Translations under genes and position numbers: made by a program
The notes under the pieces: model-generated
Databases searched by the model: none
The model's input: only the letters and a program-made list of their open reading frames with translations
Told to the model about the DNA's origin: nothing
Assembly (NCBI RefSeq): GCF_900111745.1
Contig: NZ_FOIJ01000017.1
Coordinates: forward strand, 62,001-126,000
From: Stigmatella erecta
Lineage (GTDB): Bacteria > Myxococcota > Myxococcia > Myxococcales > Myxococcaceae
Length of the DNA: 64,000 nt
Direction of reading: 5' to 3'
In this document: positions 1 through 64,000 of the stretch, in pieces
Position numbering within the stretch: the stretch's first letter is position 1
How the letters are laid out: every line of letters starts with the position of its first letter

Positions 1-126
1 AAGCAACGAGGCCCGCTGGAGCCTTTACCCTCCAGGGCACGAATATGAATCCAATCTTCAAGGGGACATCTACAAGGAAGCCTTTGGAATACCGCCTTTT
101 CGTGCATCGCCAATTTGGGGAATCCA

Positions 127-130
<4 letters not shown>
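1..130 (+). CDS. 3' end of an unidentified protein, partial (possible toxin/effector)
   Basis: The second forward frame is open from the window edge to a TGA at 128-130 and reads as a plausible protein end: 42 residues, rich in aromatics and Pro, ending WGIQ. The stop shares an ATGA overlap with the ATG at 127 of the next gene, the usual translational coupling of a two-gene unit. Since the next gene looks like a TsiV-type immunity protein, this could be the C-terminus of the matching toxin. That is inferred from position only; no toxin motif lies in the visible part. Confidence 0.6.
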
Positions 131-1990
<1,860 letters not shown>

Positions 1991-1991
<1 letters not shown>

Positions 1992-3379
1992 TAGGGTTCA
2001 TCCGAGGTATTCGGCCGCTCGGGCGCGAGCACTGGCACATAACAAAAGCCCTTCCACTCGTACCAATCATTGCCACAAGATGGAGGCGTTCCGACCTGCA
2101 CCCAGCAGGCTCTACTGATTTCCACTTCCCCCTTCGGGCGGCAAGGCGCCCGCTTCTGTCCTTTGAGCGGCCCCTTGGGCATGTCGAGCGCCACTCTCTG
2201 CCAAGAATTCCTCCTCTCGACATCATCCAGTCTCGCAATGGGCACGGTTTCCACGGCCGCATCTGCCAGCCCCACCCTGCCTGCGTCTTCCTGGCCTGCA
2301 TCCGCCATGGGTTTCAATGCCCCATCGGGGATGTATCGCTCCGAAAGAGCCACCAAGAGGTAAGCCAGCAGCACCACCCCTGCTGGAATGATCAGAGCCA
2401 AGCCCCGCCAGGGTGGGGCTGTACCGAATGGGGATAAAACAGGGATGGTGGGCGCCGAGTACTCCACCGGGCCATTCATGGGAAGGTCCGCGGCCATCCC
2501 CGCCCCCGCCGCGGCCTGCTCCAATGCTTTGGCCCATGCGCGCGCCTCCCCCCGTTTCCCGGGCGCGTCCGCCAGCATCCGCTCGATGAAACCCGATAGC
2601 TCCGCGCTCACCCGCCGGTTCAGGGCATGCGCGGGGGCTCTCACCCACCGGGCAGCGTGCCTCCTGGCTTGTTTCGCCTCCAGGTCCGTTCCCGGCGGTG
2701 GATACTCTCCCGTCACCAGCCGGTACGCCGTCACCCCCAGCGCGTAGATGTCGTCCCCGGTGCCCGCCTCGTACGCCCGGCCCTCCTTGCGCTGCGCCCA
2801 CAGGTGCCTCAGCGCCTGCGGGCTCCGGTAGGGCCTCGTTCCCGGCGCCAGCGGCCCCTCCGTCAGCGCCTTCGCCCCCGCGTAGGTCCCGCACCCGAAG
2901 TCCATCAGCCACACCTGCCCCCCGGGCCCCACCAGCACGTTGTCCCCCTTCACATCCCGGTGCAGCCCCTTCGCCCCGTGCGTGGCCTCCAGCGCCCCGG
3001 CCAGCCGCGCCAGCACCTGGAGCACCTGCCGCGAGCTGGGGCTGCTCAGCCTGCCCCACTCGTACAGCGGCATCCCCTCCACCCACTCCATCACCAGGTA
3101 CGGGTACGGCAGGTTCCAAGGCCCCCCGCACCACTCGCCCTGGTCCAGGAACCTCGGCACCCCCGGGTGGCGGATGCGCGACAGCAGGTGCGCCTCGCGC
3201 TCGAAGCGCTCATCCCGAGGGTGCAGCGCCAGCTTCAGCGCCACCTCCTCTGCCCCCTCCAGGCCCGCCCGCACCGCCCGGTACACCACCCCGTAGGTGC
3301 CCCGCCCTCCCCGGCCTGTCAGCCGCCAGGGACCCAGCAACGTGCCGGGGCCCAGGGCATCGGGGGACTCGTCTTCCAT
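1991..3379 (-). CDS. Membrane-tethered Ser/Thr protein kinase
   Basis: A 462-residue eukaryotic-like kinase. The catalytic domain (about residues 17-285) has a Gly-rich loop GGRGTYGVVY, a VALKLA lysine, the catalytic loop HRDVKGDN, DFG, and an APGTRPYRSPQ segment in place of the usual APE region. A hydrophobic span (about residues 327-345) follows, then a ~115-residue presumably extracytoplasmic tail with Cys residues. That tail is duplicated as a separate gene directly downstream, joined by TAATG. The arrangement fits a receptor-type kinase whose sensor part has a soluble or membrane-bound homologue. All key catalytic residues are present, so it should be active. The ligand is unknown. Confidence 0.93.
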
Positions 3380-3482
3380 GGCATGTCTCCAGGCGCGGGC
3401 CGCTCATCTGCCCGCACCCTACGCCTTGAGTCCCTCTGTGTCAGCACCCCCTCTTGGGTAGTGCACCCAGGCCCCTGCGTCC

Positions 3483-6400
3483 TCAGGGGGAAAACGAGGC
3501 ACAGACCCGCACGCCAATCGCGGCGTCGCGCGCCGTGGGGTCTCCCACGGAGATGTTCGCGATGTGCGCGCCAAACGAGTCGTAGTACCAGGCACCGCCC
3601 CGGAGCACGACGCGCCCGAACTCCGGCGTGGTCGACCGGGTGATTTCAAAGGCATTGCCCGCCACGTCCTCCAACCCGAAGGGGCTCACCGTGGCCGGAT
3701 AGGAACCCACCGCGTCGGGCCCGAAGGCCGTGGGCTGCCGGTCATAGGTCGTGTCGATGTTGGCGTCGTCGGGCTGCAGCTGGTCCCCATGGGGATAGCG
3801 GCGGCCATCGGCGCCCCGGGCCGCGTACTCCCATTCATTCTGGCTGCACAGGCGCGCGCCGGGCAGCCGCCCCGAGCGGTCCAGCCAGTAGAAGTAGCCC
3901 ACCAGATCCTCGGCGGAGACGCCGGACAGGGGGAACTGGCGCCAGTCCGCCGTGTTTCGCACCATCCGCCCCGGATACCGGAACGTCTCGCCCTCCTTCG
4001 CCGAGAAGACATCCTCGGGCGACCGGTAGAAGGAGAAGACCCACCCCTTCCCGGGCAGATGCCTCAACGTCACCGCCCCCGTGGAGCTGAAGCGGGGCTG
4101 TTCGAGCAGCCGCCGCACGGGGGCATCCGCGGGCAAGGCATTGAGATAGGCCAGCCAGTCCCCGAACGTCACCTCCCGCTGCCCAATCACATACCCTTCC
4201 GTGAGACAGAACCGGTGCAACGGAGGGCTGAGCATGAAGACCCGGACCTCCTCGGGCTCGGCGCTGCCCAGCAGGAAACAGCCCGGCGGGATGTAGACAT
4301 GGCCCGCGGGCACCTCGGCGGGAAGCGTGAGGCGGACCTGCTCACGGGCCCCATGCCCCAGGCGCAGTGGCAGCCGCACCGGCACGCGACCCGGCGCCGT
4401 GACCTGAAGCAGGTAGGAGCCCTCGGGCAGCAGCAGCCCGGAGAGGGGCGTCTGGCCCCAGCGGCGGATGCCCGGCACGGGCTCGCGGCGCAGCGTCCCC
4501 TGCACCTGGGCATACCGCTCGATGTCCACGCGCGCGCCGGGAGGCTCCGTCACGAGCAGCAGCTCCGCGGGGGCCTGGAGCCGTCTCAGCCACTCGCCTC
4601 CCGCCTGCCCAGCGCCGGTCACCTGTTCCAGGCGCCGGAGCCACTCGCTGTGCTCACGCCGCTGGTGGAAGCGCTCGGCGAGGAGCACCTGCTCATAAAT
4701 GACCTGCGCGATGAGCTCGCGCGTGTCCCCATCCCCGCGGTCGCGATCCAGCGCCTTCTGGAGACGCTGGCCCGCCTGGGAATAGGCCGCATCGGCTTGA
4801 TCCCGCAGGGAGAGGGCCTCGGCCCATCGCCGCTCGGCCGCGGTCCTGCGGCCATGAGGTCCCGGCAAGGTCTCGGTCCCCGAGAGCGGAGACGGCCGGC
4901 CGTCGAACAGCGCCAGCGCCTCCTCGCGGCGCGCCTGGGCCTGCTGCGCGAGGGAACGGCCCTCCGCGAGCCCCTCCCGTGCCTGCCGGACCTGGGCGTC
5001 GACGAAACGCGTGTCGTCCAGGTACGCCTGCAGGCGAGGGCCCCCATACGAGGCGGCGACAGCCAGGGAGACCGCGAACACGGCCAGCCGGCGGCCCCAC
5101 CGATGGCGGGTCACGGCGCGGCGGGAAGCCGCCAGGAACGCCCGCTCGCGCGGCCCCAGGAAGTCGGACTCGAGCAGGGACGCCTCATCGAGCTGGCGCT
5201 GCCCCCAGAGCGCCTCCCGGGTGCGCAGCAGGCGCTCCCACTCCGCGCTTGCCACCTCGAGCCGCTTGCGCGCCGCGCGATGGCCAATCCCATCGTCCAG
5301 CCAGCCCCGCAGCGTGCCCCAGCTTTGGATGAGGGAGTCATGGGCCAGCTCGCAGCGCGGCTGGCCCCCGGCCATGCGCGTGTGCAGCAGGCGGCCTTCG
5401 ATGAGGGCCCGCAGGGCGGCCTGGGATGCCTCGTCCCCGGCGCCGGTGAGCTCCGCTTCGCTCCGCTCGATGCGCGTGCCCTCCTCCGTGACGAGATGGA
5501 GGAGGAGGCGCCGGGCCGCCTCGCGCTCGGGAGCGCTCAGGCGCGCGAGCACCTCGTCCGCATGCCGGGAGAGCGCGCCCGCCACGCCGCCCATCGCCTC
5601 CAGCGCCTCCCGGGTGATGCGGCCCTGGGCCGGGTTGCGCCGCTCCCACAGCTCGGCGAGCGCGAACTGGAGCGGGGGCAGGCTTCCCACCCCGTGCGCC
5701 GTGGACTCGACGAGCATCTGGACGAACTCACTGGACTCGAACACCACCCCCCGGCTGCGCGCGGGACCGACGATGGCCTCGCGCACCGCCTCGGGCGGCA
5801 TGGGCCGGAGAATGTAGAGCGCCCGCTCCGCCTCTTCCCCCAGGCCAGGCAACGCGCACAGGCGCGTCAGGAAGTCCCCGCGCACCGTCAGCAGGACGCG
5901 CACCCCCCGCGAGGGCAAGGCCAGCTCCCCGAGGAGCCGCGCGAAGTGGGCCGCCTGGACCGGCTCGGACAGGGTGATGAGCTCCTCGAGCTGATCGACG
6001 AAGAGGACCAGGCCCCGCCCCTCCTGATGCGCCTCGCGCAGCGTCCGCCCCACCCCCGCGGGTGCCTCCGCGAGCGTGGTGGTGAGCTCCGCCTCCCCCA
6101 CCCCCAGGACCGGCGCGAGCTCGGCGGCCAGGGCCTCGAGCGGGCGGCGGCCGGGCCACATCGTGAGGATGACCCGCTCCCGGGCCCCGCCCAGCATCCC
6201 AGCGTCCACCCGGGGCAACACGCCCGCGCGGCACAGCGAGGACTTGCCCGTCCCCGAGTCCCCCGCGACGAGCACCAGCGGCCGGTGGCGGAGGCGTTCG
6301 AGCACCGCGTGAATGTCGGCATCGCGCCCGAAAAAGAGCGCCCGGTGCTCGGCCTCGAAGGGCGCCAGGCCCCGGTAGGGATTGCTGTCCCCCAGGGGAA

Positions 6401-7448
6401 CCGGGGCGCTGATCCGTTCGAGGCGTTCGAGCGCCTCACAGAGCGCCTCGGCCGAGGCGAAGCGCTCGAGCGGGTCGCGGGCGAGGCACCGCGCGATGAT
6501 CGCGGCGAAGTCCGGGTCCAGCTCCGGTCCCCCCCCCGTGCGCGGGGCCGCCTCCTCCGGCCCAGGGCCCGGGGCCCGGGGCAGCTCCCCCGTGCACAGC
6601 TCGTGGAGCACTACCCCCAGGGCATAGAGGTCACTTCGAGGGGTCGCCGGAGCCCGCTCCAACAGCTCGGGCGCCATGTATGGCCGCGTCCCCACGACGA
6701 GGTGCGGCCGGGAGGGCGGGCCGGCCAGGCCGGGCCCAAAACGCTCGGCCAGACCGAAGTCCAGCAGCTTCACCTCGCCGTCCCGGGTGACGAAGGCATT
6801 GGACGGCTTGAGGTCACGGTGGAGCACGCCCTGGCGATGGGCCGCCGCGAGCCCCCGGGCCAGGCCGACGCCCAGCGTCAACACCCGGCGCCAGGGCACC
6901 GGCAGGGGCAGCTCCGCGAGGCTCTGGCCAATCACGTACTCCGAAACGATGTAGGGATGCCCGCTCACCTCCCCCACGCGAAACACGGTGACAACGTTTG
7001 GATGCTGCAACCGGGCAATCGCGCGGGCCTCGGTGTCGAAGTAGGAACGAACCCAGGGGTCGGGCTGTCCGGAGGCAATGAATTTCACCGCGACCTGCCG
7101 ATCCAGCGACGTGTCGTGCGCCAGGTAGACGATGCCCATGCCGCCGCGGCCGAGCTCACGCTCGAGGCGGAATTCGTCGAACGCCAGGGGGGGCTCCCAG
7201 ACGTGCTCCGGGGGCGCCGGGGGGGCGCTGGCGATGCCGGACCGTGGTGGGTTGACCGGTACCCCCTCCAGGCCCCCGCGCGAGACGGAGGCCAGGAGGG
7301 TCCGGCAGGCCTCACACCCCGCCGCGTGCTGGTGGGTCAAGGCCAATGCCTCGTCCGGCAACCGGCCATCCAGCAGATCGATCAACACATCGTCAGTCAG
7401 GCAATCGGACGCACTCAATCCAGTGTCGAGGGAGGAGGACGGACGCAT
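3483..7448 (-). CDS. Zinc finger-Ser/Thr kinase-STAND NTPase-FGE-like fusion protein
   Basis: 1321 residues with four modules. Residues 39-48 hold an anti-sigma-type zinc motif (HxxxCxxC: H41, C45, C48). A kinase spans about 93-345, with GRGGMGIVYLA, HRDLKPSN, DFG and APE. A novel-STAND NTPase starts near 375 (FGRD, Walker A GDSGTGKSS near 395, Walker B VLFVDQLEE near 480) and continues in helical repeats. A hydrophobic span lies near 790, then a coiled, PEGA-like section, and a formylglycine-generating-enzyme-like domain from ~1050 to the end (EVTFGDW, EWEYAARG, VAGNAFE, RGGAWYY). The paired cysteines used by active FGEs are absent, so that domain probably binds rather than oxidises. The ATG at 7448 is preferred to one at 7565, which lies inside the divergent sigma-factor gene. 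Members of this type are thought to sense a signal and control the linked sigma factor. Confidence 0.92.
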   Translation of the reverse strand: MRPSSSLDTGLSASDCLTDDVLIDLLDGRLPDEALALTHQHAAGCEACRTLLASVSRGGLEGVPVNPPRSGIASAPPAPPEHVWEPPLAFDEFRLERELGRGGMGIVYLAHDTSLDRQVAVKFIASGQPDPWVRSYFDTEARAIARLQHPNVVTVFRVGEVSGHPYIVSEYVIGQSLAELPLPVPWRRVLTLGVGLARGLAAAHRQGVLHRDLKPSNAFVTRDGEVKLLDFGLAERFGPGLAGPPSRPHLVVGTRPYMAPELLERAPATPRSDLYALGVVLHELCTGELPRAPGPGPEEAAPRTGGGPELDPDFAAIIARCLARDPLERFASAEALCEALERLERISAPVPLGDSNPYRGLAPFEAEHRALFFGRDADIHAVLERLRHRPLVLVAGDSGTGKSSLCRAGVLPRVDAGMLGGARERVILTMWPGRRPLEALAAELAPVLGVGEAELTTTLAEAPAGVGRTLREAHQEGRGLVLFVDQLEELITLSEPVQAAHFARLLGELALPSRGVRVLLTVRGDFLTRLCALPGLGEEAERALYILRPMPPEAVREAIVGPARSRGVVFESSEFVQMLVESTAHGVGSLPPLQFALAELWERRNPAQGRITREALEAMGGVAGALSRHADEVLARLSAPEREAARRLLLHLVTEEGTRIERSEAELTGAGDEASQAALRALIEGRLLHTRMAGGQPRCELAHDSLIQSWGTLRGWLDDGIGHRAARKRLEVASAEWERLLRTREALWGQRQLDEASLLESDFLGPRERAFLAASRRAVTRHRWGRRLAVFAVSLAVAASYGGPRLQAYLDDTRFVDAQVRQAREGLAEGRSLAQQAQARREEALALFDGRPSPLSGTETLPGPHGRRTAAERRWAEALSLRDQADAAYSQAGQRLQKALDRDRGDGDTRELIAQVIYEQVLLAERFHQRREHSEWLRRLEQVTGAGQAGGEWLRRLQAPAELLLVTEPPGARVDIERYAQVQGTLRREPVPGIRRWGQTPLSGLLLPEGSYLLQVTAPGRVPVRLPLRLGHGAREQVRLTLPAEVPAGHVYIPPGCFLLGSAEPEEVRVFMLSPPLHRFCLTEGYVIGQREVTFGDWLAYLNALPADAPVRRLLEQPRFSSTGAVTLRHLPGKGWVFSFYRSPEDVFSAKEGETFRYPGRMVRNTADWRQFPLSGVSAEDLVGYFYWLDRSGRLPGARLCSQNEWEYAARGADGRRYPHGDQLQPDDANIDTTYDRQPTAFGPDAVGSYPATVSPFGLEDVAGNAFEITRSTTPEFGRVVLRGGAWYYDSFGAHIANISVGDPTARDAAIGVRVCASFSP

Positions 7449-7527
7449 GGGTTCGAGGGGTTTGGCCTTTCCGTGCCGGACCGGGCGGCGTTGAAGGCCT
7501 CGCGGAGCACATGGTACAGGAACGCCA

Positions 7528-8472
7528 ATGGAGCAAGTGCCCCCGTTGGCCACGGCTTTTCTCATGCACGCGAAGGCGCGCTTTGTTCCTTCCGAGCACG
7601 GCGCTTGCCTGGAGCGTCTGCTCCTCCAAGCCTGGGAGACCGCGCGCGCGCAGTGGCCGGCGGTGGTACTCCCGGCCGAGCCCTTCGTGACGTACCTCGC
7701 CGAGCGGCTTCCCGAGACAGGCGCTCAGAGCCCGCTTGAACCGCTCCTCGCGCAGATGTCCCTGGCGGAACTCTTCCTCGCCTGTGCTTGCGTGCGAGGG
7801 ATTCCCGCCGCCCTGGAACTCTTCGAGCGCCACTACCTCGCGAGGCTGCCGGCGCTGCTCCGGGGCCCCAAGCAGCCCGATGCGATGATCGACGACGTGT
7901 GCCAGTTGGCGCGGGTGAAGATCCTGGTGCCCACGGGCGAAGGCAGTCCGAAGATCGCGGAGTACACCGGGCGGGGCGCCTTGCTGAGCTGGGTGCGCGT
8001 CACCGCCGTGCGCATCGCCATCAAGCTGCAGGCCGTCGAGAAACCCGCGGCGCATGAAGACACGGACACCCTCTTCGCGGCGCTGCCCGCGCCCGGCGCC
8101 GATGCGGAGCTGGACCTCATCAAGCGGCGCCACCACACCGACTTCCGCCAGGCCGTGAGCGAGGCCTTCGCCGGGCTCTCGAATGACGAGCGCCACCTGT
8201 TTCGCCTGTACTTCGTCGATCAGCTGTCGATGTACGAGCTGGCCGCCCTCTTCCGCGTCAACCAATCCACGGTCTCCCGCTGGCTGAAGACCGCGCGGCA
8301 GCGGATCTACGAGGAGACCCAGCGCTGTTTGCAAGCACGGCTGGGCCTGTCCCCCCACGACTTCAAGAGCTACCTGGCCGTCCTCGACAGCCAGCTCGAG
8401 CTGCGCATCAGCCAGCTCCTGCGCGCCGAGGATGAGGTGCCCCGGGCTCACAAGCCCGAGGGCCCCCCATAG
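7528..8472 (+). CDS. ECF-type RNA polymerase sigma factor (kinase-linked myxobacterial type)
   Basis: 314 residues. The middle (about 105-175) resembles sigma region 2: FERHYLARLPALL, then CQLARVKILV, and a GALLSWVRVTAVRIA helix. The C-terminal part (about 205-280) is region 4 with a helix-turn-helix, MYELAALFRVNQSTVSRWLK. It is longer than a typical 190-residue ECF factor because of a ~100-residue N-terminal extension. It diverges from the zinc-finger kinase gene with about 80 bases between starts, the layout of kinase-controlled ECF groups, where phosphorylation replaces or supplements an anti-sigma factor. An ACAGGA site precedes the ATG at 7528. Its 3' end overlaps the convergent ADYC gene by 25 bases. 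Target promoters are unknown. Confidence 0.88.
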   Translation: MEQVPPLATAFLMHAKARFVPSEHGACLERLLLQAWETARAQWPAVVLPAEPFVTYLAERLPETGAQSPLEPLLAQMSLAELFLACACVRGIPAALELFERHYLARLPALLRGPKQPDAMIDDVCQLARVKILVPTGEGSPKIAEYTGRGALLSWVRVTAVRIAIKLQAVEKPAAHEDTDTLFAALPAPGADAELDLIKRRHHTDFRQAVSEAFAGLSNDERHLFRLYFVDQLSMYELAALFRVNQSTVSRWLKTARQRIYEETQRCLQARLGLSPHDFKSYLAVLDSQLELRISQLLRAEDEVPRAHKPEGPP

Positions 8473-9518
8473 GACTGGTTGCGCAGGAGCGCCGCCGCCG
8501 GGCTCAGGTCCGCGCGCCGCACCGCGCAGCGGTCTCCCTCGCCCAGGTCGAGCACCGCGTCCGCGCTGAAGCGGCCGGGACACTCCTGGAGCACCGTCTC
8601 CAGGGCCCGGCCATCGCGGGTCCGGGCCAGGCAGGTGGCGCCATCCGGCGCCCAGGCCGCCTCGAACGAGGCCCGCGCGACATCCCAGTCCGCCGAGGAC
8701 TCCGTCGTCCGGGCCAGCACCCCGAGCCGGTCGTACATGTCGATGGCGGTATCCTGGCGCGTGTGGCTGCGGCCATTGCCGCAGTAGTCCGCGCGAGCCA
8801 TGCGCGTGCACGCCTGGTGGAGGGCCGCCAGCGATTGCCCCTCGCGGTGCTCCCAGGGCTTGTAGCCCCAGCGGATGCACTTGGTGAGGGCGCCATTCTC
8901 ACAGGCGAAGGTGAGCTGGCCGGGGACGTCCTGGCGGGCGCCGCTCGCATCCCAGACGCCCTGGATCGCCAGCGCCCGGGGGTCGGGTACCCGGTCCAGG
9001 GCGACGCAGGGGTTCTCCCACTCCTGGGCCAGCGCGTTCCAGGTCTCGATGCGGTACCAGACCATGCCTGGGTCCTCGGCGGAGGGCTCGGCCCCACAGA
9101 TGGCCACCTCCACCGGCTTGCCGTCGCCCGCCTTGCCCTGGAGCACGGTGCCCACCACCCCCCGGCCCCCGGGAATCCCAGGCCCCGAGGTGGAGACGGC
9201 CACCAGACGCCCGCCGTCGAGCTTCAGGGCCTTCACCTGCGCATCCGCCTGCCGCAGCGGCTCCAGGCTGGCGGAGACGAGCACGCTACTGCGCTCGTCG
9301 GCCGCCTTGCTGGTATCCCAGTCCCGCCGGGTGCCCCACAACAGGGTCCCCTGGGGCTTGACGGTCCGCTGGGGCGCCCGCGACTGGCACCTCCGCTCGT
9401 AGCGCTCCGTGCCGGGCGCGGGCGGGCTCCCTCCCGCGGGCCGGGGACTCCCCGCGTGCGCCACCAGGGAAAGGGGGAGACACACCCCCGCCAACAGCCA
9501 CTTCTTCATCGCGCTCAT
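8448..9518 (-). CDS. Secreted ADYC-domain protein
   Basis: 356 residues with a classical signal peptide (MSAMKKWLL... ending near VAHA). The protein carries the ARADYCGNG signature of ADYC-domain proteins, preceded by the family-typical FACENGALTKCIRWGYKPW and followed by DMYDRLGV. Many Cys residues suggest disulfides in an exported protein. The family is widespread in myxobacteria and its role is unknown. The ATG at 9518 has an AAGGAG site at good spacing; an alternative ATG at 9509 lacks one. It converges on the sigma-factor gene with a 25-base overlap of coding ends. Confidence 0.85.
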   Translation of the reverse strand: MSAMKKWLLAGVCLPLSLVAHAGSPRPAGGSPPAPGTERYERRCQSRAPQRTVKPQGTLLWGTRRDWDTSKAADERSSVLVSASLEPLRQADAQVKALKLDGGRLVAVSTSGPGIPGGRGVVGTVLQGKAGDGKPVEVAICGAEPSAEDPGMVWYRIETWNALAQEWENPCVALDRVPDPRALAIQGVWDASGARQDVPGQLTFACENGALTKCIRWGYKPWEHREGQSLAALHQACTRMARADYCGNGRSHTRQDTAIDMYDRLGVLARTTESSADWDVARASFEAAWAPDGATCLARTRDGRALETVLQECPGRFSADAVLDLGEGDRCAVRRADLSPAAALLRNQSYGGPSGL

Positions 9519-9755
9519 GGCACTCCTTCACCTTCAGGCCGATGGGGACCGCTCGCGGGTCCGCCGCCGGAAGAGAGCCAGAGACCGGGGCAGTCATGCA
9601 GGAAAATTCGGCGGAAGGCCTCCGCGCCCCTCCCCCCTACGGCCAAGTGCTTGTTCTTCCTGGCTGTTCAGTGGCCCACACATTTTCTGCATCATTTCGC
9701 CGCTCCTGGCCTCTTCCAGGAGGGGGGCTGGACCGTCCCTTCAAAGGAGAAGCAC

Positions 9756-9926
9756 GTGGAGAACGCTGCCGCGACGCAGACCGTGGAGATCGAGTTCGAT
9801 TCCGAGGCAATCCGGAAGGCCTTCGTGGCGGCCCTCCAGCTTCTCCAAGATGAGCAGACGCTGGACTCCCTGCCCATGCCCGTCGAGGGCGAGGCGGCGT
9901 GCGACTTCTGCTCCTGCACCTTGTAG
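9756..9926 (+). CDS. Small peptide with Cys-rich C-terminus (possible RiPP precursor)
   Basis: A 56-residue ORF starting with GTG, with an AAAGGAG ribosome-binding site 6 bases upstream. The first ~45 residues are acidic and helix-prone (EIEFDSEAIRKAFVAALQLL), followed by a VEGEAA stretch. The protein ends CDFCSCTL, so all three Cys lie in the last eight residues. An acidic helical leader, a Gly/Ala-type junction and a short Cys-bearing tail look like a ribosomally made, modified peptide, or alternatively a tiny metal-binding peptide. No lanthipeptide synthetase, radical-SAM enzyme or peptidase lies nearby. The only close same-strand gene is the MOSC-domain gene about 60 bases downstream. I do not recognise the family. 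Confidence 0.6.
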   Translation: MENAAATQTVEIEFDSEAIRKAFVAALQLLQDEQTLDSLPMPVEGEAACDFCSCTL

Positions 9927-9989
9927 GCAGGAGCCACCGGCCCTCCCTTCGGGTTGCGAGGGACACGGGCCCCGCGCAGGATCCGCGAG

Positions 9990-10472
9990 GTGGACAGTCC
10001 CTCCGGAACCATTCGCGCCCTGCTGCTTGCCCAGGAGCGGGGCACGCCCATGAAGCGCGTCCCCGAAGCCGAGGCCATGGAAGGCCAGGGCTTCGCAGGC
10101 GACCGTCATGCCAAGAAGAAGCCCCACGGCAAACGGCAACTGCTGCTCCTCGATGAGGCCTCCCTCCAGACCTTGCGGCTGACGCCGGGGGAGCTGAAGG
10201 AGAACGTGGTGATCGCGGGGCTGCCGCTCGACTCACTGCCCGCGGGCCAGCGCCTGGCGCTGGGAGCGCACGTGGTGGTGGAGCTGACGGAGCCCTGCGT
10301 GCCCTGCTCGAAGCTGGAGCTTATCCGCCCAGGCCTGCTCAAGGAGTCGTGGGGCCAGCGGGGCCAGCTTGCCAAGGTGCTCCACGGAGGCACCGTGCGA
10401 GAGGGAGAACGCGTGCGGCTGCTCGACGTCAACCCAGACGCCCCTCGCCCCATCCGGCCCAAGCTTCCCTGA
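9990..10472 (+). CDS. MOSC-domain protein
   Basis: 160 residues covering a MOSC (molybdenum cofactor sulfurase C-terminal) beta-barrel. It has the GFAGDRHAK segment near the N-terminus, LKENVVIAGL in the middle, and a Cys pair in TEPCVPCSKLE. The Cys of this strand is the expected reactive residue in sulfur-carrying MOSC domains, which are linked to molybdenum/tungsten cofactor or sulfur transfer. The domain stands alone, without the N-terminal beta-barrel of larger family members. The GTG at 9990 is chosen; the longer frame opens with a TTG at 9954 and has no ribosome-binding site. It may be co-transcribed with the small Cys peptide gene just upstream. Confidence 0.8.
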   Translation: MDSPSGTIRALLLAQERGTPMKRVPEAEAMEGQGFAGDRHAKKKPHGKRQLLLLDEASLQTLRLTPGELKENVVIAGLPLDSLPAGQRLALGAHVVVELTEPCVPCSKLELIRPGLLKESWGQRGQLAKVLHGGTVREGERVRLLDVNPDAPRPIRPKLP

Positions 10473-10486
10473 AACACAAACCGGAA

Positions 10487-12325
10487 TCACGGGCGCGGCC
10501 AGAGCAGCACGGCTTTCTTGAAGAGCGAACGGGTGCGCTCGCGAATGTCATCTTCTGTCCAAGTGGTCCTGCTGATGAACCACTTCGACAGTTCTAGATT
10601 CGAATGCGTCACGATTGCGGGCAGTTTCTGTGCCGCGGGACCGTTGCTGACCGAAGAGTTGAGGGCCTGCGTGAGCAGTGTCAGGTTGCCGAAAGCATTC
10701 ATGGCCTCTTCACGCGCCTCGCGGGCTGCTACGTCGTCCGTGTTGGCTGGGAGTGGCCAATGCTGCTCCCACTGTTGAGGCATCACATGCTCAATGGTGA
10801 GCGCGCCCTCTTTGAGGACAATCGGCTCTGACTTCGAGCTACGGCTCGAAAGCTCGATCGCGCGAAGCACCATCTCGACGCGTTCGGGCTTCAGCGACTT
10901 GTATGCATTGACCGTGTCCCAGGCGGATTCGAACTCCTTGTCACTGGGCCAGTCGAACACGTCAGCGCTTCCAGCGGCCAGGAGCTTGCGAAAATCTCCC
11001 CGAGTCAACGCTCCCGCGTTACGAAAATCTCGCAACAAATCGAGAAACTTCCGGGTATAGCTCTTCGTGGGCCGTCCACAAACCATGCGTCGAATGAGGA
11101 ACGACTCGATGTCGGTGAAGATTCCCTGCCGCTCATCGGCCGAGAGCTTAGGCTCGCCCAACAGGGCAAGCACCAGTGGGTACACTGTGCTTATATCGAG
11201 GGCACGAAGGCGTGCAGCGAAGACCCCGAGAGCCGTGTTGATATCAGGCCGGAGCAGTGCTCGAAAGTGATCAGCATAGCGGACGAAGTTTTGGAGTTCA
11301 TCTTCGATCGCCGCGAAAGGCTTTTGCTGTTCAATCCAGTTCTTGTACTCGCGAAACAGCTCGCCAATGCGAACGTCGCGCCCAAGCATCATCGCCAGAT
11401 AGTGCTGAACGAACAGATCAAGGCGGGCCCGGCTCAGGCGGCCCTGACGCTCTTCGACCTCCCAAAAGCGGAGGCCTTCAGGCGCAGCGGCGTTGTCAGG
11501 CTCATCAAAGCGCGCCCAGTACTTCTGATGAAGCTGAGAGGGATTCTTCGTCCGGAGAAAAATGAAGTTGCGCAGGAGATCAGATGCGAGCAGGGGGACG
11601 CCGCGCGCATTGAGGGTCTCAAAGATTTCTTGAGGATTCTCGTTCGCCTCAAGATCGATCTGTACCAGCTCCATTCTCCGCTGCAACGTGAGCCGTAGGG
11701 CCTTGCCGCAAGTGACTGCATCGCCCCCCTGCGCTGCGAACCAGTCCTCGATCGCTCGATAGAAGAAAAGGTAGGCCTCGACCATCACGGGGCGCTCAGC
11801 CTTGCGCCGGCCAATCTTCGCGGGATACTTCGTCTCCAGCGCGCCCCTTGAGCCCGCAGTGAATAACTCTATGAATTGAGCTTGGTCACGCTGTGTGGGC
11901 CACACCTTGTACTTCTCGACATCGATATTGACGAGCGCGTTGCCATTCTCCGTGCGTGAAGAGGCCCACTTTGCCGTCGCAGTGTCGCCGTGTGCCTTCG
12001 CAATGTCATGCAAAACGACGAGGAACAGCTGCAGCGTCGTCAAGCGCTGCTGTCCGTCGATCACATCAAGTTCTGGCAGGTGGTCGCCAGAGACTGCACG
12101 TGGCTGGAGCACAATGGCGCCGAGAAAATGCGGACGCCATTGCTGCTCGGGCGATTTGCCGGACTTGATGATCTCCAGCTCCCGCTCAGCGAACTCCCGG
12201 AGGTCGTCCCAGAGCGGGCTCCATTGGTTCTCTTCGGTCCACACGTAAGACCGCTGGAACAATGGAATCACATACCGGCGCTCATGAGTGAAGAGGCTCT
12301 CGATGGTCGTCTTCTGCACTTGCAT
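10487..12325 (-). CDS. GmrSD-like type IV restriction endonuclease (DUF262-DUF1524 fusion)
   Basis: 612 residues. The N-terminal DUF262 (GmrS) part has IPLFQRSYVW at about residues 20-29 and DGQQRLTTLQLF near 90, the ParB/sulfiredoxin-like nucleotide-binding motifs. The C-terminal DUF1524 (GmrD) His-Me nuclease motif is TIEHVMPQQW near 510, followed by NAFGNLTLLT and an Asn/Ser-rich segment. Single-chain GmrSD enzymes cut phage DNA carrying modified cytosines, using NTP hydrolysis, and act as stand-alone anti-phage systems. The gene is visibly less GC-rich than its flanks and sits between unrelated genes, which suggests acquisition. The start has an AGGGAGCAACGCTT leader with the ribosome-binding site about 9 bases upstream. 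Confidence 0.88.
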   Translation of the reverse strand: MQVQKTTIESLFTHERRYVIPLFQRSYVWTEENQWSPLWDDLREFAERELEIIKSGKSPEQQWRPHFLGAIVLQPRAVSGDHLPELDVIDGQQRLTTLQLFLVVLHDIAKAHGDTATAKWASSRTENGNALVNIDVEKYKVWPTQRDQAQFIELFTAGSRGALETKYPAKIGRRKAERPVMVEAYLFFYRAIEDWFAAQGGDAVTCGKALRLTLQRRMELVQIDLEANENPQEIFETLNARGVPLLASDLLRNFIFLRTKNPSQLHQKYWARFDEPDNAAAPEGLRFWEVEERQGRLSRARLDLFVQHYLAMMLGRDVRIGELFREYKNWIEQQKPFAAIEDELQNFVRYADHFRALLRPDINTALGVFAARLRALDISTVYPLVLALLGEPKLSADERQGIFTDIESFLIRRMVCGRPTKSYTRKFLDLLRDFRNAGALTRGDFRKLLAAGSADVFDWPSDKEFESAWDTVNAYKSLKPERVEMVLRAIELSSRSSKSEPIVLKEGALTIEHVMPQQWEQHWPLPANTDDVAAREAREEAMNAFGNLTLLTQALNSSVSNGPAAQKLPAIVTHSNLELSKWFISRTTWTEDDIRERTRSLFKKAVLLWPRP

Positions 12326-12398
12326 AAGCGTTGCTCCCTTTACTGGGAGAAAGGGTGAATCTTAGCGGGTAGATGGACCAGCTGCCGGGCAAGCTCCA

Positions 12399-12668
12399 TC
12401 AGAAGCATTCGCCACAGCTTCGCGCGGTGATGCCCGCGTCGAAGCTGTCGTACGGTGCGGTGTTGGACGTACAGATCAGGTGCCCGACGTTGACCGTCCA
12501 CGTGCAGCCCCGCTCGCACGTCCACTCCACGAACCCCGAGTAGCCCGCGGGACAGCTCACCGCGGCCTGCTCGGCCTGCTGAATGCTCTCGGCGGCCTCT
12601 TCCTCGGTCGCGCCGCCACATCCCAAAGACAGCAGCCCTGCCGCCAGCATGAAGGTCTTGAAAGCCAT
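12399..12668 (-). CDS. Small Cys-rich lipoprotein
   Basis: 89 residues with a type II signal peptide: MAFKTFMLAAG then a lipobox LSLGC with the acylated Cys at residue 17. The mature part is acidic at first (EEEAAESIQQAEQ) and then contains six Cys in a compact ~50-residue domain (CPAGYSG, CERGCTW, SCGECF end). It should sit on the outer membrane or in the periplasm as a disulfide-stabilised module. AGGAG lies 7 bases before the ATG. I do not recognise the family; short lipoproteins of this kind are numerous in myxobacteria. Confidence 0.82.
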   Translation of the reverse strand: MAFKTFMLAAGLLSLGCGGATEEEAAESIQQAEQAAVSCPAGYSGFVEWTCERGCTWTVNVGHLICTSNTAPYDSFDAGITARSCGECF

Positions 12669-12719
12669 TCGTCTCTCCTGGAATCCCTTCCGGGTTCATC
12701 CCAGTTTACACGATACGCT

Positions 12720-13622
12720 TTAGGCGCGCGGGTGCGCGGCGTCGTAGACCTGCTGGAGCTGCTCCACCGTCACGTGGGTATAGCGCTGCGTCGTGGACAG
12801 GCTGGCGTGCCCCAGCAGCTCCTGGATGCTGCGCACGTCCGCGCCTCCGCCCAGCAGGTGCGTGGCGAACGAGTGGCGCAGCGCGTGCGGGCTCACCTTG
12901 CGCGTCAGGGCGCACTTCACCACGTACGTGTCCAGGTGCCGGGCGATGCTTCGCGGCGTCAGGCGCCCGCCCCGGTAGTTGAGGAACATCGCTTCCGGGT
13001 CCTGGCCCGCGTGTGGCGTGGCCAGCAGCTCTCCCCGGCGCGCCAGGTAGGCCTCCAGCGCCCGGATGGAGGGCTCGTTCACGGGGCACAGGCGCTCCTT
13101 GCTGCCCTTGCCCATCACCCGGACGATGCGCCCGCTCCGGTCCACGTCCAGCAGGTTCAGGCCGCACAGCTCACTGATGCGCAGGCCGCCGCCGTAGAGA
13201 ATCTCCAGGATGGCCCGGTCCCTCAGGCCCAGCACCGTCTTGAGCGACGGCATCTCCAGGATGGCGAACACCTCGTCCACCGGCAGCACCTTGGGCAGGC
13301 TCTTGGGCAGCTTCGGGCTCTTCACCAGCTTGGCCGGGCTCGCCGGGAGCAGCTTCTGGCGCACCAGGTACCGGTAGAAGGACTTGATGCTCGCCAGCCG
13401 CCGGCCCCGGCTGGAGGCGGCATGGTCCACCGCCAGCGTGCCCAGGTACCCGCGGATCGCCGCGTGCGAGCCCGCCAGCAGCGTGAGCTTCATCGTCCCC
13501 ACGAGGTACTTCTCGAAGTCGGTGAGATCGATGAGGTAGTTGCGCACCGTGTGCGGCGAGGCCCCCTTCTCGTGCTCGAGGTGGACCCGGAACTTCTCCA
13601 GCAGTGGCGACAGCGGCTCCAT
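12720..13622 (-). CDS. xerC: Tyrosine recombinase XerC
   Basis: 300 residues, the usual XerC/XerD length. It has an N-terminal SAM-like core-binding domain (about 5-90) and a C-terminal catalytic domain with the full set of active-site residues: Arg in GLRISELCGL, Lys in GKGSKERL, HALRH (His and Arg), LGHASLSTTQRYTH (His and nucleophile Tyr). Xer recombinases resolve chromosome dimers at dif together with FtsK. The chromosomal-type sequence and lack of phage-like neighbours favour a housekeeping XerC over an integrase. No dif-like site was seen next to it. Confidence 0.92.
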   Translation of the reverse strand: MEPLSPLLEKFRVHLEHEKGASPHTVRNYLIDLTDFEKYLVGTMKLTLLAGSHAAIRGYLGTLAVDHAASSRGRRLASIKSFYRYLVRQKLLPASPAKLVKSPKLPKSLPKVLPVDEVFAILEMPSLKTVLGLRDRAILEILYGGGLRISELCGLNLLDVDRSGRIVRVMGKGSKERLCPVNEPSIRALEAYLARRGELLATPHAGQDPEAMFLNYRGGRLTPRSIARHLDTYVVKCALTRKVSPHALRHSFATHLLGGGADVRSIQELLGHASLSTTQRYTHVTVEQLQQVYDAAHPRA

Positions 13623-13665
13623 GGCCCCAAGCGTAGACGGCTTCGCGCCGCCTGCAAGCTTCCCC

Positions 13666-14172
13666 TCAGGCGGCGATGCTGCGCATGAACCGGAAGTGCA
13701 CGCCCTTGGGACGGATGCGCGGCGACATCGGCGTCGCCACCGGCGCGTCCCCCAGGAACACCGAGGCGAAGAGCCGCTCCGCCGTGGCCCGGCTGACCGT
13801 CATCCGCTCGGCCAGCTGCGTATACGTGAACGTGTGCACCAGCCCGCCGCTCATCACGTAGAACTGGAGCTGCGCCAGCTTCGCGCCCCGGGCCACGTGC
13901 CGGTACTCGCGCAGGAAGCCGTTCTGCGTGCCAAAGGTGGCGGGCCCCTCGGCCACCAGCTCGAACTGCTCCGTCACCTTGCGCAGCATCGGCAGCACCC
14001 GCGCCGCGTGCTGCACCAGCCCCTCTCGCGGCGCCGCCGGCTCGGAGGACACCGCCAGGCTGCTGCGGAACCCCTTCTCCATCGGCCCCACCGCGACGAT
14101 CTGCGTCGCGTCCGACCAGCCCTCCGGCAGGGACATCCTCAGGTTGCCGTGCTGCATCGTGCGCGAACTCAT
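13666..14172 (-). CDS. DcrB-related (DUF1795) protein
   Basis: 168 residues resembling DcrB/DUF1795 proteins: HGNLRMSLPEGWSDATQIVAVGP at the start, a central QNGFLREYRHVARG, and LVHTFTYTQLAERM near the end. Many proteobacterial members are linked to type VI secretion or envelope functions. This copy has no signal peptide, which resembles the type VI-associated branch. The ATG at 14172 is preferred, with AAGGA upstream; a longer frame begins with GTG at 14235. No secretion genes are adjacent, so its role here is open. Confidence 0.75.
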   Translation of the reverse strand: MSSRTMQHGNLRMSLPEGWSDATQIVAVGPMEKGFRSSLAVSSEPAAPREGLVQHAARVLPMLRKVTEQFELVAEGPATFGTQNGFLREYRHVARGAKLAQLQFYVMSGGLVHTFTYTQLAERMTVSRATAERLFASVFLGDAPVATPMSPRIRPKGVHFRFMRSIAA

Positions 14173-14304
14173 GGGCGGGGCGTCCTTCTGGGCCGAGGAG
14201 GCCGCCCCGGTGCTTCGTGGCGGCCTTTTATCCACATTATCGCACCATGTGTTCCTTTGTTTCCGCTACACCTACCTTTACCTCCACCTTAGAAGGCAAG
14301 AAAC

Positions 14305-15906
14305 CTAGGGCTGGGCCGGGGCGGTGTACACGCCGGGCGCGGCGCCCTGGCTGACGAGGAAGACGACGAGGGAGTCCCCCTCGCCCGCGAAGTAGGCGGG
14401 GATCTGCACCCGCTGCTCCAGCGTCTTCCGGGCCTGCGTCTTCACGTCGTAGACGGCCACGTCATAGGCGTCCGAGTCCATGCGCGCGTAGGAGACGAGG
14501 ATGCGCTGGCCGTCCGAGGACAGCTTGTAGCTGAAGATGCTCTGGAGCCACGTGGCCGGCTCGGCCTGCGTCTTCGGCAGGGCCAGCGCCTTGAAGTCAC
14601 ACGCCCGGCCCTCGCGGATGCAGTTGGTGCGGAAGACGACCTCCCGGTCCCCCGGCGTGAAGCCGTAGCCGAAGACGCCCGGGTGCACCTTCTCCGAGGC
14701 CTCCGCGCCCACCTCGTAGAGCATCAGGTCCACCGAGTAGATGGGCTTGAGGAAGCGCGAGAGGAACGCCACGTACTTGCCCTCCGAGCCCCAGGTGAAG
14801 TTGGGCACGCGGTTGCCCACCTGCTTCGTCGTGCCGTCCGGCAGCTTCACCACGCTCATCAGCCCCGCGCGCGCCGAGGGGTCATACCGCTCCAGGAAGC
14901 CCAGCGCCCCGGAGTCCGGCGCGAAGGAGAACTCCTCCACGCGCTCGCCCACCTTGCGCCCGGCGCCCCCGTTGGCGGGGCCCACGGTCAGCTCGCCCAG
15001 CTCCTCGGGCTTGCCGTTCTCCGTGCGCGCCAGCCATTGGCTGTCCGGCGAGAAGCCGAACGCCTTCGTCCCCGTGGACACCTTCCGGGGCTTCAGGTCC
15101 GCCAGGTCCGCGATGAACAAGTCGTACATGCCGCGCACGGCCTCGCTGCGCACCTGCCACGCCACATGGCGGCCGTCCTTGGACACCTCGTAGTCGCCGA
15201 CGTAGTCCCCCAGCTTGCGCGGGGCCTCCGCGGGCTGCTCCACCCGCACCGCCGCCAGGCCGCCCGCGGCCGCCAGCTTGCGCTTGAAGAACAGCACCTT
15301 GCCGTCCGGGGTGAACTGGGCCGTGGACACCTCGCCGCCCACGTCCTGGAAGGGCCCCCGCGGCAGCGGGCCCAGCTTCAGCACCCCGCCATCCACGAAG
15401 GCCACCCGCTGCCCGTCCGGGCTCGGCAGCATGTACGTCACGTTGGTGCCCAGCTTCACCGGCTCGGCGGTGGGGTCCGCCAGCGGCTGCGCGTACAGCG
15501 CCCCGGACTGGCTCGCCGGGTTGTAGCCACCCAGGAACAGCACGTGCCCCGGCTTCGGGGTGAAGAGCAAGCCGCCCGGCACGTTGGTGACGCCCTCGCC
15601 CAGCTTGCGCGGCGTGCCGCCCGCGGCCGGGACGAGGTACAGCTCCCCCAGCACCATCTGCGGGGGAATCCCGTCGAGCCGGGGCTTCTTCGCCTCCATC
15701 AGGTAGGTGAGGAACTGCCCATCCGGCGTCACCCGCAGGTCCGCCGCCTTGCCCGGGGCCAGCAGCGTCCCCATGCCGCCCACCAGCGCGCCCTTGCTCC
15801 GGCTGGGGGCCGCCGCCCCGCCCGCGCCACTGGACTCCTCGCGCTTGCACCCCACGCCGCAGAGCGCCGCGAGCGCTCCCACCATGACGAGACGACGAAA
15901 CCGCAT
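14305..15906 (-). CDS. TolB-like beta-propeller lipoprotein
   Basis: 533 residues. The N-terminus is a lipoprotein signal with lipobox LCGVGC (Cys about residue 18). The rest is built of repeating units of the WD40-like/TolB type: DLRVTPDGQFLTYL, MLPSPDGQRVAFVDGG, AQFTPDGKVLFFKR, GFSPDSQWLARTENG, SFAPDSGALGFLE and KLSSDGQRILVSY. These indicate a six- to eight-bladed propeller facing the periplasm or surface. The start overlaps the trmFO stop by one base (TGATG), so it is translated with trmFO, although the functions appear unrelated. The ATG at 15906 is set by this overlap. Confidence 0.85.
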   Translation of the reverse strand: MRFRRLVMVGALAALCGVGCKREESSGAGGAAAPSRSKGALVGGMGTLLAPGKAADLRVTPDGQFLTYLMEAKKPRLDGIPPQMVLGELYLVPAAGGTPRKLGEGVTNVPGGLLFTPKPGHVLFLGGYNPASQSGALYAQPLADPTAEPVKLGTNVTYMLPSPDGQRVAFVDGGVLKLGPLPRGPFQDVGGEVSTAQFTPDGKVLFFKRKLAAAGGLAAVRVEQPAEAPRKLGDYVGDYEVSKDGRHVAWQVRSEAVRGMYDLFIADLADLKPRKVSTGTKAFGFSPDSQWLARTENGKPEELGELTVGPANGGAGRKVGERVEEFSFAPDSGALGFLERYDPSARAGLMSVVKLPDGTTKQVGNRVPNFTWGSEGKYVAFLSRFLKPIYSVDLMLYEVGAEASEKVHPGVFGYGFTPGDREVVFRTNCIREGRACDFKALALPKTQAEPATWLQSIFSYKLSSDGQRILVSYARMDSDAYDVAVYDVKTQARKTLEQRVQIPAYFAGEGDSLVVFLVSQGAAPGVYTAPAQP

Positions 15907-17258
15907 CACGCGCTCCTCTGAAGGGTTGGGCCCACGGCCACGGTGGGCAGCCACGTGAGCAGGTCTTCCTGCGCCCGCGCCGCGTACCGCGCCCGCTTCT
16001 CGGCCTTCTTCACCCGCCCGGGCAGCGGCGGGAACAGGCCGAAGATGATGTTCGAGGGCTGGTGCGGGTAGTCCGGCGGGTGCGCCTCGCCCGTCACGTG
16101 CCGGTACAGCGAGCCCAGCGCCGTGGTGGCCGGGGGCGGGACGAGCTCCTGCCCCGTCAGCCGCGCATGCACCGCCAGCGCCGCCAGGTAGCCGCACGCC
16201 GAGGACTCCACGTAGCCCTCCACCCCGGTAATCTGTCCCGCGAAGAACAGCCGCCGCTCCGCCTTCAGCGACAGGTCCTTGTCCAGCAGCCGCGGCGAGT
16301 CGATGAACGTGTTGCGGTGGATCTGCCCCATGCGCAGGAACTCCGCGTCCTTCAGCCCCGGGATGCAGGTGGTGAAGATGCGCTTCTGCTCGCCCCAGGT
16401 CAGCCGCGTCTGGAAGCCCACCATGTTCCACGCCGTGCCCGCCCGGTCCTCCATGCGCAGCTGCACCACCGCGTAGGGCGCCTGGCCCGTGCGCGGATCC
16501 ATCAGCCCCACGGGCTTCATCGGCCCGAAGGCCAGCGTGTCATCGCCCCGCTCCGCCATCACCTCGATGGGCAGACACCCTTCGAAGTACTTGGGTTCCT
16601 CGAAGCTGTGCGGGGTGAGCTTCTGGCCCGCCTTCACCTCGGCGATGAAGCGGTAGTACTCCTCGCGGTTCATCGGCAGGTTGAAGTAGTCGTCCCCGTC
16701 GCCCTTGCCGTAGCGGCTCTGGCGGAAGGCGATGTCCAGGTCGATGGAGTCCCCGGAGACGATGGGCGCGATGGAGTCGTAGAAGTAGAGCTTTTGCCCC
16801 ACGTACCGCTCCAGCTCTCGCGTGAGCGCGTCCGAGGTGAGCGGCCCGGTGGCCACCACCACCAGCCCGTCCGGCAGCGTCTCCACCTCGCCGCCCACCA
16901 CCTCCACCAGCGGGTGCTCGCGCACCGCTTGCGTCACCGCGTCCGAGAACTGCTCCCGGTCCACCGCGAGCGCATCGCCGGCCGGCACCCGGTGCGTGTC
17001 CGCCCGGCCCAGGATGAGCGAGCCCACCGCGCGCAGCTCCGCGTGCAGGAGCCCGATGGCGCTCTCCGGGTTGTCCGAGCGGAAGGAGTTGGAGCACACC
17101 AGCTCGGCGAACTGATCCGTCTTGTGGGCGGGCGAGCGCTTGTGGGGCTTCATCTCCCGCAGCGTCACCGCCACCCCTCGCCGGGCGAGCTGCCAGGCAC
17201 ACTCGCTGCCCGCCAGCCCTCCACCAATCACTGTCACGCGCGGCTTCGCTTCCGGCAT
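15906..17258 (-). CDS. trmFO: Folate-dependent tRNA (uracil-54) methyltransferase TrmFO
   Basis: 450 residues, close to the family's 430-450. It makes 5-methyluridine-54 in the tRNA T-loop using methylenetetrahydrofolate and FADH2. The FAD-binding motif [16 protein letters not shown] is at residues 9-24, followed by the family signatures [23 protein letters not shown] and MNREEYYRF, and later PAMVNMIG-equivalent and [14 protein letters not shown] segments. The catalytic Cys of LVCSNS is present. It is the first gene of a two-gene unit with the propeller lipoprotein (TGATG overlap). Confidence 0.96.
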
Positions 17259-17523
17259 CGCTCACTCCTCCAGGGCCCGTCCAGCGCCCGTCCGGGACGC
17301 TGTTAGCAGGACTGCCCTGCCCTTTCCCAGCGGGGAAAACACCCCCGTGCGCCCCGTGACGCAGGCAGCCCCTGCCCGCCTGGCTGCCCCCCGGCCCAGC
17401 AGTACGCTCCCGAGGGGGAGCCGGTTTCCCTACCTGCTCAGCACCCCTACGTTTCTCGCGTTCACCCATCGGGAAGCAGGACCCGGTGAGCCCATTCACC
17501 TCGTGAGGGAGCCTCCTTTGCCC

Positions 17524-17910
17524 ATGACTCGAGTCAATGAACTGCTGAGAATCCGAGAACTCCTGCAGCGCCGCCGCCGGGAAATCCTCACGGTGAGCCT
17601 GGGGACCCATCGGGAGTTGGACGCGCTCAAGGAACAGGAGAAGGACCCCGAGTACGAGGAGGGGGCCCAGTCCGAGCTGGCCGACTACACGCTGTCCAGC
17701 CTGGTCGAGGCCCAGCGCCGGGAGATCATGCTCATCGACGCCGCGCTGCGGCGCATGGATGAGAACGTCTTCGGGGAGTGCGTGGACTGCGGCACCGAGA
17801 TTCCGCTGGAGCGCCTGGAGGCCATGCCCTTCGCCATCCGCTGCGAGGAGGACGCCACCAGCCACGAGCTGGAGACGCGCGGCGGACGCATGGCCATGCC
17901 GTCCCTGTAG
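17524..17910 (+). CDS. DksA/TraR-type zinc-finger protein
   Basis: 128 residues: a long charged coiled-coil N-terminal half (about 1-85) and a zinc finger CVDCGTEIPLERL followed by AIRCEED. This is CxxC plus one further Cys, with Asp in place of the fourth. DksA-type proteins enter the RNA polymerase secondary channel and tune transcription in the stringent response. The short length and incomplete Cys set resemble the DksA/TraR-like paralogues found in several copies in myxobacteria. The ATG at 17524 is chosen because the conserved coil begins there. Confidence 0.88.
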   Translation: MTRVNELLRIRELLQRRRREILTVSLGTHRELDALKEQEKDPEYEEGAQSELADYTLSSLVEAQRREIMLIDAALRRMDENVFGECVDCGTEIPLERLEAMPFAIRCEEDATSHELETRGGRMAMPSL

Positions 17911-17927
17911 CGGCGGCAGGCAGGGCC

Positions 17928-17943
17928 GGGGCGCCCGCGCCCC
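17928..17943. terminator. GC-rich hairpin between convergent genes
   Basis: A six-base stem (GGGGCG pairing with CGCCCC) around a CCCG loop lies between the ends of the DksA-type gene and the ExbD gene, which converge here. There is no T-run, so it is only a possible bidirectional terminator. Confidence 0.35.
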
Positions 17944-17955
17944 GCGCTCCCCCGT

Positions 17956-18543
17956 CTACTCCGCGCCCTCTTTCATGAGGACCACGAACCGGTAGTTCTC
18001 CAGCTCGTTCTGGCCGGCGGTGTAGAGGATGGTGAGCAGCATGTCGTAGGGGACCTTCTTGTCCCCGATGATGGACAGCTCCCGGCTGAAGGGGGCCGCC
18101 GGGTTGCGATCGGCGATGTACTTCAGCTTCTCCACTTCCTTCTTGAGCTGGGCGTCCAGCCCCAGCACGAGCCGCCCCTGGAGCTGATCGGCGGGCACCT
18201 GCCCATTCACCAGCCGCACCACTTCCTTGTCGCCCACCAGGATGTTCTTGGGGGTGATGGTGACGGCCACCGTGTCGCGGGGCGTGGCGCGCGTGGTGGA
18301 GATGGGGGGCCGCACATCCTCCGAGGCCGTCACGGACGCGGACGACGAGGCGAAGGACTTGAGCAGGAACACCAGGAGGATGGTCATCATGTCCATCATC
18401 GCGGTGATGTTCAGCTCCTTGATTTCGCCCGCGGCGTCGCGCTCCTTGCGCTTCTTGCGCGCCATCGCCTTGCGATAGCGCATCCGCAGGAGCTGCTCTT
18501 CCTGCGCGGGGGTCTTCACGGGGGAGACGGGCGCGCCAGCCAT
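17956..18543 (-). CDS. ExbD/TolR-family proton-channel protein (second copy)
   Basis: 195 residues. It has a basic cytoplasmic N-terminus, one transmembrane helix with the essential Asp in NITAMMDMMTILLVFLLKS (Asp51), and a periplasmic ExbD domain ending in VPYDMLLTILYTAGQ. It is the third gene of an ExbB-ExbD-ExbD unit, two bases after the preceding ExbD stop. Two different ExbD/TolR partners for one ExbB-like channel is the layout of the AglR-AglQ-AglS gliding motor of Myxococcus and its AglX/AglV relatives. It should transmit proton-motive force to an envelope complex. Confidence 0.9.
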   Translation of the reverse strand: MAGAPVSPVKTPAQEEQLLRMRYRKAMARKKRKERDAAGEIKELNITAMMDMMTILLVFLLKSFASSSASVTASEDVRPPISTTRATPRDTVAVTITPKNILVGDKEVVRLVNGQVPADQLQGRLVLGLDAQLKKEVEKLKYIADRNPAAPFSRELSIIGDKKVPYDMLLTILYTAGQNELENYRFVVLMKEGAE

Positions 18544-18545
18544 GC

Positions 18546-19064
18546 TCAGAACCCCGCCAGCGTGACGTCCGGGAACAGGAGCCGCCGGGGCGAGCCCGGT
18601 GTCTCCCGGCACGTGTCCATCGTCTGGATGAGCGTGTCGTAGGGCACGTCCGCGTCCGCGGCGATGATGACCTTGGTCTCCGTGGGGAAGGCCTTCTTGA
18701 TCTCCAGCATGTTGGCCCCCAGCGCCTCGAAGTCGTAGCCCCCATCCGCCTTGAGGGGGATGGTGGGCGCGGTGCCATCGCCCAGGATGGCGTTCTCGCT
18801 GTTGACGAAGTAGCCCTTGCGGGAGATGAGCACGCTGAGCGTCAGCTTGGGCTGATCCCCAGGGTCCTGCTGGACGCCCGCGGACGGGCCGCCATAGCTG
18901 GGCGCGCTCACGTTCAGGATGCCGAACGAGGCCAGACCGGTAATCGACAGCAGCATGAAGATGATGAGGTTCATGAGGATGTCGAGGTAGGGGACGATGT
19001 TCAGCTCCCCCGTCTCCTCTTCCTCACGAGGCTTCAGCTTCCGCCGCGAGAAGTAGAACGCCAT
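18546..19064 (-). CDS. aglV: ExbD/TolR-family protein, probable AglV
   Basis: 172 residues: a short cytoplasmic tail (SRRKLKPREEEE), one transmembrane helix NIVPYLDILMNLIIFML with the proton-carrying Asp at residue 28, and a periplasmic domain with the family ending VPYDTLIQTMD. Asp28 is also the position known to be essential in AglQ of M. xanthus. The gene lies 17 bases after the ExbB-like gene and 2 bases before the second ExbD gene. The symbol rests on gene order: in M. xanthus, as I recall, aglX-aglV lie about a dozen genes from aglZ, as here. AglQ of the aglRQS locus is the alternative. Confidence 0.85.
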   Translation of the reverse strand: MAFYFSRRKLKPREEEETGELNIVPYLDILMNLIIFMLLSITGLASFGILNVSAPSYGGPSAGVQQDPGDQPKLTLSVLISRKGYFVNSENAILGDGTAPTIPLKADGGYDFEALGANMLEIKKAFPTETKVIIAADADVPYDTLIQTMDTCRETPGSPRRLLFPDVTLAGF

Positions 19065-19081
19065 GCGGTGCTCTCCCCCGC

Positions 19082-19816
19082 TCAGGCGGCCCGCGTGTCC
19101 GTGTCGCCCGGCTCGCCGGCGTTGCGGCGCGACAGCAGGTTCTCCAGCCGCAGCGCGTTGAGCTCCACGCTCTCCACCATGCCCTTCGAGTACGAGGTGA
19201 GGATGAGGTGGAAGACGATGCACAGCACCGCGATGGAGAGCGCGAAGGCCGTGTTGTTCATGGCCTTGGAGATGCCGTCCGAGAGCAGCTGCTGCTTCTG
19301 CTCCGCCGGCACGTTGCCGAGCGCCTGGAAGGTGCCGATGAGGCCGAAGATGGTGCCCACCAGCCCCACCAGGGTGGCGATGTTCGCCAGGGACCAGAGC
19401 CAGGGGATGCGCGCCCCCACATGCGGGGTGTGCTCCACGAGGGCCTCCTCCACGGCCTTGGCCACCTCGATTTCACCCCGGTTGGCGCGGGTGAGCCCGG
19501 CGCGGATGACCTTGGCCAGGGGGGCGTTGGGCGCCGCGCTGCACAGCTTCACCGCGCGGTCCACGTTGCCCGTCATGACGAGCTTGGAGATCTGCTCCAT
19601 GAAGGGCGGCGCATGGAGGTTGTAGCGGAACATGAGCGTGAAGAAGCGCTCGGCGGCCACCGCCAGGGAGCACGCGAACCAGAACAGGTTCACGAACATG
19701 AAAGGACCGCCGTCCTTGAAGAACTTCACGACGGAGTCCACCACGCCCAGCTTGCCGCCCTCCGGAGCCGCAGCCAGCAGCAGTCCGTCCAGCAGTCCGC
19801 TCATCAGGGGGATCAT
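19082..19816 (-). CDS. aglX: MotA/TolQ/ExbB-family proton-channel protein, probable AglX
   Basis: About 244 residues with three transmembrane helices in the TolQ/ExbB arrangement: near the N-terminus (FMFVNLFWFACSLAVAAE), then after a long cytoplasmic loop (PWLWSLANIATLVGLVGTIFGLIGTF), and the last (FALSIAVLCIVFHLILT). The Thr/Gly-rich second helix and the NNTAFALSIAV segment are the family pore motifs. With the two ExbD genes behind it this forms a proton-driven motor unit of the gliding/Tol type. The ATG at 19816 is used because the longer frame opens with GTG at 19870. A promoter-like element with an inverted repeat lies upstream. aglX is inferred from synteny with aglZ; aglR is the alternative. 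Confidence 0.86.
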   Translation of the reverse strand: MIPLMSGLLDGLLLAAAPEGGKLGVVDSVVKFFKDGGPFMFVNLFWFACSLAVAAERFFTLMFRYNLHAPPFMEQISKLVMTGNVDRAVKLCSAAPNAPLAKVIRAGLTRANRGEIEVAKAVEEALVEHTPHVGARIPWLWSLANIATLVGLVGTIFGLIGTFQALGNVPAEQKQQLLSDGISKAMNNTAFALSIAVLCIVFHLILTSYSKGMVESVELNALRLENLLSRRNAGEPGDTDTRAA

Positions 19817-19904
19817 CGCGCTGCGAATCCTTTCGACGCCCCCCGGGTCCAACGCCCTCCGCGCCTTCACGGAGGGTGGACACCCCGGCAGGGATCGGAC
19901 TCCA

Positions 19905-19934
19905 CTTTTAGAGGGCGCCTGACGAGGGTGTCAA
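19905..19934 (-). promoter_or_regulatory. Sigma-70-type promoter upstream of the ExbB gene
   Basis: On the minus strand a perfect TTGACA (-35, 19929-19934) is followed after 18 bases by TAAAAG (-10-like, 19905-19910), about 90 bases before the ExbB start. A 9-base inverted repeat (19911-19919 with 19935-19943) brackets the -35 and the spacer. The -10 is weak. Confidence 0.5.
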
Positions 19935-19943
19935 GGCGCCCTC
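19911..19943. repeat. Inverted repeat around the -35 element of the ExbB promoter
   Basis: GAGGGCGCC at 19911-19919 is exactly complementary to GGCGCCCTC at 19935-19943, with 15 bases between. It lies in the 155-base gap between topA (which ends at 19972) and the ExbB gene. It may terminate topA transcripts, although no T-run follows on the minus strand, or serve as an operator. Confidence 0.7.
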
Positions 19944-19971
19944 CGGCTACCTGCCGGGAATGCTTGGTGTT

Positions 19972-22503
19972 TCACGCAGCAGAGGGAGCGCTTGCCTCGG
20001 CCGGCTGCTGAACCTCGCGCCGGTAGTCGCACTCCTTGTTGGGACAGGCCACGTAGACGCCATCCCGCTTGGAGAACTTCTGCAGCAGGTAGGGCGACTG
20101 GCACTGGGGGCAGCTCTCCGCCAGGGGCCGGTCCCACGCGGCGAACTTGCAGTCCGGGTAGCGGTTGCAGCCGAAGAAGATCTTCCCCCGCCCGCTGCGG
20201 CGCTCGGTGAGGTAGCCCTGCTTGCAGTCCGGGCAATTCACGCCGATGGAGATGGGCTTGGAAGTCTTGCAATCCGGGTAGCCCGAGCAGGCGAGGAAGC
20301 GCCCGAAGCGGCCCCGTTTGATCACCATGGGCTTGCCGCAGTTCTCGCACTTCTCGTCCGTGGTCTCCTCCTCCACGATGACGATCTTCCCTTCGGCGTC
20401 CCGCTTGAAGTCCTTGGTGTTCTTGCAGTCGGGGTAGTTGGAGCAGGCCAGGAAGTGGCCCATCTTCCCGAACTTGATGACCAGCGGGTTGCCGCACTTC
20501 TCGCAAGGAATGTCGGTCTTGATCTCCTCGCGCTTGACGTCGCGCATCTCCGCTTCGGCCTTCTCGAGCGTCTCCTTGAAGGGCCCGTAGAAGTCGTGGA
20601 GCACGGCCTTCCAGCTCGCGCCGCCCTCGGAGATCTGATCCAGCTTCTCCTCCAGGTCCGCGGTGAAGGCGACGGCCATCTCCTTGGGGAAGTGCTTGAC
20701 CAGCATCTCGTTGGTCATCACCCCCAGGTCCGTGGGCCGGAAGCGGCCCTCCAGCTTCTCCACGTACTTCTTGTCCTGGATGGTGGACAGAATGGCCGCG
20801 TAGGTGGAGGGGCGGCCGATGCCGCGCTCCTCCAGCTCCTTCACCAGCGTGGCCTCGGAGAAGCGCGGGGGCGGCTGGGTGAAGTGCTGCTCGTTGAGCA
20901 GCTTCTGCAGGCGCAGCGTGTCGCCCTCGTTGAGCGGGGGCAGCTCGCCGGTGGCCTCCGCCGATTCGGCGGCCTCGTCGCCCGCGGCCTTGGCCTTCTC
21001 GTTGGCCGCCTCTTCCTCGGGCGTCAGCCCGGCGCCGTACACCTTGAGGTAGCCGGGGAACTTCAGCGTGGAGCCCGAGGCGCGGAACGTGGCCCGCCCC
21101 GCGGCGATGTCCGCGCTCGTCTGGTCATACACGGCGGGCTTCATCTGGCAGGCCACGAAGCGGTTCCAGATGAGCTCGTAGAGCCGGAACATGTCCTCCT
21201 CGCCCATCTGGTCGAAGAAGGGGCGCACGCGCTCCGGCGGGTACTCCAGGGACACGGGCCGGATGGCCTCGTGCGCGTCCTGGGCGTTCTTCTTGCTGCG
21301 GTACGCCACGGGCTCCTCGGGCAGGTAGTCCCCGCCGTAGTGGCCGCCGATGTACTCGCGCACCTGCTTCACCGCGTCGTCCGACAGGCGCGTGGAGTCC
21401 GTACGCATGTACGTGATGAGCGCCGTCTGGCCCTCCTCGCCCATGGGAATGCCCTCGTAGAGGCGCTGGGCGAGCGTCATCGTCTTCTTGGCGGTGAAGT
21501 GCAGCCGGTTGGCCGCCTCCTGCTGGAGCTTGGAGGTGATGAACGGCGCGGGCGCGTTGCGGCGGCGCTCGCGGCGGTCCACCTTGGCGACGCTGAAGGC
21601 CGCGCCCTGCAGCTCCGCCACCAGCCCGTCGGTCGTCTGGCGGTCCTTCAGCTCCACCTTCTTGCCGTCGATCTTGGAGAGCTTGGCCTTGAAGGGCGGC
21701 GGGCCCGAGGCCCCCTCCAGCAGCGCATCCAGCGTCCAGTACTCCTGGGGCTGGAAGGCCTTGATCTCATCCTCGCGCTCGCAGATGAGCCGCACGGCCA
21801 CCGACTGCACGCGGCCCGCGGACAGCCCACGGCGGATCTTCTTCCAGAGCAGCGGCGAGATTTGATAGCCGACGAGCCGGTCCAGGATGCGCCGCGTCTG
21901 CTGCGAGTCGTAGCTCTCCTGGTTGAGCTGGCGGGGCTGGGCGATGGCCTCCTGGATGGCCTTCTTGGTGATCTCGTTGAAGAGCACCCGGTAGGAGTCC
22001 TTGTGGCCCAGCTCCTCGAAGATGTGCCAGGCGATGGCCTCGCCCTCGCGGTCGGGGTCCGTGGCCAGGAACACCTTGTCCACGGCCTTGGCCGCCTTCT
22101 TCAGCTCGTTGAGCACCTTCTCCTTGCCCTTGATGACCTGGTACTCGGGCTGGAAGTCGTGCTCCACGTCCACGCCGATCTTGCTCTTGGGCAAGTCCTT
22201 CACGTGGCCCACGGAGGCCTTCACCGTGTAGCCCGTGCCCAGGTACTTCTTGATGGTCTTCGCCTTGGCGGGCGACTCCACGACCACCAGGTAGTGCGGG
22301 CCCTTGCCACGCGGCGCGGCCTCCTCTTCCTCGTCGGCCGACACTTCCACCGTGGCCAGCGAGCCCGCGTCCTTGCGCTTCTTGGAGGCCGTCTTCTTCT
22401 TGGCGGCCGCCTTCTTGGCCGCTGGACGCTTTGCCTTCTTCTTGGCAGCCGTCTCCTCGGCCTCGGTGCCTGTCTCGTCCGCCTTCTTCTTCCGCGTGGC
22501 CAT
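19972..22503 (-). CDS. topA: DNA topoisomerase I
   Basis: 843 residues. It relaxes negative supercoils by a type IA strand-passage reaction. The Toprim domain starts near residue 70 (LVVVESPAKAKTIKKYLG, then DPDREGEAIAWH). The active-site Tyr is Tyr365 in LITYMRTDSTRLS. The C-terminus carries four zinc-ribbon modules (CEKCGNPLV, CENCGKPMV, CPDCKQGYL, CPQCQSPYL, each with a second Cys pair). The first ~45 residues are a Lys/Ala-rich extension (AAKKKAKRPAAKKAAAKKKT) like histone H1 tails, as in other actinobacterial and myxobacterial basic-tailed DNA proteins. It follows dprA by 9 bases in the same operon. Confidence 0.97.
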   Translation of the reverse strand: MATRKKKADETGTEAEETAAKKKAKRPAAKKAAAKKKTASKKRKDAGSLATVEVSADEEEEAAPRGKGPHYLVVVESPAKAKTIKKYLGTGYTVKASVGHVKDLPKSKIGVDVEHDFQPEYQVIKGKEKVLNELKKAAKAVDKVFLATDPDREGEAIAWHIFEELGHKDSYRVLFNEITKKAIQEAIAQPRQLNQESYDSQQTRRILDRLVGYQISPLLWKKIRRGLSAGRVQSVAVRLICEREDEIKAFQPQEYWTLDALLEGASGPPPFKAKLSKIDGKKVELKDRQTTDGLVAELQGAAFSVAKVDRRERRRNAPAPFITSKLQQEAANRLHFTAKKTMTLAQRLYEGIPMGEEGQTALITYMRTDSTRLSDDAVKQVREYIGGHYGGDYLPEEPVAYRSKKNAQDAHEAIRPVSLEYPPERVRPFFDQMGEEDMFRLYELIWNRFVACQMKPAVYDQTSADIAAGRATFRASGSTLKFPGYLKVYGAGLTPEEEAANEKAKAAGDEAAESAEATGELPPLNEGDTLRLQKLLNEQHFTQPPPRFSEATLVKELEERGIGRPSTYAAILSTIQDKKYVEKLEGRFRPTDLGVMTNEMLVKHFPKEMAVAFTADLEEKLDQISEGGASWKAVLHDFYGPFKETLEKAEAEMRDVKREEIKTDIPCEKCGNPLVIKFGKMGHFLACSNYPDCKNTKDFKRDAEGKIVIVEEETTDEKCENCGKPMVIKRGRFGRFLACSGYPDCKTSKPISIGVNCPDCKQGYLTERRSGRGKIFFGCNRYPDCKFAAWDRPLAESCPQCQSPYLLQKFSKRDGVYVACPNKECDYRREVQQPAEASAPSAA

Positions 22504-22512
22504 GACTTCTCC

Positions 22513-23634
22513 TCAAATCCGCTCGAACACCCTGCCCGGGTGCTGGATCAGCAACCCCGACAGCTCCAACTCCACCAGCGCGCTCGTGAGCGCCGCGGGC
22601 GAGAGCTGGACCGCAGCCAGTACTTCCTCAAATGTGCGGGGGACCCGGTCCAACACCCCATAGGCGCCCTTGGCTTCCGCCGAGAGCCCTTCCCACCCCT
22701 CCCCCGCCCCCGGAGGCACCGCCACCACCGGGCGCGCCCCCACGAAATCCCAGACGTCCTTCACCGAGAGGCACGCCCGCGCCCGCCCCGCCCGGATCCA
22801 CCCGTTGCACCCTTCCGCCGCCGCGTTGCGCACATCCCCGGGCAGCGCCAGGACGGGGCGCCCCAGCGCCTCCCCCGCCACCGCGGTGTACAGGGCGCCG
22901 GAGTCCCGGCCCGCCCGCATCACCACCACCGCATCCGACGCGCCAGCGATGAGCCGGTTGCGCCGGGGAAAGGTGGACCTGCTTGCCCGGACGCCCGGGG
23001 GCAGCTCGCTGAAGAACACGCCCCCCCGCTCCAGGAAGTGAGGAAGCAGGCGGGCCTGAGGTGGGTCCAGCTCGTCCAGCGCCGAGCCGAGGAAGGCCCA
23101 GGTCTCTCCCCCGGCATCCAGGGCGCCCCAGTGGCAGGCCCGGTCCACCCCCATGGCGGCCCCGGACACCACGCCCACGCCGCCTTCGGCCACCTGCCGC
23201 GCGAAGTCCCGGGCGAAGGGAAGGAAGCCCTGCTCCGGGTGCCGGCTGCCCACCAGGGCCACGCGGCGGCGCGGCGGCCCCACCTGGCCCTTGTAGAAGA
23301 GCAGCGGGGGCGCGTCCGGCGTGCCCACGAGGCGCTCGGGGTAGGCCGGCTGTCCGGCGAAGGCCACCTCCATCCCGCTGGCGGCACACCGCTCCAGGGT
23401 CCGCTCGGCCCGCACCGCCAGGGGCTCACCCGCCGCCAGACGCCCGCGCACGGGGGCCGAGACGGGGGCCTCCGCCAACCACTCGCGCACCGGCCGGGAC
23501 ACCAGCGTCTCCAGGCTTCCACCGGCGAAGGCGCGCAGCGCCTCCAGGGTCTTCGGGCCCAGGCCCGGGACTGACCAGAACGCCAGCGTGGCGCCCTGGT
23601 CCGCCGACAGAATGTGCGACAAGGTACGCGCCAT
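22513..23634 (-). CDS. dprA: DNA-processing protein DprA
   Basis: 373 residues. It loads RecA on incoming single-stranded DNA during transformation. It has an N-terminal helix-hairpin/SAM-like part with PGLGPKTLEALRAF, the Rossmann core (about 110-310: VALVGSRHP, GVVSGAAMGVDRACHWGAL, FPRRNRLIAGASDAVVVM, ALPGDVRNAAAEGCN), and a C-terminal winged-helix (VLDRVPRTFEEVLAAV). It is directly upstream of topA with a 9-base gap, a conserved pairing in many bacteria. A promoter-like element lies about 65-90 bases before the ATG. Confidence 0.95.
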   Translation of the reverse strand: MARTLSHILSADQGATLAFWSVPGLGPKTLEALRAFAGGSLETLVSRPVREWLAEAPVSAPVRGRLAAGEPLAVRAERTLERCAASGMEVAFAGQPAYPERLVGTPDAPPLLFYKGQVGPPRRRVALVGSRHPEQGFLPFARDFARQVAEGGVGVVSGAAMGVDRACHWGALDAGGETWAFLGSALDELDPPQARLLPHFLERGGVFFSELPPGVRASRSTFPRRNRLIAGASDAVVVMRAGRDSGALYTAVAGEALGRPVLALPGDVRNAAAEGCNGWIRAGRARACLSVKDVWDFVGARPVVAVPPGAGEGWEGLSAEAKGAYGVLDRVPRTFEEVLAAVQLSPAALTSALVELELSGLLIQHPGRVFERI

Positions 23635-23696
23635 AGAATCCCCCCCTGCTCGGTTTCCACCTATATAGATGATGGGACCGACGGAAGGCGGCGCGA

Positions 23697-23725
23697 CACA
23701 TAAACACCGGACCGGCAGCGGTCAA
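23697..23725 (-). promoter_or_regulatory. Sigma-70-type promoter for dprA-topA
   Basis: On the minus strand TTGACC (23720-23725) and TATGTG (23697-23702) are separated by 17 bases and lie about 65 bases upstream of the dprA ATG. The spacing is ideal and the -10 is moderate. Confidence 0.5.
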
Positions 23726-23748
23726 GCAGGCCGGACCGGAGGACGACG

Positions 23749-24939
23749 TTAACGGCTCGCGGTAGGTGCCTTGCCTACACGCATCTCGGCGCGGTCGCCG
23801 GGGACGATTTCGCGCAGCGACGCCGTCAGCAGGCAGTTGGAGGCGCGCTCCTTCACCTCGGTGACGAGGCACTGGCCAATGGCCTCCACCGGCAGGGCCT
23901 TGTCCTTCTCCGTGGGCCGCAGCAGCGTCCCGCCCACCGTGTCCTCCTGGCGGGTGACGGTGAAGACGTTGCCCACTTCCACGCCGTCGGCGCTGCCCTT
24001 GTCCACCACCATCACGCTGTGCTCGCCGGTCATGGTCAGGTACGGCACCAGGGCCGTGACGATGTAACCCTTGACCTGCTTGCTGTTGGGTTTGACGGCG
24101 ACGCGGTCGGTGACCTTCTCGCCGTACGGGCCCACGAGGTCCGTGCGCTCGATGGGGTTCCAGGTGTCCTGGATCTGCGCGGTGACGAACTTGTCGCCCA
24201 CCGACAGCACCTTCAGCGTGCCGTTGAGCTCGGTGAGGTAGCCCACCTTCTTCTTCTTGTTCACCGGGTGGTCCACCACCTGCACGGTGCGGAAGACGAG
24301 GTAGCGGTCGCCCACCTTCGCGTCGGCCTTGCGCTTGAAGCGCACGTAGACCTTGTCCGGGAAGGAGAGCATCTCCGCGTCGGAGAAGGAGTTGTCGATC
24401 CGCCCCGCCTCATCCACTTCCTTCTGGGTCACGAACGCCTGCGTGGCGACGAGCGTGGTGCCCTGGGGCTGGTAAGAGATCTTCCCGGACACGGACACCA
24501 GGTCCTCGCCGCTCAGCTCCGTGGCGGCCTGGATGGGCTCGTCCTCCTCCACGGGGCCCACGCCCGCCTCCACGCGCGAGGGCACCTCCTCACCGCCGGG
24601 GAAGAAGCGCACCCGGTTGCCCGGGTAGATCCAGTGCGGGTTGGCGATCTCCGGGTTGTAGGACCAGACCTTGGGCCAGTACCAGGGGCTGCCCAGGTAC
24701 TGCTGCGACAAGTCCCACAGCGTGTCGCCGCCCACCACGGTGTGCACCTCGCCCGGGGCCGTCTCGCGGGCCCCCGCGACGTTGGGCACCCGCGCGGAGC
24801 CCGGCTCGCCCTCGTCGGCGACGTCCGAGCCCTCCGTCTCACTGCCGGGGTCCTCGGCTTCCGCGTCCTGGGCGCGGGCCAGGCCCGGCGGCGCGAGGAC
24901 CACGGCCAGGAGGAGCGATGTGAGGATCCGGGAGCGCAT
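23749..24939 (-). CDS. Secreted LysM-domain protein
   Basis: 396 residues with a signal peptide (MRSRILTSLLLAVVLAPPGLARAQ), an acidic linker, and one LysM domain at about 65-115 (HTVVGGDTLWDLSQQYLG, then WPKVWSYNPEIANPHWIYPGNRV). It then has a ~270-residue beta-rich region without a recognised family name. LysM binds peptidoglycan glycan chains, so the protein should reside in the periplasm. The ATG at 24939 has AAAGGAAG at good spacing; the longer frame uses TTG. It is 24 bases downstream of the CpoB-like gene and probably shares its operon. Confidence 0.9.
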   Translation of the reverse strand: MRSRILTSLLLAVVLAPPGLARAQDAEAEDPGSETEGSDVADEGEPGSARVPNVAGARETAPGEVHTVVGGDTLWDLSQQYLGSPWYWPKVWSYNPEIANPHWIYPGNRVRFFPGGEEVPSRVEAGVGPVEEDEPIQAATELSGEDLVSVSGKISYQPQGTTLVATQAFVTQKEVDEAGRIDNSFSDAEMLSFPDKVYVRFKRKADAKVGDRYLVFRTVQVVDHPVNKKKKVGYLTELNGTLKVLSVGDKFVTAQIQDTWNPIERTDLVGPYGEKVTDRVAVKPNSKQVKGYIVTALVPYLTMTGEHSVMVVDKGSADGVEVGNVFTVTRQEDTVGGTLLRPTEKDKALPVEAIGQCLVTEVKERASNCLLTASLREIVPGDRAEMRVGKAPTASR

Positions 24940-24963
24940 CAAGGACTTCCTTTCGGACTTCAG

Positions 24964-25767
24964 CTAGGGCGAGAGGGACGCGAGCCGCTGCTCGGCTTGG
25001 GTGGCGGCGGCCGTCCCTGGGAACTGGGTGATGACGCGGGTGTAGAGCGCGCGAGCGTCCTCGGGCTGCTTGAGCTTCAGCCTGCACTCGGCGAGCCGGA
25101 GCATGCCGTCGAGCACGGCGTCTCCAGCGGGGTAGGTGTTGATGAGGCGCTCGAAGAGGCGGGAGGCACCGTCGAGATCCTTCAGGCCCATCAGGCCCAG
25201 CCCGCCAAAGTAGAGCGCGTTGTCGGCGTGGGGATGGCGCGGGTTCTGGTCGGCGAAGGCCTGCAGCCGCGCGGCCCCCCCTTCCACGTTGCCGGTGCGC
25301 AGCGCCGCCACGGCCTGCTCGTACTCCGCGTCCAGGAGCGCCGTGTTCGCGGGCTCCGCGGCGTCCGTGTCCCCGGGCGAGGAGCTGACGAACATCTCCA
25401 TCTGGCCGGTGTCCGGCTCCACCACGTCCACCTGGACGGGCAGCGAGGGGGCAGGCTCGTTCTTCGGCTTGAGCTTCACCACCGTGAGCGACGGCACCTC
25501 GTGGGCGCGGGAGGACGGGGGCGGGGCTGCTGGAGCCGGTTCGGCGGGCGCCTTCACGGACGAGGGGCGCGCGCTGAGCACGGAGGCGCTGCGCTCGATG
25601 CGCTCCAGCTTCTCACCCATGCGGGCCTGCTGCTCCCGGAGGGCGCGCAGCTCCGAGCGCAACGCCGTCACCTCCGCCTGGGAGGCGGAAGGGGTGGCGC
25701 ACGCCATGAGCGAGCACAACGGGACGGCGGCGATCAGCCGCCAGGGCATGGAAGGACGCTTCAGCAC
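24964..25767 (-). CDS. CpoB/YbgF-like TPR lipoprotein
   Basis: 267 residues. It has a lipoprotein signal with lipobox LMAC (Cys about residue 23) and a coiled-coil (about 30-65, VTALRSELRALREQQARMGEKLERIE). A Pro/Ala-rich linker follows, then three TPR-like units at the C-terminus (AEYEQAVAALRTGNVEGG, HADNALYFGGLGLMGLKDL, LAECRLKLKQPEDARALY). This coil-plus-TPR plan is that of CpoB/YbgF, which coordinates outer-membrane constriction with the Tol-Pal system. The start is a GTG with GGAG 9 bases upstream. Next to the LysM gene and near the TolQ/TolR-like genes, an envelope role is likely. Confidence 0.82.
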   Translation of the reverse strand: MLKRPSMPWRLIAAVPLCSLMACATPSASQAEVTALRSELRALREQQARMGEKLERIERSASVLSARPSSVKAPAEPAPAAPPPSSRAHEVPSLTVVKLKPKNEPAPSLPVQVDVVEPDTGQMEMFVSSSPGDTDAAEPANTALLDAEYEQAVAALRTGNVEGGAARLQAFADQNPRHPHADNALYFGGLGLMGLKDLDGASRLFERLINTYPAGDAVLDGMLRLAECRLKLKQPEDARALYTRVITQFPGTAAATQAEQRLASLSP

Positions 25768-25827
25768 GGTTCTCCGGGGGGTGAGGATAGAGAGGGGCCT
25801 CGGAGACGGTCAAGAAATCGGCCGGGA

Positions 25828-26589
25828 TCAGAAGCGATGAAGCACGAAATTGAGGTGGCGCCCCGTCCGGCCCGCGTCGCGCCGGTGCGAGAAGAAGTGC
25901 GCCGCGTCACACGAGGTACACTCCTGTAGCACGTCCATGTGGGGCACCTTCACCCCCACCCGCCGCAGGGTCAGCACCACCGCGCGCGGCAAGTCCAGCC
26001 GGAACTCGTCCCCCCGCGCCACCACCACGTCCGCGCCAAAGCGCGTGGCGAAGCGCCGCGCGAGATCCTCGGACACCACGTAGCAGCACTGCTGGATGGC
26101 GGGCCCCACGGCCACGAGCAGCTTCTCCGGCTTCGCCCCGCGCGCCACCAGGGACTCCACCGCCCGGGCGGAGATGTCCGCGTCCGTGCCCCGCCACCCC
26201 GAGTGCACCGCCGCCACGTGCGGGCCCTCTGGGTCCACCAGGAGCACCGGCACGCAGTCCGCGGTGGACACGCCCACCCACTGTCCGGGTTGATCCGTCC
26301 AGAGCGCATCCGCCTCGGTCTGTTGCGGCCGGAGCGGCCCGGCCCCCTCCCCCGCCACGGCTTGCACCACCCGGTCTCCGTGGATCTGCTTCACCGTGGC
26401 CAGCGTGCCGGGCGTCGCGCCCACGGCCTGGGCCAGGCGCCGGTAGTTCTCCTCCACGCGCTCGCGCTCGTCTCCCACGGAGAACCCCAGGTTGAGCGAG
26501 GCGAAGGGGCCCTCGGAGACCCCCCCCTGGCGCGTGGCGAATCCGTGAGGCACGGGCAAGAGCGGCGATGTGATGAACAGCGGTTCCAT
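25828..26589 (-). CDS. pgeF: Purine nucleoside/peptidoglycan-editing factor PgeF (laccase-domain, YfiH family)
   Basis: 253 residues of the YfiH/DUF152 family: HGFATRQGGVSEGPFASLNLGF at the start, QIHGDRVV, the metal ligands in STADCVPVLL and AVHSGWRG, the AVGPAIQQCCYVV segment, and SHRRDAGRTGRHLNFV at the end. Family members have been described as peptidoglycan-editing factors and as zinc-dependent purine nucleoside phosphorylase/adenosine deaminase enzymes. The ATG at 26589 has GGAG 9 bases upstream; longer frames add unrelated residues. It is first in the run pgeF, cpoB-like, LysM. Confidence 0.93.
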   Translation of the reverse strand: MEPLFITSPLLPVPHGFATRQGGVSEGPFASLNLGFSVGDERERVEENYRRLAQAVGATPGTLATVKQIHGDRVVQAVAGEGAGPLRPQQTEADALWTDQPGQWVGVSTADCVPVLLVDPEGPHVAAVHSGWRGTDADISARAVESLVARGAKPEKLLVAVGPAIQQCCYVVSEDLARRFATRFGADVVVARGDEFRLDLPRAVVLTLRRVGVKVPHMDVLQECTSCDAAHFFSHRRDAGRTGRHLNFVLHRF

Positions 26590-26757
26590 TGCGGACTCCA
26601 CGGTAACCCATCCGTTCCGAGAGGACATCGTTCTCAGGGAAATCACGTTGTTGAAAGAAAATTCCTCCACGAACGTTTGACAGCCTCAAGCCGTCCACCC
26701 GAAAATTCCAACCCTGTGGGTCTGCTGGAGCTGGCTCCGGGGGCTCATCCCGAGAAT

Positions 26758-28671
26758 ATGAACTTGGGCTCGCACACCATCGGCCGGAAGCTCCTGTGGA
26801 GCATCGCCTTGCCGGGCTTCCTCGTCGCGTTGCTTGGCGCGGGCTATTTCTGGCGCGAGACGCAGCAAGCCCTCGAAGAGACGTCTCAGCAGGAAGCGCA
26901 AGCCCTGGCGGAGTTCGTCACCTCCACCTTCGCCCTGCCCCAGGCGGACCGCGAACACCCTCACGGCGCGGTGGCCGAGGTCATCGCCTCCAACACGCTC
27001 CTGCTGCGCTCCGTCCAGGAGCTTCGGGTGCTGACACCCACCGGGCAGATCCGCTGGTCGCGCCAGCGGGGTGAGGAGGGCCAGCCCTCTCCGGAGTTCG
27101 CGCGGCTGAGCGCCTCCCTGGCCGGGAAGCGTCCGGCTGACGTTCAGGGCACGGAGATCGTCCGGCAGCTGGGCGGTGCCGAGTGCGCGGGCTGCCACCC
27201 GAGCGGCGCGGCCTCGCTGGGGATGCTCCAGCTGCGGCTGCCAGAGCCCGAGATCAGCCGCCCGCTCAACCAGGGGTTCCTGGCCGCCGCGGCGGGGGCC
27301 GTGCTGTTCGTCGCCCTGCTGGCCCTGGCCAACACCCTGTCGCTCCGCTTCTTCATCACCCGGCCGCTGCGCAAGCTCGCGGAGGTCATGCGCCGCGCGG
27401 CGGAAGGCGATCTGCTGGTGCGCGCGGAGGTGAAGGGCTCGGATGAAATCTCCCTGCTTGGTGCCGCCTTCAACCAGATGCTGGGGCGCCTCACCTCCAT
27501 GAAGGTGGAGGAGATCGACACCCAGCGCGACCTGGTGGTGACCAAGGACAAGCTCGCCCTCAAGGAGAAGCTGGAGGAGCGCATCACCGAGCTGTCGCTG
27601 CTGTTCGACGTGGCCCACTCGCTCAACTCCACGCTGCAGCTGGAGGAGATGCTCGAGCGCATCACCCGGCTCATCGTGGAGCGGCTGAAGATCCCCGACT
27701 TCTCCATCATGCTGCTCAACCCGGATGGCCTGCTGGAGGTCCGGTGTGCCTGGCCCAAGAACCAGGGCGTCGAGGGGCTCACGTTCCAGGTGGGCGAAGG
27801 GGCCTGCGGCCGCGCGGCCGAGACGCTCCGGGCGGTGTACCTGACCGATGTGTCGGACCACTCCAGCGTGTTCGCCCGGCGCAACCTGGTGGGTGAGGCA
27901 GACAAGGGAGCGTTGCTGTCGGTGCCCATGGTGCACATGGACGCCCTGCTGGGGGTGATCAACTTCCAGCGCCCCGTGGTGGCCAGCTTCTCCCCCGAGG
28001 AGCTGGAGCTGCTCACGGCGGTGGCGGACCAGGCCGCCACGGCGGTGAAGAATGCCCGGCTGCACGAGGAGACGGTGCAGCTGACCATGACGGATCCGCT
28101 CACCGGCGTGCCCAACCGCCGCCACCTCTTCGCCCGCATGGAGCAGGAGCTGGCCCGCGCCGAGCGCTACCAGACGCCCCTGTCCATTCTCATGGTGGAT
28201 GTGGACCACTTCAAGCGCCTCAATGACGCGGCGGGCCATCGCGCGGGCGACGAGACGCTGCGCAAGGTGTGCGACGTGCTGCGCACGCGCGTGCGCAAGG
28301 TGGACACCCTGGCGCGCTATGGCGGCGAGGAGTTCATGATCCTCCTGCCGCAGACCGCCAAGGCCGACGCGATGGAGGTCGCCGAGAAGCTGCGGCGCGC
28401 GGTGGCGGAGGCACAGGGGCTCGCCGCCACCGGCCCGGTCACCATCTCCATTGGCGTGGCGTGCTACCCCGTGGACGCGGCCCAGCAAGACACGCTGATC
28501 GACTGCTCGGACTCCGCGCTCTACGCCAGCAAGCGCGGGGGCCGGAACAAGGTGTCCGCGTACGAGCCCGGCATGGAGATCCACCCGGGCCGGGAGCGGG
28601 GCCCGCATGTCGGCCGCCCCTCCACCGAGGCGCCCCGGGGTCGGGTGCCGCCGGGCGGCGCCAAGGCCTGA
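26758..28671 (+). CDS. Membrane diguanylate cyclase with a CXXCH heme motif, HAMP and GAF domains
   Basis: 637 residues. Two membrane spans (about 12-31 and 175-200) flank a ~145-residue periplasmic sensor part containing CAGCH at 143-147, the classical c-type heme attachment motif. HAMP (about 200-255) and a coiled coil follow, then GAF (about 290-440). The GGDEF domain (about 445-610) has an active GGEEF at 522-526 and an RxxD inhibitory site (RKVD) just before it. It should make cyclic di-GMP in response to a periplasmic heme-sensed cue such as redox state or a gas. It diverges from pgeF. The ATG at 26758 is chosen because the membrane helix follows directly. Confidence 0.9.
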   Translation: MNLGSHTIGRKLLWSIALPGFLVALLGAGYFWRETQQALEETSQQEAQALAEFVTSTFALPQADREHPHGAVAEVIASNTLLLRSVQELRVLTPTGQIRWSRQRGEEGQPSPEFARLSASLAGKRPADVQGTEIVRQLGGAECAGCHPSGAASLGMLQLRLPEPEISRPLNQGFLAAAAGAVLFVALLALANTLSLRFFITRPLRKLAEVMRRAAEGDLLVRAEVKGSDEISLLGAAFNQMLGRLTSMKVEEIDTQRDLVVTKDKLALKEKLEERITELSLLFDVAHSLNSTLQLEEMLERITRLIVERLKIPDFSIMLLNPDGLLEVRCAWPKNQGVEGLTFQVGEGACGRAAETLRAVYLTDVSDHSSVFARRNLVGEADKGALLSVPMVHMDALLGVINFQRPVVASFSPEELELLTAVADQAATAVKNARLHEETVQLTMTDPLTGVPNRRHLFARMEQELARAERYQTPLSILMVDVDHFKRLNDAAGHRAGDETLRKVCDVLRTRVRKVDTLARYGGEEFMILLPQTAKADAMEVAEKLRRAVAEAQGLAATGPVTISIGVACYPVDAAQQDTLIDCSDSALYASKRGGRNKVSAYEPGMEIHPGRERGPHVGRPSTEAPRGRVPPGGAKA

Positions 28672-28687
28672 GGACGCGGGGCGCCGC

Positions 28688-29284
28688 TCAGCGCGGCGCC
28701 ACCAGGGAGCGCACCGTGGGCAGCATCAGGTCCGCCCACTGCTCGTAGCCCGTGTCCGAGGGGTGGAAGCCATCGTGGCAGAAGAAGTCGGGCCGCCCCG
28801 GCAGGAACGTCTTGCTCGCGGTGTAGAGGTCCACCACGTGCATCCCGTGCGTGCGGGCGACGGTGTGGAGCGCCTCGTTGAAGGGCTCGATGCGGCCCTC
28901 GTAGAGGTGGCTGGGCACCAGGCGTGCCACCGGGGCCAGCGCCATGTCCGGGATGTTCACCACCACCAGGGTGGCGCCCACCGGCTTCAGGCGCTGGGCG
29001 ATGCGGTCCAGGTCCCCCTGAAAGTCCTCCACCGCGGTGCCGCGCCACAAATCGTTGATGCCAATGCCGAGGGTCACCAGCGTGGGCTGGCTCGCCACCG
29101 CCCGCTTGAGCTGGGAGGTGATGACGTCCCGGACGACCGCGCCGCTCATGCCCAGGTTGGTGAATCCCACGGACAGCCCCGCCTGGCGCAGGCGGGAGGC
29201 GAGGCGCTCGGGGTATCCCCCGCCGCGGCCCGCCCCCACCCCCACCGCCGAGCTGTCCCCCAGCGCGACGTAGTGGATGCTCAC
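28688..29284 (-). CDS. SGNH/GDSL-family hydrolase
   Basis: 198 residues with the family blocks in order: ALGDSSAVGVG (nucleophile Ser in GDS), NLGMSGAVVRDV, LGIGINDLWRG (Asn), and DGFHPSDTGY near the end (Asp-His of the triad). It has no signal peptide, so a cytoplasmic esterase or lipase-like enzyme is likely. The start is a GTG 10 bases after the protease gene upstream, so the two are probably co-transcribed. It converges on the cyclase gene with 16 bases between stops. Substrate unknown. Confidence 0.9.
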   Translation of the reverse strand: MSIHYVALGDSSAVGVGAGRGGGYPERLASRLRQAGLSVGFTNLGMSGAVVRDVITSQLKRAVASQPTLVTLGIGINDLWRGTAVEDFQGDLDRIAQRLKPVGATLVVVNIPDMALAPVARLVPSHLYEGRIEPFNEALHTVARTHGMHVVDLYTASKTFLPGRPDFFCHDGFHPSDTGYEQWADLMLPTVRSLVAPR

Positions 29285-29294
29285 CCGGGCCTCC

Positions 29295-30746
29295 TCAAGG
29301 CACCTGCAGGGCGCGCAGGAAGCGGCTCTCGCCCCCGGGCCCCATCACCCGCAGCAGCAGCGTGCCGCCGGAGGACGTGGAGCGGATGATCTTCGCCAGC
29401 TCCTGCGCGCTGCGCACGGGCTTTTGGTTGGCCTCGACGACGAGCATCCCCGGGGACAGCTCCGCGCGGTCCGCCGGTGAGCCGGGCACCACGTCGGTGA
29501 TGAGCGCGCCCTGCGCGTTGGCGAAGCCCGCCTGCTGCGCGGTGCGGGCATCCAGGTTGTCCAGCGACAGGCCCACGCGCGCCTTGGAGCTCTCCTCGGA
29601 CTCGCCCGGGGAGCGCGAGCCGACCTTCTCCAGGTCCGGCCGCGTGCCCAGCGTCACCTTCACGTCCTGCTTGTTGCCGTTGCGGTAGAGCGTCAGCGTG
29701 GTGACGTTGCCCGGACGCTTGAGCGCCACCGAGCGCGTCAGCGCGCCCCCGGAGGTGATCTTCTGCCCGTCCAGGGCGACGATGACGTCATCCAGCTTCA
29801 CGCCCGCCTTGGCGGCCGGCGAGCCCGGACGCACGTCGTTGACGATGGCGCCCTGCTCTACCGGCAGCTTGAGCGCCCCGGCGATGCCGGCGTTCAGGTC
29901 CTGGATGCCCAGCCCCAGGAAGCCGCGCGTGACGGAGCCTTCCTTCTCCAGCTGGGGCAGCAGGGCCTTCACCAGGTTGCTGGGCACCGCGAAGCCGATG
30001 CCCGTCCCACCGCCCACGATGGCGGTGTTGATGCCGATGACTTCGCCCTTCATGTTGAAGAGCGGGCCGCCGGAGTTGCCCGGGTTGATGGCCGCGTCCG
30101 TCTGGAGGAAGTCATCGAAGGGGCCCGCCTGGATGTCGCGCGCCTTGGCGGACAGGATGCCCAGGCTGACGCTGGAGGCCAGGCCGAAGGGGTTGCCGAT
30201 GGCCACCAGCCAGTCGCCCACGCGCAGGGCCTCCGAGTCACCCAGCGTCACGGTGGGCAACGCGTCGAGCTTGCCCTTGAGCTTGATGACGGCCACGTCC
30301 GTCAGCGGATCGCGCCCCACCACCTCGGCCGGGAACGAGCGCCCGTCATTGAGGCGGACCGTGATGGAGACCGCGTCCTCGACGACGTGGTTGTTGGTGA
30401 GCACCAGGCCCTTGGCGTCCACGATGAAGCCGGAGCCGGCGCCCTGGCGGACGGACTCCCCGCCGGGCTGGCCGCCACCGAAGAAGCGGTCGAACAGCGG
30501 GTTTGGCTCCGTGGAGCGCGAGCGGCCCCCCACACGGGCGGCCACATCCACGTTGACGACGGCGGTCTTCACCGAGTCAATCAGCGGCGCCAGGGAGGGA
30601 AGGGCCTGGGCCTCTCGCGTCGCGGGCTGTACGTTGCCCGCGGGGGTGGGCTGGGTGGGCGCTGGCTGGGCCAGGGCGCCCGAGGAGAGAACGAAAGCGA
30701 TCGTGACGACCGCGGTATTTCGGAATCGAAGCGTTCGGGGGTTCAT
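29295..30746 (-). CDS. HtrA/DegP-type periplasmic serine protease
   Basis: 483 residues with a signal peptide (cleavage near ALAQ). The trypsin-like domain (about 55-265) carries His in LTNNHVVED (~119), Asp in LTDVAVIKL (~150) and Ser in NPGNSGGPLF (~225). Two PDZ domains follow (about 275-375 and 385-480, GSPAAKAGVKLDDVI and GSPADRAELSPGM). This is the DegP/DegQ plan of an envelope protein quality-control protease and chaperone. GGGAG precedes the ATG. The downstream SGNH gene starts 10 bases after its stop. DegP versus DegQ cannot be decided by eye. Confidence 0.95.
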   Translation of the reverse strand: MNPRTLRFRNTAVVTIAFVLSSGALAQPAPTQPTPAGNVQPATREAQALPSLAPLIDSVKTAVVNVDVAARVGGRSRSTEPNPLFDRFFGGGQPGGESVRQGAGSGFIVDAKGLVLTNNHVVEDAVSITVRLNDGRSFPAEVVGRDPLTDVAVIKLKGKLDALPTVTLGDSEALRVGDWLVAIGNPFGLASSVSLGILSAKARDIQAGPFDDFLQTDAAINPGNSGGPLFNMKGEVIGINTAIVGGGTGIGFAVPSNLVKALLPQLEKEGSVTRGFLGLGIQDLNAGIAGALKLPVEQGAIVNDVRPGSPAAKAGVKLDDVIVALDGQKITSGGALTRSVALKRPGNVTTLTLYRNGNKQDVKVTLGTRPDLEKVGSRSPGESEESSKARVGLSLDNLDARTAQQAGFANAQGALITDVVPGSPADRAELSPGMLVVEANQKPVRSAQELAKIIRSTSSGGTLLLRVMGPGGESRFLRALQVP

Positions 30747-30846
30747 GGCTCTCCCAAGCTAAAGCGGTATCCGCCCTCGGCAAGCGAATCCGCCTCCGGA
30801 GGCACGCAGAGAACAATGGACCGCCTTCCCTCTTCCCGAGCTTGCG

Positions 30847-32436
30847 TCAGAGGGGGCGGTACACCCGATAGTCGATTTCCGGAAAGATGTTGTTCCGCGC
30901 CTCGAGTTGGGAGAGCCACCCCTCGTCGATATTCCCGTTCCGGATCTGCCCGCTCAGCCGCAGGAAGCGCAGGATGTGCTCCCGGGTCCGATGGACGGCG
31001 TAGTCCACCATGGTGCCCGTCTTCATGATGAAGGCCCAGTCCGAGGACTGAGCGAGCAACAGCTCGCGCGCCGCCTGGTTGAGGGCCCGGCGGTTCAAGG
31101 CCGAGGCATCGGGGTGCTCCCGCGCCAGCGCCACCATCTGCCGGGCAGACTGGAGCAGGTGCCGGTAGATCCAGTCATTGGAGCCATCCAGCCACATGGA
31201 GGCATAGCCCCCCGAGCCCCAGGAGGACAGCGGGGGCGTGGCCACCTGGTTCTCCGGGCACTCGCGCAGGTCATCCGAGGGGGTGACGAGCCGGAGCTTC
31301 CGCGAGTCCCGGGCCACCTGGCGGATGAGGCTGCCCAGGAATAGGGGGCCCTCGAACCACCAGTGGCCGAACAGCTCCGCGTCATACGGGGCGACCATCA
31401 CCGGGCGGCGGCCGTTCATGCGCGGGGCCAGGAAGTCCACCTGCCGCTCGCGGTTGCGCAGGAAGTCGGTGGCGTGCTCCGCCGCGCGCGCGCGGGCCTC
31501 CAGGGGGGAGTACGGGAGCTTGTCGGGCGTCTTCCCGGTGATGCGGTAGTACTTGAAGCCGGTGTTCTTCCGGTCGCCCGTGGGCTGGATGAAGGGCCGG
31601 ATGTAGTTCAGGTCCAGGTCCCAGCCGATGTCCCGGTAGAACTCGCGGTAGAGCGGGTCCCCCGGGTAGCCGCTCTCGGCGCTCCATACCTGCTGGGAGC
31701 TCTCCGGGTCGCGTGCGTACGCCGCCACGCCCGCCTCCGTATAGATGGGCGCGAAGGGGCCATACAGCGGACGGGGCGACGCATCCGTCAGCCCGTGCGT
31801 GTCCACGAAGAAATAGCGGATGCGCTCGGCGGCCAGGAGCCGCTCCACCCCGGGGAAGTAGCCGCACTCGGCCAGCCAGATGCCCGGCGGATCCCTTCCG
31901 AACGTCTGCCGGTAGTGGCTGGCCGCCACGGTGATCTGCGCGCGCACCGCCTCCGGCGTGTCCTGCATGAGCGGCAGGAAGCCGTGGGTGGCGCAGCAGG
32001 TGACGATCTCCAGGTACCCCGCGTCCTGGAGCCGCCGGAACGCGCTGACGAGATCTCCCCCGTAGCGCCCGTGCCAGGCCACCCGGAGCGCCTCGAAGTG
32101 GTCCTGATAGAAGCGGGCGATGGGGCCGAAGGTGGCGTCGTCGCGGGTGCGGTGGGCCTCGAGCGCGCCCAGCTCGCAGAGCCGGTCCAGCTTGCGCGCG
32201 TAGCGCTTCATCAGCAGCTCATCCCGCAGCATGCTCACGAGCGTGGGGGTGAGCGACAGGGTGAGCCGGAACGGCACCCCCTCCTCCACCAGCTCGTCGA
32301 AGACGAGCAGCAGCGGCAGGTAGGTCTCGGAGATGGCCTCGTAGAGCCAATCCTCCTCGAGGAAGTCCTCGTGCTCCGGGTGGCGGACGAACGGCAGGTG
32401 CGCGTGGAGAACCAGCGCCAGGGAGCCCTGACTCAT
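30847..32436 (-). CDS. GH57-family 1,4-alpha-glucan branching-type enzyme (DUF1957 C-terminus)
   Basis: 529 residues. It is a GH57 catalytic barrel starting VLHAHLPFVRHPE, with the Glu nucleophile in IWLAECGYFPG (~189) and the Asp acid in PYDAELFGHWWFEG (~351). A helical DUF1957 region ends the protein (SDWAFIMKTGTMVDYAVHR). GH57 enzymes of this architecture make alpha-1,6 branches in glycogen. The ATG at 32436 is taken; a longer frame overlaps the upstream gene. It follows the DUF4912 gene by 10 bases, a pairing that recurs in other bacteria. Confidence 0.93.
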   Translation of the reverse strand: MSQGSLALVLHAHLPFVRHPEHEDFLEEDWLYEAISETYLPLLLVFDELVEEGVPFRLTLSLTPTLVSMLRDELLMKRYARKLDRLCELGALEAHRTRDDATFGPIARFYQDHFEALRVAWHGRYGGDLVSAFRRLQDAGYLEIVTCCATHGFLPLMQDTPEAVRAQITVAASHYRQTFGRDPPGIWLAECGYFPGVERLLAAERIRYFFVDTHGLTDASPRPLYGPFAPIYTEAGVAAYARDPESSQQVWSAESGYPGDPLYREFYRDIGWDLDLNYIRPFIQPTGDRKNTGFKYYRITGKTPDKLPYSPLEARARAAEHATDFLRNRERQVDFLAPRMNGRRPVMVAPYDAELFGHWWFEGPLFLGSLIRQVARDSRKLRLVTPSDDLRECPENQVATPPLSSWGSGGYASMWLDGSNDWIYRHLLQSARQMVALAREHPDASALNRRALNQAARELLLAQSSDWAFIMKTGTMVDYAVHRTREHILRFLRLSGQIRNGNIDEGWLSQLEARNNIFPEIDYRVYRPL

Positions 32437-32446
32437 GTGAGCGTTC

Positions 32447-34177
32447 CTATCTCCCCCGCCCCGACGGGGACGGCCTCCAGTCACTGCTACTGCCCGGCGC
32501 GGTGCCCCCCGTCAGATGCTCGGAGGAGCCCTCGTGGCGGCGAGAGAACGCCGCCAGGTACTTCTCGAGGTCGGCCCGCTGCGCGGCGGCCCCCTCCGGG
32601 TGCCGCGAGAAGTCCAGGCTCTGCTCGGAGGAGCCCGCCGGCCGCAAGGACTCCAGGTACTGCGCCAGCTCCAGGTTCTGCTCGGAGGAGCCCACTGACC
32701 GGAAGGAGGCCAGGTACCGGGCCAGCTCCTGGCGCTGCTCGGAGGAGCCCACCGGCCGGAAGGACTCCAGGTACTGGGCCAGCTCCTGGCTCTGCCCGAA
32801 GGGCGCCTTGGGATGGGAGGTCTCCAGGGACCAGACCCGCTCCAGGGGCTGCTCGGAGGAGCCCGCCGGACGGAATCCCTCCAGATACTGGGCCAGCTCC
32901 GCGCGCTGCCCCGGGGGCCCCGCTGGCGGCGGGGGAACCTCCCGCAGCGGGACCCGCTCCAGAGGCTGCTCGGAGGAGCCCGCCGGACGGGAGCCCTCCA
33001 GGTACCGGGCCAGCTCCAGGTTCTGCTCGGACGAGCCGAGGGGCGGCCGGGACACCTCCAGATACGGCCCGGAGGGAGCTCCCTCCTGCACGGGCACCCC
33101 GGCGGGAACGCGCTCCCGCCGCACCTCGGGGACGAGCGCCGCCTCCTGGCTGCCGGGCAGCGGCACTCGGCGCCAGGTGATGTACTCGCGCTCCCCGGCG
33201 GAAGCCCCCTCGGGGGCCGGGGGCCGGAGGGGACCGGTGGCACTGCCCAGCACGGGATGCTGGGGCGGTGGCGGCATGTGCATGAAGCGCACCGAGGTGT
33301 CCGCGGAGGGGCCCTCCGGCGGCAGCGCGATGCGCTGGCTGCCCTGGGACAGCCGGCGAGAGCGGCCATCCCGGCCGACGAAATGCGCCTCCACCCGGTA
33401 GGAATGTCCGGGCGGCAGTCCATAGAGGTAGAAGCTGCGGGACTCGAGCGCGAACTCCTCCTCGCGCACCAGCTTGTCGCCCTCGAAGAGGCGCAGGAGG
33501 GCCCGGGGCTGATCCAGCCCTTCGAGCGCCCGGCTCCGGGTGATGGCACTGAAGTTCCAGGTCACGAAGAGCGTGGACGGATCCCTCGCCAGCACCACGG
33601 CGAGATCATCCCCGTAGTCCACCGGCAGCTCCCCCAGGTTCTCCTCGTACCCTAGGTTTCCCCCCACCGCACGGGGGGCCTGCGCCTCCGTCAGGTGGTG
33701 GCGGCGCGCCTCGGCCTCCCCCTGCACCCTCGCCACGAAGAAGCCCTCGCCGAGCGGCTCTGCGGCGTGCTGCGGGCTGCCACCCTCCGCCCCTGGCCCT
33801 GCGGGCTCCTCTTCCACGGTCCGGGGAGATTTCACCCTGCGCGGAAAGTTCACCACCTGGGCCGGCTTGAAGGCCCCTTCCGGGACGGGCGCGGGGGTGG
33901 GGGTCCTGGCAACCCGCTCCGGCGCCTTCTCGGGGGCAGGCCGGGGCGGCGGAGGGCGGGCCGGTCCCCGGGGAGGCGTCTGAGCCTCTGAACGCTTGCT
34001 GGGAAACCACTCCTGCAGCTTGTGCCGGGAGAGGCGGGCCAGCGTCTTCAGGCCGGGGACGCGACCGGCCAGGGCCCCGAGAAGCTCGTTCTTGGAGAGC
34101 TTGCTGTAGCCGCAGCCCAGGTACTTCCGGGCCAGCTCCCGCAGGTGCTTCACGGTGACGCGCTTGAAGTCGTCCAT
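32447..34177 (-). CDS. DUF4912 protein with Rho-N-like start and C-terminal SSEQ repeats
   Basis: 576 residues. The N-terminus (about 1-45, LRELARKYLGCGYSKLSKNELLGAL) is a Rho termination-factor N-domain/SAP-like helix pair. A Pro-rich linker follows, then the DUF4912 domain (about 170-300: YGDDLAVVLARDPSTLFVTWNF, RSFYLYGLPPGHSYRVEAHFVG). The last ~220 residues contain degenerate repeats built on SSEQ then ELAxYLExFRPxG, at least seven units with variable linkers, on an otherwise disordered Pro/Gly/Ser background. DUF4912 proteins are often encoded beside GH57 genes, as here. The repeats have alternating acidic/hydrophobic residues and could bind partners in several copies. Function unknown. 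Confidence 0.85.
   Translation of the reverse strand: MDDFKRVTVKHLRELARKYLGCGYSKLSKNELLGALAGRVPGLKTLARLSRHKLQEWFPSKRSEAQTPPRGPARPPPPRPAPEKAPERVARTPTPAPVPEGAFKPAQVVNFPRRVKSPRTVEEEPAGPGAEGGSPQHAAEPLGEGFFVARVQGEAEARRHHLTEAQAPRAVGGNLGYEENLGELPVDYGDDLAVVLARDPSTLFVTWNFSAITRSRALEGLDQPRALLRLFEGDKLVREEEFALESRSFYLYGLPPGHSYRVEAHFVGRDGRSRRLSQGSQRIALPPEGPSADTSVRFMHMPPPPQHPVLGSATGPLRPPAPEGASAGEREYITWRRVPLPGSQEAALVPEVRRERVPAGVPVQEGAPSGPYLEVSRPPLGSSEQNLELARYLEGSRPAGSSEQPLERVPLREVPPPPAGPPGQRAELAQYLEGFRPAGSSEQPLERVWSLETSHPKAPFGQSQELAQYLESFRPVGSSEQRQELARYLASFRSVGSSEQNLELAQYLESLRPAGSSEQSLDFSRHPEGAAAQRADLEKYLAAFSRRHEGSSEHLTGGTAPGSSSDWRPSPSGRGR
32509..33045 (-). repeat. Degenerate coding repeats (SSEQ-ELAxYLE) of the DUF4912 gene
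   Basis: At least seven copies of a 21- to 48-residue unit, each with GSSEQ or FGQSQ/PPGQR followed by LELAxYLE, lie near the 3' end of the gene. The tightest block is 32620-32800, where units recur every 63 bases (21 residues). The DNA copies are similar enough to allow slippage. Confidence 0.75.
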
Positions 34178-34307
34178 AGGCTCTCGGGCTTAGGCCGCCG
34201 GCCCCGAGGGGTCAACGAGGCTGTGTTTTTTTCTGTTCGTCGCACGACCGCGCTTCCCCGTCACGGCCGATGACACCTTGGAAAAGGACCGAGTATCCTG
34301 CGCTCGC

Positions 34308-36728
34308 TTGAGCGACCTGCCCAGACTCCTGCTGTGCAGCTTCGACGTCATCCCCGGACCGTCGGGCTCGTCGCGCCGATTGACCGAGTACCTCAAGGCG
34401 TTGCCAGATCGCTTCTCGGTCGTGGTCCTCTCCGCCAAGACGCCAGATCACTCCCACATCGAGAAGTACCAGGGCGCGCGCCTGCTGCGCGTACCGGTGG
34501 GCTCCGGAGACCTGGCCTCGCGCATCCAGGCCTTCGAGCGGGCCGTGCGGCGCCAGCTCGAGAGCGAGGAGTACACCCTCGCCCACTTCATGGATCCGTT
34601 CGGCGGCTACGCCCTGTGCGAGCGCAAGGGGGACTACGGCTACCGCCTCATCTATGAGGCGCAGACCTTCTGCTCCCAGGAGCTGCCCTACACCCACCCC
34701 CAGACCGAGGGCGACAAGCGCTTCCTGGCCAAGGTCCGCCGCCAGGAGCTGTTCTGCCTGATGAACGCCGACCGGGTCATCACCGGCTCTCAAACCACCC
34801 GGGCCTACATCCAGTCCCTGGGGGCCAGCACGGAGCAGACGCGGGTCCTGCGCTCGCCGGTGGACCTGGCCCCTTACCGGCCGGAGGTGCTGGGCAAGCC
34901 GGATGGCACCCCCATGCGGCTCATGTACCTGGGCAGCCAGGCCGGGTGGCAGGGGCTGCCCGTGCTCCTGCGGGCCATGGCCCTGGCGGTGGAGCAGCAG
35001 GCGCAGGTGCGGCTGACGCTGGTGGGCGCGCGCCACCCCGACTGGCAGCCCCATTTGGAGGACCTGGCCAAGGAGCTGGGGATCCACGAGCACGTGGAGT
35101 TCCAGCCCCCGGTCCTGCACGACGATGTCGCCAAGGTGCTGGCGCTCGCGGACGTGGGCGTGCTGCCGCTGGATGACGTGGACCGCAACCGCCTCCAGGG
35201 CGGTCCCCTGGCCAAGGTCTCCGAGTACTTCGCCGCGGGAAGGCCGGTGATTACCGCGGATCTCCCCGTGACGCGCGAGCTGATCCCCGGGGATGCGGCG
35301 GTCTTCCACGCCCCGGGCAACGCCCGGGAGCTGGCCGAGCGCATCATCGAGCTGGCGCGGGACGTTGCTCGCCGCGTGGAGCTGGGACGGAGGGCCCGCG
35401 AGTTCGCCGAGCAAGAGTTCGACGCGGGCCTCATCCGGGGACAGCTCCTGGACATCTATGATGATCTGATCGGCCAGTCCCCGCCGTCCGTGTCCGCCCC
35501 GGTGGATGAACCCGCGCCCACGATGATGGGCACCCCCACGGGGCGTCTGGCCCTGATGGGCCCTTCCGAGCCCAAGCCCGCCCCCGCCGCGGGCAAGCCC
35601 CCCGCCGCGGAGGCCCCCGCCGAGCCCAGCAAGCCCCCCACGCTGCCGCCCATCCCCTGGAAGAAGGGCTCGGGGCGCGAGGAGCTCCCCCTCGTCCGGG
35701 GCCAGGTGCTGGAGGAGGGGCTCGACACCCGGCTGATCAAGACCGAGCCTGACGCGCGGCCCAACGAGCCGCCCGTGGTCATGGGGCTGCCCCTGCGGGA
35801 CAAAGCCGCCGAGGAGCGGAAGCCCGTCACGCGAGAGGGGCTGCCCGCCACCCCCCCTCCCCTCCGCCCCTCGTCCTCCTCCGCCTCCATCCGCAAGGAG
35901 GAGCCCCCGGCGCTCCCCTCCCGTTCCGTGCCCACGATCGCGGCGCAGGAGCCCCCCACCCCCATCGTCCCCCTCCAGACGCTGGAGCGGAACCGTCCGT
36001 CGGGAACCTTCCGGGCGGAGCCCCCTCCGCTCCGGCCCTCTACCTCCCTGCCCTCCGTCGGGGCGCGTGAGGCCAAGCCGGGCGCCGAGCCCCTGCCGGC
36101 ACCGGATGCCTCCGACAAGGCCCGGACCCCGGCCACCCCTCCGGCCCTGCCTCCCCGCGGCGCGCGGATGTCCGGGAGCTGGCCCGCCGTCCCCCCGAAG
36201 CCGCCCCCCAAGGCGGAACCGCCTTCCCAGGCCGCGGCCGACGAGCTTCCGGAGGGGGAAGCCCAGGAGATCTCGGACGACGAGGCTCAGGAGATTCCGG
36301 AAGCCGAGGCCCAGGCGGTCCCAGCGGCCGCCCGGCCCGAGGAGCCCGAGGAGATCAGCAACGAGGAGATCCAGGAGACGCCCGAGGTGGTGGAGGGGGT
36401 CGAGATCGCCGAGGGGGTGGATCTCAAGGAGGAGGCCCCCGTCGAGGAGGCCCCCATCGCCGTCGCGGACGACATGCTGGAGGTCTCCACCCCCGGCAGC
36501 CCCGCCCTGATCGAGGAGCCGTCCCCGCCCGCTCCGGAGCCCCCCGTCTCGGCGCTGGATCCCTGGTTTGCCCAGCTGGCCCACGGCTACTGCCCCCCAG
36601 AAGGCGCGCAGTTCGCCCGGCACACCCCGCCCACCACCTTCCCCGGACGTGATGAGGAGCCAACAGATCCGTCCCGGGAGCCGCCCGCCCCCCGCTTCCA
36701 GGGGGCCGCGCGGGGCAAGTCCTCGTGA
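34308..36728 (+). CDS. GT4-like glycosyltransferase with long Pro/acidic C-terminal tail
   Basis: About 806 residues. The first ~400 form a GT-B glycosyltransferase of the GT4 type. They begin LLLCSFDVIPGPSGSSRRLTEYL, have the acceptor-domain run AHFMDPFGGY, then a donor domain with MRLMYLGSQAGWQGLP, EHVEFQPPV, VLPLDDVDRNRLQGG and VSEYFAAGRPVITADLPV. After ~400 it has a ~400-residue Pro/Ala/Glu-rich disordered tail, ending in a very acidic EISDDEAQEIPEAEAQ/EEISNEEIQETPEV stretch. The start is uncertain: TTG at 34308 is used, a TTG at 34278 is possible, and neither has a good ribosome-binding site. It lies 108 bases before aglZ on the same strand. Sugar donor unknown. Confidence 0.85.
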   Translation: MSDLPRLLLCSFDVIPGPSGSSRRLTEYLKALPDRFSVVVLSAKTPDHSHIEKYQGARLLRVPVGSGDLASRIQAFERAVRRQLESEEYTLAHFMDPFGGYALCERKGDYGYRLIYEAQTFCSQELPYTHPQTEGDKRFLAKVRRQELFCLMNADRVITGSQTTRAYIQSLGASTEQTRVLRSPVDLAPYRPEVLGKPDGTPMRLMYLGSQAGWQGLPVLLRAMALAVEQQAQVRLTLVGARHPDWQPHLEDLAKELGIHEHVEFQPPVLHDDVAKVLALADVGVLPLDDVDRNRLQGGPLAKVSEYFAAGRPVITADLPVTRELIPGDAAVFHAPGNARELAERIIELARDVARRVELGRRAREFAEQEFDAGLIRGQLLDIYDDLIGQSPPSVSAPVDEPAPTMMGTPTGRLALMGPSEPKPAPAAGKPPAAEAPAEPSKPPTLPPIPWKKGSGREELPLVRGQVLEEGLDTRLIKTEPDARPNEPPVVMGLPLRDKAAEERKPVTREGLPATPPPLRPSSSSASIRKEEPPALPSRSVPTIAAQEPPTPIVPLQTLERNRPSGTFRAEPPPLRPSTSLPSVGAREAKPGAEPLPAPDASDKARTPATPPALPPRGARMSGSWPAVPPKPPPKAEPPSQAAADELPEGEAQEISDDEAQEIPEAEAQAVPAAARPEEPEEISNEEIQETPEVVEGVEIAEGVDLKEEAPVEEAPIAVADDMLEVSTPGSPALIEEPSPPAPEPPVSALDPWFAQLAHGYCPPEGAQFARHTPPTTFPGRDEEPTDPSREPPAPRFQGAARGKSS

Positions 36729-36836
36729 ACCAGCCAACCGAGCACGCCGCGGAAACTTCCCTGCCTTGCCAACGATAGGTAGGCTGTCCCGGTTTTCACT
36801 GCACTCTTCGCGATCCGTCGCGAATCGAAGGACTTC

Positions 36837-39800
36837 ATGGAGCGTCGGGTCCTCATCATCGAAAGCCAGAATGACTTTGCCCTCAGCATGGCCACCGTGC
36901 TCAAGAGCGCGGGTTACCAAACGGCCATGGCCACCACCGCGGCGGAAGCCCAGCGGGAGATGGAGAAGCGCCGGCCGGATCTCGTGGTGCTCCGCGCCGA
37001 GCTCCCGGATCAGTCCGGCTTCACCCTCTGTGGCCAGATCAAGAAGGGGAAGTGGGGCCAGAATCTGAAGGTGTTGCTGCTGTCCTCCGACACCGGCCAG
37101 GACGGGCTCAACCAGCACCGGCAGACGCCGGGCGCCGCGGACGGCTACCTCATCATCCCCTTCGAGATGGGGGAGCTGGCCTCGCTCAGCTCCGACATCA
37201 TGCCCCCCGGCACGGAGGACTCCGAGGATGCGTCGCTGGACTCGGCGCTGACCGGCAACGGCCCGCGCGAAGCCCCGCCGCCCATGCCTCCGCCCCTGAA
37301 GGCCCCGCCGGCCGGCGGCCCGCCCAAGCTGCCCAAGCGCGAGCGCCGCAGCGCCATCACGGACGAGGACCGGGGCTTCCTGGACCGGGCCTTCCAGTCC
37401 ATCGCGGACCGCAAGGCGGAGCTGCTCGCCGAGTCCCGCCAGCTCAAGCGCACCCCGCCCAAGCGCGAGCTGATGGGCACGCCCGAGGGCAAGATCCAGG
37501 TCCTGCGCGACGAGCTGAAGGTGCGCGAGGCACAGCTGGCGCGCCTGTCGGAGATCTGGAGCGTGCGCGAGCGCGAGCTGGTCTCCGTCGAGGACCGCCT
37601 CCACGAGAAGGACGTGGAGCTGCAGGGCCTGAAGATGCAGGTGGACGACCTGCTGCGCCGCTTCAACGAGGCGCAGTCGGCCATGCTCCAGAAGGAGCGT
37701 GAGCACGGCGCCACCGTGGATGACCTGCTCCTGCAGAAGTTCTCGGCCGAGAAGGACCTCATCGAGGTCGTCGCGGCCAAGGAAAAGGACATCAACGTCC
37801 TCAAGCGCGAGGTCAACAACCGCGACGAGGAGCTGTCGCGCCGCGCCACGGAGCTGGACACCGCGCGCGCCGAGTACGACAAGCTGGAGAAGCAGTACGG
37901 CGTGGCCACGCTGGAGTTCGAGGTCCGCGAGCAGAAGCTCGACGAGACCATCCGCGGCCACGAGACGGACATCGCCCAGCTGCGCAAGCGCGTCGAGGAG
38001 CTGGACGGCACCCTCGCCCAGACCGTCAGCGAGCGCGACCAGCGCTACGCCGAGCTGGAGGGTGAGATCCAGGCGCTCCAGGAGCGGCTGCAGCAGACCG
38101 AGCAGGAGCGCGACACCACCGTGCGCGCCCTGGAGCAGCGCGCCCTGGCCGCCGAGGACCACGGCGCCCAGTCCGACGCGGAGATCGAACGGCTCAAGGC
38201 CGAGCGCGCCGCGCTGGAGGCCCGGCTCAACCAGCAGATCTCCGAGCTGGAGGCCGACCTTGCCCGCACCACCGGGGAGCGCGATCAGCTCAAGCTCGAC
38301 AAGGACGCGCAGGAAGAAGAGCTCACCCAGCAGCTCAACGAGCGCGACGCGAAGCTCGCCACGCTCGAGCGCGAGATGGCCGACACCATCGCGCGCAACG
38401 AGCACCACGAGGCGGAGCTCAACTCCACCATCCAGCAGCACCTGGAGCGCATCGGTGAGCTGGAGGGCGAGGTCGAGGCCCTCAAGACGCACCTGGCCGA
38501 CCGCGAAGCCGAGCTGACCTCCGAGCTGGAGGCCCTCACCCAGGCCAAGAACGCGCTGGAGGCGGACCTCACCGCCCAGCTCGAGGCCTCGCAGCGCACC
38601 GGCGAGCAGCTCCAGGCGCGCATCGTCTCCCTGGACGAGACCGTCGCCCAGCGCGACAGCACCATCGAGGGGCTGCAGACGGACATCTCCGACCGCGACG
38701 CGAAGATCGCGGACCTGACGGGCAACCTGGAGGCCACCTCCCAGACCCTCACGGAGACCCAGGCCACCCTGGCCACCACGGAGGAGACCCTCTCCACCAC
38801 CCGCGGTGAGCTGGAGGCCACCTCCCAGACGCTCTCCGAGACCCAGGCCACCCTCACCCGGACCGAGGAGACGCTCTCCTCCACCCGCGGCGAGCTGGAG
38901 GCGACCTCCCAGACGCTCTCCGAGACCCAGACCACCCTGGCCACCACGGAGGAGACGCTCTCCTCCACCCGCGGCGAGCTGGAGGCCACCTCCCAGACGC
39001 TCTCCGAGACCCAGGCCACCCTGGCCCGGACCGAGGAGACCCTCACCAGCACGCGCGGCGAGCTGGAGGCCACCTCCGAGACGCTGGTGAAGACCCAGGC
39101 CACCCTGGCCACCACGGAGGAGACGCTCTCCTCCACCCGCGGCGAGCTGGAGGCCACCTCCCAGACACTCTCCGAGACGCAGACCACCCTGGCCTCCACG
39201 GAGGAGACGCTCTCCAGCACCCGCGGCGAGCTGGAGGCCACCTCCCAGACCCTCACGGAGACCCAGGCCACCCTGCAGCAGACGCTCGCGGAGCTGGCGC
39301 AGACCACCACCGTCCGGGACGAGCTGTCCGTCGAGCTGGACGACGCCCGCTCCACCCTGGAGTACACCCGCAACGAGCTCGCCCTCACCTCTCAGTCGCT
39401 CTTCACCCGCGATGGCGAGCTGAAGACGGCGCGCGGGGAGATCGACCGGCTCAGCGGCGTGCTCAGCGCCACCGAGCAGGCCAAGGCGGCCCTGGAAGAG
39501 GACCTCACCGGCCAGATTGGCCAGCTGCGCGCCGAGCTGTCCGAGACGCAGGGCAACTACGAGGCCGAGCGCTCCGCGCACCAGAAGCTCGCCGAGGAGA
39601 CCACGGCGCAGATCCAGGCGCTCACCTCCGAGCGGGATGGGCTGAGCCAGCAGCTCAGCACCACCCAGGAGACGCTGTCCTCCACCCAGGATCAGCTCGC
39701 CCAGACGCGGGACACGCTCGACGACGAGCAGACGGCGCACGAGGCCACCCAGAAGCGCGCGGCCCAGGTGCAGGCGGACCTGGAGTCGCAGCTCGCCGAC

Positions 39801-41132
39801 GCGAAGGACCACGGCCAGGAGCTGGAGTCCCACCTCGCCCACACGAAGCAGGAGCTCGGCACGCGCGTGGCCGAGGTGACGCAGCTCACCTCCCAGCTCG
39901 CGCACACCGAGGACGCGCGGCACGATCTCGAGACGCGGCTGCACACGCTCACCGAGGAGTCGCAGCGCCGCGAGGAGATGCTGCAGAACGATCTCGCCGG
40001 CAAGAGCCAGGAGCTGTCGGACACGCTGCGCAAGCTGTCCTCCGTCACCCAGGAGAAGCAGCGCCAGACCGAGGTCCTCACCCGCGAGGTGACGGCCAAG
40101 ACCGAGCAGCTCAAGCAGCTCGACGCCAAGCTGGAGCACCAGACCGCCGAGGCCAAGCGCCAGGCGGACGCGCTCCAGCAGCAGGTGGCCCAGCTCAGCG
40201 GCGAGCTGGACGGGGTCCGCAAGGAGGGCGCCGAGCAGCTGCGCCAGGCGGGCAACGCCCAGACGAAGCTCACCTCCGAGCGCGACACCCTCGCAGGCCA
40301 GCTCCAGCAGTCCGAGAGCCGGCTCCAGCAGCAGACCCAGGCGCAGGCCACCGAGCGCGCCGAGGCCAAGCGGGCCGCGGACGAGCTCGCCCGGAAGCTC
40401 GCCGCCGCCGAGGCCCGCGTCGCCCAGCTCACCCAGGAGGGCCAGCAGCGCGCCACCGAGGCCGACACGAAGCTCAAGGAGGCGCAGACGCAGCTCACCA
40501 CCCGCGCCCGGAAGATCCAGGAGCTGGAGCTGGCGGTGGAGAACTCCGTCAGCACCAAGGCCCGCCTGGAGAAAGAGCTCACCGCCAAGGCCACCGCCGC
40601 CGAGGCCAAGGCCAACGAGGCGTCCACCAAGCTCGCCACCCTCCAGCGCGAGCGCAAGGAGCTGGAGGCCAAGCAGCTCAAGGAGCTCGAGGACCTCAAC
40701 GCCAAGCAGAAGGCGGAGCTGGAGCGCCGCGACGCCATCAAGACCCAGGAAGTCGCCCGCCTGCAGCAGTCCGTGCAGGAGAAGAGCAAGGCGCTCAAGG
40801 TCGCCGAGCTGGAGCTGGCCCGCTACAAGAGCAAGTCCCCGGCGCCCGCGGGGGCTCCCGCCGCCGCCAAGCCGGGGGCGAAGCCCGCCGAGGACGAGGG
40901 CACCGCCGCCGCCGCAGCGCCTGCCCGTCCGGCCGCCAAGGCCGCGGCCCCCGCGGCACGCCCCGCCGCGGCCCCGGCCGCCAAGAAGCCCGCCGCGGCC
41001 CCGGCTCCGGAGACGGACGGCCTGCCGGAGGACTTCGGCTCGGGGGACCGCACCGTCATGGTGCCGCTGGCCTCGATGAAGAGCGAAGACGACGACTGGT
41101 CGTCCATCGTGGACGATCTGGACAAGTCGTAA
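36837..41132 (+). CDS. aglZ: AglZ gliding-motility protein (pseudo-receiver plus coiled coil)
   Basis: 1431 residues, close to the ~1400 of M. xanthus AglZ. A receiver-like domain (residues 1-120: RRVLIIESQNDFALSMATVLKSAGY, LRAELPDQSGFTLCGQ, KVLLLSSD) lacks the normal acidic cluster and phospho-Asp context, a pseudo-receiver. A ~1200-residue coiled coil follows, and the C-terminus is Ala/Pro-rich and ends acidic. AglZ is a polar scaffold of the A-motility/Agl-Glt machinery and binds MglA-GTP. From residue 631 it contains six to seven 28-residue repeats. GAAGGA sits 5-6 bases before the ATG. Its proximity to probable aglX-aglV matches the gliding locus organisation. A terminator-like hairpin follows the stop. 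Confidence 0.95.
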   Translation: MERRVLIIESQNDFALSMATVLKSAGYQTAMATTAAEAQREMEKRRPDLVVLRAELPDQSGFTLCGQIKKGKWGQNLKVLLLSSDTGQDGLNQHRQTPGAADGYLIIPFEMGELASLSSDIMPPGTEDSEDASLDSALTGNGPREAPPPMPPPLKAPPAGGPPKLPKRERRSAITDEDRGFLDRAFQSIADRKAELLAESRQLKRTPPKRELMGTPEGKIQVLRDELKVREAQLARLSEIWSVRERELVSVEDRLHEKDVELQGLKMQVDDLLRRFNEAQSAMLQKEREHGATVDDLLLQKFSAEKDLIEVVAAKEKDINVLKREVNNRDEELSRRATELDTARAEYDKLEKQYGVATLEFEVREQKLDETIRGHETDIAQLRKRVEELDGTLAQTVSERDQRYAELEGEIQALQERLQQTEQERDTTVRALEQRALAAEDHGAQSDAEIERLKAERAALEARLNQQISELEADLARTTGERDQLKLDKDAQEEELTQQLNERDAKLATLEREMADTIARNEHHEAELNSTIQQHLERIGELEGEVEALKTHLADREAELTSELEALTQAKNALEADLTAQLEASQRTGEQLQARIVSLDETVAQRDSTIEGLQTDISDRDAKIADLTGNLEATSQTLTETQATLATTEETLSTTRGELEATSQTLSETQATLTRTEETLSSTRGELEATSQTLSETQTTLATTEETLSSTRGELEATSQTLSETQATLARTEETLTSTRGELEATSETLVKTQATLATTEETLSSTRGELEATSQTLSETQTTLASTEETLSSTRGELEATSQTLTETQATLQQTLAELAQTTTVRDELSVELDDARSTLEYTRNELALTSQSLFTRDGELKTARGEIDRLSGVLSATEQAKAALEEDLTGQIGQLRAELSETQGNYEAERSAHQKLAEETTAQIQALTSERDGLSQQLSTTQETLSSTQDQLAQTRDTLDDEQTAHEATQKRAAQVQADLESQLADAKDHGQELESHLAHTKQELGTRVAEVTQLTSQLAHTEDARHDLETRLHTLTEESQRREEMLQNDLAGKSQELSDTLRKLSSVTQEKQRQTEVLTREVTAKTEQLKQLDAKLEHQTAEAKRQADALQQQVAQLSGELDGVRKEGAEQLRQAGNAQTKLTSERDTLAGQLQQSESRLQQQTQAQATERAEAKRAADELARKLAAAEARVAQLTQEGQQRATEADTKLKEAQTQLTTRARKIQELELAVENSVSTKARLEKELTAKATAAEAKANEASTKLATLQRERKELEAKQLKELEDLNAKQKAELERRDAIKTQEVARLQQSVQEKSKALKVAELELARYKSKSPAPAGAPAAAKPGAKPAEDEGTAAAAAPARPAAKAAAPAARPAAAPAAKKPAAAPAPETDGLPEDFGSGDRTVMVPLASMKSEDDDWSSIVDDLDKS
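38727..39314 (+). repeat. 84-base tandem coding repeats in aglZ (28 residues each)
   Basis: Six full and one diverging 84-base units start at 38727, 38811, 38895, 38979, 39063, 39147 and 39231. Each encodes LEATSQTL-SETQATL-xxTEETL-SSTRGE, four coiled-coil heptads with Leu at regular spacing. Units 2-6 differ by only a few residues, a sign of recent expansion or gene conversion. Unit 7 loses the pattern after 15 residues. Confidence 0.95.
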
Positions 41133-41150
41133 GCAGCGCGGAAAACCCCG

Positions 41151-41182
41151 GAGCGCGCCCTTCCCCAAGGGGGGGCGCGCTC
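41151..41182. terminator. Strong hairpin between aglZ and a convergent small gene
   Basis: A 10-base perfect stem (GAGCGCGCCC with GGGCGCGCTC), with further pairing of CCCC and GGGG inside, lies 19 bases after the aglZ stop and 14 bases before the end of the convergent small gene. There is no T-run on either side, so termination by this stem is only probable. Confidence 0.55.
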
Positions 41183-41195
41183 GACGGCGGTGGGA

Positions 41196-41408
41196 CTACA
41201 GGGCGGCGCGCGCCTCGCGCACCAGATCCTTGAAGTGCAGCGTGGCCACCACGTCCCGGAAGGTCACCTCACGGCCTTGGGCCTGCTCCTGGGCCATCCG
41301 CCACCGCGACCACAAGGTCCGGCTCGTCACATAGGCAAGCAACAGGGGAAACCCGCCCGGAAGGAGCGCCACCACCACCGCCAGCACCATCCTCAGCCAC
41401 ACCCACAT
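41196..41408 (-). CDS. Small single-span membrane protein
   Basis: 70 residues starting at the ATG at 41408 (MWVWLRMVLAVVV). One long hydrophobic stretch (about residues 3-30) with a kink PGGFP in the middle could form a hairpin. A cytoplasmic charged tail follows (RWRMAQEQAQGREV, then VVATLHFKDLVREARAAL). A longer frame from 41465 adds 19 basic residues; GAGG upstream of the shorter ATG favours it. Alone and convergent with aglZ. Not recognised. Confidence 0.6.
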   Translation of the reverse strand: MWVWLRMVLAVVVALLPGGFPLLLAYVTSRTLWSRWRMAQEQAQGREVTFRDVVATLHFKDLVREARAAL

Positions 41409-41612
41409 GACACCGCACCTCGAAAAACCGGAATACGCCCGTTTGGATGCACGCTTCGTGCCCACGTTGCGAAAAAAATTTCCGCGAGTTGTTCCAAGGG
41501 GTTGTAGGTGAGGCGCGGTCCAGGCCCTACGAAGGGCCCTTCAGAACCCTGGCATTTTTGCCACAGTGCCCCTCCCCCCCTTGGGTAAATTCCCCACCGT
41601 GAGCCCCCCGCC

Positions 41613-42554
41613 GTGAGCCCTCCCTCGACGCCCTCCCCGGTCCGCTTCTTCTCCAGCGTGGAGGACGCGGCCGCCTCCCTGGAGCAGGTGGGGTACCTGA
41701 CCTCCCCCGAGATCGCCACCGCCTGTTTTCTCGCGGACCGGATGGGCAAGCCCATCCTCGTCGAGGGCCCCGCGGGGGTGGGCAAGACGGAGCTGTCCAA
41801 GGCGCTCGCCCAGGCGCTGGGCCGCGGGTTCCTCCGGCTCCAGTGCTACGAGGGGCTGGACGAGGCCAAGGCGCTCTACGAGTGGGAGTACGCCAAGCAG
41901 CTGCTCTACACGCAGCTGTTGAAGGACAAGATCGGCGAGACGGTGGCGGGCACGTCCACGCTGGCGGAGGCGGCGGACCGGCTGGCCTCCAGCGACGCGG
42001 TCTTCTTCTCCGAGCGCTTCCTGCTGCCGCGGCCGGTGCTCCAGGCGCTGCTGTCCGAGCGCCCCGCCCTGCTGCTGGTGGATGAGATCGACAAGGCGGA
42101 TCCGGAGTTCGAGGCGTTCCTCCTGGAGGTGCTCTCGGACAACGCGGTGACGATTCCGGAGCTGGGCACCTTCCAGGCCAAGCACCTCCCGCGCGTCATC
42201 CTCACCTCCAACAACGCGCGCGAGCTGTCGGATGCGCTCAAGCGCCGGTGCCTGCACCTGCACATCGACTTCCCGGACCGGGAGCGCGAGCTGCGCATCG
42301 TCCGGGCCCGGCTGCCCCAGGTGGCCCAGGCACTCGCCGAGCAGGTGGTGGAGGCGGTGGCGGCGCTGCGCACGCTGGACCTGAAGAAGGCCCCGTCGAT
42401 CAGCGAGACGCTGGACTGGGCCCAGAGCCTGGCGCTGCTGAACGCCGAGGCGCTCAGCGCGGACGTGGTGGTCTCCACGCTCAACCTCGTCCTCAAGTAC
42501 GAGGGCGACATCGAGAAGGCCAAGGCCCACCTGTCGCAGATCGCCCAGGCCTAA
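41613..42554 (+). CDS. MoxR-family AAA+ ATPase
   Basis: 313 residues with the MoxR core: Walker A in VEGPAGVGKTELSKALA (~48-56), LQCYEGLDEAKALYEWEYAKQLL, Walker B in ALLLVDEIDKADPEFEAFLLEVL, sensor-1 Asn in ILTSNNARELSDALKRRCLHL. MoxR ATPases act as chaperone-like activators, normally beside a von Willebrand A-domain partner, but none is adjacent here. The start is a GTG at 41613; an earlier GTG at 41599 is out of frame. It is 83 bases upstream of ilvE on the same strand. Confidence 0.92.
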   Translation: MSPPSTPSPVRFFSSVEDAAASLEQVGYLTSPEIATACFLADRMGKPILVEGPAGVGKTELSKALAQALGRGFLRLQCYEGLDEAKALYEWEYAKQLLYTQLLKDKIGETVAGTSTLAEAADRLASSDAVFFSERFLLPRPVLQALLSERPALLLVDEIDKADPEFEAFLLEVLSDNAVTIPELGTFQAKHLPRVILTSNNARELSDALKRRCLHLHIDFPDRERELRIVRARLPQVAQALAEQVVEAVAALRTLDLKKAPSISETLDWAQSLALLNAEALSADVVVSTLNLVLKYEGDIEKAKAHLSQIAQA

Positions 42555-42637
42555 GCGCGGCGCGCATTCCGGCTTTGACGGGCCGGATGGCATGTGAAAC
42601 AAGGCCAGACGGCCCTCTTCAACCCAAGGATCGCTTG

Positions 42638-43585
42638 ATGAGTTCTACGTCCTCCTCCGTCCTGCGCGCGGACCAAATCTGGATCGACGGCAAATTCGTG
42701 AAATGGGACGAGGGCCACATGCACGTGATGACGCACGCGCTGCATTACGGCCTGGGCGTCTTCGAGGGCATCCGCGCCTACCGCACGCACGACGGGCGCC
42801 TGGCCGTGTTCCGCCTGCGCGAGCACATCCAGCGGCTGATGGATTCGGCGCACATCTGCATGCTGAAGATGCCCTTCACGACCGATGAACTCGTGGAGGC
42901 GTGCGTGGAACTGCTGCGCAAGCAGAAGGACCTGTTCGCCAACGGCGCCTACCTGCGCCCCATCGCCTTCATGGGCGATGGCGCCATGGGCCTGGGCGCG
43001 GTCAACCCCACCCGCGTCGTCGTCACCGCCTGGGACTGGGGCGCCTACCTGGGCGAGAAGGGCATGCGCGAGGGCATCCGCGCCAAGGTCAGCTCCTTCA
43101 CCCGCATGCACGTGAACGTGAACATGGTGCGCGGCAAGATTTCCGGCCAGTACGTCAACTCCATCCTCGCCAAGCGCGAGGCGGTGCTCGGCGGCTATGA
43201 CGAGGCGATCCTGCTGGACATCAGCGGCTTCGTGGCCGAGGCCTCCGGCGAGAACATCTTCATGGTGAACAAGAAGGGCATCATCAAGACCCCGCCCCTC
43301 TCCTCGCCCATCCTCGACGGCATCACCCGCGACACGGTGCTCAAGCTCATCCGCGACAGCGGCCGCACGGTGGAGGAAGTCACCTTCACGCGCGATGCGC
43401 TCTACATCTGCAACGAGATCTTCTTCACCGGCACGGCCGCGGAGATCACCCCGGTGCGCGAGGTGGACAACCGCATGGTGGGGGACGGCAAGCCCGGCCC
43501 CCTCGTCCAGTTCGTCCAGGACACCTACTTCCGGGTCGTCCGCGGCCAGGAACCCCGCTACGCCGACTGGTTGACCTACATCTGA
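42638..43585 (+). CDS. ilvE: Branched-chain amino acid aminotransferase
   Basis: 315 residues, a class IV PLP aminotransferase. It interconverts valine, leucine or isoleucine with their 2-oxo acids using glutamate/2-oxoglutarate. Motifs: HALHYGLGVFEGIRAY, the PLP lysine at residue 167 (MVRGKISGQYVNS), GYDEAILLD, FVAEASGENIF, and the typical IFFTGTAAEITPVREVD. AAGGA lies 9 bases before the ATG at 42638, and the longer open frame upstream is a shadow. A palindromic hairpin follows the stop (43598-43613). Confidence 0.96.
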   Translation: MSSTSSSVLRADQIWIDGKFVKWDEGHMHVMTHALHYGLGVFEGIRAYRTHDGRLAVFRLREHIQRLMDSAHICMLKMPFTTDELVEACVELLRKQKDLFANGAYLRPIAFMGDGAMGLGAVNPTRVVVTAWDWGAYLGEKGMREGIRAKVSSFTRMHVNVNMVRGKISGQYVNSILAKREAVLGGYDEAILLDISGFVAEASGENIFMVNKKGIIKTPPLSSPILDGITRDTVLKLIRDSGRTVEEVTFTRDALYICNEIFFTGTAAEITPVREVDNRMVGDGKPGPLVQFVQDTYFRVVRGQEPRYADWLTYI

Positions 43586-43597
43586 CCCCGCATCACC

Positions 43598-43613
43598 GGC
43601 CTGCCGGCAGGCC
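43598..43613. repeat. 16-base perfect palindrome after ilvE
   Basis: The 16 bases 43598-43613 are self-complementary (GGCCTGCC followed by GGCAGGCC) and start 12 bases after the ilvE stop, in a 53-base gap before the next gene. It could form a hairpin end signal for ilvE, but no T-run follows. Confidence 0.5.
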
Positions 43614-43638
43614 CCGGGTTGGGCTAAAAGACCCCCCC

Positions 43639-44973
43639 ATGCCTCCGGCTGGCCACTCGGACGACAACCCCTTCAACCTCGAGAATCCCTCGATTCTCGA
43701 CATCGCTCCTCCCGAGCCGAAGTCTCTGGAGGAGACCGGCTTGAAGATGGGGCTGCTGTCCGACATCGCCCTGAAGTTCCTGTACTACTCGGGCACCGGC
43801 ACCGGCATGGCCATCGCCGAGGAGCTGTGCCTGCCCTGGCCCGGCGTCATCGAGCGCGTGGTGGACTTCGTGGCCACCGAGAAGCTCGTGGACCTGCGGG
43901 GTGGCAAGGGCTTCGGCCGCGCCTCGGTGGAGTTCGTCCTCACCGAGAAGGGGCGCGAGTACGCGCGTGACGCGCTCACGCGCACCACCTACGTGGGGCC
44001 CGCCCCGGTCCCCATCGAGCAGTACAACGCGCTCATCACCAGCCAGACCGAGGAGAACCCCGTCGTCAGCCGGGAGGACCTGCTGATGGGGCTCTCCCAC
44101 CTCACCGTCACCGAGGAGCTGCTCGACAAGCTGGGCCCCGCGGTCAACTCCAGCCGCTCGCTGTTTCTCTACGGGCCCCCGGGCAACGGCAAGACGAGCC
44201 TCGCGGAGGCCATCTCCCGCATGTTCGGCGGCGAGGCCTTCGTCCCCTACTGCCTGGAGATCGACAACCAGATCATCAAGGTCTTCGACAGCCTCAACCA
44301 CTCCCCCGTCCCGCTGGAGGTGGGCCGGGACGGCGCGGGACGGCGGCAGACCTTCGAGATGGACCACCGCTGGCAGCTGTGCCGCCGCCCGGCGGTGGTG
44401 GTGGGCGGCGAGCTGACGCTGGAGACGTTGGACCTCATCTACTCGGAGACGGCGCGCTTCTACGAGGCGCCCTTCCAGGTGAAGGCCAACGGCGGCATGC
44501 TCCTCATCGACGACTTCGGCCGGCAGAAGGTCCACCCCACGGACCTGCTCAACCGGTGGATCGTCCCCTTGGAGAAGCGCATCGACTTCCTCACCCTGCA
44601 CACGGGCAAGAAGTTCGAGATTCCCTTCGAGCAGCTGCTCGTCTTCTCCACCAACCTGGACCCCAAGGAGCTGGTGGACGAGGCGTTCCTGCGCCGCATC
44701 AAGTACAAGATCGAGGTGAAGAACCCGGACGAGGAGACCTTCCGGGACATCTTCCAGCGGGTGTGCGAGGCCGTGGGCATCCCCTACGTGGACCAGGCCA
44801 TCACCTACCTCATCGAGGCCTACTACAAGCCGCGCAACATGCAGATGCGTGCTTGCCACCCCAGGGACCTGGTTTCCTTGATCAAGGACGCCGCGAGATA
44901 CCGGCAAATCCCCCCCGCACTTTCGAAGGATTTGCTCGACCAGGCGTGCGAAGTCTTCCTGGTCGACCTGTGA
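43639..44973 (+). CDS. AAA+ ATPase of unknown role
   Basis: 444 residues. An N-terminal helical domain contains a winged-helix-like part (about 30-120, SDIALKFLYYSGTGTGMAIAEEL). The AAA+ core has Walker A GPPGNGKTSLAEA (~179), Walker B MLLIDDFGRQKVH, and sensor segments LVFSTNLDPKEL and AFLRRIKYKIEV. Proteins of this family occur beside pilus or secretion genes in deltaproteobacteria; no such genes are visible here, and the substrate is unknown. It starts 53 bases after ilvE and may be co-transcribed. It has no membrane segment. Confidence 0.8.
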   Translation: MPPAGHSDDNPFNLENPSILDIAPPEPKSLEETGLKMGLLSDIALKFLYYSGTGTGMAIAEELCLPWPGVIERVVDFVATEKLVDLRGGKGFGRASVEFVLTEKGREYARDALTRTTYVGPAPVPIEQYNALITSQTEENPVVSREDLLMGLSHLTVTEELLDKLGPAVNSSRSLFLYGPPGNGKTSLAEAISRMFGGEAFVPYCLEIDNQIIKVFDSLNHSPVPLEVGRDGAGRRQTFEMDHRWQLCRRPAVVVGGELTLETLDLIYSETARFYEAPFQVKANGGMLLIDDFGRQKVHPTDLLNRWIVPLEKRIDFLTLHTGKKFEIPFEQLLVFSTNLDPKELVDEAFLRRIKYKIEVKNPDEETFRDIFQRVCEAVGIPYVDQAITYLIEAYYKPRNMQMRACHPRDLVSLIKDAARYRQIPPALSKDLLDQACEVFLVDL

Positions 44974-45095
44974 ACGTGCGTTTTATTTGTCCTAACCACG
45001 CGGAATTTCTAGAATCAGCCTCTGGTTTCAAATCCCGGTCGACCGCTCGGTCCAGCTGACGTGACGGGAAGCGGGCACGAAGGAGCCGCAGGTCC

Positions 45096-45929
45096 GTGAA
45101 GGAACGCTACCAAGAGATCGATGAGAAGAACGAGACGCTGCGCGACTACCTCGAGATCTTCAAGGACAAGTCCCGCGACTTCCTCGAGAAGTTCGAGATG
45201 TCGTGGATCTACCACGACGCGGCGCTCGAAGGCGTCGTGTACACCCAACAGGAGCTGCTCGCAGCGCTGTTCCCCGGAAAGGTGGCCGCCGAGGCCTCGC
45301 TGATGCCGGTGGTGCTGGAGGTGCGCAACCACAAGGCCGTGTGCGACTACATCCGCGAGGAGGCCGCCGCGAGCAAGAAGACCGCGCCCATCACCCTCAC
45401 GCAGATCAAGCGCATGCACGACTTGCTCATCGGCAACACGCCCGAGGCGATGGCGGCGCGCGCGGCGACCGAGCGGCGCGAGCGCACCGAGAAGGAGCTG
45501 TCCAAGGAGCGCGAGCGCGCGGGCCTGCGCAAGGACATGCCGCTGCACCGCACGTACTTCCACGACATCGCCCAGCCCGCGAAGATCCAGCCCGCGCTGG
45601 AGAAGCTGGTGGACTACACCGCGAGCGCCGAGTTCCGGGAGTTCCACCCCATCAAGCAGGCGGCCACGGTGCAGCACATGTTCCTGCAGATCTTCCCCTT
45701 CACCGAGCACAGCGGGAAGGTGGGAAGGATGTGCACGAACCTCTTGATGCTGCGCAACAACTACATGCCGGTCATCATCCACTCCATCGACCGGCAGAAG
45801 TACTACGAGTCGTTCCGCGGCAACGTGGCCGGCTTCCGCACGCTGCTGATGGATGCCATCGAGAACTCGCTCGACAACGGCATCAAGTACTTCAAGGACC
45901 TCAACCGCCGGTACAAGGCCATCAACTAG
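45096..45929 (+). CDS. Fic-fold protein with degenerate catalytic motif
   Basis: 277 residues. The all-helical fold and the order EGVVYTQQE, IKRMHDLL, then FPFTEHSGKVGR (200-211) and NYMPVIIHSIDRQKYYESF match Fic-domain proteins, which add AMP or other groups to target side chains. The signature HPFx(D/E)GNGRxGR is altered: the catalytic His is Phe200, and the nucleotide-binding GNGR is HSGK, so AMP transfer by the usual mechanism is unlikely. The start is GTG with AAGGAG about 11 bases upstream. It is followed after 9 bases by nfo. It may be a pseudo-enzyme or use a different chemistry. Confidence 0.75.
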   Translation: MKERYQEIDEKNETLRDYLEIFKDKSRDFLEKFEMSWIYHDAALEGVVYTQQELLAALFPGKVAAEASLMPVVLEVRNHKAVCDYIREEAAASKKTAPITLTQIKRMHDLLIGNTPEAMAARAATERRERTEKELSKERERAGLRKDMPLHRTYFHDIAQPAKIQPALEKLVDYTASAEFREFHPIKQAATVQHMFLQIFPFTEHSGKVGRMCTNLLMLRNNYMPVIIHSIDRQKYYESFRGNVAGFRTLLMDAIENSLDNGIKYFKDLNRRYKAIN

Positions 45930-45938
45930 GCCCGCCCC

Positions 45939-46772
45939 GTGCTCCTCGGCGCTCACGAGTCCATCGCAGGAGGCGTGAGCCAGGCGTTCGCGCGCGCCGA
46001 GGAACACGGCGCGCGCAGCCTCCAGATTTTCACCAAGAACGCGCGCGGCTGGAACGCCCCTCCGCTCACGCAGGAGGAGCGCCGGGCCTTCCGCGCCGAG
46101 GCCCGCCGCAGCGGGCTGCCCGCCATCGCCCACGGCAGCTACCTGGTGAACCTGGGCACGGAGGACCCCGTGCTGCGCGAGAAGTCCATCGCGTGCGTGA
46201 CGGAGGAGCTGACGCGCTGCGAGCAGCTGGGCATCTCCTGCCTCGTCATCCACCCGGGCACCCACCCGGACGAGAAGCGCGGCCTGGCGCTGGTGGCCGA
46301 GGGGCTGGACGAGGTGCACCGGCGCACGCCCCGCTTCCGCTCCCGCGTGTGCCTGGAAATCACCGCCGGCCAGGGCCACTGCCTCGGCTGGCGCTTCTGG
46401 CACCTCACGGAGATCCTCTCGCGCGTGGCGCGGGAGGACCGGCTGGGCATCTGCCTGGACACCTGCCACCTGTTCGCGGCGGGGTATGATTTGTCCTCCG
46501 AGGAGGGTTACGACTCGGTGATGGCCGAGTGCGATGCGGCCATTGGCCTGGACCGCGTCCGCTGCTTCCACCTCAACGACTGCAAGAAGCCGCTGGGGTG
46601 CCGGGTCGACCGGCACGAAGAGGTGGGCAAGGGAACGATCGGGCGGACGGCTTTCCGCTGCCTCGTGAATGATTCCCGGTTCGTCAACACCATTGGGGTA
46701 CTGGAGACCCCCTTCCCGGAACGGTACCCGGAAGCCATCCGGCTTCTCGAATCCCTCCGCCGAAGGCAGTAA
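45939..46772 (+). CDS. nfo: Endonuclease IV (apurinic/apyrimidinic)
   Basis: 277 residues. A TIM-barrel AP endonuclease that cuts 5' of abasic sites in base-excision repair. Zinc ligands and family blocks are visible: LLGAHESIAGGVSQAF (His), IAHGSYLVNLG, LVIHPGTHPDEKRGL (His, Glu), EITAGQGHCLGW, LGICLDTCHLFAAGYD (Asp, His), HLNDCKKPLGCRVDRHEEVGKG, and LETPFPER. It starts with GTG, 9 bases after the Fic gene, and is followed after 12 bases by the DHH gene, so they likely form one operon with the cysteine desulfurase. Confidence 0.96.
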   Translation: MLLGAHESIAGGVSQAFARAEEHGARSLQIFTKNARGWNAPPLTQEERRAFRAEARRSGLPAIAHGSYLVNLGTEDPVLREKSIACVTEELTRCEQLGISCLVIHPGTHPDEKRGLALVAEGLDEVHRRTPRFRSRVCLEITAGQGHCLGWRFWHLTEILSRVAREDRLGICLDTCHLFAAGYDLSSEEGYDSVMAECDAAIGLDRVRCFHLNDCKKPLGCRVDRHEEVGKGTIGRTAFRCLVNDSRFVNTIGVLETPFPERYPEAIRLLESLRRRQ

Positions 46773-46784
46773 AGAAGAGAACCC

Positions 46785-47900
46785 ATGCCTGCGACACAGT
46801 CCGCCCCCCCCCGCCGAACCGCGGCCACGGCAGAGCCGGAAGACCCCCTGCCCCCACGGCTCGCCCACCTGCCCGCCCGGGACAAGCTGGAACGGCTGCT
46901 GAAAGTGGCCCGAGGGAAGAAGAAAGCCCTCATCCTCACCCACGACAACCCGGACCCCGACTCGCTGGCGGCCGCCGTCACGCTCGCCCACATCCTGGAG
47001 CGCCGGGCAGGCATGGAGGCCCGCGTCGGCTACGGGGGCATCATCGGCCGCGCGGAGAATGTGGCCTTCGTGCGGGTGCTGCGGCTGCCCGTCTCGCACG
47101 TCTCGCAGCTCGACTTCGAGGCCTATGACTTCTTCGGCCTGGTGGACACGCAGCCGTCCGTGGGCAACCACTCGCTGCCCGCCCGGCTGCGCGCGGACGT
47201 GGTGATGGACCACCACCCGCTCCGGGACGAGAGCCTGCAGGCGCCCTTCGCGGACGTGGGCGGCGACTTCGGCGCCACCGCGACGATGCTGGTGGAGTAC
47301 CTGCGCGCGGCCCGCCTGGAGCCCTCGGTGGACGTGGCCACCGCGCTCTTCTACGGCATCAAGGCGGACACGCGGGACTTGGGCCGCGAGACGACCCAGA
47401 CGGACATCGACAGCTACCTGTGGCTCTTCCCGCGCTGCGACAAGCACCTGCTGGGGCAGATCGAACACCCCGAGGTGCCGGCACGGTACTTCCAGCTGTT
47501 CCACACCTCCATCGAGCGGGCGAAGGTGTACGGCACCGCCATCATCACGGACCTGGAGGAGGTGTACTCCCCGGACATGGTGGCCGAGATCGCCGAGCGG
47601 ATGATGTTCCTGGACGGCATGAAGTGGTCGCTGGCGTACGGCACCTTCCGCAACCAGCTCTTCGTCTCCCTGCGGGTGAAGGACCGGCGGATGAACGCGG
47701 GGCGGTTGATCCGCGAGACGTGCGAGAGCTTCGGCGGCTCCTCGGGAGGCCACGGCAGCATGGCGGGGGCGCGCCTGCCCCTGTCGGGCAAGGCCAGCCA
47801 GCGCAAGGCGCTCAAGCGCGAGCTGGTGAACCGGTTCCTCAAGGCCTTCGGTGTCTCCGAGCAACGGCCCGTGTCGCTGCTGGCCGCCCAGGACGATTGA
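46785..47900 (+). CDS. DHH/DHHA1 phosphoesterase (NrnA-like)
   Basis: 371 residues. The DHH domain has HDNPDPDSLAAAV (catalytic Asp residues) near 55 and VMDHHPLRD near 140. The DHHA1 domain is C-terminal with the Gly-rich GGSSGGHGSMAGARL. This is the layout of NrnA-type nano-RNA and pAp phosphatases, which clear short RNA or 3'-phosphoadenosine phosphate. The N-terminal ~35 residues are a low-complexity Pro-rich extension. Its TGA overlaps the TTG start of the next gene by four bases (TTGA). Confidence 0.9.
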   Translation: MPATQSAPPRRTAATAEPEDPLPPRLAHLPARDKLERLLKVARGKKKALILTHDNPDPDSLAAAVTLAHILERRAGMEARVGYGGIIGRAENVAFVRVLRLPVSHVSQLDFEAYDFFGLVDTQPSVGNHSLPARLRADVVMDHHPLRDESLQAPFADVGGDFGATATMLVEYLRAARLEPSVDVATALFYGIKADTRDLGRETTQTDIDSYLWLFPRCDKHLLGQIEHPEVPARYFQLFHTSIERAKVYGTAIITDLEEVYSPDMVAEIAERMMFLDGMKWSLAYGTFRNQLFVSLRVKDRRMNAGRLIRETCESFGGSSGGHGSMAGARLPLSGKASQRKALKRELVNRFLKAFGVSEQRPVSLLAAQDD

Positions 47901-49054
47901 TCTACTGGGACCACAACGCGGCCACGCCGCTGCTCCCCGAGGTGTCCCAGGCGCTCGCCCGGGCCTTCCTGGAGGGGGGCGCCGGCAACGCCTCCAGCAT
48001 TCACCAGGCAGGCCGTGACGCCCGGCGGCGGCTGGATGGCGCGCGGGCCCGGGTGGCGAAGGTGCTGGGGTGCGAGCCCAAGGAAGTCTGCTTCACCGGC
48101 TCGGGCTCGGAGGCGGACGCGCTGGCGATCAAGGGCGCCTTCGTGTCGCGGAAGGAGCCGCTGCGCCGCCGCATCGTCACCTCCGCCCTGGAGCACCCGG
48201 CGGTGCTCGCCGCGCTGACGCAGCTGGAGAAGCAGGGCGCGGAGGTGGTGCGGCTGCGGCCCGGCGCGGACGGCCGTGTCCCGGCCGGGGCGCTGCTGGA
48301 GGCGCTCACGCCCCAGACGGCGCTGTGCTCCTTGATGTGGGCCAACAATGAAACGGGCGTGGTGCAGCCCGTGCGGGAGGCCGCCCTCGCCTGCCGCCAG
48401 CGCGGCATCCTCTTCCACACGGACGCGGTCCAGGCCGCGGGCAAGCTCCCGGTGAGCCTGCGCGAGGTGGACGCGGACCTGCTCGCGCTCTCCGCCCACA
48501 AGTTCGGCGGCCCCGCCGGCGCAGGGGTGCTGGTGGTGCGCAAGGACGTGGACCTTCAGGCGCTCGTTCCCGGGCACCAGGAAGGCAGCCACCGGGGCGG
48601 CACGCAGAACGTGCCCTACGCGGAGGCCCTGGCCCTGGCGCTGGAGCTGTCCCAGGCCCGGCAGGAGGCCTCCAGCGCCCAGGTGGGGGCGCTGCGGGAC
48701 TTCTTCGAGCGCGAAGTCCAGGCCCGCCTGCCCGGCGTCACCGTCAACGGCGGCGGGGCGCCGCGCGTGCCCAACACCAGCAACCTGTGCTTCCACGGCG
48801 CGGACGGCGAGGCGCTGCTCATCGCGCTGGACCTGGAGGGCATCTGCGCCTCCTCGGGCTCGGCCTGTGCGTCGGGAACCCTCTCCCCGTCCCACGTCCT
48901 GCTCGCCATGGGGCTCACGCCCGCGCAGGCCCACGGCAGCCTGCGCTTCTCCCTGGGCCCAGGCACCACCCAGGACGAGGTGCAGCGGGTCGTGAGGGCG
49001 CTCGAAACGCACGTGCCCCGGGCGCGCGACATCGCCTCCCGGGACCTGGCCTGA
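47897..49054 (+). CDS. Cysteine desulfurase (NifS/IscS family)
   Basis: 385 residues. A PLP enzyme that takes sulfur from cysteine for Fe-S clusters and thio-modified tRNA. It starts MIYWDHNAATPL, has the SALEHPAV and NNETGVVQP segments, the PLP lysine in SAHKFGGPAGAGVL, and the persulfide Cys in SSGSACASGTLSPSHVLL. The start codon is TTG, overlapping the DHH stop as TTGA, so its translation depends on the upstream gene. The long open frame upstream (from 47420) is a shadow. No iscU or iscA lies next to it, so it may be an IscS2-type enzyme for tRNA thiolation. Confidence 0.93.
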   Translation: MIYWDHNAATPLLPEVSQALARAFLEGGAGNASSIHQAGRDARRRLDGARARVAKVLGCEPKEVCFTGSGSEADALAIKGAFVSRKEPLRRRIVTSALEHPAVLAALTQLEKQGAEVVRLRPGADGRVPAGALLEALTPQTALCSLMWANNETGVVQPVREAALACRQRGILFHTDAVQAAGKLPVSLREVDADLLALSAHKFGGPAGAGVLVVRKDVDLQALVPGHQEGSHRGGTQNVPYAEALALALELSQARQEASSAQVGALRDFFEREVQARLPGVTVNGGGAPRVPNTSNLCFHGADGEALLIALDLEGICASSGSACASGTLSPSHVLLAMGLTPAQAHGSLRFSLGPGTTQDEVQRVVRALETHVPRARDIASRDLA

Positions 49055-49068
49055 CCTCTTGGAGGCCC

Positions 49069-50004
49069 TCAGTCGCTGGTGCCGAACAGGCCCCGGACGA
49101 GCGCGGCGATGGCCAGGGGCGTGCCCACGCGCTCGTCATAGTGGGGCGTGAGGGCCTGCGCGTACGCCTCCGCCGTGGGGAAGCGATCCTCCGCGCGCTC
49201 GGCGAACCCCCGGGAGAGGACCTCCTCCAGGGACTCGGGAATCTCCGGCCGCAGCACGTGCAGGGGCCGGTAGCGCCGGTGGCGGATGTTGAAGAAGACC
49301 TCCTCGGGGGTGTTGCCCGTGAAGGGGCGCTCCAGCGTCAGCAGCTCGTAGAGCACCACGGTGGCGGCCCACAGGTCCGCCTCCGGCGTGACGCGGCCCT
49401 GCAGCGACTCGGGCGACAGGTAGTAGGGCTTGCCGAGGACCTCCTCGCCATCGCGGGAGCCATCGACGAACACCCGGGCCACGCCGAAGTCCCCGAGCTT
49501 GATTTCTCCTATCCGGGAGATGAACAGGTTGGACGGGGAGACATCGCAGTGGACGATGCCCAGCGCATCCCCCCGGGGGCCGGTGGCGGTGTGCGCGTAC
49601 GCGAGCGCATCCAGCAGCACCTTGCCCAGGTACACCGCGAAGTCCACCGGCAGGGGAATCCCCCGGTGCTTGCAGCGGCGCAGCACCTGGCCCAGGTCCC
49701 GGCCGTCCACCAGCTCCATCACGATGTAGTAGGTGTTCTCGGCGATCCCCACATCCAGCACCTTGACGATGTTGGGATGGTCCAGCTGCGTGGACAGGTC
49801 CGCCTCGCGGATGAAGAGCTCGACCGAGGCGGGATCCTTCACCAGCGACGGGAGCAGCCGCTTGAGGGCCACCTGCCACCCCTCGTAGCGGCCGGAGAGC
49901 ACCTTGGCCCGGTACACCTCGGCCATGCCCCCCTTGCCGAGCTGCGCGAGCAGCTCGAAGTTGCCGAACACCTGGGTCGGGCGGGGGGTGGCGGGGGGCG
50001 TCAC
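49069..50004 (-). CDS. Ser/Thr protein kinase with HCD catalytic loop
   Basis: 311 residues, a cytoplasmic kinase domain only. The Gly-loop is GKGGMAEVYRA and the VALKRLL lysine is present. The catalytic loop reads HCDVSPSN, with the usual Arg of HRD replaced by Cys. DFG, then KPYYLSPES in the activation region and DLWAATVVLYELLT follow. HCDVSPSN is a variant seen in a myxobacterial/actinobacterial subgroup and such enzymes can be active. No membrane segment or sensor domain. Its GTG overlaps the stop of the upstream TPR gene (GTGA), so the two are coupled. Confidence 0.92.
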   Translation of the reverse strand: MTPPATPRPTQVFGNFELLAQLGKGGMAEVYRAKVLSGRYEGWQVALKRLLPSLVKDPASVELFIREADLSTQLDHPNIVKVLDVGIAENTYYIVMELVDGRDLGQVLRRCKHRGIPLPVDFAVYLGKVLLDALAYAHTATGPRGDALGIVHCDVSPSNLFISRIGEIKLGDFGVARVFVDGSRDGEEVLGKPYYLSPESLQGRVTPEADLWAATVVLYELLTLERPFTGNTPEEVFFNIRHRRYRPLHVLRPEIPESLEEVLSRGFAERAEDRFPTAEAYAQALTPHYDERVGTPLAIAALVRGLFGTSD

Positions 50005-50933
50005 GGGTTCGGGGTTCCGGGGCCTGATGTTGTGCGGGAGGACGCGGCCTTCTCGCTCGACCGCTTCACCAGCTCCTGGAACTCCCGGTCCCCGCCCAGC
50101 TGCGAGAGCAGGTCGGGATCCCCCTCGATGACGGTGTGCAGCGCGTAGCCCAGGTCGACCGTCTGCCGCAGCAGGCTCAGCGCCCGCTTCTTGTTGCCCA
50201 GCTGGGCGTGGACGCTGCCCATCATATAGAGGATGTCCGGGTTCTTCGGCTGAAGCTGAAGCGCCCGCTCCAGGGACTTGAGCGCCGCGGGCAGCTGCCC
50301 CTGCTTGAACTGGCTGGAGCCCAGCCCCAGGTAAGCCGCCCAGCTCGGCTCGCTCTCCACGCTGCGCCGGAAGGCCTCCGCGGCCTCCTTGTATTGCTTG
50401 TTCAGGTAGAACCGCTCCCCCTTCTCCCGCTCGGCCCGGGCCTGCTCGAACTTCGGGGAGCCCCGCTTGCTTGCCAGCTCGGAGGCGAGCGTGGAGCCCC
50501 CCCCTCCCAGCGCCCCCCGCTCCGGGGGAATGGCCTGGAGGATGAAGCGCTTGTCCTTGAGGACGGGCGACTCGCACCCGCTGCGCAGCCGCACGTGGGC
50601 CACCAGCGTCTGGTCCTGCTCATTGTAGAAGGCCAGGATGGGGTAGGCCTGCTCGGGCGCGCACCCGTTGCCCGTCTGACAGACCTTGAGCCACCCCACG
50701 AGCACCCGGTCCTGGAAGGTGCCCTCCAGCACGGGGCCCTTGCCGACCTGGGAGCAGGTGCCACCGCTCTGCGTCTGCACCCCCGAGACGCGCTCCCCCT
50801 CGGCCACCAGCTCGAACTGGCCATAGGGGTCGGCCCGGAAGGGGCCCGACGCCAAGGGGGCAGCCGCGGCCAGTCCAGGCACCAGCAACAAGAAGGCCAC
50901 GGCGAGGCCGGTTATAGAAGACACGGGGGCCAT
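50001..50933 (-). CDS. Secreted TPR protein coupled to the kinase gene
   Basis: 310 residues. A signal peptide (MAPVSSITGLAVAFLLL to near AAAAP) is followed by a Cys-containing N-terminal domain (about 30-150: CSQVGKGPVLEGTF, CQTGNGCAPEQAYP, SGCESPVLKDK). A coiled/TPR region follows (about 175-270: FYLNKQYKEAAEAF, LGLGSSQFKQGQLPAALKSLERALQ, YMMGSVHAQLGNKKRAL). The ATG at 50933 begins the signal peptide; longer frames add unrelated residues. The stop overlaps the kinase GTG by four bases. Periplasmic sensing linked to the kinase is possible but not shown. Confidence 0.85.
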   Translation of the reverse strand: MAPVSSITGLAVAFLLLVPGLAAAAPLASGPFRADPYGQFELVAEGERVSGVQTQSGGTCSQVGKGPVLEGTFQDRVLVGWLKVCQTGNGCAPEQAYPILAFYNEQDQTLVAHVRLRSGCESPVLKDKRFILQAIPPERGALGGGGSTLASELASKRGSPKFEQARAEREKGERFYLNKQYKEAAEAFRRSVESEPSWAAYLGLGSSQFKQGQLPAALKSLERALQLQPKNPDILYMMGSVHAQLGNKKRALSLLRQTVDLGYALHTVIEGDPDLLSQLGGDREFQELVKRSSEKAASSRTTSGPGTPNP

Positions 50934-50997
50934 GGAGAGGGCGGACGGGGGCATCATAGGGGGGGCGAAACAGCGTTGTAAACGGACGCGGGACACC

Positions 50998-51026
50998 TTG
51001 ACCTGGCCAGGTGCCGTCCTTATCAT
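50998..51026 (+). promoter_or_regulatory. Sigma-70 promoter for 6S RNA
   Basis: TTGACC at 50998-51003 and TATCAT at 51021-51026 are separated by exactly 17 bases. Transcription should begin near 51033, just before the 6S RNA-like sequence. Confidence 0.7.
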
Positions 51027-51032
51027 TTGTTC

Positions 51033-51240
51033 GGACCTTTCGAGGAAACTCCAGCAATTTCGAGGACTTAAGAGACCTATTTGGAGAGTTGTACAAAGAC
51101 TGTCCCCTGCGGGGCGCGTGATGCCCAGCAGAAATTCGAACCGATACGTCCATCACGGGGGCCGTTTCGGGTTCCATGAGCAAGCCCTCCCTCCTCACGG
51201 GGGATGAGGGAAGCCTACGGAGCCATGACTTCGGACCCCA
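51033..51240 (+). ncRNA. ssrS: 6S RNA
   Basis: Regulatory RNA that mimics an open promoter and holds sigma-70 RNA polymerase. Several hallmarks fit. The 5' central-bubble motif GTCCCCTG is at 51102-51109. A long terminal stem has GTGATG (51118-51123) pairing with CATCAC (51152-51157). GGTTCCATGAGCA leads into a 3' hairpin (TCCCTC pairing with GAGGGA, about 51185-51210), followed directly by AGCCT, as in E. coli, where a hairpin precedes AAGCCT. The gene sits directly upstream of 5-formyltetrahydrofolate cyclo-ligase, the conserved ssrS-ygfA order. A good promoter precedes it. I could not define the closing stem, so both ends are approximate. Confidence 0.82.
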
Positions 51241-51260
51241 CCTGGCTTCTAGAGGGTTCA

Positions 51261-51941
51261 ATGGACGCTGGGCACACGGCCATACGGCGGGGGACTTTTT
51301 CTGCGGAGCGGCAGGCGGTGAGCGAGACGGTGGCGGCAGAAGAGGCGGCGAAGAAGCAGTCCTTGCGCGAGGAGTTGACGGCACGGCGCAAGGCGATGAC
51401 GCCAGACCTCATCGACGGGCGTGGGTTGAAGGTGCAGTCTCGGTTCCTGGCATCGCCGTACTATCAGAAAGCCAGGACGGTGGCGTTGTACGCGCCGATC
51501 CGAGGAGAGGTGCCGACGCGGGACATTCTGATCGCGGCGTTGCAGGACGAGAAGATCGTCTGCTACCCGCTGTCCCACGTGCATGGGCGCATCCTCTCCT
51601 TCCGGGCCATCAAATCGGAGAGCGAGCTGGAACCGGGACGGCTGGGGGTGCGCGAGCCCACCAACTCCTCGGATCTGATTCCAGTGGACCAGATCGATTT
51701 GTTCGTGGTGCCGGGGTTGGGCTTCACCCGGGACGGCAAGCGGCTCGGCCGGGGCGGTGGCTACTATGACGCCACGCTCCGGGCGGCTTCCGCGCGCAGC
51801 CGCCGGGTGGGCCTGGGCTTCAATGACCAGGTGGTCTCCTGGCTGCCCGTGAACGGCGACGATGTGGACATGGACCTCATCGTCACCGAGAGCGAGTCGC
51901 TGCGCGGGCTCTACCGCGACTGGGACTTCCTGGACACCTGA
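51261..51941 (+). CDS. 5-formyltetrahydrofolate cyclo-ligase
   Basis: About 226 residues. It converts 5-formyl- to 5,10-methenyl-tetrahydrofolate with ATP. Family blocks: KKQSLREELTARRKAM, VALYAPIRGEVPT, LIPVDQIDLFVVPGLGFTRDGKRLGRGGGYYDATL (the LGRGGGYYD signature), and GLGFNDQVV. The first ~30 residues have no family match. Starts at 51204 and 51225 lie inside the 6S RNA and are unlikely; 51261 is used, with a GTG at 51318 (GGAG upstream) as the main alternative. The pairing with 6S RNA is the conserved ssrS-ygfA arrangement. Confidence 0.93.
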   Translation: MDAGHTAIRRGTFSAERQAVSETVAAEEAAKKQSLREELTARRKAMTPDLIDGRGLKVQSRFLASPYYQKARTVALYAPIRGEVPTRDILIAALQDEKIVCYPLSHVHGRILSFRAIKSESELEPGRLGVREPTNSSDLIPVDQIDLFVVPGLGFTRDGKRLGRGGGYYDATLRAASARSRRVGLGFNDQVVSWLPVNGDDVDMDLIVTESESLRGLYRDWDFLDT

Positions 51942-52055
51942 AGCAGCACGGGGCACGCGGAGGAGGGATGGCGGGGCTTCGGGCCACGTCCCCTCCTCCC
52001 GTTGCAAGAGAAGGGTCTCGTCGCGGGGGCCGTTTCGGCTAAGGTCCCTCGCGCG

Positions 52056-53318
52056 ATGACCCAGGATCTGCTGCGCAAGGCGACCCCAGAAGAGCAGTTC
52101 GAGGAAGTGACCCGTGGCACCGTGGACATCCAGGTGCCCGAGGAGCTCAAGAAGAAGCTCGAGCGCTCGTACCGCGAGGGCAAGCCGCTCACCATCAAGG
52201 TGGGCTTCGACCCGACGCGGCCCGACCTTCACCTGGGGCACTCGCTGCTGCTCACGCGCATGCGGCGCTTCCAGGAGTTTGGCCACACGGTGGTGTTCCT
52301 CATCGGCGACTTCACGGCGCTGATTGGAGACCCGTCCGGCAAGAACTCCACGCGTCCTCCGCTGTCGCGCGACGAAGTCAAGGCGAACGCGGAGACGTAC
52401 AAGCAGCAGGTCTTCAAGGTGCTGGACGCGCAGCGCACGGTGGTGCGCTTCAACTCCGAGTGGATCAACGCCCTGGGCACCGAGGGGATGATTCGCCTGG
52501 CGTCGGCCTACTCCGTCCAGCGCATGCTGGAGCGGGACGACTTCAAGAAGCGCTTCCGCGACAACCGCTCCATCGCGCTGCACGAGTTCCTGTACCCGCT
52601 GCTGCAGGGCTACGACTCGGTGGAGCTGAAGGCGGACGTGGAGCTGGGCGCGACGGATCAGCTCTTCAACCTGCTCGTGGGCCGCCAGCTCATGAAGGAC
52701 CAGGGCCTGGAGCCCCAGGTCATCATGACGGGCCCCATCCTGGAGGGCCTGGACGCGAAGCTGGTGGACGGGAAGATCACCGGCGACAAGATGTCCAAGA
52801 GCCTGGACAACTACGTGGGCATCGACGAGCCGGCGGAGCAGATCTTCGGCAAGCTGATGAGCATCACGGACGATCTGATGTGGCGCTACTACGAGCTGCT
52901 CTCGTCCCGGCCGCTCAAGGAGCTCCACGCGCTGAAGGCCTCCGTGGAGTCGGGCCAGTCCCACCCCAAGGCCGCGAAGGTGGCGTTCGCGCAGGAGATC
53001 GCCTCCCGGTTCCAGGGCGAGGAGGCGGGCCGCCGCGCCGCGGAGGACTTCGAGGCGCGCTTCAAGAACAAGCAGCTGGACACCGACAGCCTGCCGCTCG
53101 TGGAAGTCTCCCTGGAGGGGGCTGCGAAGGTGCTGGTGACCAAGGTCCTGCCGGAGACGAAGCTCGTGGCCTCCGCCACCGAGGCCCGCAAGCTGATGGC
53201 CCAGGGCGGGGTGCGCATCGCGGGCGAGAAGGTGACGGATCCGAAGGCGGAGCTGGGCGCGGGCGAATACCTCGTCCAGGTGGGCAAGCTGAAGGCCGCC
53301 CGGCTCAAGCTGAGCTGA
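52056..53318 (+). CDS. tyrS: Tyrosyl-tRNA synthetase
   Basis: 420 residues, a class I enzyme that charges tRNA-Tyr. The nucleotide-binding motif is HLGHSLLL (HIGH type) in [13 protein letters not shown] near residue 57. [11 protein letters not shown] is the KMSKS loop. The C-terminal S4 RNA-binding domain is [20 protein letters not shown]. The ATG at 52056 is used; the open frame extends upstream from 52002 without a ribosome-binding site. It follows the cyclo-ligase gene by 114 bases on the same strand. It belongs to the TyrZ-like branch by length and the KMSKS form. Confidence 0.96.
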
Positions 53319-53403
53319 CAGAGGGAGGATGAATAAGCCAGCAGGCAAGCGGTCCAAGCTGGCAAGCCCCCCGGACAGGTGAGGGGCAAGGGATGTCCCA
53401 GGT

Positions 53404-54471
53404 ATGCTGCCGAGCGCCATGCCCCGCCTCTTCGCCTTGTTGCTCGTGTCCCTCCCCTGCGCCGTCCTGGCCGGGGGCCCCGGAGCCTTCATCACCTCGG
53501 TCCGGGTGGAGGCGATGGCAGAGCCGGAGTCGTCCCAGGCCCTCTTCACGGTTGAGCCGGACACGTCCTATCCCTTGCTCAAGAAGGGCGGGCCCGGGCG
53601 CAAGTGGTGCAAGCTGCGCGGCGCCACGGCCGAGGGCTGGGTGCTCTGCGACGGGGCCGAGGAGACCGCGGTCGCCGCGGCGCCCGGCGCGGGGGTGCTC
53701 GCCGAGGCGGACAAGACCCCGGAGCTGGGCGTCCTCTCCACGGCGGCGCCCGAGGCCTCCGGCTGCGCGGCGACGTGTGCGCAGGCCCGCCTCTTCCCGG
53801 AGCCTCCCTCCGTGTCGGAGGTGGACCGGGAGGTGCTCGCCCTGTGCCCCTCGCGGCCCGATGGCTCGGTGAGCGCGGAGGCCATTCACCAGTTCTTCTC
53901 CAAGCACTACGAGGACAAGGCGCTCCAGCAGGCGCTGGCCGCGGCGGGACGGACGGTCGCGGGCCCCGAGGCCCGGCAGGCCAACCTCACGTGGCTCACG
54001 GGCCTCTGGACCGGCACCGGCCCGCGCAACGCCTTCACCTATGTCTTCTGTGGAGATGACTGGACGCGAGGGCTCATTGGCGGGCTCCACTTCCTGCCCC
54101 GCTACGCGCAGCTCGAAGCCGAGGGGAAGGTCTGCTTCACCGGCCCCGCGCGCGGGGACGCGGCCCTGCAGGGCGACAACTACCTCATCCAGTTCCGCGG
54201 CGTGGCGCCCTGGTCCTGCGGGGAGAAGAAGCTGGGCGGGTTCTCCCGCTCGCAAGGCGCGCTGAGCATCGCGGCCATCGGGGCGCAGGCCTTCGCGAAC
54301 TGCTGCGCGCGCGATGGGGCGAAGACCGAGGGCGGCGTCTACGCGGTGCCCGGGCTGGACGGCGCCACCTGGAAGATCCGCTGCGGCACGCGCAACGGCA
54401 CCTACGGCATCTCCTCGCTCTACCCCACCAGCGAGAGCCCCACCTGCGCGCAGCCGCAGGCCTCCCGCTAA
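53404..54471 (+). CDS. Secreted EndoU-like protein
   Basis: 355 residues (350 from an alternative ATG at 53419). A signal peptide (MPRLFALLLVSLPCAVLAGG) is followed by an SH3-like module with SYPLLKKGGPGRKWCKL and WVLCDG, then a Cys-containing linker. The C-terminal part (about 185-340) resembles EndoU/XendoU nucleases in motif order: HQFFSKHYED, NAFTYVFCGDD, GLIGGLHFLPRYAQLE, and EKKLGGFSRSQGALSIAA. These correspond to the His-containing strands and the Lys/Ser segment of EndoU. The first catalytic His (EHVF in the family) is replaced by Tyr in TYVF. The EndoU assignment is by recognition and is tentative. Confidence 0.62.
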   Translation: MLPSAMPRLFALLLVSLPCAVLAGGPGAFITSVRVEAMAEPESSQALFTVEPDTSYPLLKKGGPGRKWCKLRGATAEGWVLCDGAEETAVAAAPGAGVLAEADKTPELGVLSTAAPEASGCAATCAQARLFPEPPSVSEVDREVLALCPSRPDGSVSAEAIHQFFSKHYEDKALQQALAAAGRTVAGPEARQANLTWLTGLWTGTGPRNAFTYVFCGDDWTRGLIGGLHFLPRYAQLEAEGKVCFTGPARGDAALQGDNYLIQFRGVAPWSCGEKKLGGFSRSQGALSIAAIGAQAFANCCARDGAKTEGGVYAVPGLDGATWKIRCGTRNGTYGISSLYPTSESPTCAQPQASR

Positions 54472-54523
54472 ACCCCGCTCAAAACCGATGGGCTTGCCTT
54501 GGGCCCTCGCCAGCGCCATAATT

Positions 54524-54540
54524 TGGTCATGCGACCAATT
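54524..54540. repeat. Inverted repeat over the start codon of the oxygenase-WD40 gene
   Basis: TTGGTC and GACCAA flank ATGC so that the palindrome is centred on the ATG at 54529, within an A/T-rich patch (54521-54540) that stands out in this GC-rich region. It could bind a regulator or fold over the start codon in the mRNA. Confidence 0.6.
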
Positions 54541-56043
54541 TACTCCGGTGCCGCCACCATCGTCCGGGAGGCCGCGGACGTCCGGACGCCCCTGCCCTGC
54601 TTCCTGCTCCGGGGGGTGTTCTCCCGGAGCGAGTGCCTGGGCCTCATCCAGGAGGCGGAGCGCGAGGGCTTCCAGGCCACGGGCCGGGACTACCCCCCGT
54701 CCTACCGGGACAACGACCGGCAGGTGCATGACGACGCGGCGCTGGCGGACACGGTCTTCGCGCGCCTCCAGCCGTTTCTGCCCGAGCGGCTCGTGGATGC
54801 CGCGGGAGACACGTGGCACCTCCAGGGCCTCAACCCGCGCTTCCGCTTCTGCCGCTACCAGGGAGGCCAGCGCTTCTGCATCCACCGGGATGGCGCCTAC
54901 GCGCCCAGCCCCCGGGTGCGCTCGCACCTGACGTGCATGCTCTACCTCAACGACGCCCGGGAGTTCTCGGGCGGGGCCACCCGCTACTACGCCGATCGCT
55001 CCGAGGGGGCCGGGCTGCTGGGCGCCGTCCGTCCCGAGGCGGGCACCTTGATCGTCTTCGATCACGCGCTCTGGCACGACGGCGAAGCGGTCTCCGAGGG
55101 AACCAAGTACGTCCTGCGGACCGATGTCCTCTATGAGCACGAGGCCCCCGCGCCCACGGACCTGGACGGCGTGCTCACCGGGCACCAGGGCTACGTCTGG
55201 AGCGTGCTGGCGCGCCGGGATGGGCGCCTGGCCACCGCCTCGCGCGACGGCACCGTGCGGCTGTGGCGCGCCTCAGCGGGACACTGGGACTGCGACGCCG
55301 TGCTGACGGGCCACACCGCCTCGGCCGTCGCCCTGGCGGAGGACGCCCACGGCCGGCTCTGGAGCGCCTCGCGGGACCGGACGGTCCGCCGCTGGGACAC
55401 CGGCACCGCCCACATCGTGGGCCGCCACGAGGGGGCCGTACTGAGTCTGGCCGCCCTGGACGATGGACGCATGGCCAGCGGCGGTGCGGATGGGCTCATC
55501 CGGCTGTGGCCCTCGGACGGGGGCGCCCCGGAGGTCCTCCAGGGGCATACGGGCTGGGTCTGGGCCCTGGCGGCCCTGCCGGGCGGGTGGCTGGCCTCGG
55601 GCTCCGAGGATGGAACGGTGCGCCTGTGGCGGACCTCCCGGCCTCACGAGGTCTCTTCATCCGCCTCGGTGGGAGCGCCGGTCCGGGCCCTCACCGTGCT
55701 GCCGGACGGAAGGCTGGTCTCGGGTGGGGCCACGGGGGGGCTGACCCTCTGGCAGCCCTCCCTCTCCCCTCACCCCACCCTTCACGCCCTGCACACCCAG
55801 CGCGTCCACACGGGGGCGGTGTGCGCCCTGGCCCCCCTGAGCGGTGGGCGCCTGGCCAGTGGCGGGGAGGACGACGGCATCCACCTCACCCGCCTGCCGG
55901 ACTTCACCCGCCTCTGCCGCCACGCCCACGGGGACTTCGTCCGGGGCCTGGCCGTGCTGCCCGGGGACTTGCTCGCGAGCGCCTCCTACGACACCACCGT
56001 GCGGCTGTGGCCCGTCGAAGGCCCCGAGGGCACCCCCGCTTAG
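54529..56043 (+). CDS. 2OG-Fe(II) oxygenase fused to a seven-bladed WD40 propeller
   Basis: 504 residues. The N-terminal ~205 form a prolyl-4-hydroxylase-type double-stranded beta helix. FRFCRYQGGQRFCIHRDGAY carries iron ligands His119 and Asp121, MLYLNDAREFSGGATRYY follows, the distal His is His183 in ALWHDGEAV, and the 2-oxoglutarate Arg is Arg197 in KYVLRTDVLYE. Residues ~213-500 are seven WD40 blades, each with a GH...V...L.DGRLASGS.DGTVRLW pattern, enough for a closed propeller. The oxygenase should hydroxylate a protein or peptide delivered by the propeller. No signal peptide. The ATG at 54529 is preferred to a TTG at 54499. The end is 3 bases from convergent rlmE. Confidence 0.88.
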   Translation: MRPIYSGAATIVREAADVRTPLPCFLLRGVFSRSECLGLIQEAEREGFQATGRDYPPSYRDNDRQVHDDAALADTVFARLQPFLPERLVDAAGDTWHLQGLNPRFRFCRYQGGQRFCIHRDGAYAPSPRVRSHLTCMLYLNDAREFSGGATRYYADRSEGAGLLGAVRPEAGTLIVFDHALWHDGEAVSEGTKYVLRTDVLYEHEAPAPTDLDGVLTGHQGYVWSVLARRDGRLATASRDGTVRLWRASAGHWDCDAVLTGHTASAVALAEDAHGRLWSASRDRTVRRWDTGTAHIVGRHEGAVLSLAALDDGRMASGGADGLIRLWPSDGGAPEVLQGHTGWVWALAALPGGWLASGSEDGTVRLWRTSRPHEVSSSASVGAPVRALTVLPDGRLVSGGATGGLTLWQPSLSPHPTLHALHTQRVHTGAVCALAPLSGGRLASGGEDDGIHLTRLPDFTRLCRHAHGDFVRGLAVLPGDLLASASYDTTVRLWPVEGPEGTPA

Positions 56044-56046
56044 CGG

Positions 56047-56664
56047 CTAGGGCGCGGCGGGCGCGGGCGCCTTCAGGCGCAGGCCGACGAGGTACACCTC
56101 CATGCTGGCCCCGCGCGTGGCCTCGGGGCGCACCACCTTCACCTCGCCGTAGCTGGCGCGCACCTGCTCGCGGAACTCCTCGAAGTCGCCGCCCATGAAG
56201 AGCTTGGCCACGAAGCTCGAGCCGGGCCGGCCCCGCGTTACCGCCACCTCCAGCGCCTTGCCCGCGAGCCGCAGGCTGCGCGCCTCGTCCGTGGCCTTGA
56301 TGCCGCTCGTCTTGGGCGCCATGTCCGAGATGACCGCGTCGAGCGGCCCGTCGTACAGCGCCCGCAGCCGCGCATCGAAGTCGTCCGCCAGCACGTCCAG
56401 CACCGCCGTCGTCACGTTCTTCTGCGTGAACGGGCGGATGGCGACGATGTCCACGCCCATCACCCGGCCGGACAGGCCCACCGTGTCGGCGAGAATCTGC
56501 AGGAACCCGCCGGGGGCCGCGCCCAAGTCCAGCACCACCCCCCCTTTCTTCACGACCGGGAAGCGCCTTAAAATTTCGTCCACCTTGAAGGCAGACCTGG
56601 CGCGGAGCCCTTCTTGCTTGGCTTTCTGGAAATAGTGGTCCTTCGGTCGGTAGGGCTTGCCCAT
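56047..56664 (-). CDS. rlmE: 23S rRNA 2'-O-methyltransferase RlmE (FtsJ/RrmJ)
   Basis: 205 residues. It methylates the 2'-O of U2552 in 23S rRNA. The SAM-binding motif is VLDLGAAPGGFLQIL, and the K-D-K-E catalytic set is visible: Lys in RARSAFKVDEI, Asp in VISDMAPKTSG, Lys in SSFVAKLFMGGDFEEF, Glu in ASMEVYLVGL. The ATG at 56664 begins MGKPYRPKDHYFQKA, the family start; a longer frame adds unrelated residues. It converges on the oxygenase gene and diverges from the small membrane protein gene. Confidence 0.94.
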   Translation of the reverse strand: MGKPYRPKDHYFQKAKQEGLRARSAFKVDEILRRFPVVKKGGVVLDLGAAPGGFLQILADTVGLSGRVMGVDIVAIRPFTQKNVTTAVLDVLADDFDARLRALYDGPLDAVISDMAPKTSGIKATDEARSLRLAGKALEVAVTRGRPGSSFVAKLFMGGDFEEFREQVRASYGEVKVVRPEATRGASMEVYLVGLRLKAPAPAAP

Positions 56665-56764
56665 GGCTGGAGGGGTCCCTACCATCGGGCACTGTCTCCC
56701 GGAAAGATGGAGGCGGTGGTGGGTGTTCGGAACCCACGTCTTCAGCGCGCTGGGAGGGACGGCC

Positions 56765-57187
56765 ATGGGTACGCGTAGCGTGGTGGTGGCAGTCAGCGTC
56801 GCCCTGTTGTCCGCCGGAGCCGCGGTCTACTGCTACAGCCGCGCCGAGGCCCTCCACTCCGAGGCCCGCTGGCTGCTGGAGCGCGGCAATGCCCAGGCCA
56901 TCGAGTACGCCCAGCGCCTCGACAGCACCGTGGCCGACGAGCAGCTGAAGACGTTCTCCTCGCGGCGCTCGGTGATGGAGCGGGCGCACGTGTGGCAGCG
57001 CGGACAGATGCTCGGGGTGATGGGCGCGGCGCTCTCGCTGCTGGCCGCCTACATGCTCTTCCTGCTGCGGCGCCTGGACTCGCAGCTGGATGACGCCACC
57101 GGCGACGACTTCCAGACGCCCCTGCCGCCCAGCCCGCCTCCTCCCTCGAACTCCACCCCGGCGTTCGTCCCCAGCGCGCACCGCTGA
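56765..57187 (+). CDS. Small two-span membrane protein
   Basis: 140 residues from the ATG at 56765, with GGGAGGG 9 bases upstream. There are two hydrophobic helices, at about 5-24 (VVVAVSVALLSAGAAVYCYS) and 85-103 (MLGVMGAALSLLAAYMLFLL), with a helical charged loop between them and a Pro-rich cytoplasmic tail (PLPPSPPPPSNSTPAF). I do not recognise the family. It is 54 bases before the zinc-ribbon gene on the same strand. Confidence 0.72.
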   Translation: MGTRSVVVAVSVALLSAGAAVYCYSRAEALHSEARWLLERGNAQAIEYAQRLDSTVADEQLKTFSSRRSVMERAHVWQRGQMLGVMGAALSLLAAYMLFLLRRLDSQLDDATGDDFQTPLPPSPPPPSNSTPAFVPSAHR

Positions 57188-57241
57188 ACCCTCGCCGGGG
57201 CCTGCCCCGCGCTGGCAAGATGGTGCCCCCTTGGAGGTGCC

Positions 57242-57529
57242 ATGCCCGGCTGCGGCCACTGCGGACGTCCGCTCGACATCATTGGAAACCAGGTAGGGCG
57301 GCGTGACACCTGCCCCCACTGCGGCGAAGAGGTGCACGCGTGCCGCAACTGCCGCCACTTCGAGCCGTCGGCCTCCAAGCAGTGCAAGGAGCCCTTCGCG
57401 GACGTGCCGTCCGACAAGGACGGCGCCAACTTCTGTGAGCTCTTCCAGATTGGCGAGGGGGGCCTCCACGCCAAGGAGGACCGCGCGGAGCAGCTCTCCG
57501 CCGCGGAGGCCCTATTCCGGAAGCGCTAG
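57242..57529 (+). CDS. Zinc-ribbon protein
   Basis: 95 residues with three Cys pairs at the N-terminus: CGHCGRPLD, CPHCGEEVHA, CRNCRHFEPS, and a further Cys pair at CKEPF/FCELF. This is a compact double zinc-binding fold. The C-terminus is acidic and helical. TTGGAGGTGCC places a strong ribosome-binding site before the ATG. Its end overlaps the convergent phosphofructokinase gene by four bases. Not assigned to a named family. Confidence 0.8.
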   Translation: MPGCGHCGRPLDIIGNQVGRRDTCPHCGEEVHACRNCRHFEPSASKQCKEPFADVPSDKDGANFCELFQIGEGGLHAKEDRAEQLSAAEALFRKR

Positions 57530-58827
57530 CCCTCCTTCTTCTTCTGGACCATCACCTCCCGTGCCGCATCCGGCACGGTCTCCGGCTCATCCTTCACCAG
57601 GTAGGAGAACCGCTCGCGGAACGCCTCGGGCGTGAGCTTCACGGAGGCGGCGAGGCGGGCGAGCTCCTCGGGCTTGGCGAAGTCCTCGCGCTTGAGGCGG
57701 AGCATGAACCCCCGGGCGATCTGGTAGCGGTCCGAGTCCACGTCCACCAGGCGCACCCGGGGCAGGCCCGTGTCCGGGTTCTTCATCGTCTGGAACGAGA
57801 GCGGCTGGAACTGGCCGTTGATGATGGCCACCACCGCCTCGGTGCCGCCCTGGATGATGTAGCGGGCCGCGCAGTGCCCCAGGTCGCGCGTGTACTCCAT
57901 GTCGAAGGGGATGGGGTCGGCGCAGCGCACCTCGTAGCCGATGTACTTGGGAATGAGCGTGGCCTTGAGGCCCAGCTCCGCGAGCCGGTCCTTCACGCCC
58001 TTCTCCAGCACCTCGCCCAGCTGGATGTCCGCCACGTGGAGGTTGCCCATGTGGTCCCTCGGCAGCTCCGTGTACCGGGCCAGGTCCTCCGGGATGATGC
58101 AGTCGGCGAGGCCCTCGGCCAGCAGCGCGATGCCATCCGGGCGCCCATAGGCCAGGCGCTTGATGACCGAGCCCGCCAGCGTGTCCACCACCGTGGCGAA
58201 GGGGACCTTCTTGCCGCGGAACTCCTCGGGGATGAGGGTGACGGTGGCGCCCACCGCCTTGCCAATGGACAGCGCCAGGTGGCCCGCCTTGCGGCCCTGG
58301 GCCACGACGAAGTACCAGCGCGAGGTGGTCTTCGCGTCCACCATGAGGTTCTTCACGATGTCCACGCCCACGTGGCGCGCGGTCTGGAACCCGAAGGTGC
58401 TCGTGTCGTGGGGCAGATCGATGTCGTTGTCGATCGTCTTGGGCACGTGGACGACGCGGATCTTCCCCCGGGTCTTCTCCGAGATGATCTGCGCGAGCGT
58501 CGCGGTGCCATCCCCGCCGATGGTGATGAGCATGCCGATGCCCAGCCGCTCCATCGATTCGATGGTGCGCTGAAGGTGCTCAGGGGAGCGGGTGGGGTTG
58601 GCGCGGGAGATGCCGATGTACGAGCCTCCCCGGAAGTGGATGCGGCTGGTGTCCGCGATGGTGAGCGGCACCACGTGGGAGATGTCCCCCTCGGCGAGCC
58701 ACTTGAACCCATCCTGGATGCCCAGAACCTCCACCCCGGAGAGACAGGCGCGGATGGTGGCGGCCCCGATGACACTGTTGATGCCTGGAGCGGGTCCTCC
58801 AGCAACGACGATGGCGAGCTTCTTCAT
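57526..58827 (-). CDS. 6-phosphofructokinase, ATP-type with PKTIDND signature
   Basis: 433 residues. It phosphorylates fructose 6-phosphate in glycolysis. It begins VVAGGPAPGINSVIGAATI, with the phosphoryl-donor loop GGDGTATLAQ (the Gly after GGD marks ATP use, whereas PPi enzymes have GGDD), PKTIDNDIDLPHDTSTFGF (catalytic Asp), and later MGRxAG-like VVAQGRKAGHLA. The PKTIDND Lys is usual in PPi-dependent and plant-type ATP enzymes, so it belongs to the long, mixed clade. The ATG at 58827 is used; the longer frame upstream is a shadow. It follows the beta-lactamase gene in the same direction. Confidence 0.9.
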   Translation of the reverse strand: MKKLAIVVAGGPAPGINSVIGAATIRACLSGVEVLGIQDGFKWLAEGDISHVVPLTIADTSRIHFRGGSYIGISRANPTRSPEHLQRTIESMERLGIGMLITIGGDGTATLAQIISEKTRGKIRVVHVPKTIDNDIDLPHDTSTFGFQTARHVGVDIVKNLMVDAKTTSRWYFVVAQGRKAGHLALSIGKAVGATVTLIPEEFRGKKVPFATVVDTLAGSVIKRLAYGRPDGIALLAEGLADCIIPEDLARYTELPRDHMGNLHVADIQLGEVLEKGVKDRLAELGLKATLIPKYIGYEVRCADPIPFDMEYTRDLGHCAARYIIQGGTEAVVAIINGQFQPLSFQTMKNPDTGLPRVRLVDVDSDRYQIARGFMLRLKREDFAKPEELARLAASVKLTPEAFRERFSYLVKDEPETVPDAAREVMVQKKKEG

Positions 58828-58945
58828 GTCTTCTGCCTCGAATGGGTTCGCCGCATCCTGTCCCGGGCGGCCCCCCAAACTCAGCAGAAACCTGCGGTCC
58901 GGCCGGCAGAAAATCCGTGCGGCCCACGAAGCGGTGCCCCACGCC

Positions 58946-59818
58946 TCAGCGCGCGGGGAACTCGGCCACGAGCCGTCCCACTGCCTCCAGGACGGCATCG
59001 CCCGTGCCCTCCGGCCCCCGGTAGTAAGCGCTGACGAGCAGCGGGGCACGGTCCGGCGGCCAGAAGATCGCGATGTCGTTCACGACGCCATTGCCGCTGG
59101 TGCCCGTCTTGTCCCCGGCACGCCAGTCTGGCGGCACTCCCGCCCGCAGACGCTTCGCACCGGTCTTGCTCGCGGTCAGCCACGCCACCAGCCGCTCGCG
59201 TGAGCCCGCCGAGAGCGCATCCCCCACCAAGAGCCGCTGCATGTCCTGGAGCATGGCGGCCGGGGTGGTGGTGTCGCGGGGGTCTCCGGGCTTCGCCTCG
59301 TTCAGCTCCGTCTCGCGGCGGTCCAGCCGGGTCTTCCTGTCGCCCAGCGTGCGGACATAGCGGGTGAGCGCCGCTGGGCCGCCAAAGCTGTCGAGCAGCA
59401 GGTTGCCGGCCGTGTTGTCACTGAGGGTGATCGCGGCCTCGCAGATCGCCTCCAGCGTCATGCCATCCCCGCCCACATGCTCCTTCGTGACCGGAGAGTA
59501 GGAGACGAGATCCGCCTCGGAGAAGACGATGCGCCGGCCAAGCTGCTCCTCGCCGCGATCCACCCGGGCCAGCACCTGCGCGGCGGCCAAGAACTTGAAG
59601 GTGCTGCACAGCGGGAAACGCTCATCGGCGCGATGGAGCACCCGCGCACCGCTGGCGGTGTCGAGCACGGCGACGCCGAGCCTCCCGCCATGGCGGCGCT
59701 CCAGCTCCGCGAGGCGCAAGCGGCGGTCCGCCGCAGGCCCACCTGCTGCCCTGGTCTCTCGCGGGGCCGTCATCACCGCCGCCAACAGGCCCAGCAACAC
59801 GGGACGGCGGCCCATCAT
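58946..59818 (-). CDS. Class A beta-lactamase
   Basis: About 290 residues. A hydrophobic, Arg-led N-terminus (MMGRRPVLLGLLAAVM) ends near RAAG and looks like a signal for export. The serine hydrolase motifs are all present: STFK (nucleophile Ser and Lys) in PLCSTFKFLA, SDN in LSDNTAGNLLL, the general-base Glu in RRETELNEA, and KTG in GDKTGTSGNG. It should be an active class A enzyme. The start is uncertain: two adjacent ATGs at 59815-59818 have no ribosome-binding site, and a longer frame begins at 59875. No regulator gene of the ampR/blaI type is adjacent. Confidence 0.93.
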   Translation of the reverse strand: MMGRRPVLLGLLAAVMTAPRETRAAGGPAADRRLRLAELERRHGGRLGVAVLDTASGARVLHRADERFPLCSTFKFLAAAQVLARVDRGEEQLGRRIVFSEADLVSYSPVTKEHVGGDGMTLEAICEAAITLSDNTAGNLLLDSFGGPAALTRYVRTLGDRKTRLDRRETELNEAKPGDPRDTTTPAAMLQDMQRLLVGDALSAGSRERLVAWLTASKTGAKRLRAGVPPDWRAGDKTGTSGNGVVNDIAIFWPPDRAPLLVSAYYRGPEGTGDAVLEAVGRLVAEFPAR

Positions 59819-60135
59819 GCAAGGAGGTTTCACGAGACCTCTATAGGTACCAAGCCCACCACCAGAGGTAAACATTCACCGGCCTGGATGAGAGGACAGT
59901 GATTCAGAGGGTGTTGAACCGAAGGGAGTACGCCCAAGATGTAAGGCCCCCAGCATGCAGCCCGGCACAAGGCATAGAGAACAGCCTGGCAGAAGCTTGC
60001 CCTAACTGTTGCTCTGTTGGGTGGGTCACGCATGGTGCGACCTGGCAGGTTGCCCAGGCCTGTGCCCGCTCTACAGTCAAGGCCATGAGCCTTCTGAGCC
60101 TCCCCGGGTTTTGTTGGACACCGAAGATGAGGTGA

Positions 60136-60225
60136 CCGAAGGATGTCCACGACGCTGCCAACAGGAACGTGAACGGCAGAAAGCGGCACCTGCTGGTAGA
60201 CACCTTGGGATTGCTGCCTCTTAGA
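60136..60225 (+). mobile_element. IS5-family-type transposase remnant
   Basis: One frame reads HDAANRNVNGRKRHLLVDTL and then GLL. This matches the conserved strand of IS5-type DDE transposases (KxKGRKRHLLVDTLG) that holds the second half of the catalytic core. About 29 codons are recognisable; the frame is closed by a stop just upstream and nothing recognisable follows. It is a decayed fragment, not a functional element. Confidence 0.72.
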
Positions 60226-60299
60226 ACCAGTTTTGATTCGGTGGCCTCGTCAGTTGCTCACCCGAGGAGCGGCCAGCCAGGGATAATTCCTATTAAAAC

Positions 60300-60339
60300 G
60301 GTCTCTTAGCTCCGGACTCTTTCAGTCGGCAGAGAGACC
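60300..60339. repeat. Inverted repeat upstream of the TPR-CHAT gene
   Basis: GGTCTCT (60300-60306) and AGAGACC (60333-60339) form a 7-base stem with a 26-base loop. It is followed by TTCTTG but no true T-run. It may be an old insertion-element end or a transcription stop for read-through from the decayed region. Confidence 0.45.
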
Positions 60340-60477
60340 TTCTTGCTCACGCTATCTGGATGAACTGGAGCCCATGCGCTCGCCTGCTCAAACAGTTGCC
60401 GAGGTTTACCTCTCAAACTCTTGAGGCAATCATGCCCTTGGTGGCTCTCACCGCAACCGGAAGGGAAGTGAGACGGG

Positions 60478-63400
60478 ATGCGCCAGACATTCGGCTGGAT
60501 AATGGCAACGTTTCTTTTCTTTGCAGCAGAAGGAAGGGCCAGCGAAGAGACGCCGGAGGCGCGGCTTACAGATGCTCAGGCGAACTTTGATAATGCAACA
60601 AAGCTCATGGACGCGGGCAAATATCCCGAGGCCCTTACACAAGCGAAGCATGCGCTCTCGATCAGGGAGACCGTCCTTGGGGATACCCATCCTGACGTCG
60701 CCAGTTGCCTGAATCTGGTGGGGAACCTTTTTCGGCTCAACGGGGAGCTCGCCCATGCTGAGCCTTTCTACCGGCGGGCTCTGGCCATCCGTGAGGCTTT
60801 CCTCAGCAGGACCCATCCCCTCGTCGCCGCCTCTCTCAATAACCTTGCCAGCTTCTACTATGAGCAGGGGATGTATGACCGGGCGGAGCCCCTCCATCAG
60901 CGGGCTCTGGCCATCCGTGAGGCTTCCCTCGGCAAGAACCATCCCGACGTCGCCACGTCTCTCAACAACCTTGCCAGCCTTTACTATGAGCAGGGGTTGT
61001 ATGGCCGGGCGGAGCCCCTCCATCAGCGGGCTCTGGCCATCCGAGAAGCCTCCCTCGGCAAGTACCATCCCGACGTTGCCGCCTCTCTCAACAACCTCGC
61101 CAATCTCTACGCTGATCAGGGTTTGTACGACCGGGCGGAGCCCCTCTACCAACGGGCCCTGGCCATCCGCGAGGCCTCCCTCGGAAAAAGCCATCCCAGC
61201 GTCGCCACTTCTCTCACTAACCTCGCCCGCCTTTACGCTCAGCATGAGTTGTACAACCGGGCGGAGCCCCTCTACCAGCGGGCTCTGGCCATCCGCGAGG
61301 CCTCCCTCGGCAAGAGCCATCCCGACGTCGCCACCTCTCTCCACAACCTCGCGCTCCTCTACTCTGTGCAGGGACTGTACGACCGGGCGGAGCCTCTCTT
61401 TCAGCGATCCCTGACCATCCGTGAGGCCTCCTTTGGCAGGCACCATCCCCTCGTCGCCGCCTCTCTCGACAGCCTCGCCAACATCTATTATGAGCAGGGG
61501 TTGTATGACCGTGCGAAATCCCCCTACCAGTGGGCTCTAGCCATCCGCGAGGCCTCCCTCGGCAAGTACCATCCCCTCGTCGCCGCCTCCCTCAATAACC
61601 TCGCTCGCCTCTACTCTGCGCAGGGATTGTACAAGCAAGCGGAGCCCCTCTTCCAGCGAGCTCTGGCCATCCGCGAGGCTTCTCTCGGCAAGCACCATCC
61701 CTTTGTCGCCGTCTCCCTCAACAACCTCGCCAGCCTCTACGCTGACCAGGGTTTGTATGGCCGGGCGGAGCCCCTCCACCAGCGGGCTCTGGCCATCCGT
61801 GAGGCCTCCCTTGGCAAAAGCCATCCTAACGTCGCCACCTCTCTCACTAACCTCGCCAGCCTCTACGCTGCCCAGGGTTTGTATGGCCGGGCAGAGCCCC
61901 TCCACCAGCGGGCTCTGGCCATCCTTGAGGCCTCCTTCGGCAAGCACCATCCCCTCGTCGCCGCCTCTCTCGACAGCCTCGCCAGCCTCTACGCTGCCCA
62001 GGGTTTGTATGGCCGGGCGGAGCCCCTCTACCAGCGGGCTCTGGCCATCCGTGAGGGTTCCCTCAGCAAGCACCATCCCGACCTCGCCACCGCCCTCAAC
62101 AACCTCGCCAGCCTCCACTCTGAGCAGGGTTTGTATGACCGGGCGGAACCCCTCTACCAGCGGGCTCTGGCCATCCGCGAGGCTTCCCTCCGCAGGAACC
62201 ATCCTCTCGTCGCCGACTCTCTCAATAACCTCGCAAACCTCTACTCTGTACAGGGTTTTTATGACCGGGCGGAGCCCCTCCATCAGCAGGCTCTAGCCAT
62301 CCGCGAGGCCGCCCTCGGCAAGCACCATCCCGATCTCGCCACGTCTCTCAACAACCTCGCCATCCTCTACTATGAGCAGGGTTTGTATGACCGTGCGCAA
62401 CCCCTCTACCAGCGGGCTCTGGCCATTCGTGAGGCCTCTCTCGGCAAGCACCATCCCGACGTCGCCGCCTCTCTCCATAACCTCGCTAGCCTCTACGCTG
62501 CTCAGGGTTTTTATAACCGGGCGGAACCTCTCTTCCAGCGCTCGCTATCTCTCAGGGAGACGTCTCTCGGCAACAATCACCCTGAACTCGCTAAATCTCT
62601 CAACGATTTCGGCAAACTGCGTCTGATCCAGCATCGCCTTTATGACGCGTTACTGCTCTTCTCCCGTTCCTTCTCCATCTCCGAGCGCCGCCTTCGCCAT
62701 GAGGCTCTCGACTTCTCCGAGTCCCGCCTCTCCGATTTCCTTTCCCACCTGCGCAATAACGGGCAAGGGCTTTATTCTCTGCTACGCGCCTACCCCCAGG
62801 ACGCTCGCGTTCAACGCCTCGCCCTCAGCGCCGCTCTCCTTCTCAAGGGCCGTTCCGTCTCCGAGACCGCCGCCATCTCTCGCACCCTCTACGTCAGCAT
62901 GGCTCCTGAAGATCGCGATACTTTCGAGCGCCTCCGGGACCTGCGCACCCAACTGGCCTCTCTCTCCTTCTCAGGCCCGGGCGCTCTCTCTCCGGAAGTT
63001 TACCAACAGCGCCTTCACTCCCTTACCCAGGAGGGTGACGCGCTCGAAGCGGAATTGGCTAAAACCTCTGTTCCCTTTCGATCTCTCGCCGCTCTTCCTT
63101 CCCCCGACAACATCATCGACCACGTCTCCTCTTCACTTCCCAAGGACGCTGCGCTCGTCGAATTCATCGCTTACAACGATATCCCCTTGACTCGCAATGG
63201 CAGCCACCTGCGCTACCTGGCTCTGGTTCTCTTCCCGGATGCTTCTATCCGCGCTGTCGACTTGGGCCCTGCTTCTCCCATTGACCAAGCCGTCTCTCGC
63301 CTTCGTGATGCTCTGGCGGACAAAGACGCCTCCTTCCTCACCGCTTCTCAGCAACTCTACCGAAGCGCCTTTGAACCTCTGCGGCCCCTGCTCGGAGCTA

Positions 63401-64000
63401 CCCGCCACATCTTCCTTTCTACTGACGGTCAGCTCAGCCTCGTCCCCTTCGCCGCGCTCCACGATGGCCACGCCTTCCTCCTAGACTCCTTCGACTTCTC
63501 CTATCTCACTTCCGGCCGTGAGTTACTGCCTCGTCCCCTGGACAGCGCTCCCGCCTCTTCCGTCTTTGTCTTCGCCGACCCTGACTTCTCTTCTTCCTTC
63601 TCTCCGGCGCCTTCTGGCCCGCTACCTTCCTCTCCTCCCTCCGAAGCTCTGGAGCGCTTCTTCTCCCTGCCTCCCTCCAACTTGGACAGAAGCGCCTGGG
63701 TTCCTCTTCCCGGCTCTCGTCTAGAAGCTCACGCCATTCAACGCCTGCTTCCTCAGGCTCAGCTCTTCCTCGGCCCAGAGGCTTCCAAGCAGCGGCTGCT
63801 CAACCTTCCGACCCCGGGCATTCTTCACTTGGCCACCCACGGCTTCTTTCTTGGCAATTCCTCTTCCTCTTCCTCCGAGTCTCGGGGCCTGGCCTTCGTC
63901 AATTCGTTGAGCAGTGCTCCCCCTCCCCAGGCAGAGCCTCTGCTCAACTCCGGCCTCGTCTTGGCGGGCGCCCTCGCCACGGCTCCGCCCTCTCTTCCTG
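60478..64000 (+). CDS. TPR-CHAT protein (caspase-like), partial at window end
   Basis: At least 1174 residues, running off the window. A signal-like N-terminus (MRQTFGWIMATFLFFAAEG) is followed by about 16 TPR units of 42 residues (kinesin-light-chain type: ALAIREASLGKxHPDVATSLNNLA...LYxRAEPLYQR) from about residue 50 to 720. A helical linker follows, then a CHAT domain with LSLVPFAALHDG, SYLTSGRELLPRPL and LHLATHGFFLGNS, which holds the catalytic His. The catalytic Cys lies beyond the edge. CHAT enzymes are separase/caspase-like proteases often activated through TPR sensing. ATG at 60478 with GGAAGGGAAGTGAG upstream. Codon use is T-richer than in flanking genes, suggesting recent arrival. 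Confidence 0.9.
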   Translation, partial: MRQTFGWIMATFLFFAAEGRASEETPEARLTDAQANFDNATKLMDAGKYPEALTQAKHALSIRETVLGDTHPDVASCLNLVGNLFRLNGELAHAEPFYRRALAIREAFLSRTHPLVAASLNNLASFYYEQGMYDRAEPLHQRALAIREASLGKNHPDVATSLNNLASLYYEQGLYGRAEPLHQRALAIREASLGKYHPDVAASLNNLANLYADQGLYDRAEPLYQRALAIREASLGKSHPSVATSLTNLARLYAQHELYNRAEPLYQRALAIREASLGKSHPDVATSLHNLALLYSVQGLYDRAEPLFQRSLTIREASFGRHHPLVAASLDSLANIYYEQGLYDRAKSPYQWALAIREASLGKYHPLVAASLNNLARLYSAQGLYKQAEPLFQRALAIREASLGKHHPFVAVSLNNLASLYADQGLYGRAEPLHQRALAIREASLGKSHPNVATSLTNLASLYAAQGLYGRAEPLHQRALAILEASFGKHHPLVAASLDSLASLYAAQGLYGRAEPLYQRALAIREGSLSKHHPDLATALNNLASLHSEQGLYDRAEPLYQRALAIREASLRRNHPLVADSLNNLANLYSVQGFYDRAEPLHQQALAIREAALGKHHPDLATSLNNLAILYYEQGLYDRAQPLYQRALAIREASLGKHHPDVAASLHNLASLYAAQGFYNRAEPLFQRSLSLRETSLGNNHPELAKSLNDFGKLRLIQHRLYDALLLFSRSFSISERRLRHEALDFSESRLSDFLSHLRNNGQGLYSLLRAYPQDARVQRLALSAALLLKGRSVSETAAISRTLYVSMAPEDRDTFERLRDLRTQLASLSFSGPGALSPEVYQQRLHSLTQEGDALEAELAKTSVPFRSLAALPSPDNIIDHVSSSLPKDAALVEFIAYNDIPLTRNGSHLRYLALVLFPDASIRAVDLGPASPIDQAVSRLRDALADKDASFLTASQQLYRSAFEPLRPLLGATRHIFLSTDGQLSLVPFAALHDGHAFLLDSFDFSYLTSGRELLPRPLDSAPASSVFVFADPDFSSSFSPAPSGPLPSSPPSEALERFFSLPPSNLDRSAWVPLPGSRLEAHAIQRLLPQAQLFLGPEASKQRLLNLPTPGILHLATHGFFLGNSSSSSSESRGLAFVNSLSSAPPPQAEPLLNSGLVLAGALATAPPSLP
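60640..62670 (+). repeat. 126-base TPR coding repeats in the CHAT gene
   Basis: About 16 units of 126 bases (42 residues) begin with GCTCTGGCCATCCG or a close variant, for example at 60777, 60903, 61029 and 61155, and continue to about 62670. DNA identity between units is high in the ALAIREASLGK and RAEPLYQR parts. Variation concentrates at the residues after HP and in the loop YxxQGLY. Confidence 0.93.

Follow-up and report, generated by a model that had tools for sequence, protein, structure and literature searches.

A rare bacterial fusion of a prolyl-4-hydroxylase-fold oxygenase and a WD40 propeller, with a predicted TetR operator at its start codon

The window analyzed here, a stretch of 64,000 nucleotides from Stigmatella erecta, contains a gene that joins a 2-oxoglutarate (2OG)- and Fe(II)-dependent oxygenase to a WD40 propeller, which raises the question of what the enzyme acts on and how its production is controlled. 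The features of the locus are as follows:

54494..54522, + strand: sigma-70-type promoter-like site, TTGCCT-17-CATAAT (pattern match, conservation).
54523..54538, no strand assigned: operator-like palindrome TTGGTCATGCGACCAA over the start codon, predicted TetR site (exact match, conservation, codons).
54529..56043, + strand: oxygenase-WD40 fusion gene, 504 amino acids, ATG start (open reading frame, Pfam, AlphaFold2).
54586..55140, + strand: prolyl-4-hydroxylase (P4H)-fold 2OG-Fe(II) oxygenase domain, about residues 20 to 204 (Pfam, profile and structure matches).
54883..54891, + strand: HxD metal motif, codons for His119 to Asp121 (invariant in 40 of 40 domains).
55075..55077, + strand: His183, third metal ligand (invariant in 40 of 40 domains).
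55105..55107, + strand: Lys193, predicted 2OG-binding residue at H+10, as in P4Hs (profile alignment, 40 of 40 domains).
55168..56019, + strand: seven-repeat WD40 propeller, about residues 214 to 497, with the conserved top-face residues Y222, W224, S265, A303, W343, W345, and F470 (Pfam, AlphaFold2, match to 5yzv, conservation).

It was confirmed that positions 54529 to 56043 encode a single chain with a P4H-fold 2OG-Fe(II) oxygenase and a seven-bladed WD40 propeller, as claimed in a preliminary description of the locus. A Pfam scan of the 504-amino-acid chain assigned residues 106 to 196 to 2OG-FeII_Oxy_3 with 44.2 bits (cut-off 27) and, in the same frame, detected WD40 with 120 bits (cut-off 27), and 7 WD repeats could be read by eye in residues 215 to 497. 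The full-length AlphaFold2 model, built from 5 sequences, likewise consists of an oxygenase and a propeller (pLDDT 85.4, pTM 0.81), and the model of the oxygenase alone, also from 5 sequences, had a pLDDT of 82.0. The propeller part matched 5yzv with a TM-score of 0.87 over the target (297 columns, 35% identity); in the excerpted source this structure is the WD40 domain of Thermomonospora curvata PkwA, likewise a prokaryotic propeller but one that belongs to another protein. The preliminary description also held that no bacterial P4H-type enzyme with its own propeller had been described, and in agreement with this, no paper on an oxygenase-WD40 fusion was found by title or start of abstract among the papers listed from the open-licence PMC literature. 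In a term search, the words "oxygenase" and "hydroxylase" were absent from the main text of a systematic study of prokaryotic WD40 proteins (PMC5587647).

A 2OG oxygenase profile of 7 sequences had prolyl 4-hydroxylases as its top PDB matches (3itq, 5hv0, 5c5t, and 2jig), with bacterial, viral, and algal enzymes first (E-values of 3.3e-7 for 3itq, 3.4e-6 for 5c5t, and 7.6e-4 for 2jig). The oxygenase model matched P4H, PHD, and lysyl-hydroxylase entries in a structure search with Z-scores of 14.8 to 17.3; the best match was 3gze (Z 17.3, 176 aligned residues, rmsd 3.1), followed by 5c5t (Z 17.1, 162 aligned, rmsd 3.0), and the entries retrieved included the P. putida P4H whose structure was determined together with EF-Tu (4j25, Z 15.6; 4iw3, Z 15.0). 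As modeled, the domain has the double-stranded β-helix of the P4H/PHD type. The modeled fold alone does not separate protein-acting from small-molecule enzymes, because PKHD/PiuC, AlkB, and PolD scored nearly as high (Z 14.8 to 16.8); lysyl hydroxylase (LH3), PKHD, and AlkB trailed the best P4H match by no more than about 2.5 Z units. Membership in the PiuC/PKHD family (PRK05467) was rejected, with 30.5, 23.4, and 18.6 bits against NCBIfam equivalog cut-offs of 143, 180, and 336.

We aligned 40 oxygenase domains, consisting of 13 fusions, 23 standalone domains, and 4 domains fused to adenylate kinase/APH, and found that H119, D121, H183, K193, R197, R60, N62, and R109 were invariant. The predicted metal ligands are H119, D121, and H183, and the active site is intact by alignment. 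In P4Hs, the lysine at H+10 binds 2OG, and since the profile alignment to BaP4H placed K193, 10 residues past H183, on this lysine, K193 and not R197 is likely to be the 2OG-binding residue. The preliminary description had proposed a site made of His119, Asp121, His183, and Arg197, and had named poorly conserved iron ligands in homologs as evidence that would count against its interpretation; the 3 metal ligands held up in all 40 domains, whereas Arg197 was rejected as the first choice of 2OG ligand. Being invariant too, R197 may have another role. BaP4H, PBCV-1 P4H, Chlamydomonas P4H, Pseudomonas PPHD, and HIF PHD2 share with the fusion the double-stranded β-helix, the HxD...H triad, and the lysine at H+10, but the P4H/PHD entries listed were only 13% to 25% identical to its oxygenase, and none is titled with a WD40 propeller. 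The standalone and adenylate kinase/APH-fused myxobacterial oxygenases belong to the same family, with identical H119, D121, H183, K193, and R197, but lack the propeller and fall into separate clades. Furthermore, Cys108 was found only in the fusions (13 of 13) and was replaced by Tyr (23) or Asn (4) in the other domains, and D63 was present in 13 of 13 fusions versus 8 of 27 other domains.

To map the taxa in which the two domains co-occur, as the preliminary description had suggested, genomes were searched with a domain-alignment query, which scored 7 to 32 candidates per genome. A fusion was accepted when its domain scored at least 245 bits and its frame had been read; the matches that followed, from 158 bits down, had a standalone domain at each of the 23 loci that were read. 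Within the genus, a full-length orthologue with 70% to 100% identity was present in 6 of 7 genomes, the exception being G005. The fusion was identified, with frames read, in 10 of 195 Myxococcota genomes from 5 genera and in 2 of 298 Pseudomonas genomes. Evenly drawn Pseudomonadota genomes yielded 1 in 398, namely the one on which the draw was centered, and one weaker match from this phylum that was read through lacked a propeller. A scan of contigs with 2 peptide patterns retrieved 4 loci, in a Myxococcaceae MAG, Hyalangium versicolor, the Myxococcales MAG L065, and Pseudomonas sp. Fl4BN1, of which L065 is one MAG beyond the 10 of 195. The fusion is thus rare, not common, and is kept in 2 distant bacterial groups, and it was intact in all 13 loci read.

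In a tree that also included 23 standalone domains from the best-scoring loci and was rooted on the adenylate kinase/APH group, the 13 fusion domains were placed on one side of a branch with support values of 93/87, recovered in 94% of the bootstrap trees; the branch was not starred, and long branches were flagged. This topology would be compatible with a single origin of the fusion. Transfer between the groups is likely, because the spread is so patchy. A search of plasmids returned 208 records, and among the 30 listed 2 had a coverage of 80% or more with an identity of 28%; a mobile element was rejected, the first of these 2 matches being, when read through, a WD40 protein without an oxygenase domain. 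Three phage records matched the oxygenase domain with 25% to 32% identity, and no relative was confirmed in IMG/VR with the 2 peptide patterns.

Other domain arrangements were observed during these searches. In a paralogous 2OG oxygenase, Pfam detects both an adenylate kinase and, further, an APH-type phosphotransferase on the same chain (L002:1456-3603; at G000:C1:834900 in the window genome), tails resembling adenylate kinase/APH were also seen in L014, L015, and L032, and long frames with an oxygenase domain were present in G000 to G003 and in G042. One Pseudomonadota genome contained 2 oxygenase-domain matches in tandem, in frames of 195 and 219 amino acids (G502:C20:1004649-1005889).

The region upstream of the gene contains the promoter-like site, which occurred once in positions 54200 to 56300 (mean of 0.0 and standard deviation of 0.2 in shuffled sequences), and its CTTGC and CATA-T elements were invariant in 6 orthologues. 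Since this site ends at 54522, transcription would start at about the ATG, and a leaderless mRNA is likely. The preliminary description took a palindrome over the start codon as a hint of regulation, and this suggestion gained considerable weight. The palindrome at 54523 to 54538 is exact. A scan of the window allowing 2 mismatches found just this one site, and 79 of 100 shuffled sequences (mean 1.56) contained at least one; the weight of the palindrome comes not from this chance test but from its conservation, its status as the sole perfect copy of the motif in the genome, and the rare codons at the site. Both half-sites are kept in the 6 genus orthologues (RACCAA on the right), and the DNA further upstream has diverged. 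Codons 2 to 4 are the only CGA among 49 Arg codons, the only CCA among 28 Pro codons, and the only ATT among 8 Ile codons of the gene, and they lie under and at the edge of the right half of the palindrome.

A search of 13 genomes gave 16 perfect copies of the motif TTGGTY-N4-RACCAA, of which 10 lie at fusion starts, 2 in tetR promoters, and 4 elsewhere, whereas the reversed motif, used as a control, gave 2 sites in these genomes (one in G002 and one in G004). The single perfect site in the 9.2 Mb window genome is the fusion start, the fusion-free G005 has none, and the 2 perfect sites in the 13.6 Mb of G006 are exactly those at the fusion and at tetR. Counting perfect copies and those with one mismatch, 12 of 13 loci have the motif where the fusion begins, with the one-mismatch variant in G007 and G051; MAG L065, which has the fusion, contained no such palindrome at its locus. 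In Pseudomonas and in G108, the motif does not cover the ATG but precedes both this codon and a ribosome-binding-like stretch. No shared gene was seen by eye around the 4 other palindromes (L154, L155, L158, and L159), and regulon members beyond the fusion and tetR were therefore rejected. Taken together, these patterns strongly support a predicted regulation through the palindrome.

The computed association with one type of regulator provides a candidate for the protein that binds there. A gene for a BetI-type TetR protein adjoins the fusion in 6 of the 13 loci in 2 arrangements: the two genes are divergent in G051, G007, G087, and both Pseudomonas genomes (G195 and G256), and in G108 tetR lies downstream, its start coinciding with the final base of the fusion gene. 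The TetR_N helix-turn-helix scored 41.0, 47.1, 43.8, and 49.8 bits (cut-off 24) in the 4 regulators scanned, and the regulator also matched the BetI-type C-terminal Pfam model, yet scores of 67.7 and 85.9 bits fall short of the 201.3 bits set as the BetI equivalog cut-off. Each of the 7 genomes of the genus has one strong TetR orthologue, which is unlinked to the fusion and starts 18 to 91 bases after an open reading frame with the same C-terminal end in all 7; the 2 of these frames that were scanned are phosphoribosyltransferases by Pfam, which we read as apt. The tetR of the window genome lies at G000:C2:78675-79250. In G000 to G003, the unlinked tetR lies 18 to 24 bases past the phosphoribosyltransferase gene without a palindrome of its own, whereas the tetR promoter region contains a perfect palindrome in G004 and G006 and a decayed one in G005. 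Since the perfect sites in G006 are only those of the fusion and tetR, we infer that TetR would bind the palindrome and repress both the fusion and its own gene. TetR may also have another role, because it is kept in G005, which lacks the fusion. No recognizable TetR was found among the open reading frames of at least 140 amino acids on the 7-kb contig of MAG L065.

A gene for an HD-like protein overlaps the end of tetR in G007, G051, G087, and G195, and a search of the remaining 9 genomes yielded no relative. Its match to Pfam HD was weak (best E-value 0.0022, in 2 of 4 members), and an essential role was rejected in favor of an accessory one, the gene occurring in 4 of 13 genomes and always beside tetR. 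At L125:7186-8513 and L080:4673-8382, MBL-fold genes were observed close to this type of tetR, one in G108, where it follows tetR (Anti-Pycsar Apyc1, 58.5 bits against a cut-off of 50), and one in the window genome (Lactamase_B_2, 46.7 bits, cut-off 27; Apyc1, 39.8 bits, below the cut-off); TetR and an MBL-fold hydrolase possibly represent an older linkage.

To examine the propeller, we compared 9 representatives from Myxococcota and Pseudomonas. R1 and R1-2 top-face positions follow a WD40 convention. The 14 top-face positions had a mean conservation of 0.82 versus 0.53 elsewhere in the same propeller, whose other positions served as the baseline, and none of 20,000 random draws of propeller positions reached 0.82, although the positions were chosen with alignments already in view, in which some of them had been marked as invariant. 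Y222, W224, S265, A303, W343, and F470 were conserved in 9 of 9 representatives, and W345, L305, and P384 in 8 of 9, while V267, A430, and C432 were at 0.44. A conserved aromatic top face would be expected of a propeller that binds a specific peptide, and these residues would fit a specific partner.

With confidence leaning only just its way, we favor a TetR-repressed P4H-type oxygenase with a substrate-recruiting propeller that hydroxylates a protein or peptide partner. The BetI-type TetR would keep the gene off by binding to the palindrome at the -10/+1/start-codon region, and the appearance of its ligand would release TetR and allow the fusion enzyme to be made. The top face of the propeller would then bind a specific protein or peptide, which the iron site next to it would hydroxylate using O2 and 2-oxoglutarate. 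A protein or peptide substrate is favored because of the P4H-type fold and the conserved aromatic top face, and hydroxylation of a prolyl residue would be the predicted activity of this class.

The main rival is a small-molecule oxygenase under a TetR that senses the substrate, be it a xenobiotic, a signal, or a secondary metabolite, with a propeller that does not recruit proteins but acts as a platform for assembly or docking, or as a lid; we regard this as possible but doubtful. A BetI-type TetR with almost one target would be usual for the gene of a small-molecule-sensing enzyme, PolD acts on a small molecule and is, like PiuC, structurally close to the oxygenase, and the patchy distribution and the HD-like gene overlapping tetR in 4 genomes point in the same direction. 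Yet the aromatic top-face positions are conserved, the best sequence-profile matches are prolyl 4-hydroxylases, and by eye the flanks that were read contain no biosynthetic or transport gene that recurs next to the fusion. In G006, however, the unlinked tetR is followed by an MFS gene.

It is unlikely, in our estimate, that the fusion is a self-contained bacterial counterpart of the eukaryotic pairing of PHD enzymes with WD-repeat proteins, namely an O2- and 2OG-responsive switch whose propeller brings a specific protein to the hydroxylase, with the hydroxylation state feeding back on expression of the fusion; the cognate TetR is a possible target because its gene is the one most often found beside the fusion. 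Slightly less probable still is a propeller that merely stabilizes or oligomerizes the enzyme without a specific ligand, as a product of domain shuffling in WD40-rich genomes. The genomes of the genus contain many WD40 matches, and the propeller evolves faster than the oxygenase, with dN/dS values (NG86, 4 pairs) of 0.16 to 0.42 versus 0.07 to 0.23, both halves being under purifying selection. Against this, conservation of the top face clearly exceeds the propeller mean in the representatives from Myxococcota and Pseudomonas, and no broken fusion was seen in the 13 loci. A part in an anti-phage or kin-recognition system is the least probable reading: many WD40-enzyme fusions of multicellular bacteria belong to biological-conflict systems, PADLOC matched 2OG and WD40-like models, and G108 has an Apyc1-like MBL gene after tetR, the window genome a weaker one near it, but the PADLOC matches in the 3 proteins scanned are to generic domains, and dedicated TetR control with purifying selection would be more like metabolism or signaling.

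Known systems offer comparisons for the favored reading. MORG1 is a WD-repeat protein, and to our knowledge few bacterial protein hydroxylases have known targets. Excerpts of the literature describe MORG1 as a scaffold for PHD3 in mammals and the binding of the WD-repeat protein SWAN-1 to EGL-9 in C. elegans (PMC2928816). In both cases a PHD-family enzyme is likewise paired with a WD-repeat protein, but the latter is on a separate chain whereas the myxobacterial fusion is one chain, and the likeness need not reflect homology of the pairing. Excerpts of 2 further papers (PMC4543633, PMC5701443) report hydroxylation of EF-Tu by Pseudomonas PPHD, a bacterial precedent for protein prolyl hydroxylation, and those of the former also state that ycfD acts on L16 and that the majority of 2OG oxygenases acting on proteins carry further, "non-catalytic" parts for binding (PMC4543633). 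The fusion is a real new architecture among prolyl-hydroxylase-type oxygenases, rare, conserved, and apparently tightly regulated. With its own likely recruiting domain, the propeller could be used as bait for the target, and the predicted repressor and operator offer a handle for switching the enzyme on. Such experiments would test whether bacteria have separately invented the pairing of a PHD-type enzyme with a WD-repeat scaffold that in animals is formed in trans.

Three other features were observed in the window. At positions 60760 to 62540, a 126-bp tandem repeat is present in 14.1 copies with 81% matches, and its unit is probably of the TPR type. A gene of the serine beta-lactamase family (58949 to 59875, - strand; Beta-lactamase2, 164.7 bits) adjoins a phosphofructokinase gene. 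Finally, positions 38727 to 39275 contain 6.5 copies of 84-bp repeats, which by eye resemble a coiled coil, within a stretch whose AT skew is strong (0.30 to 0.39).
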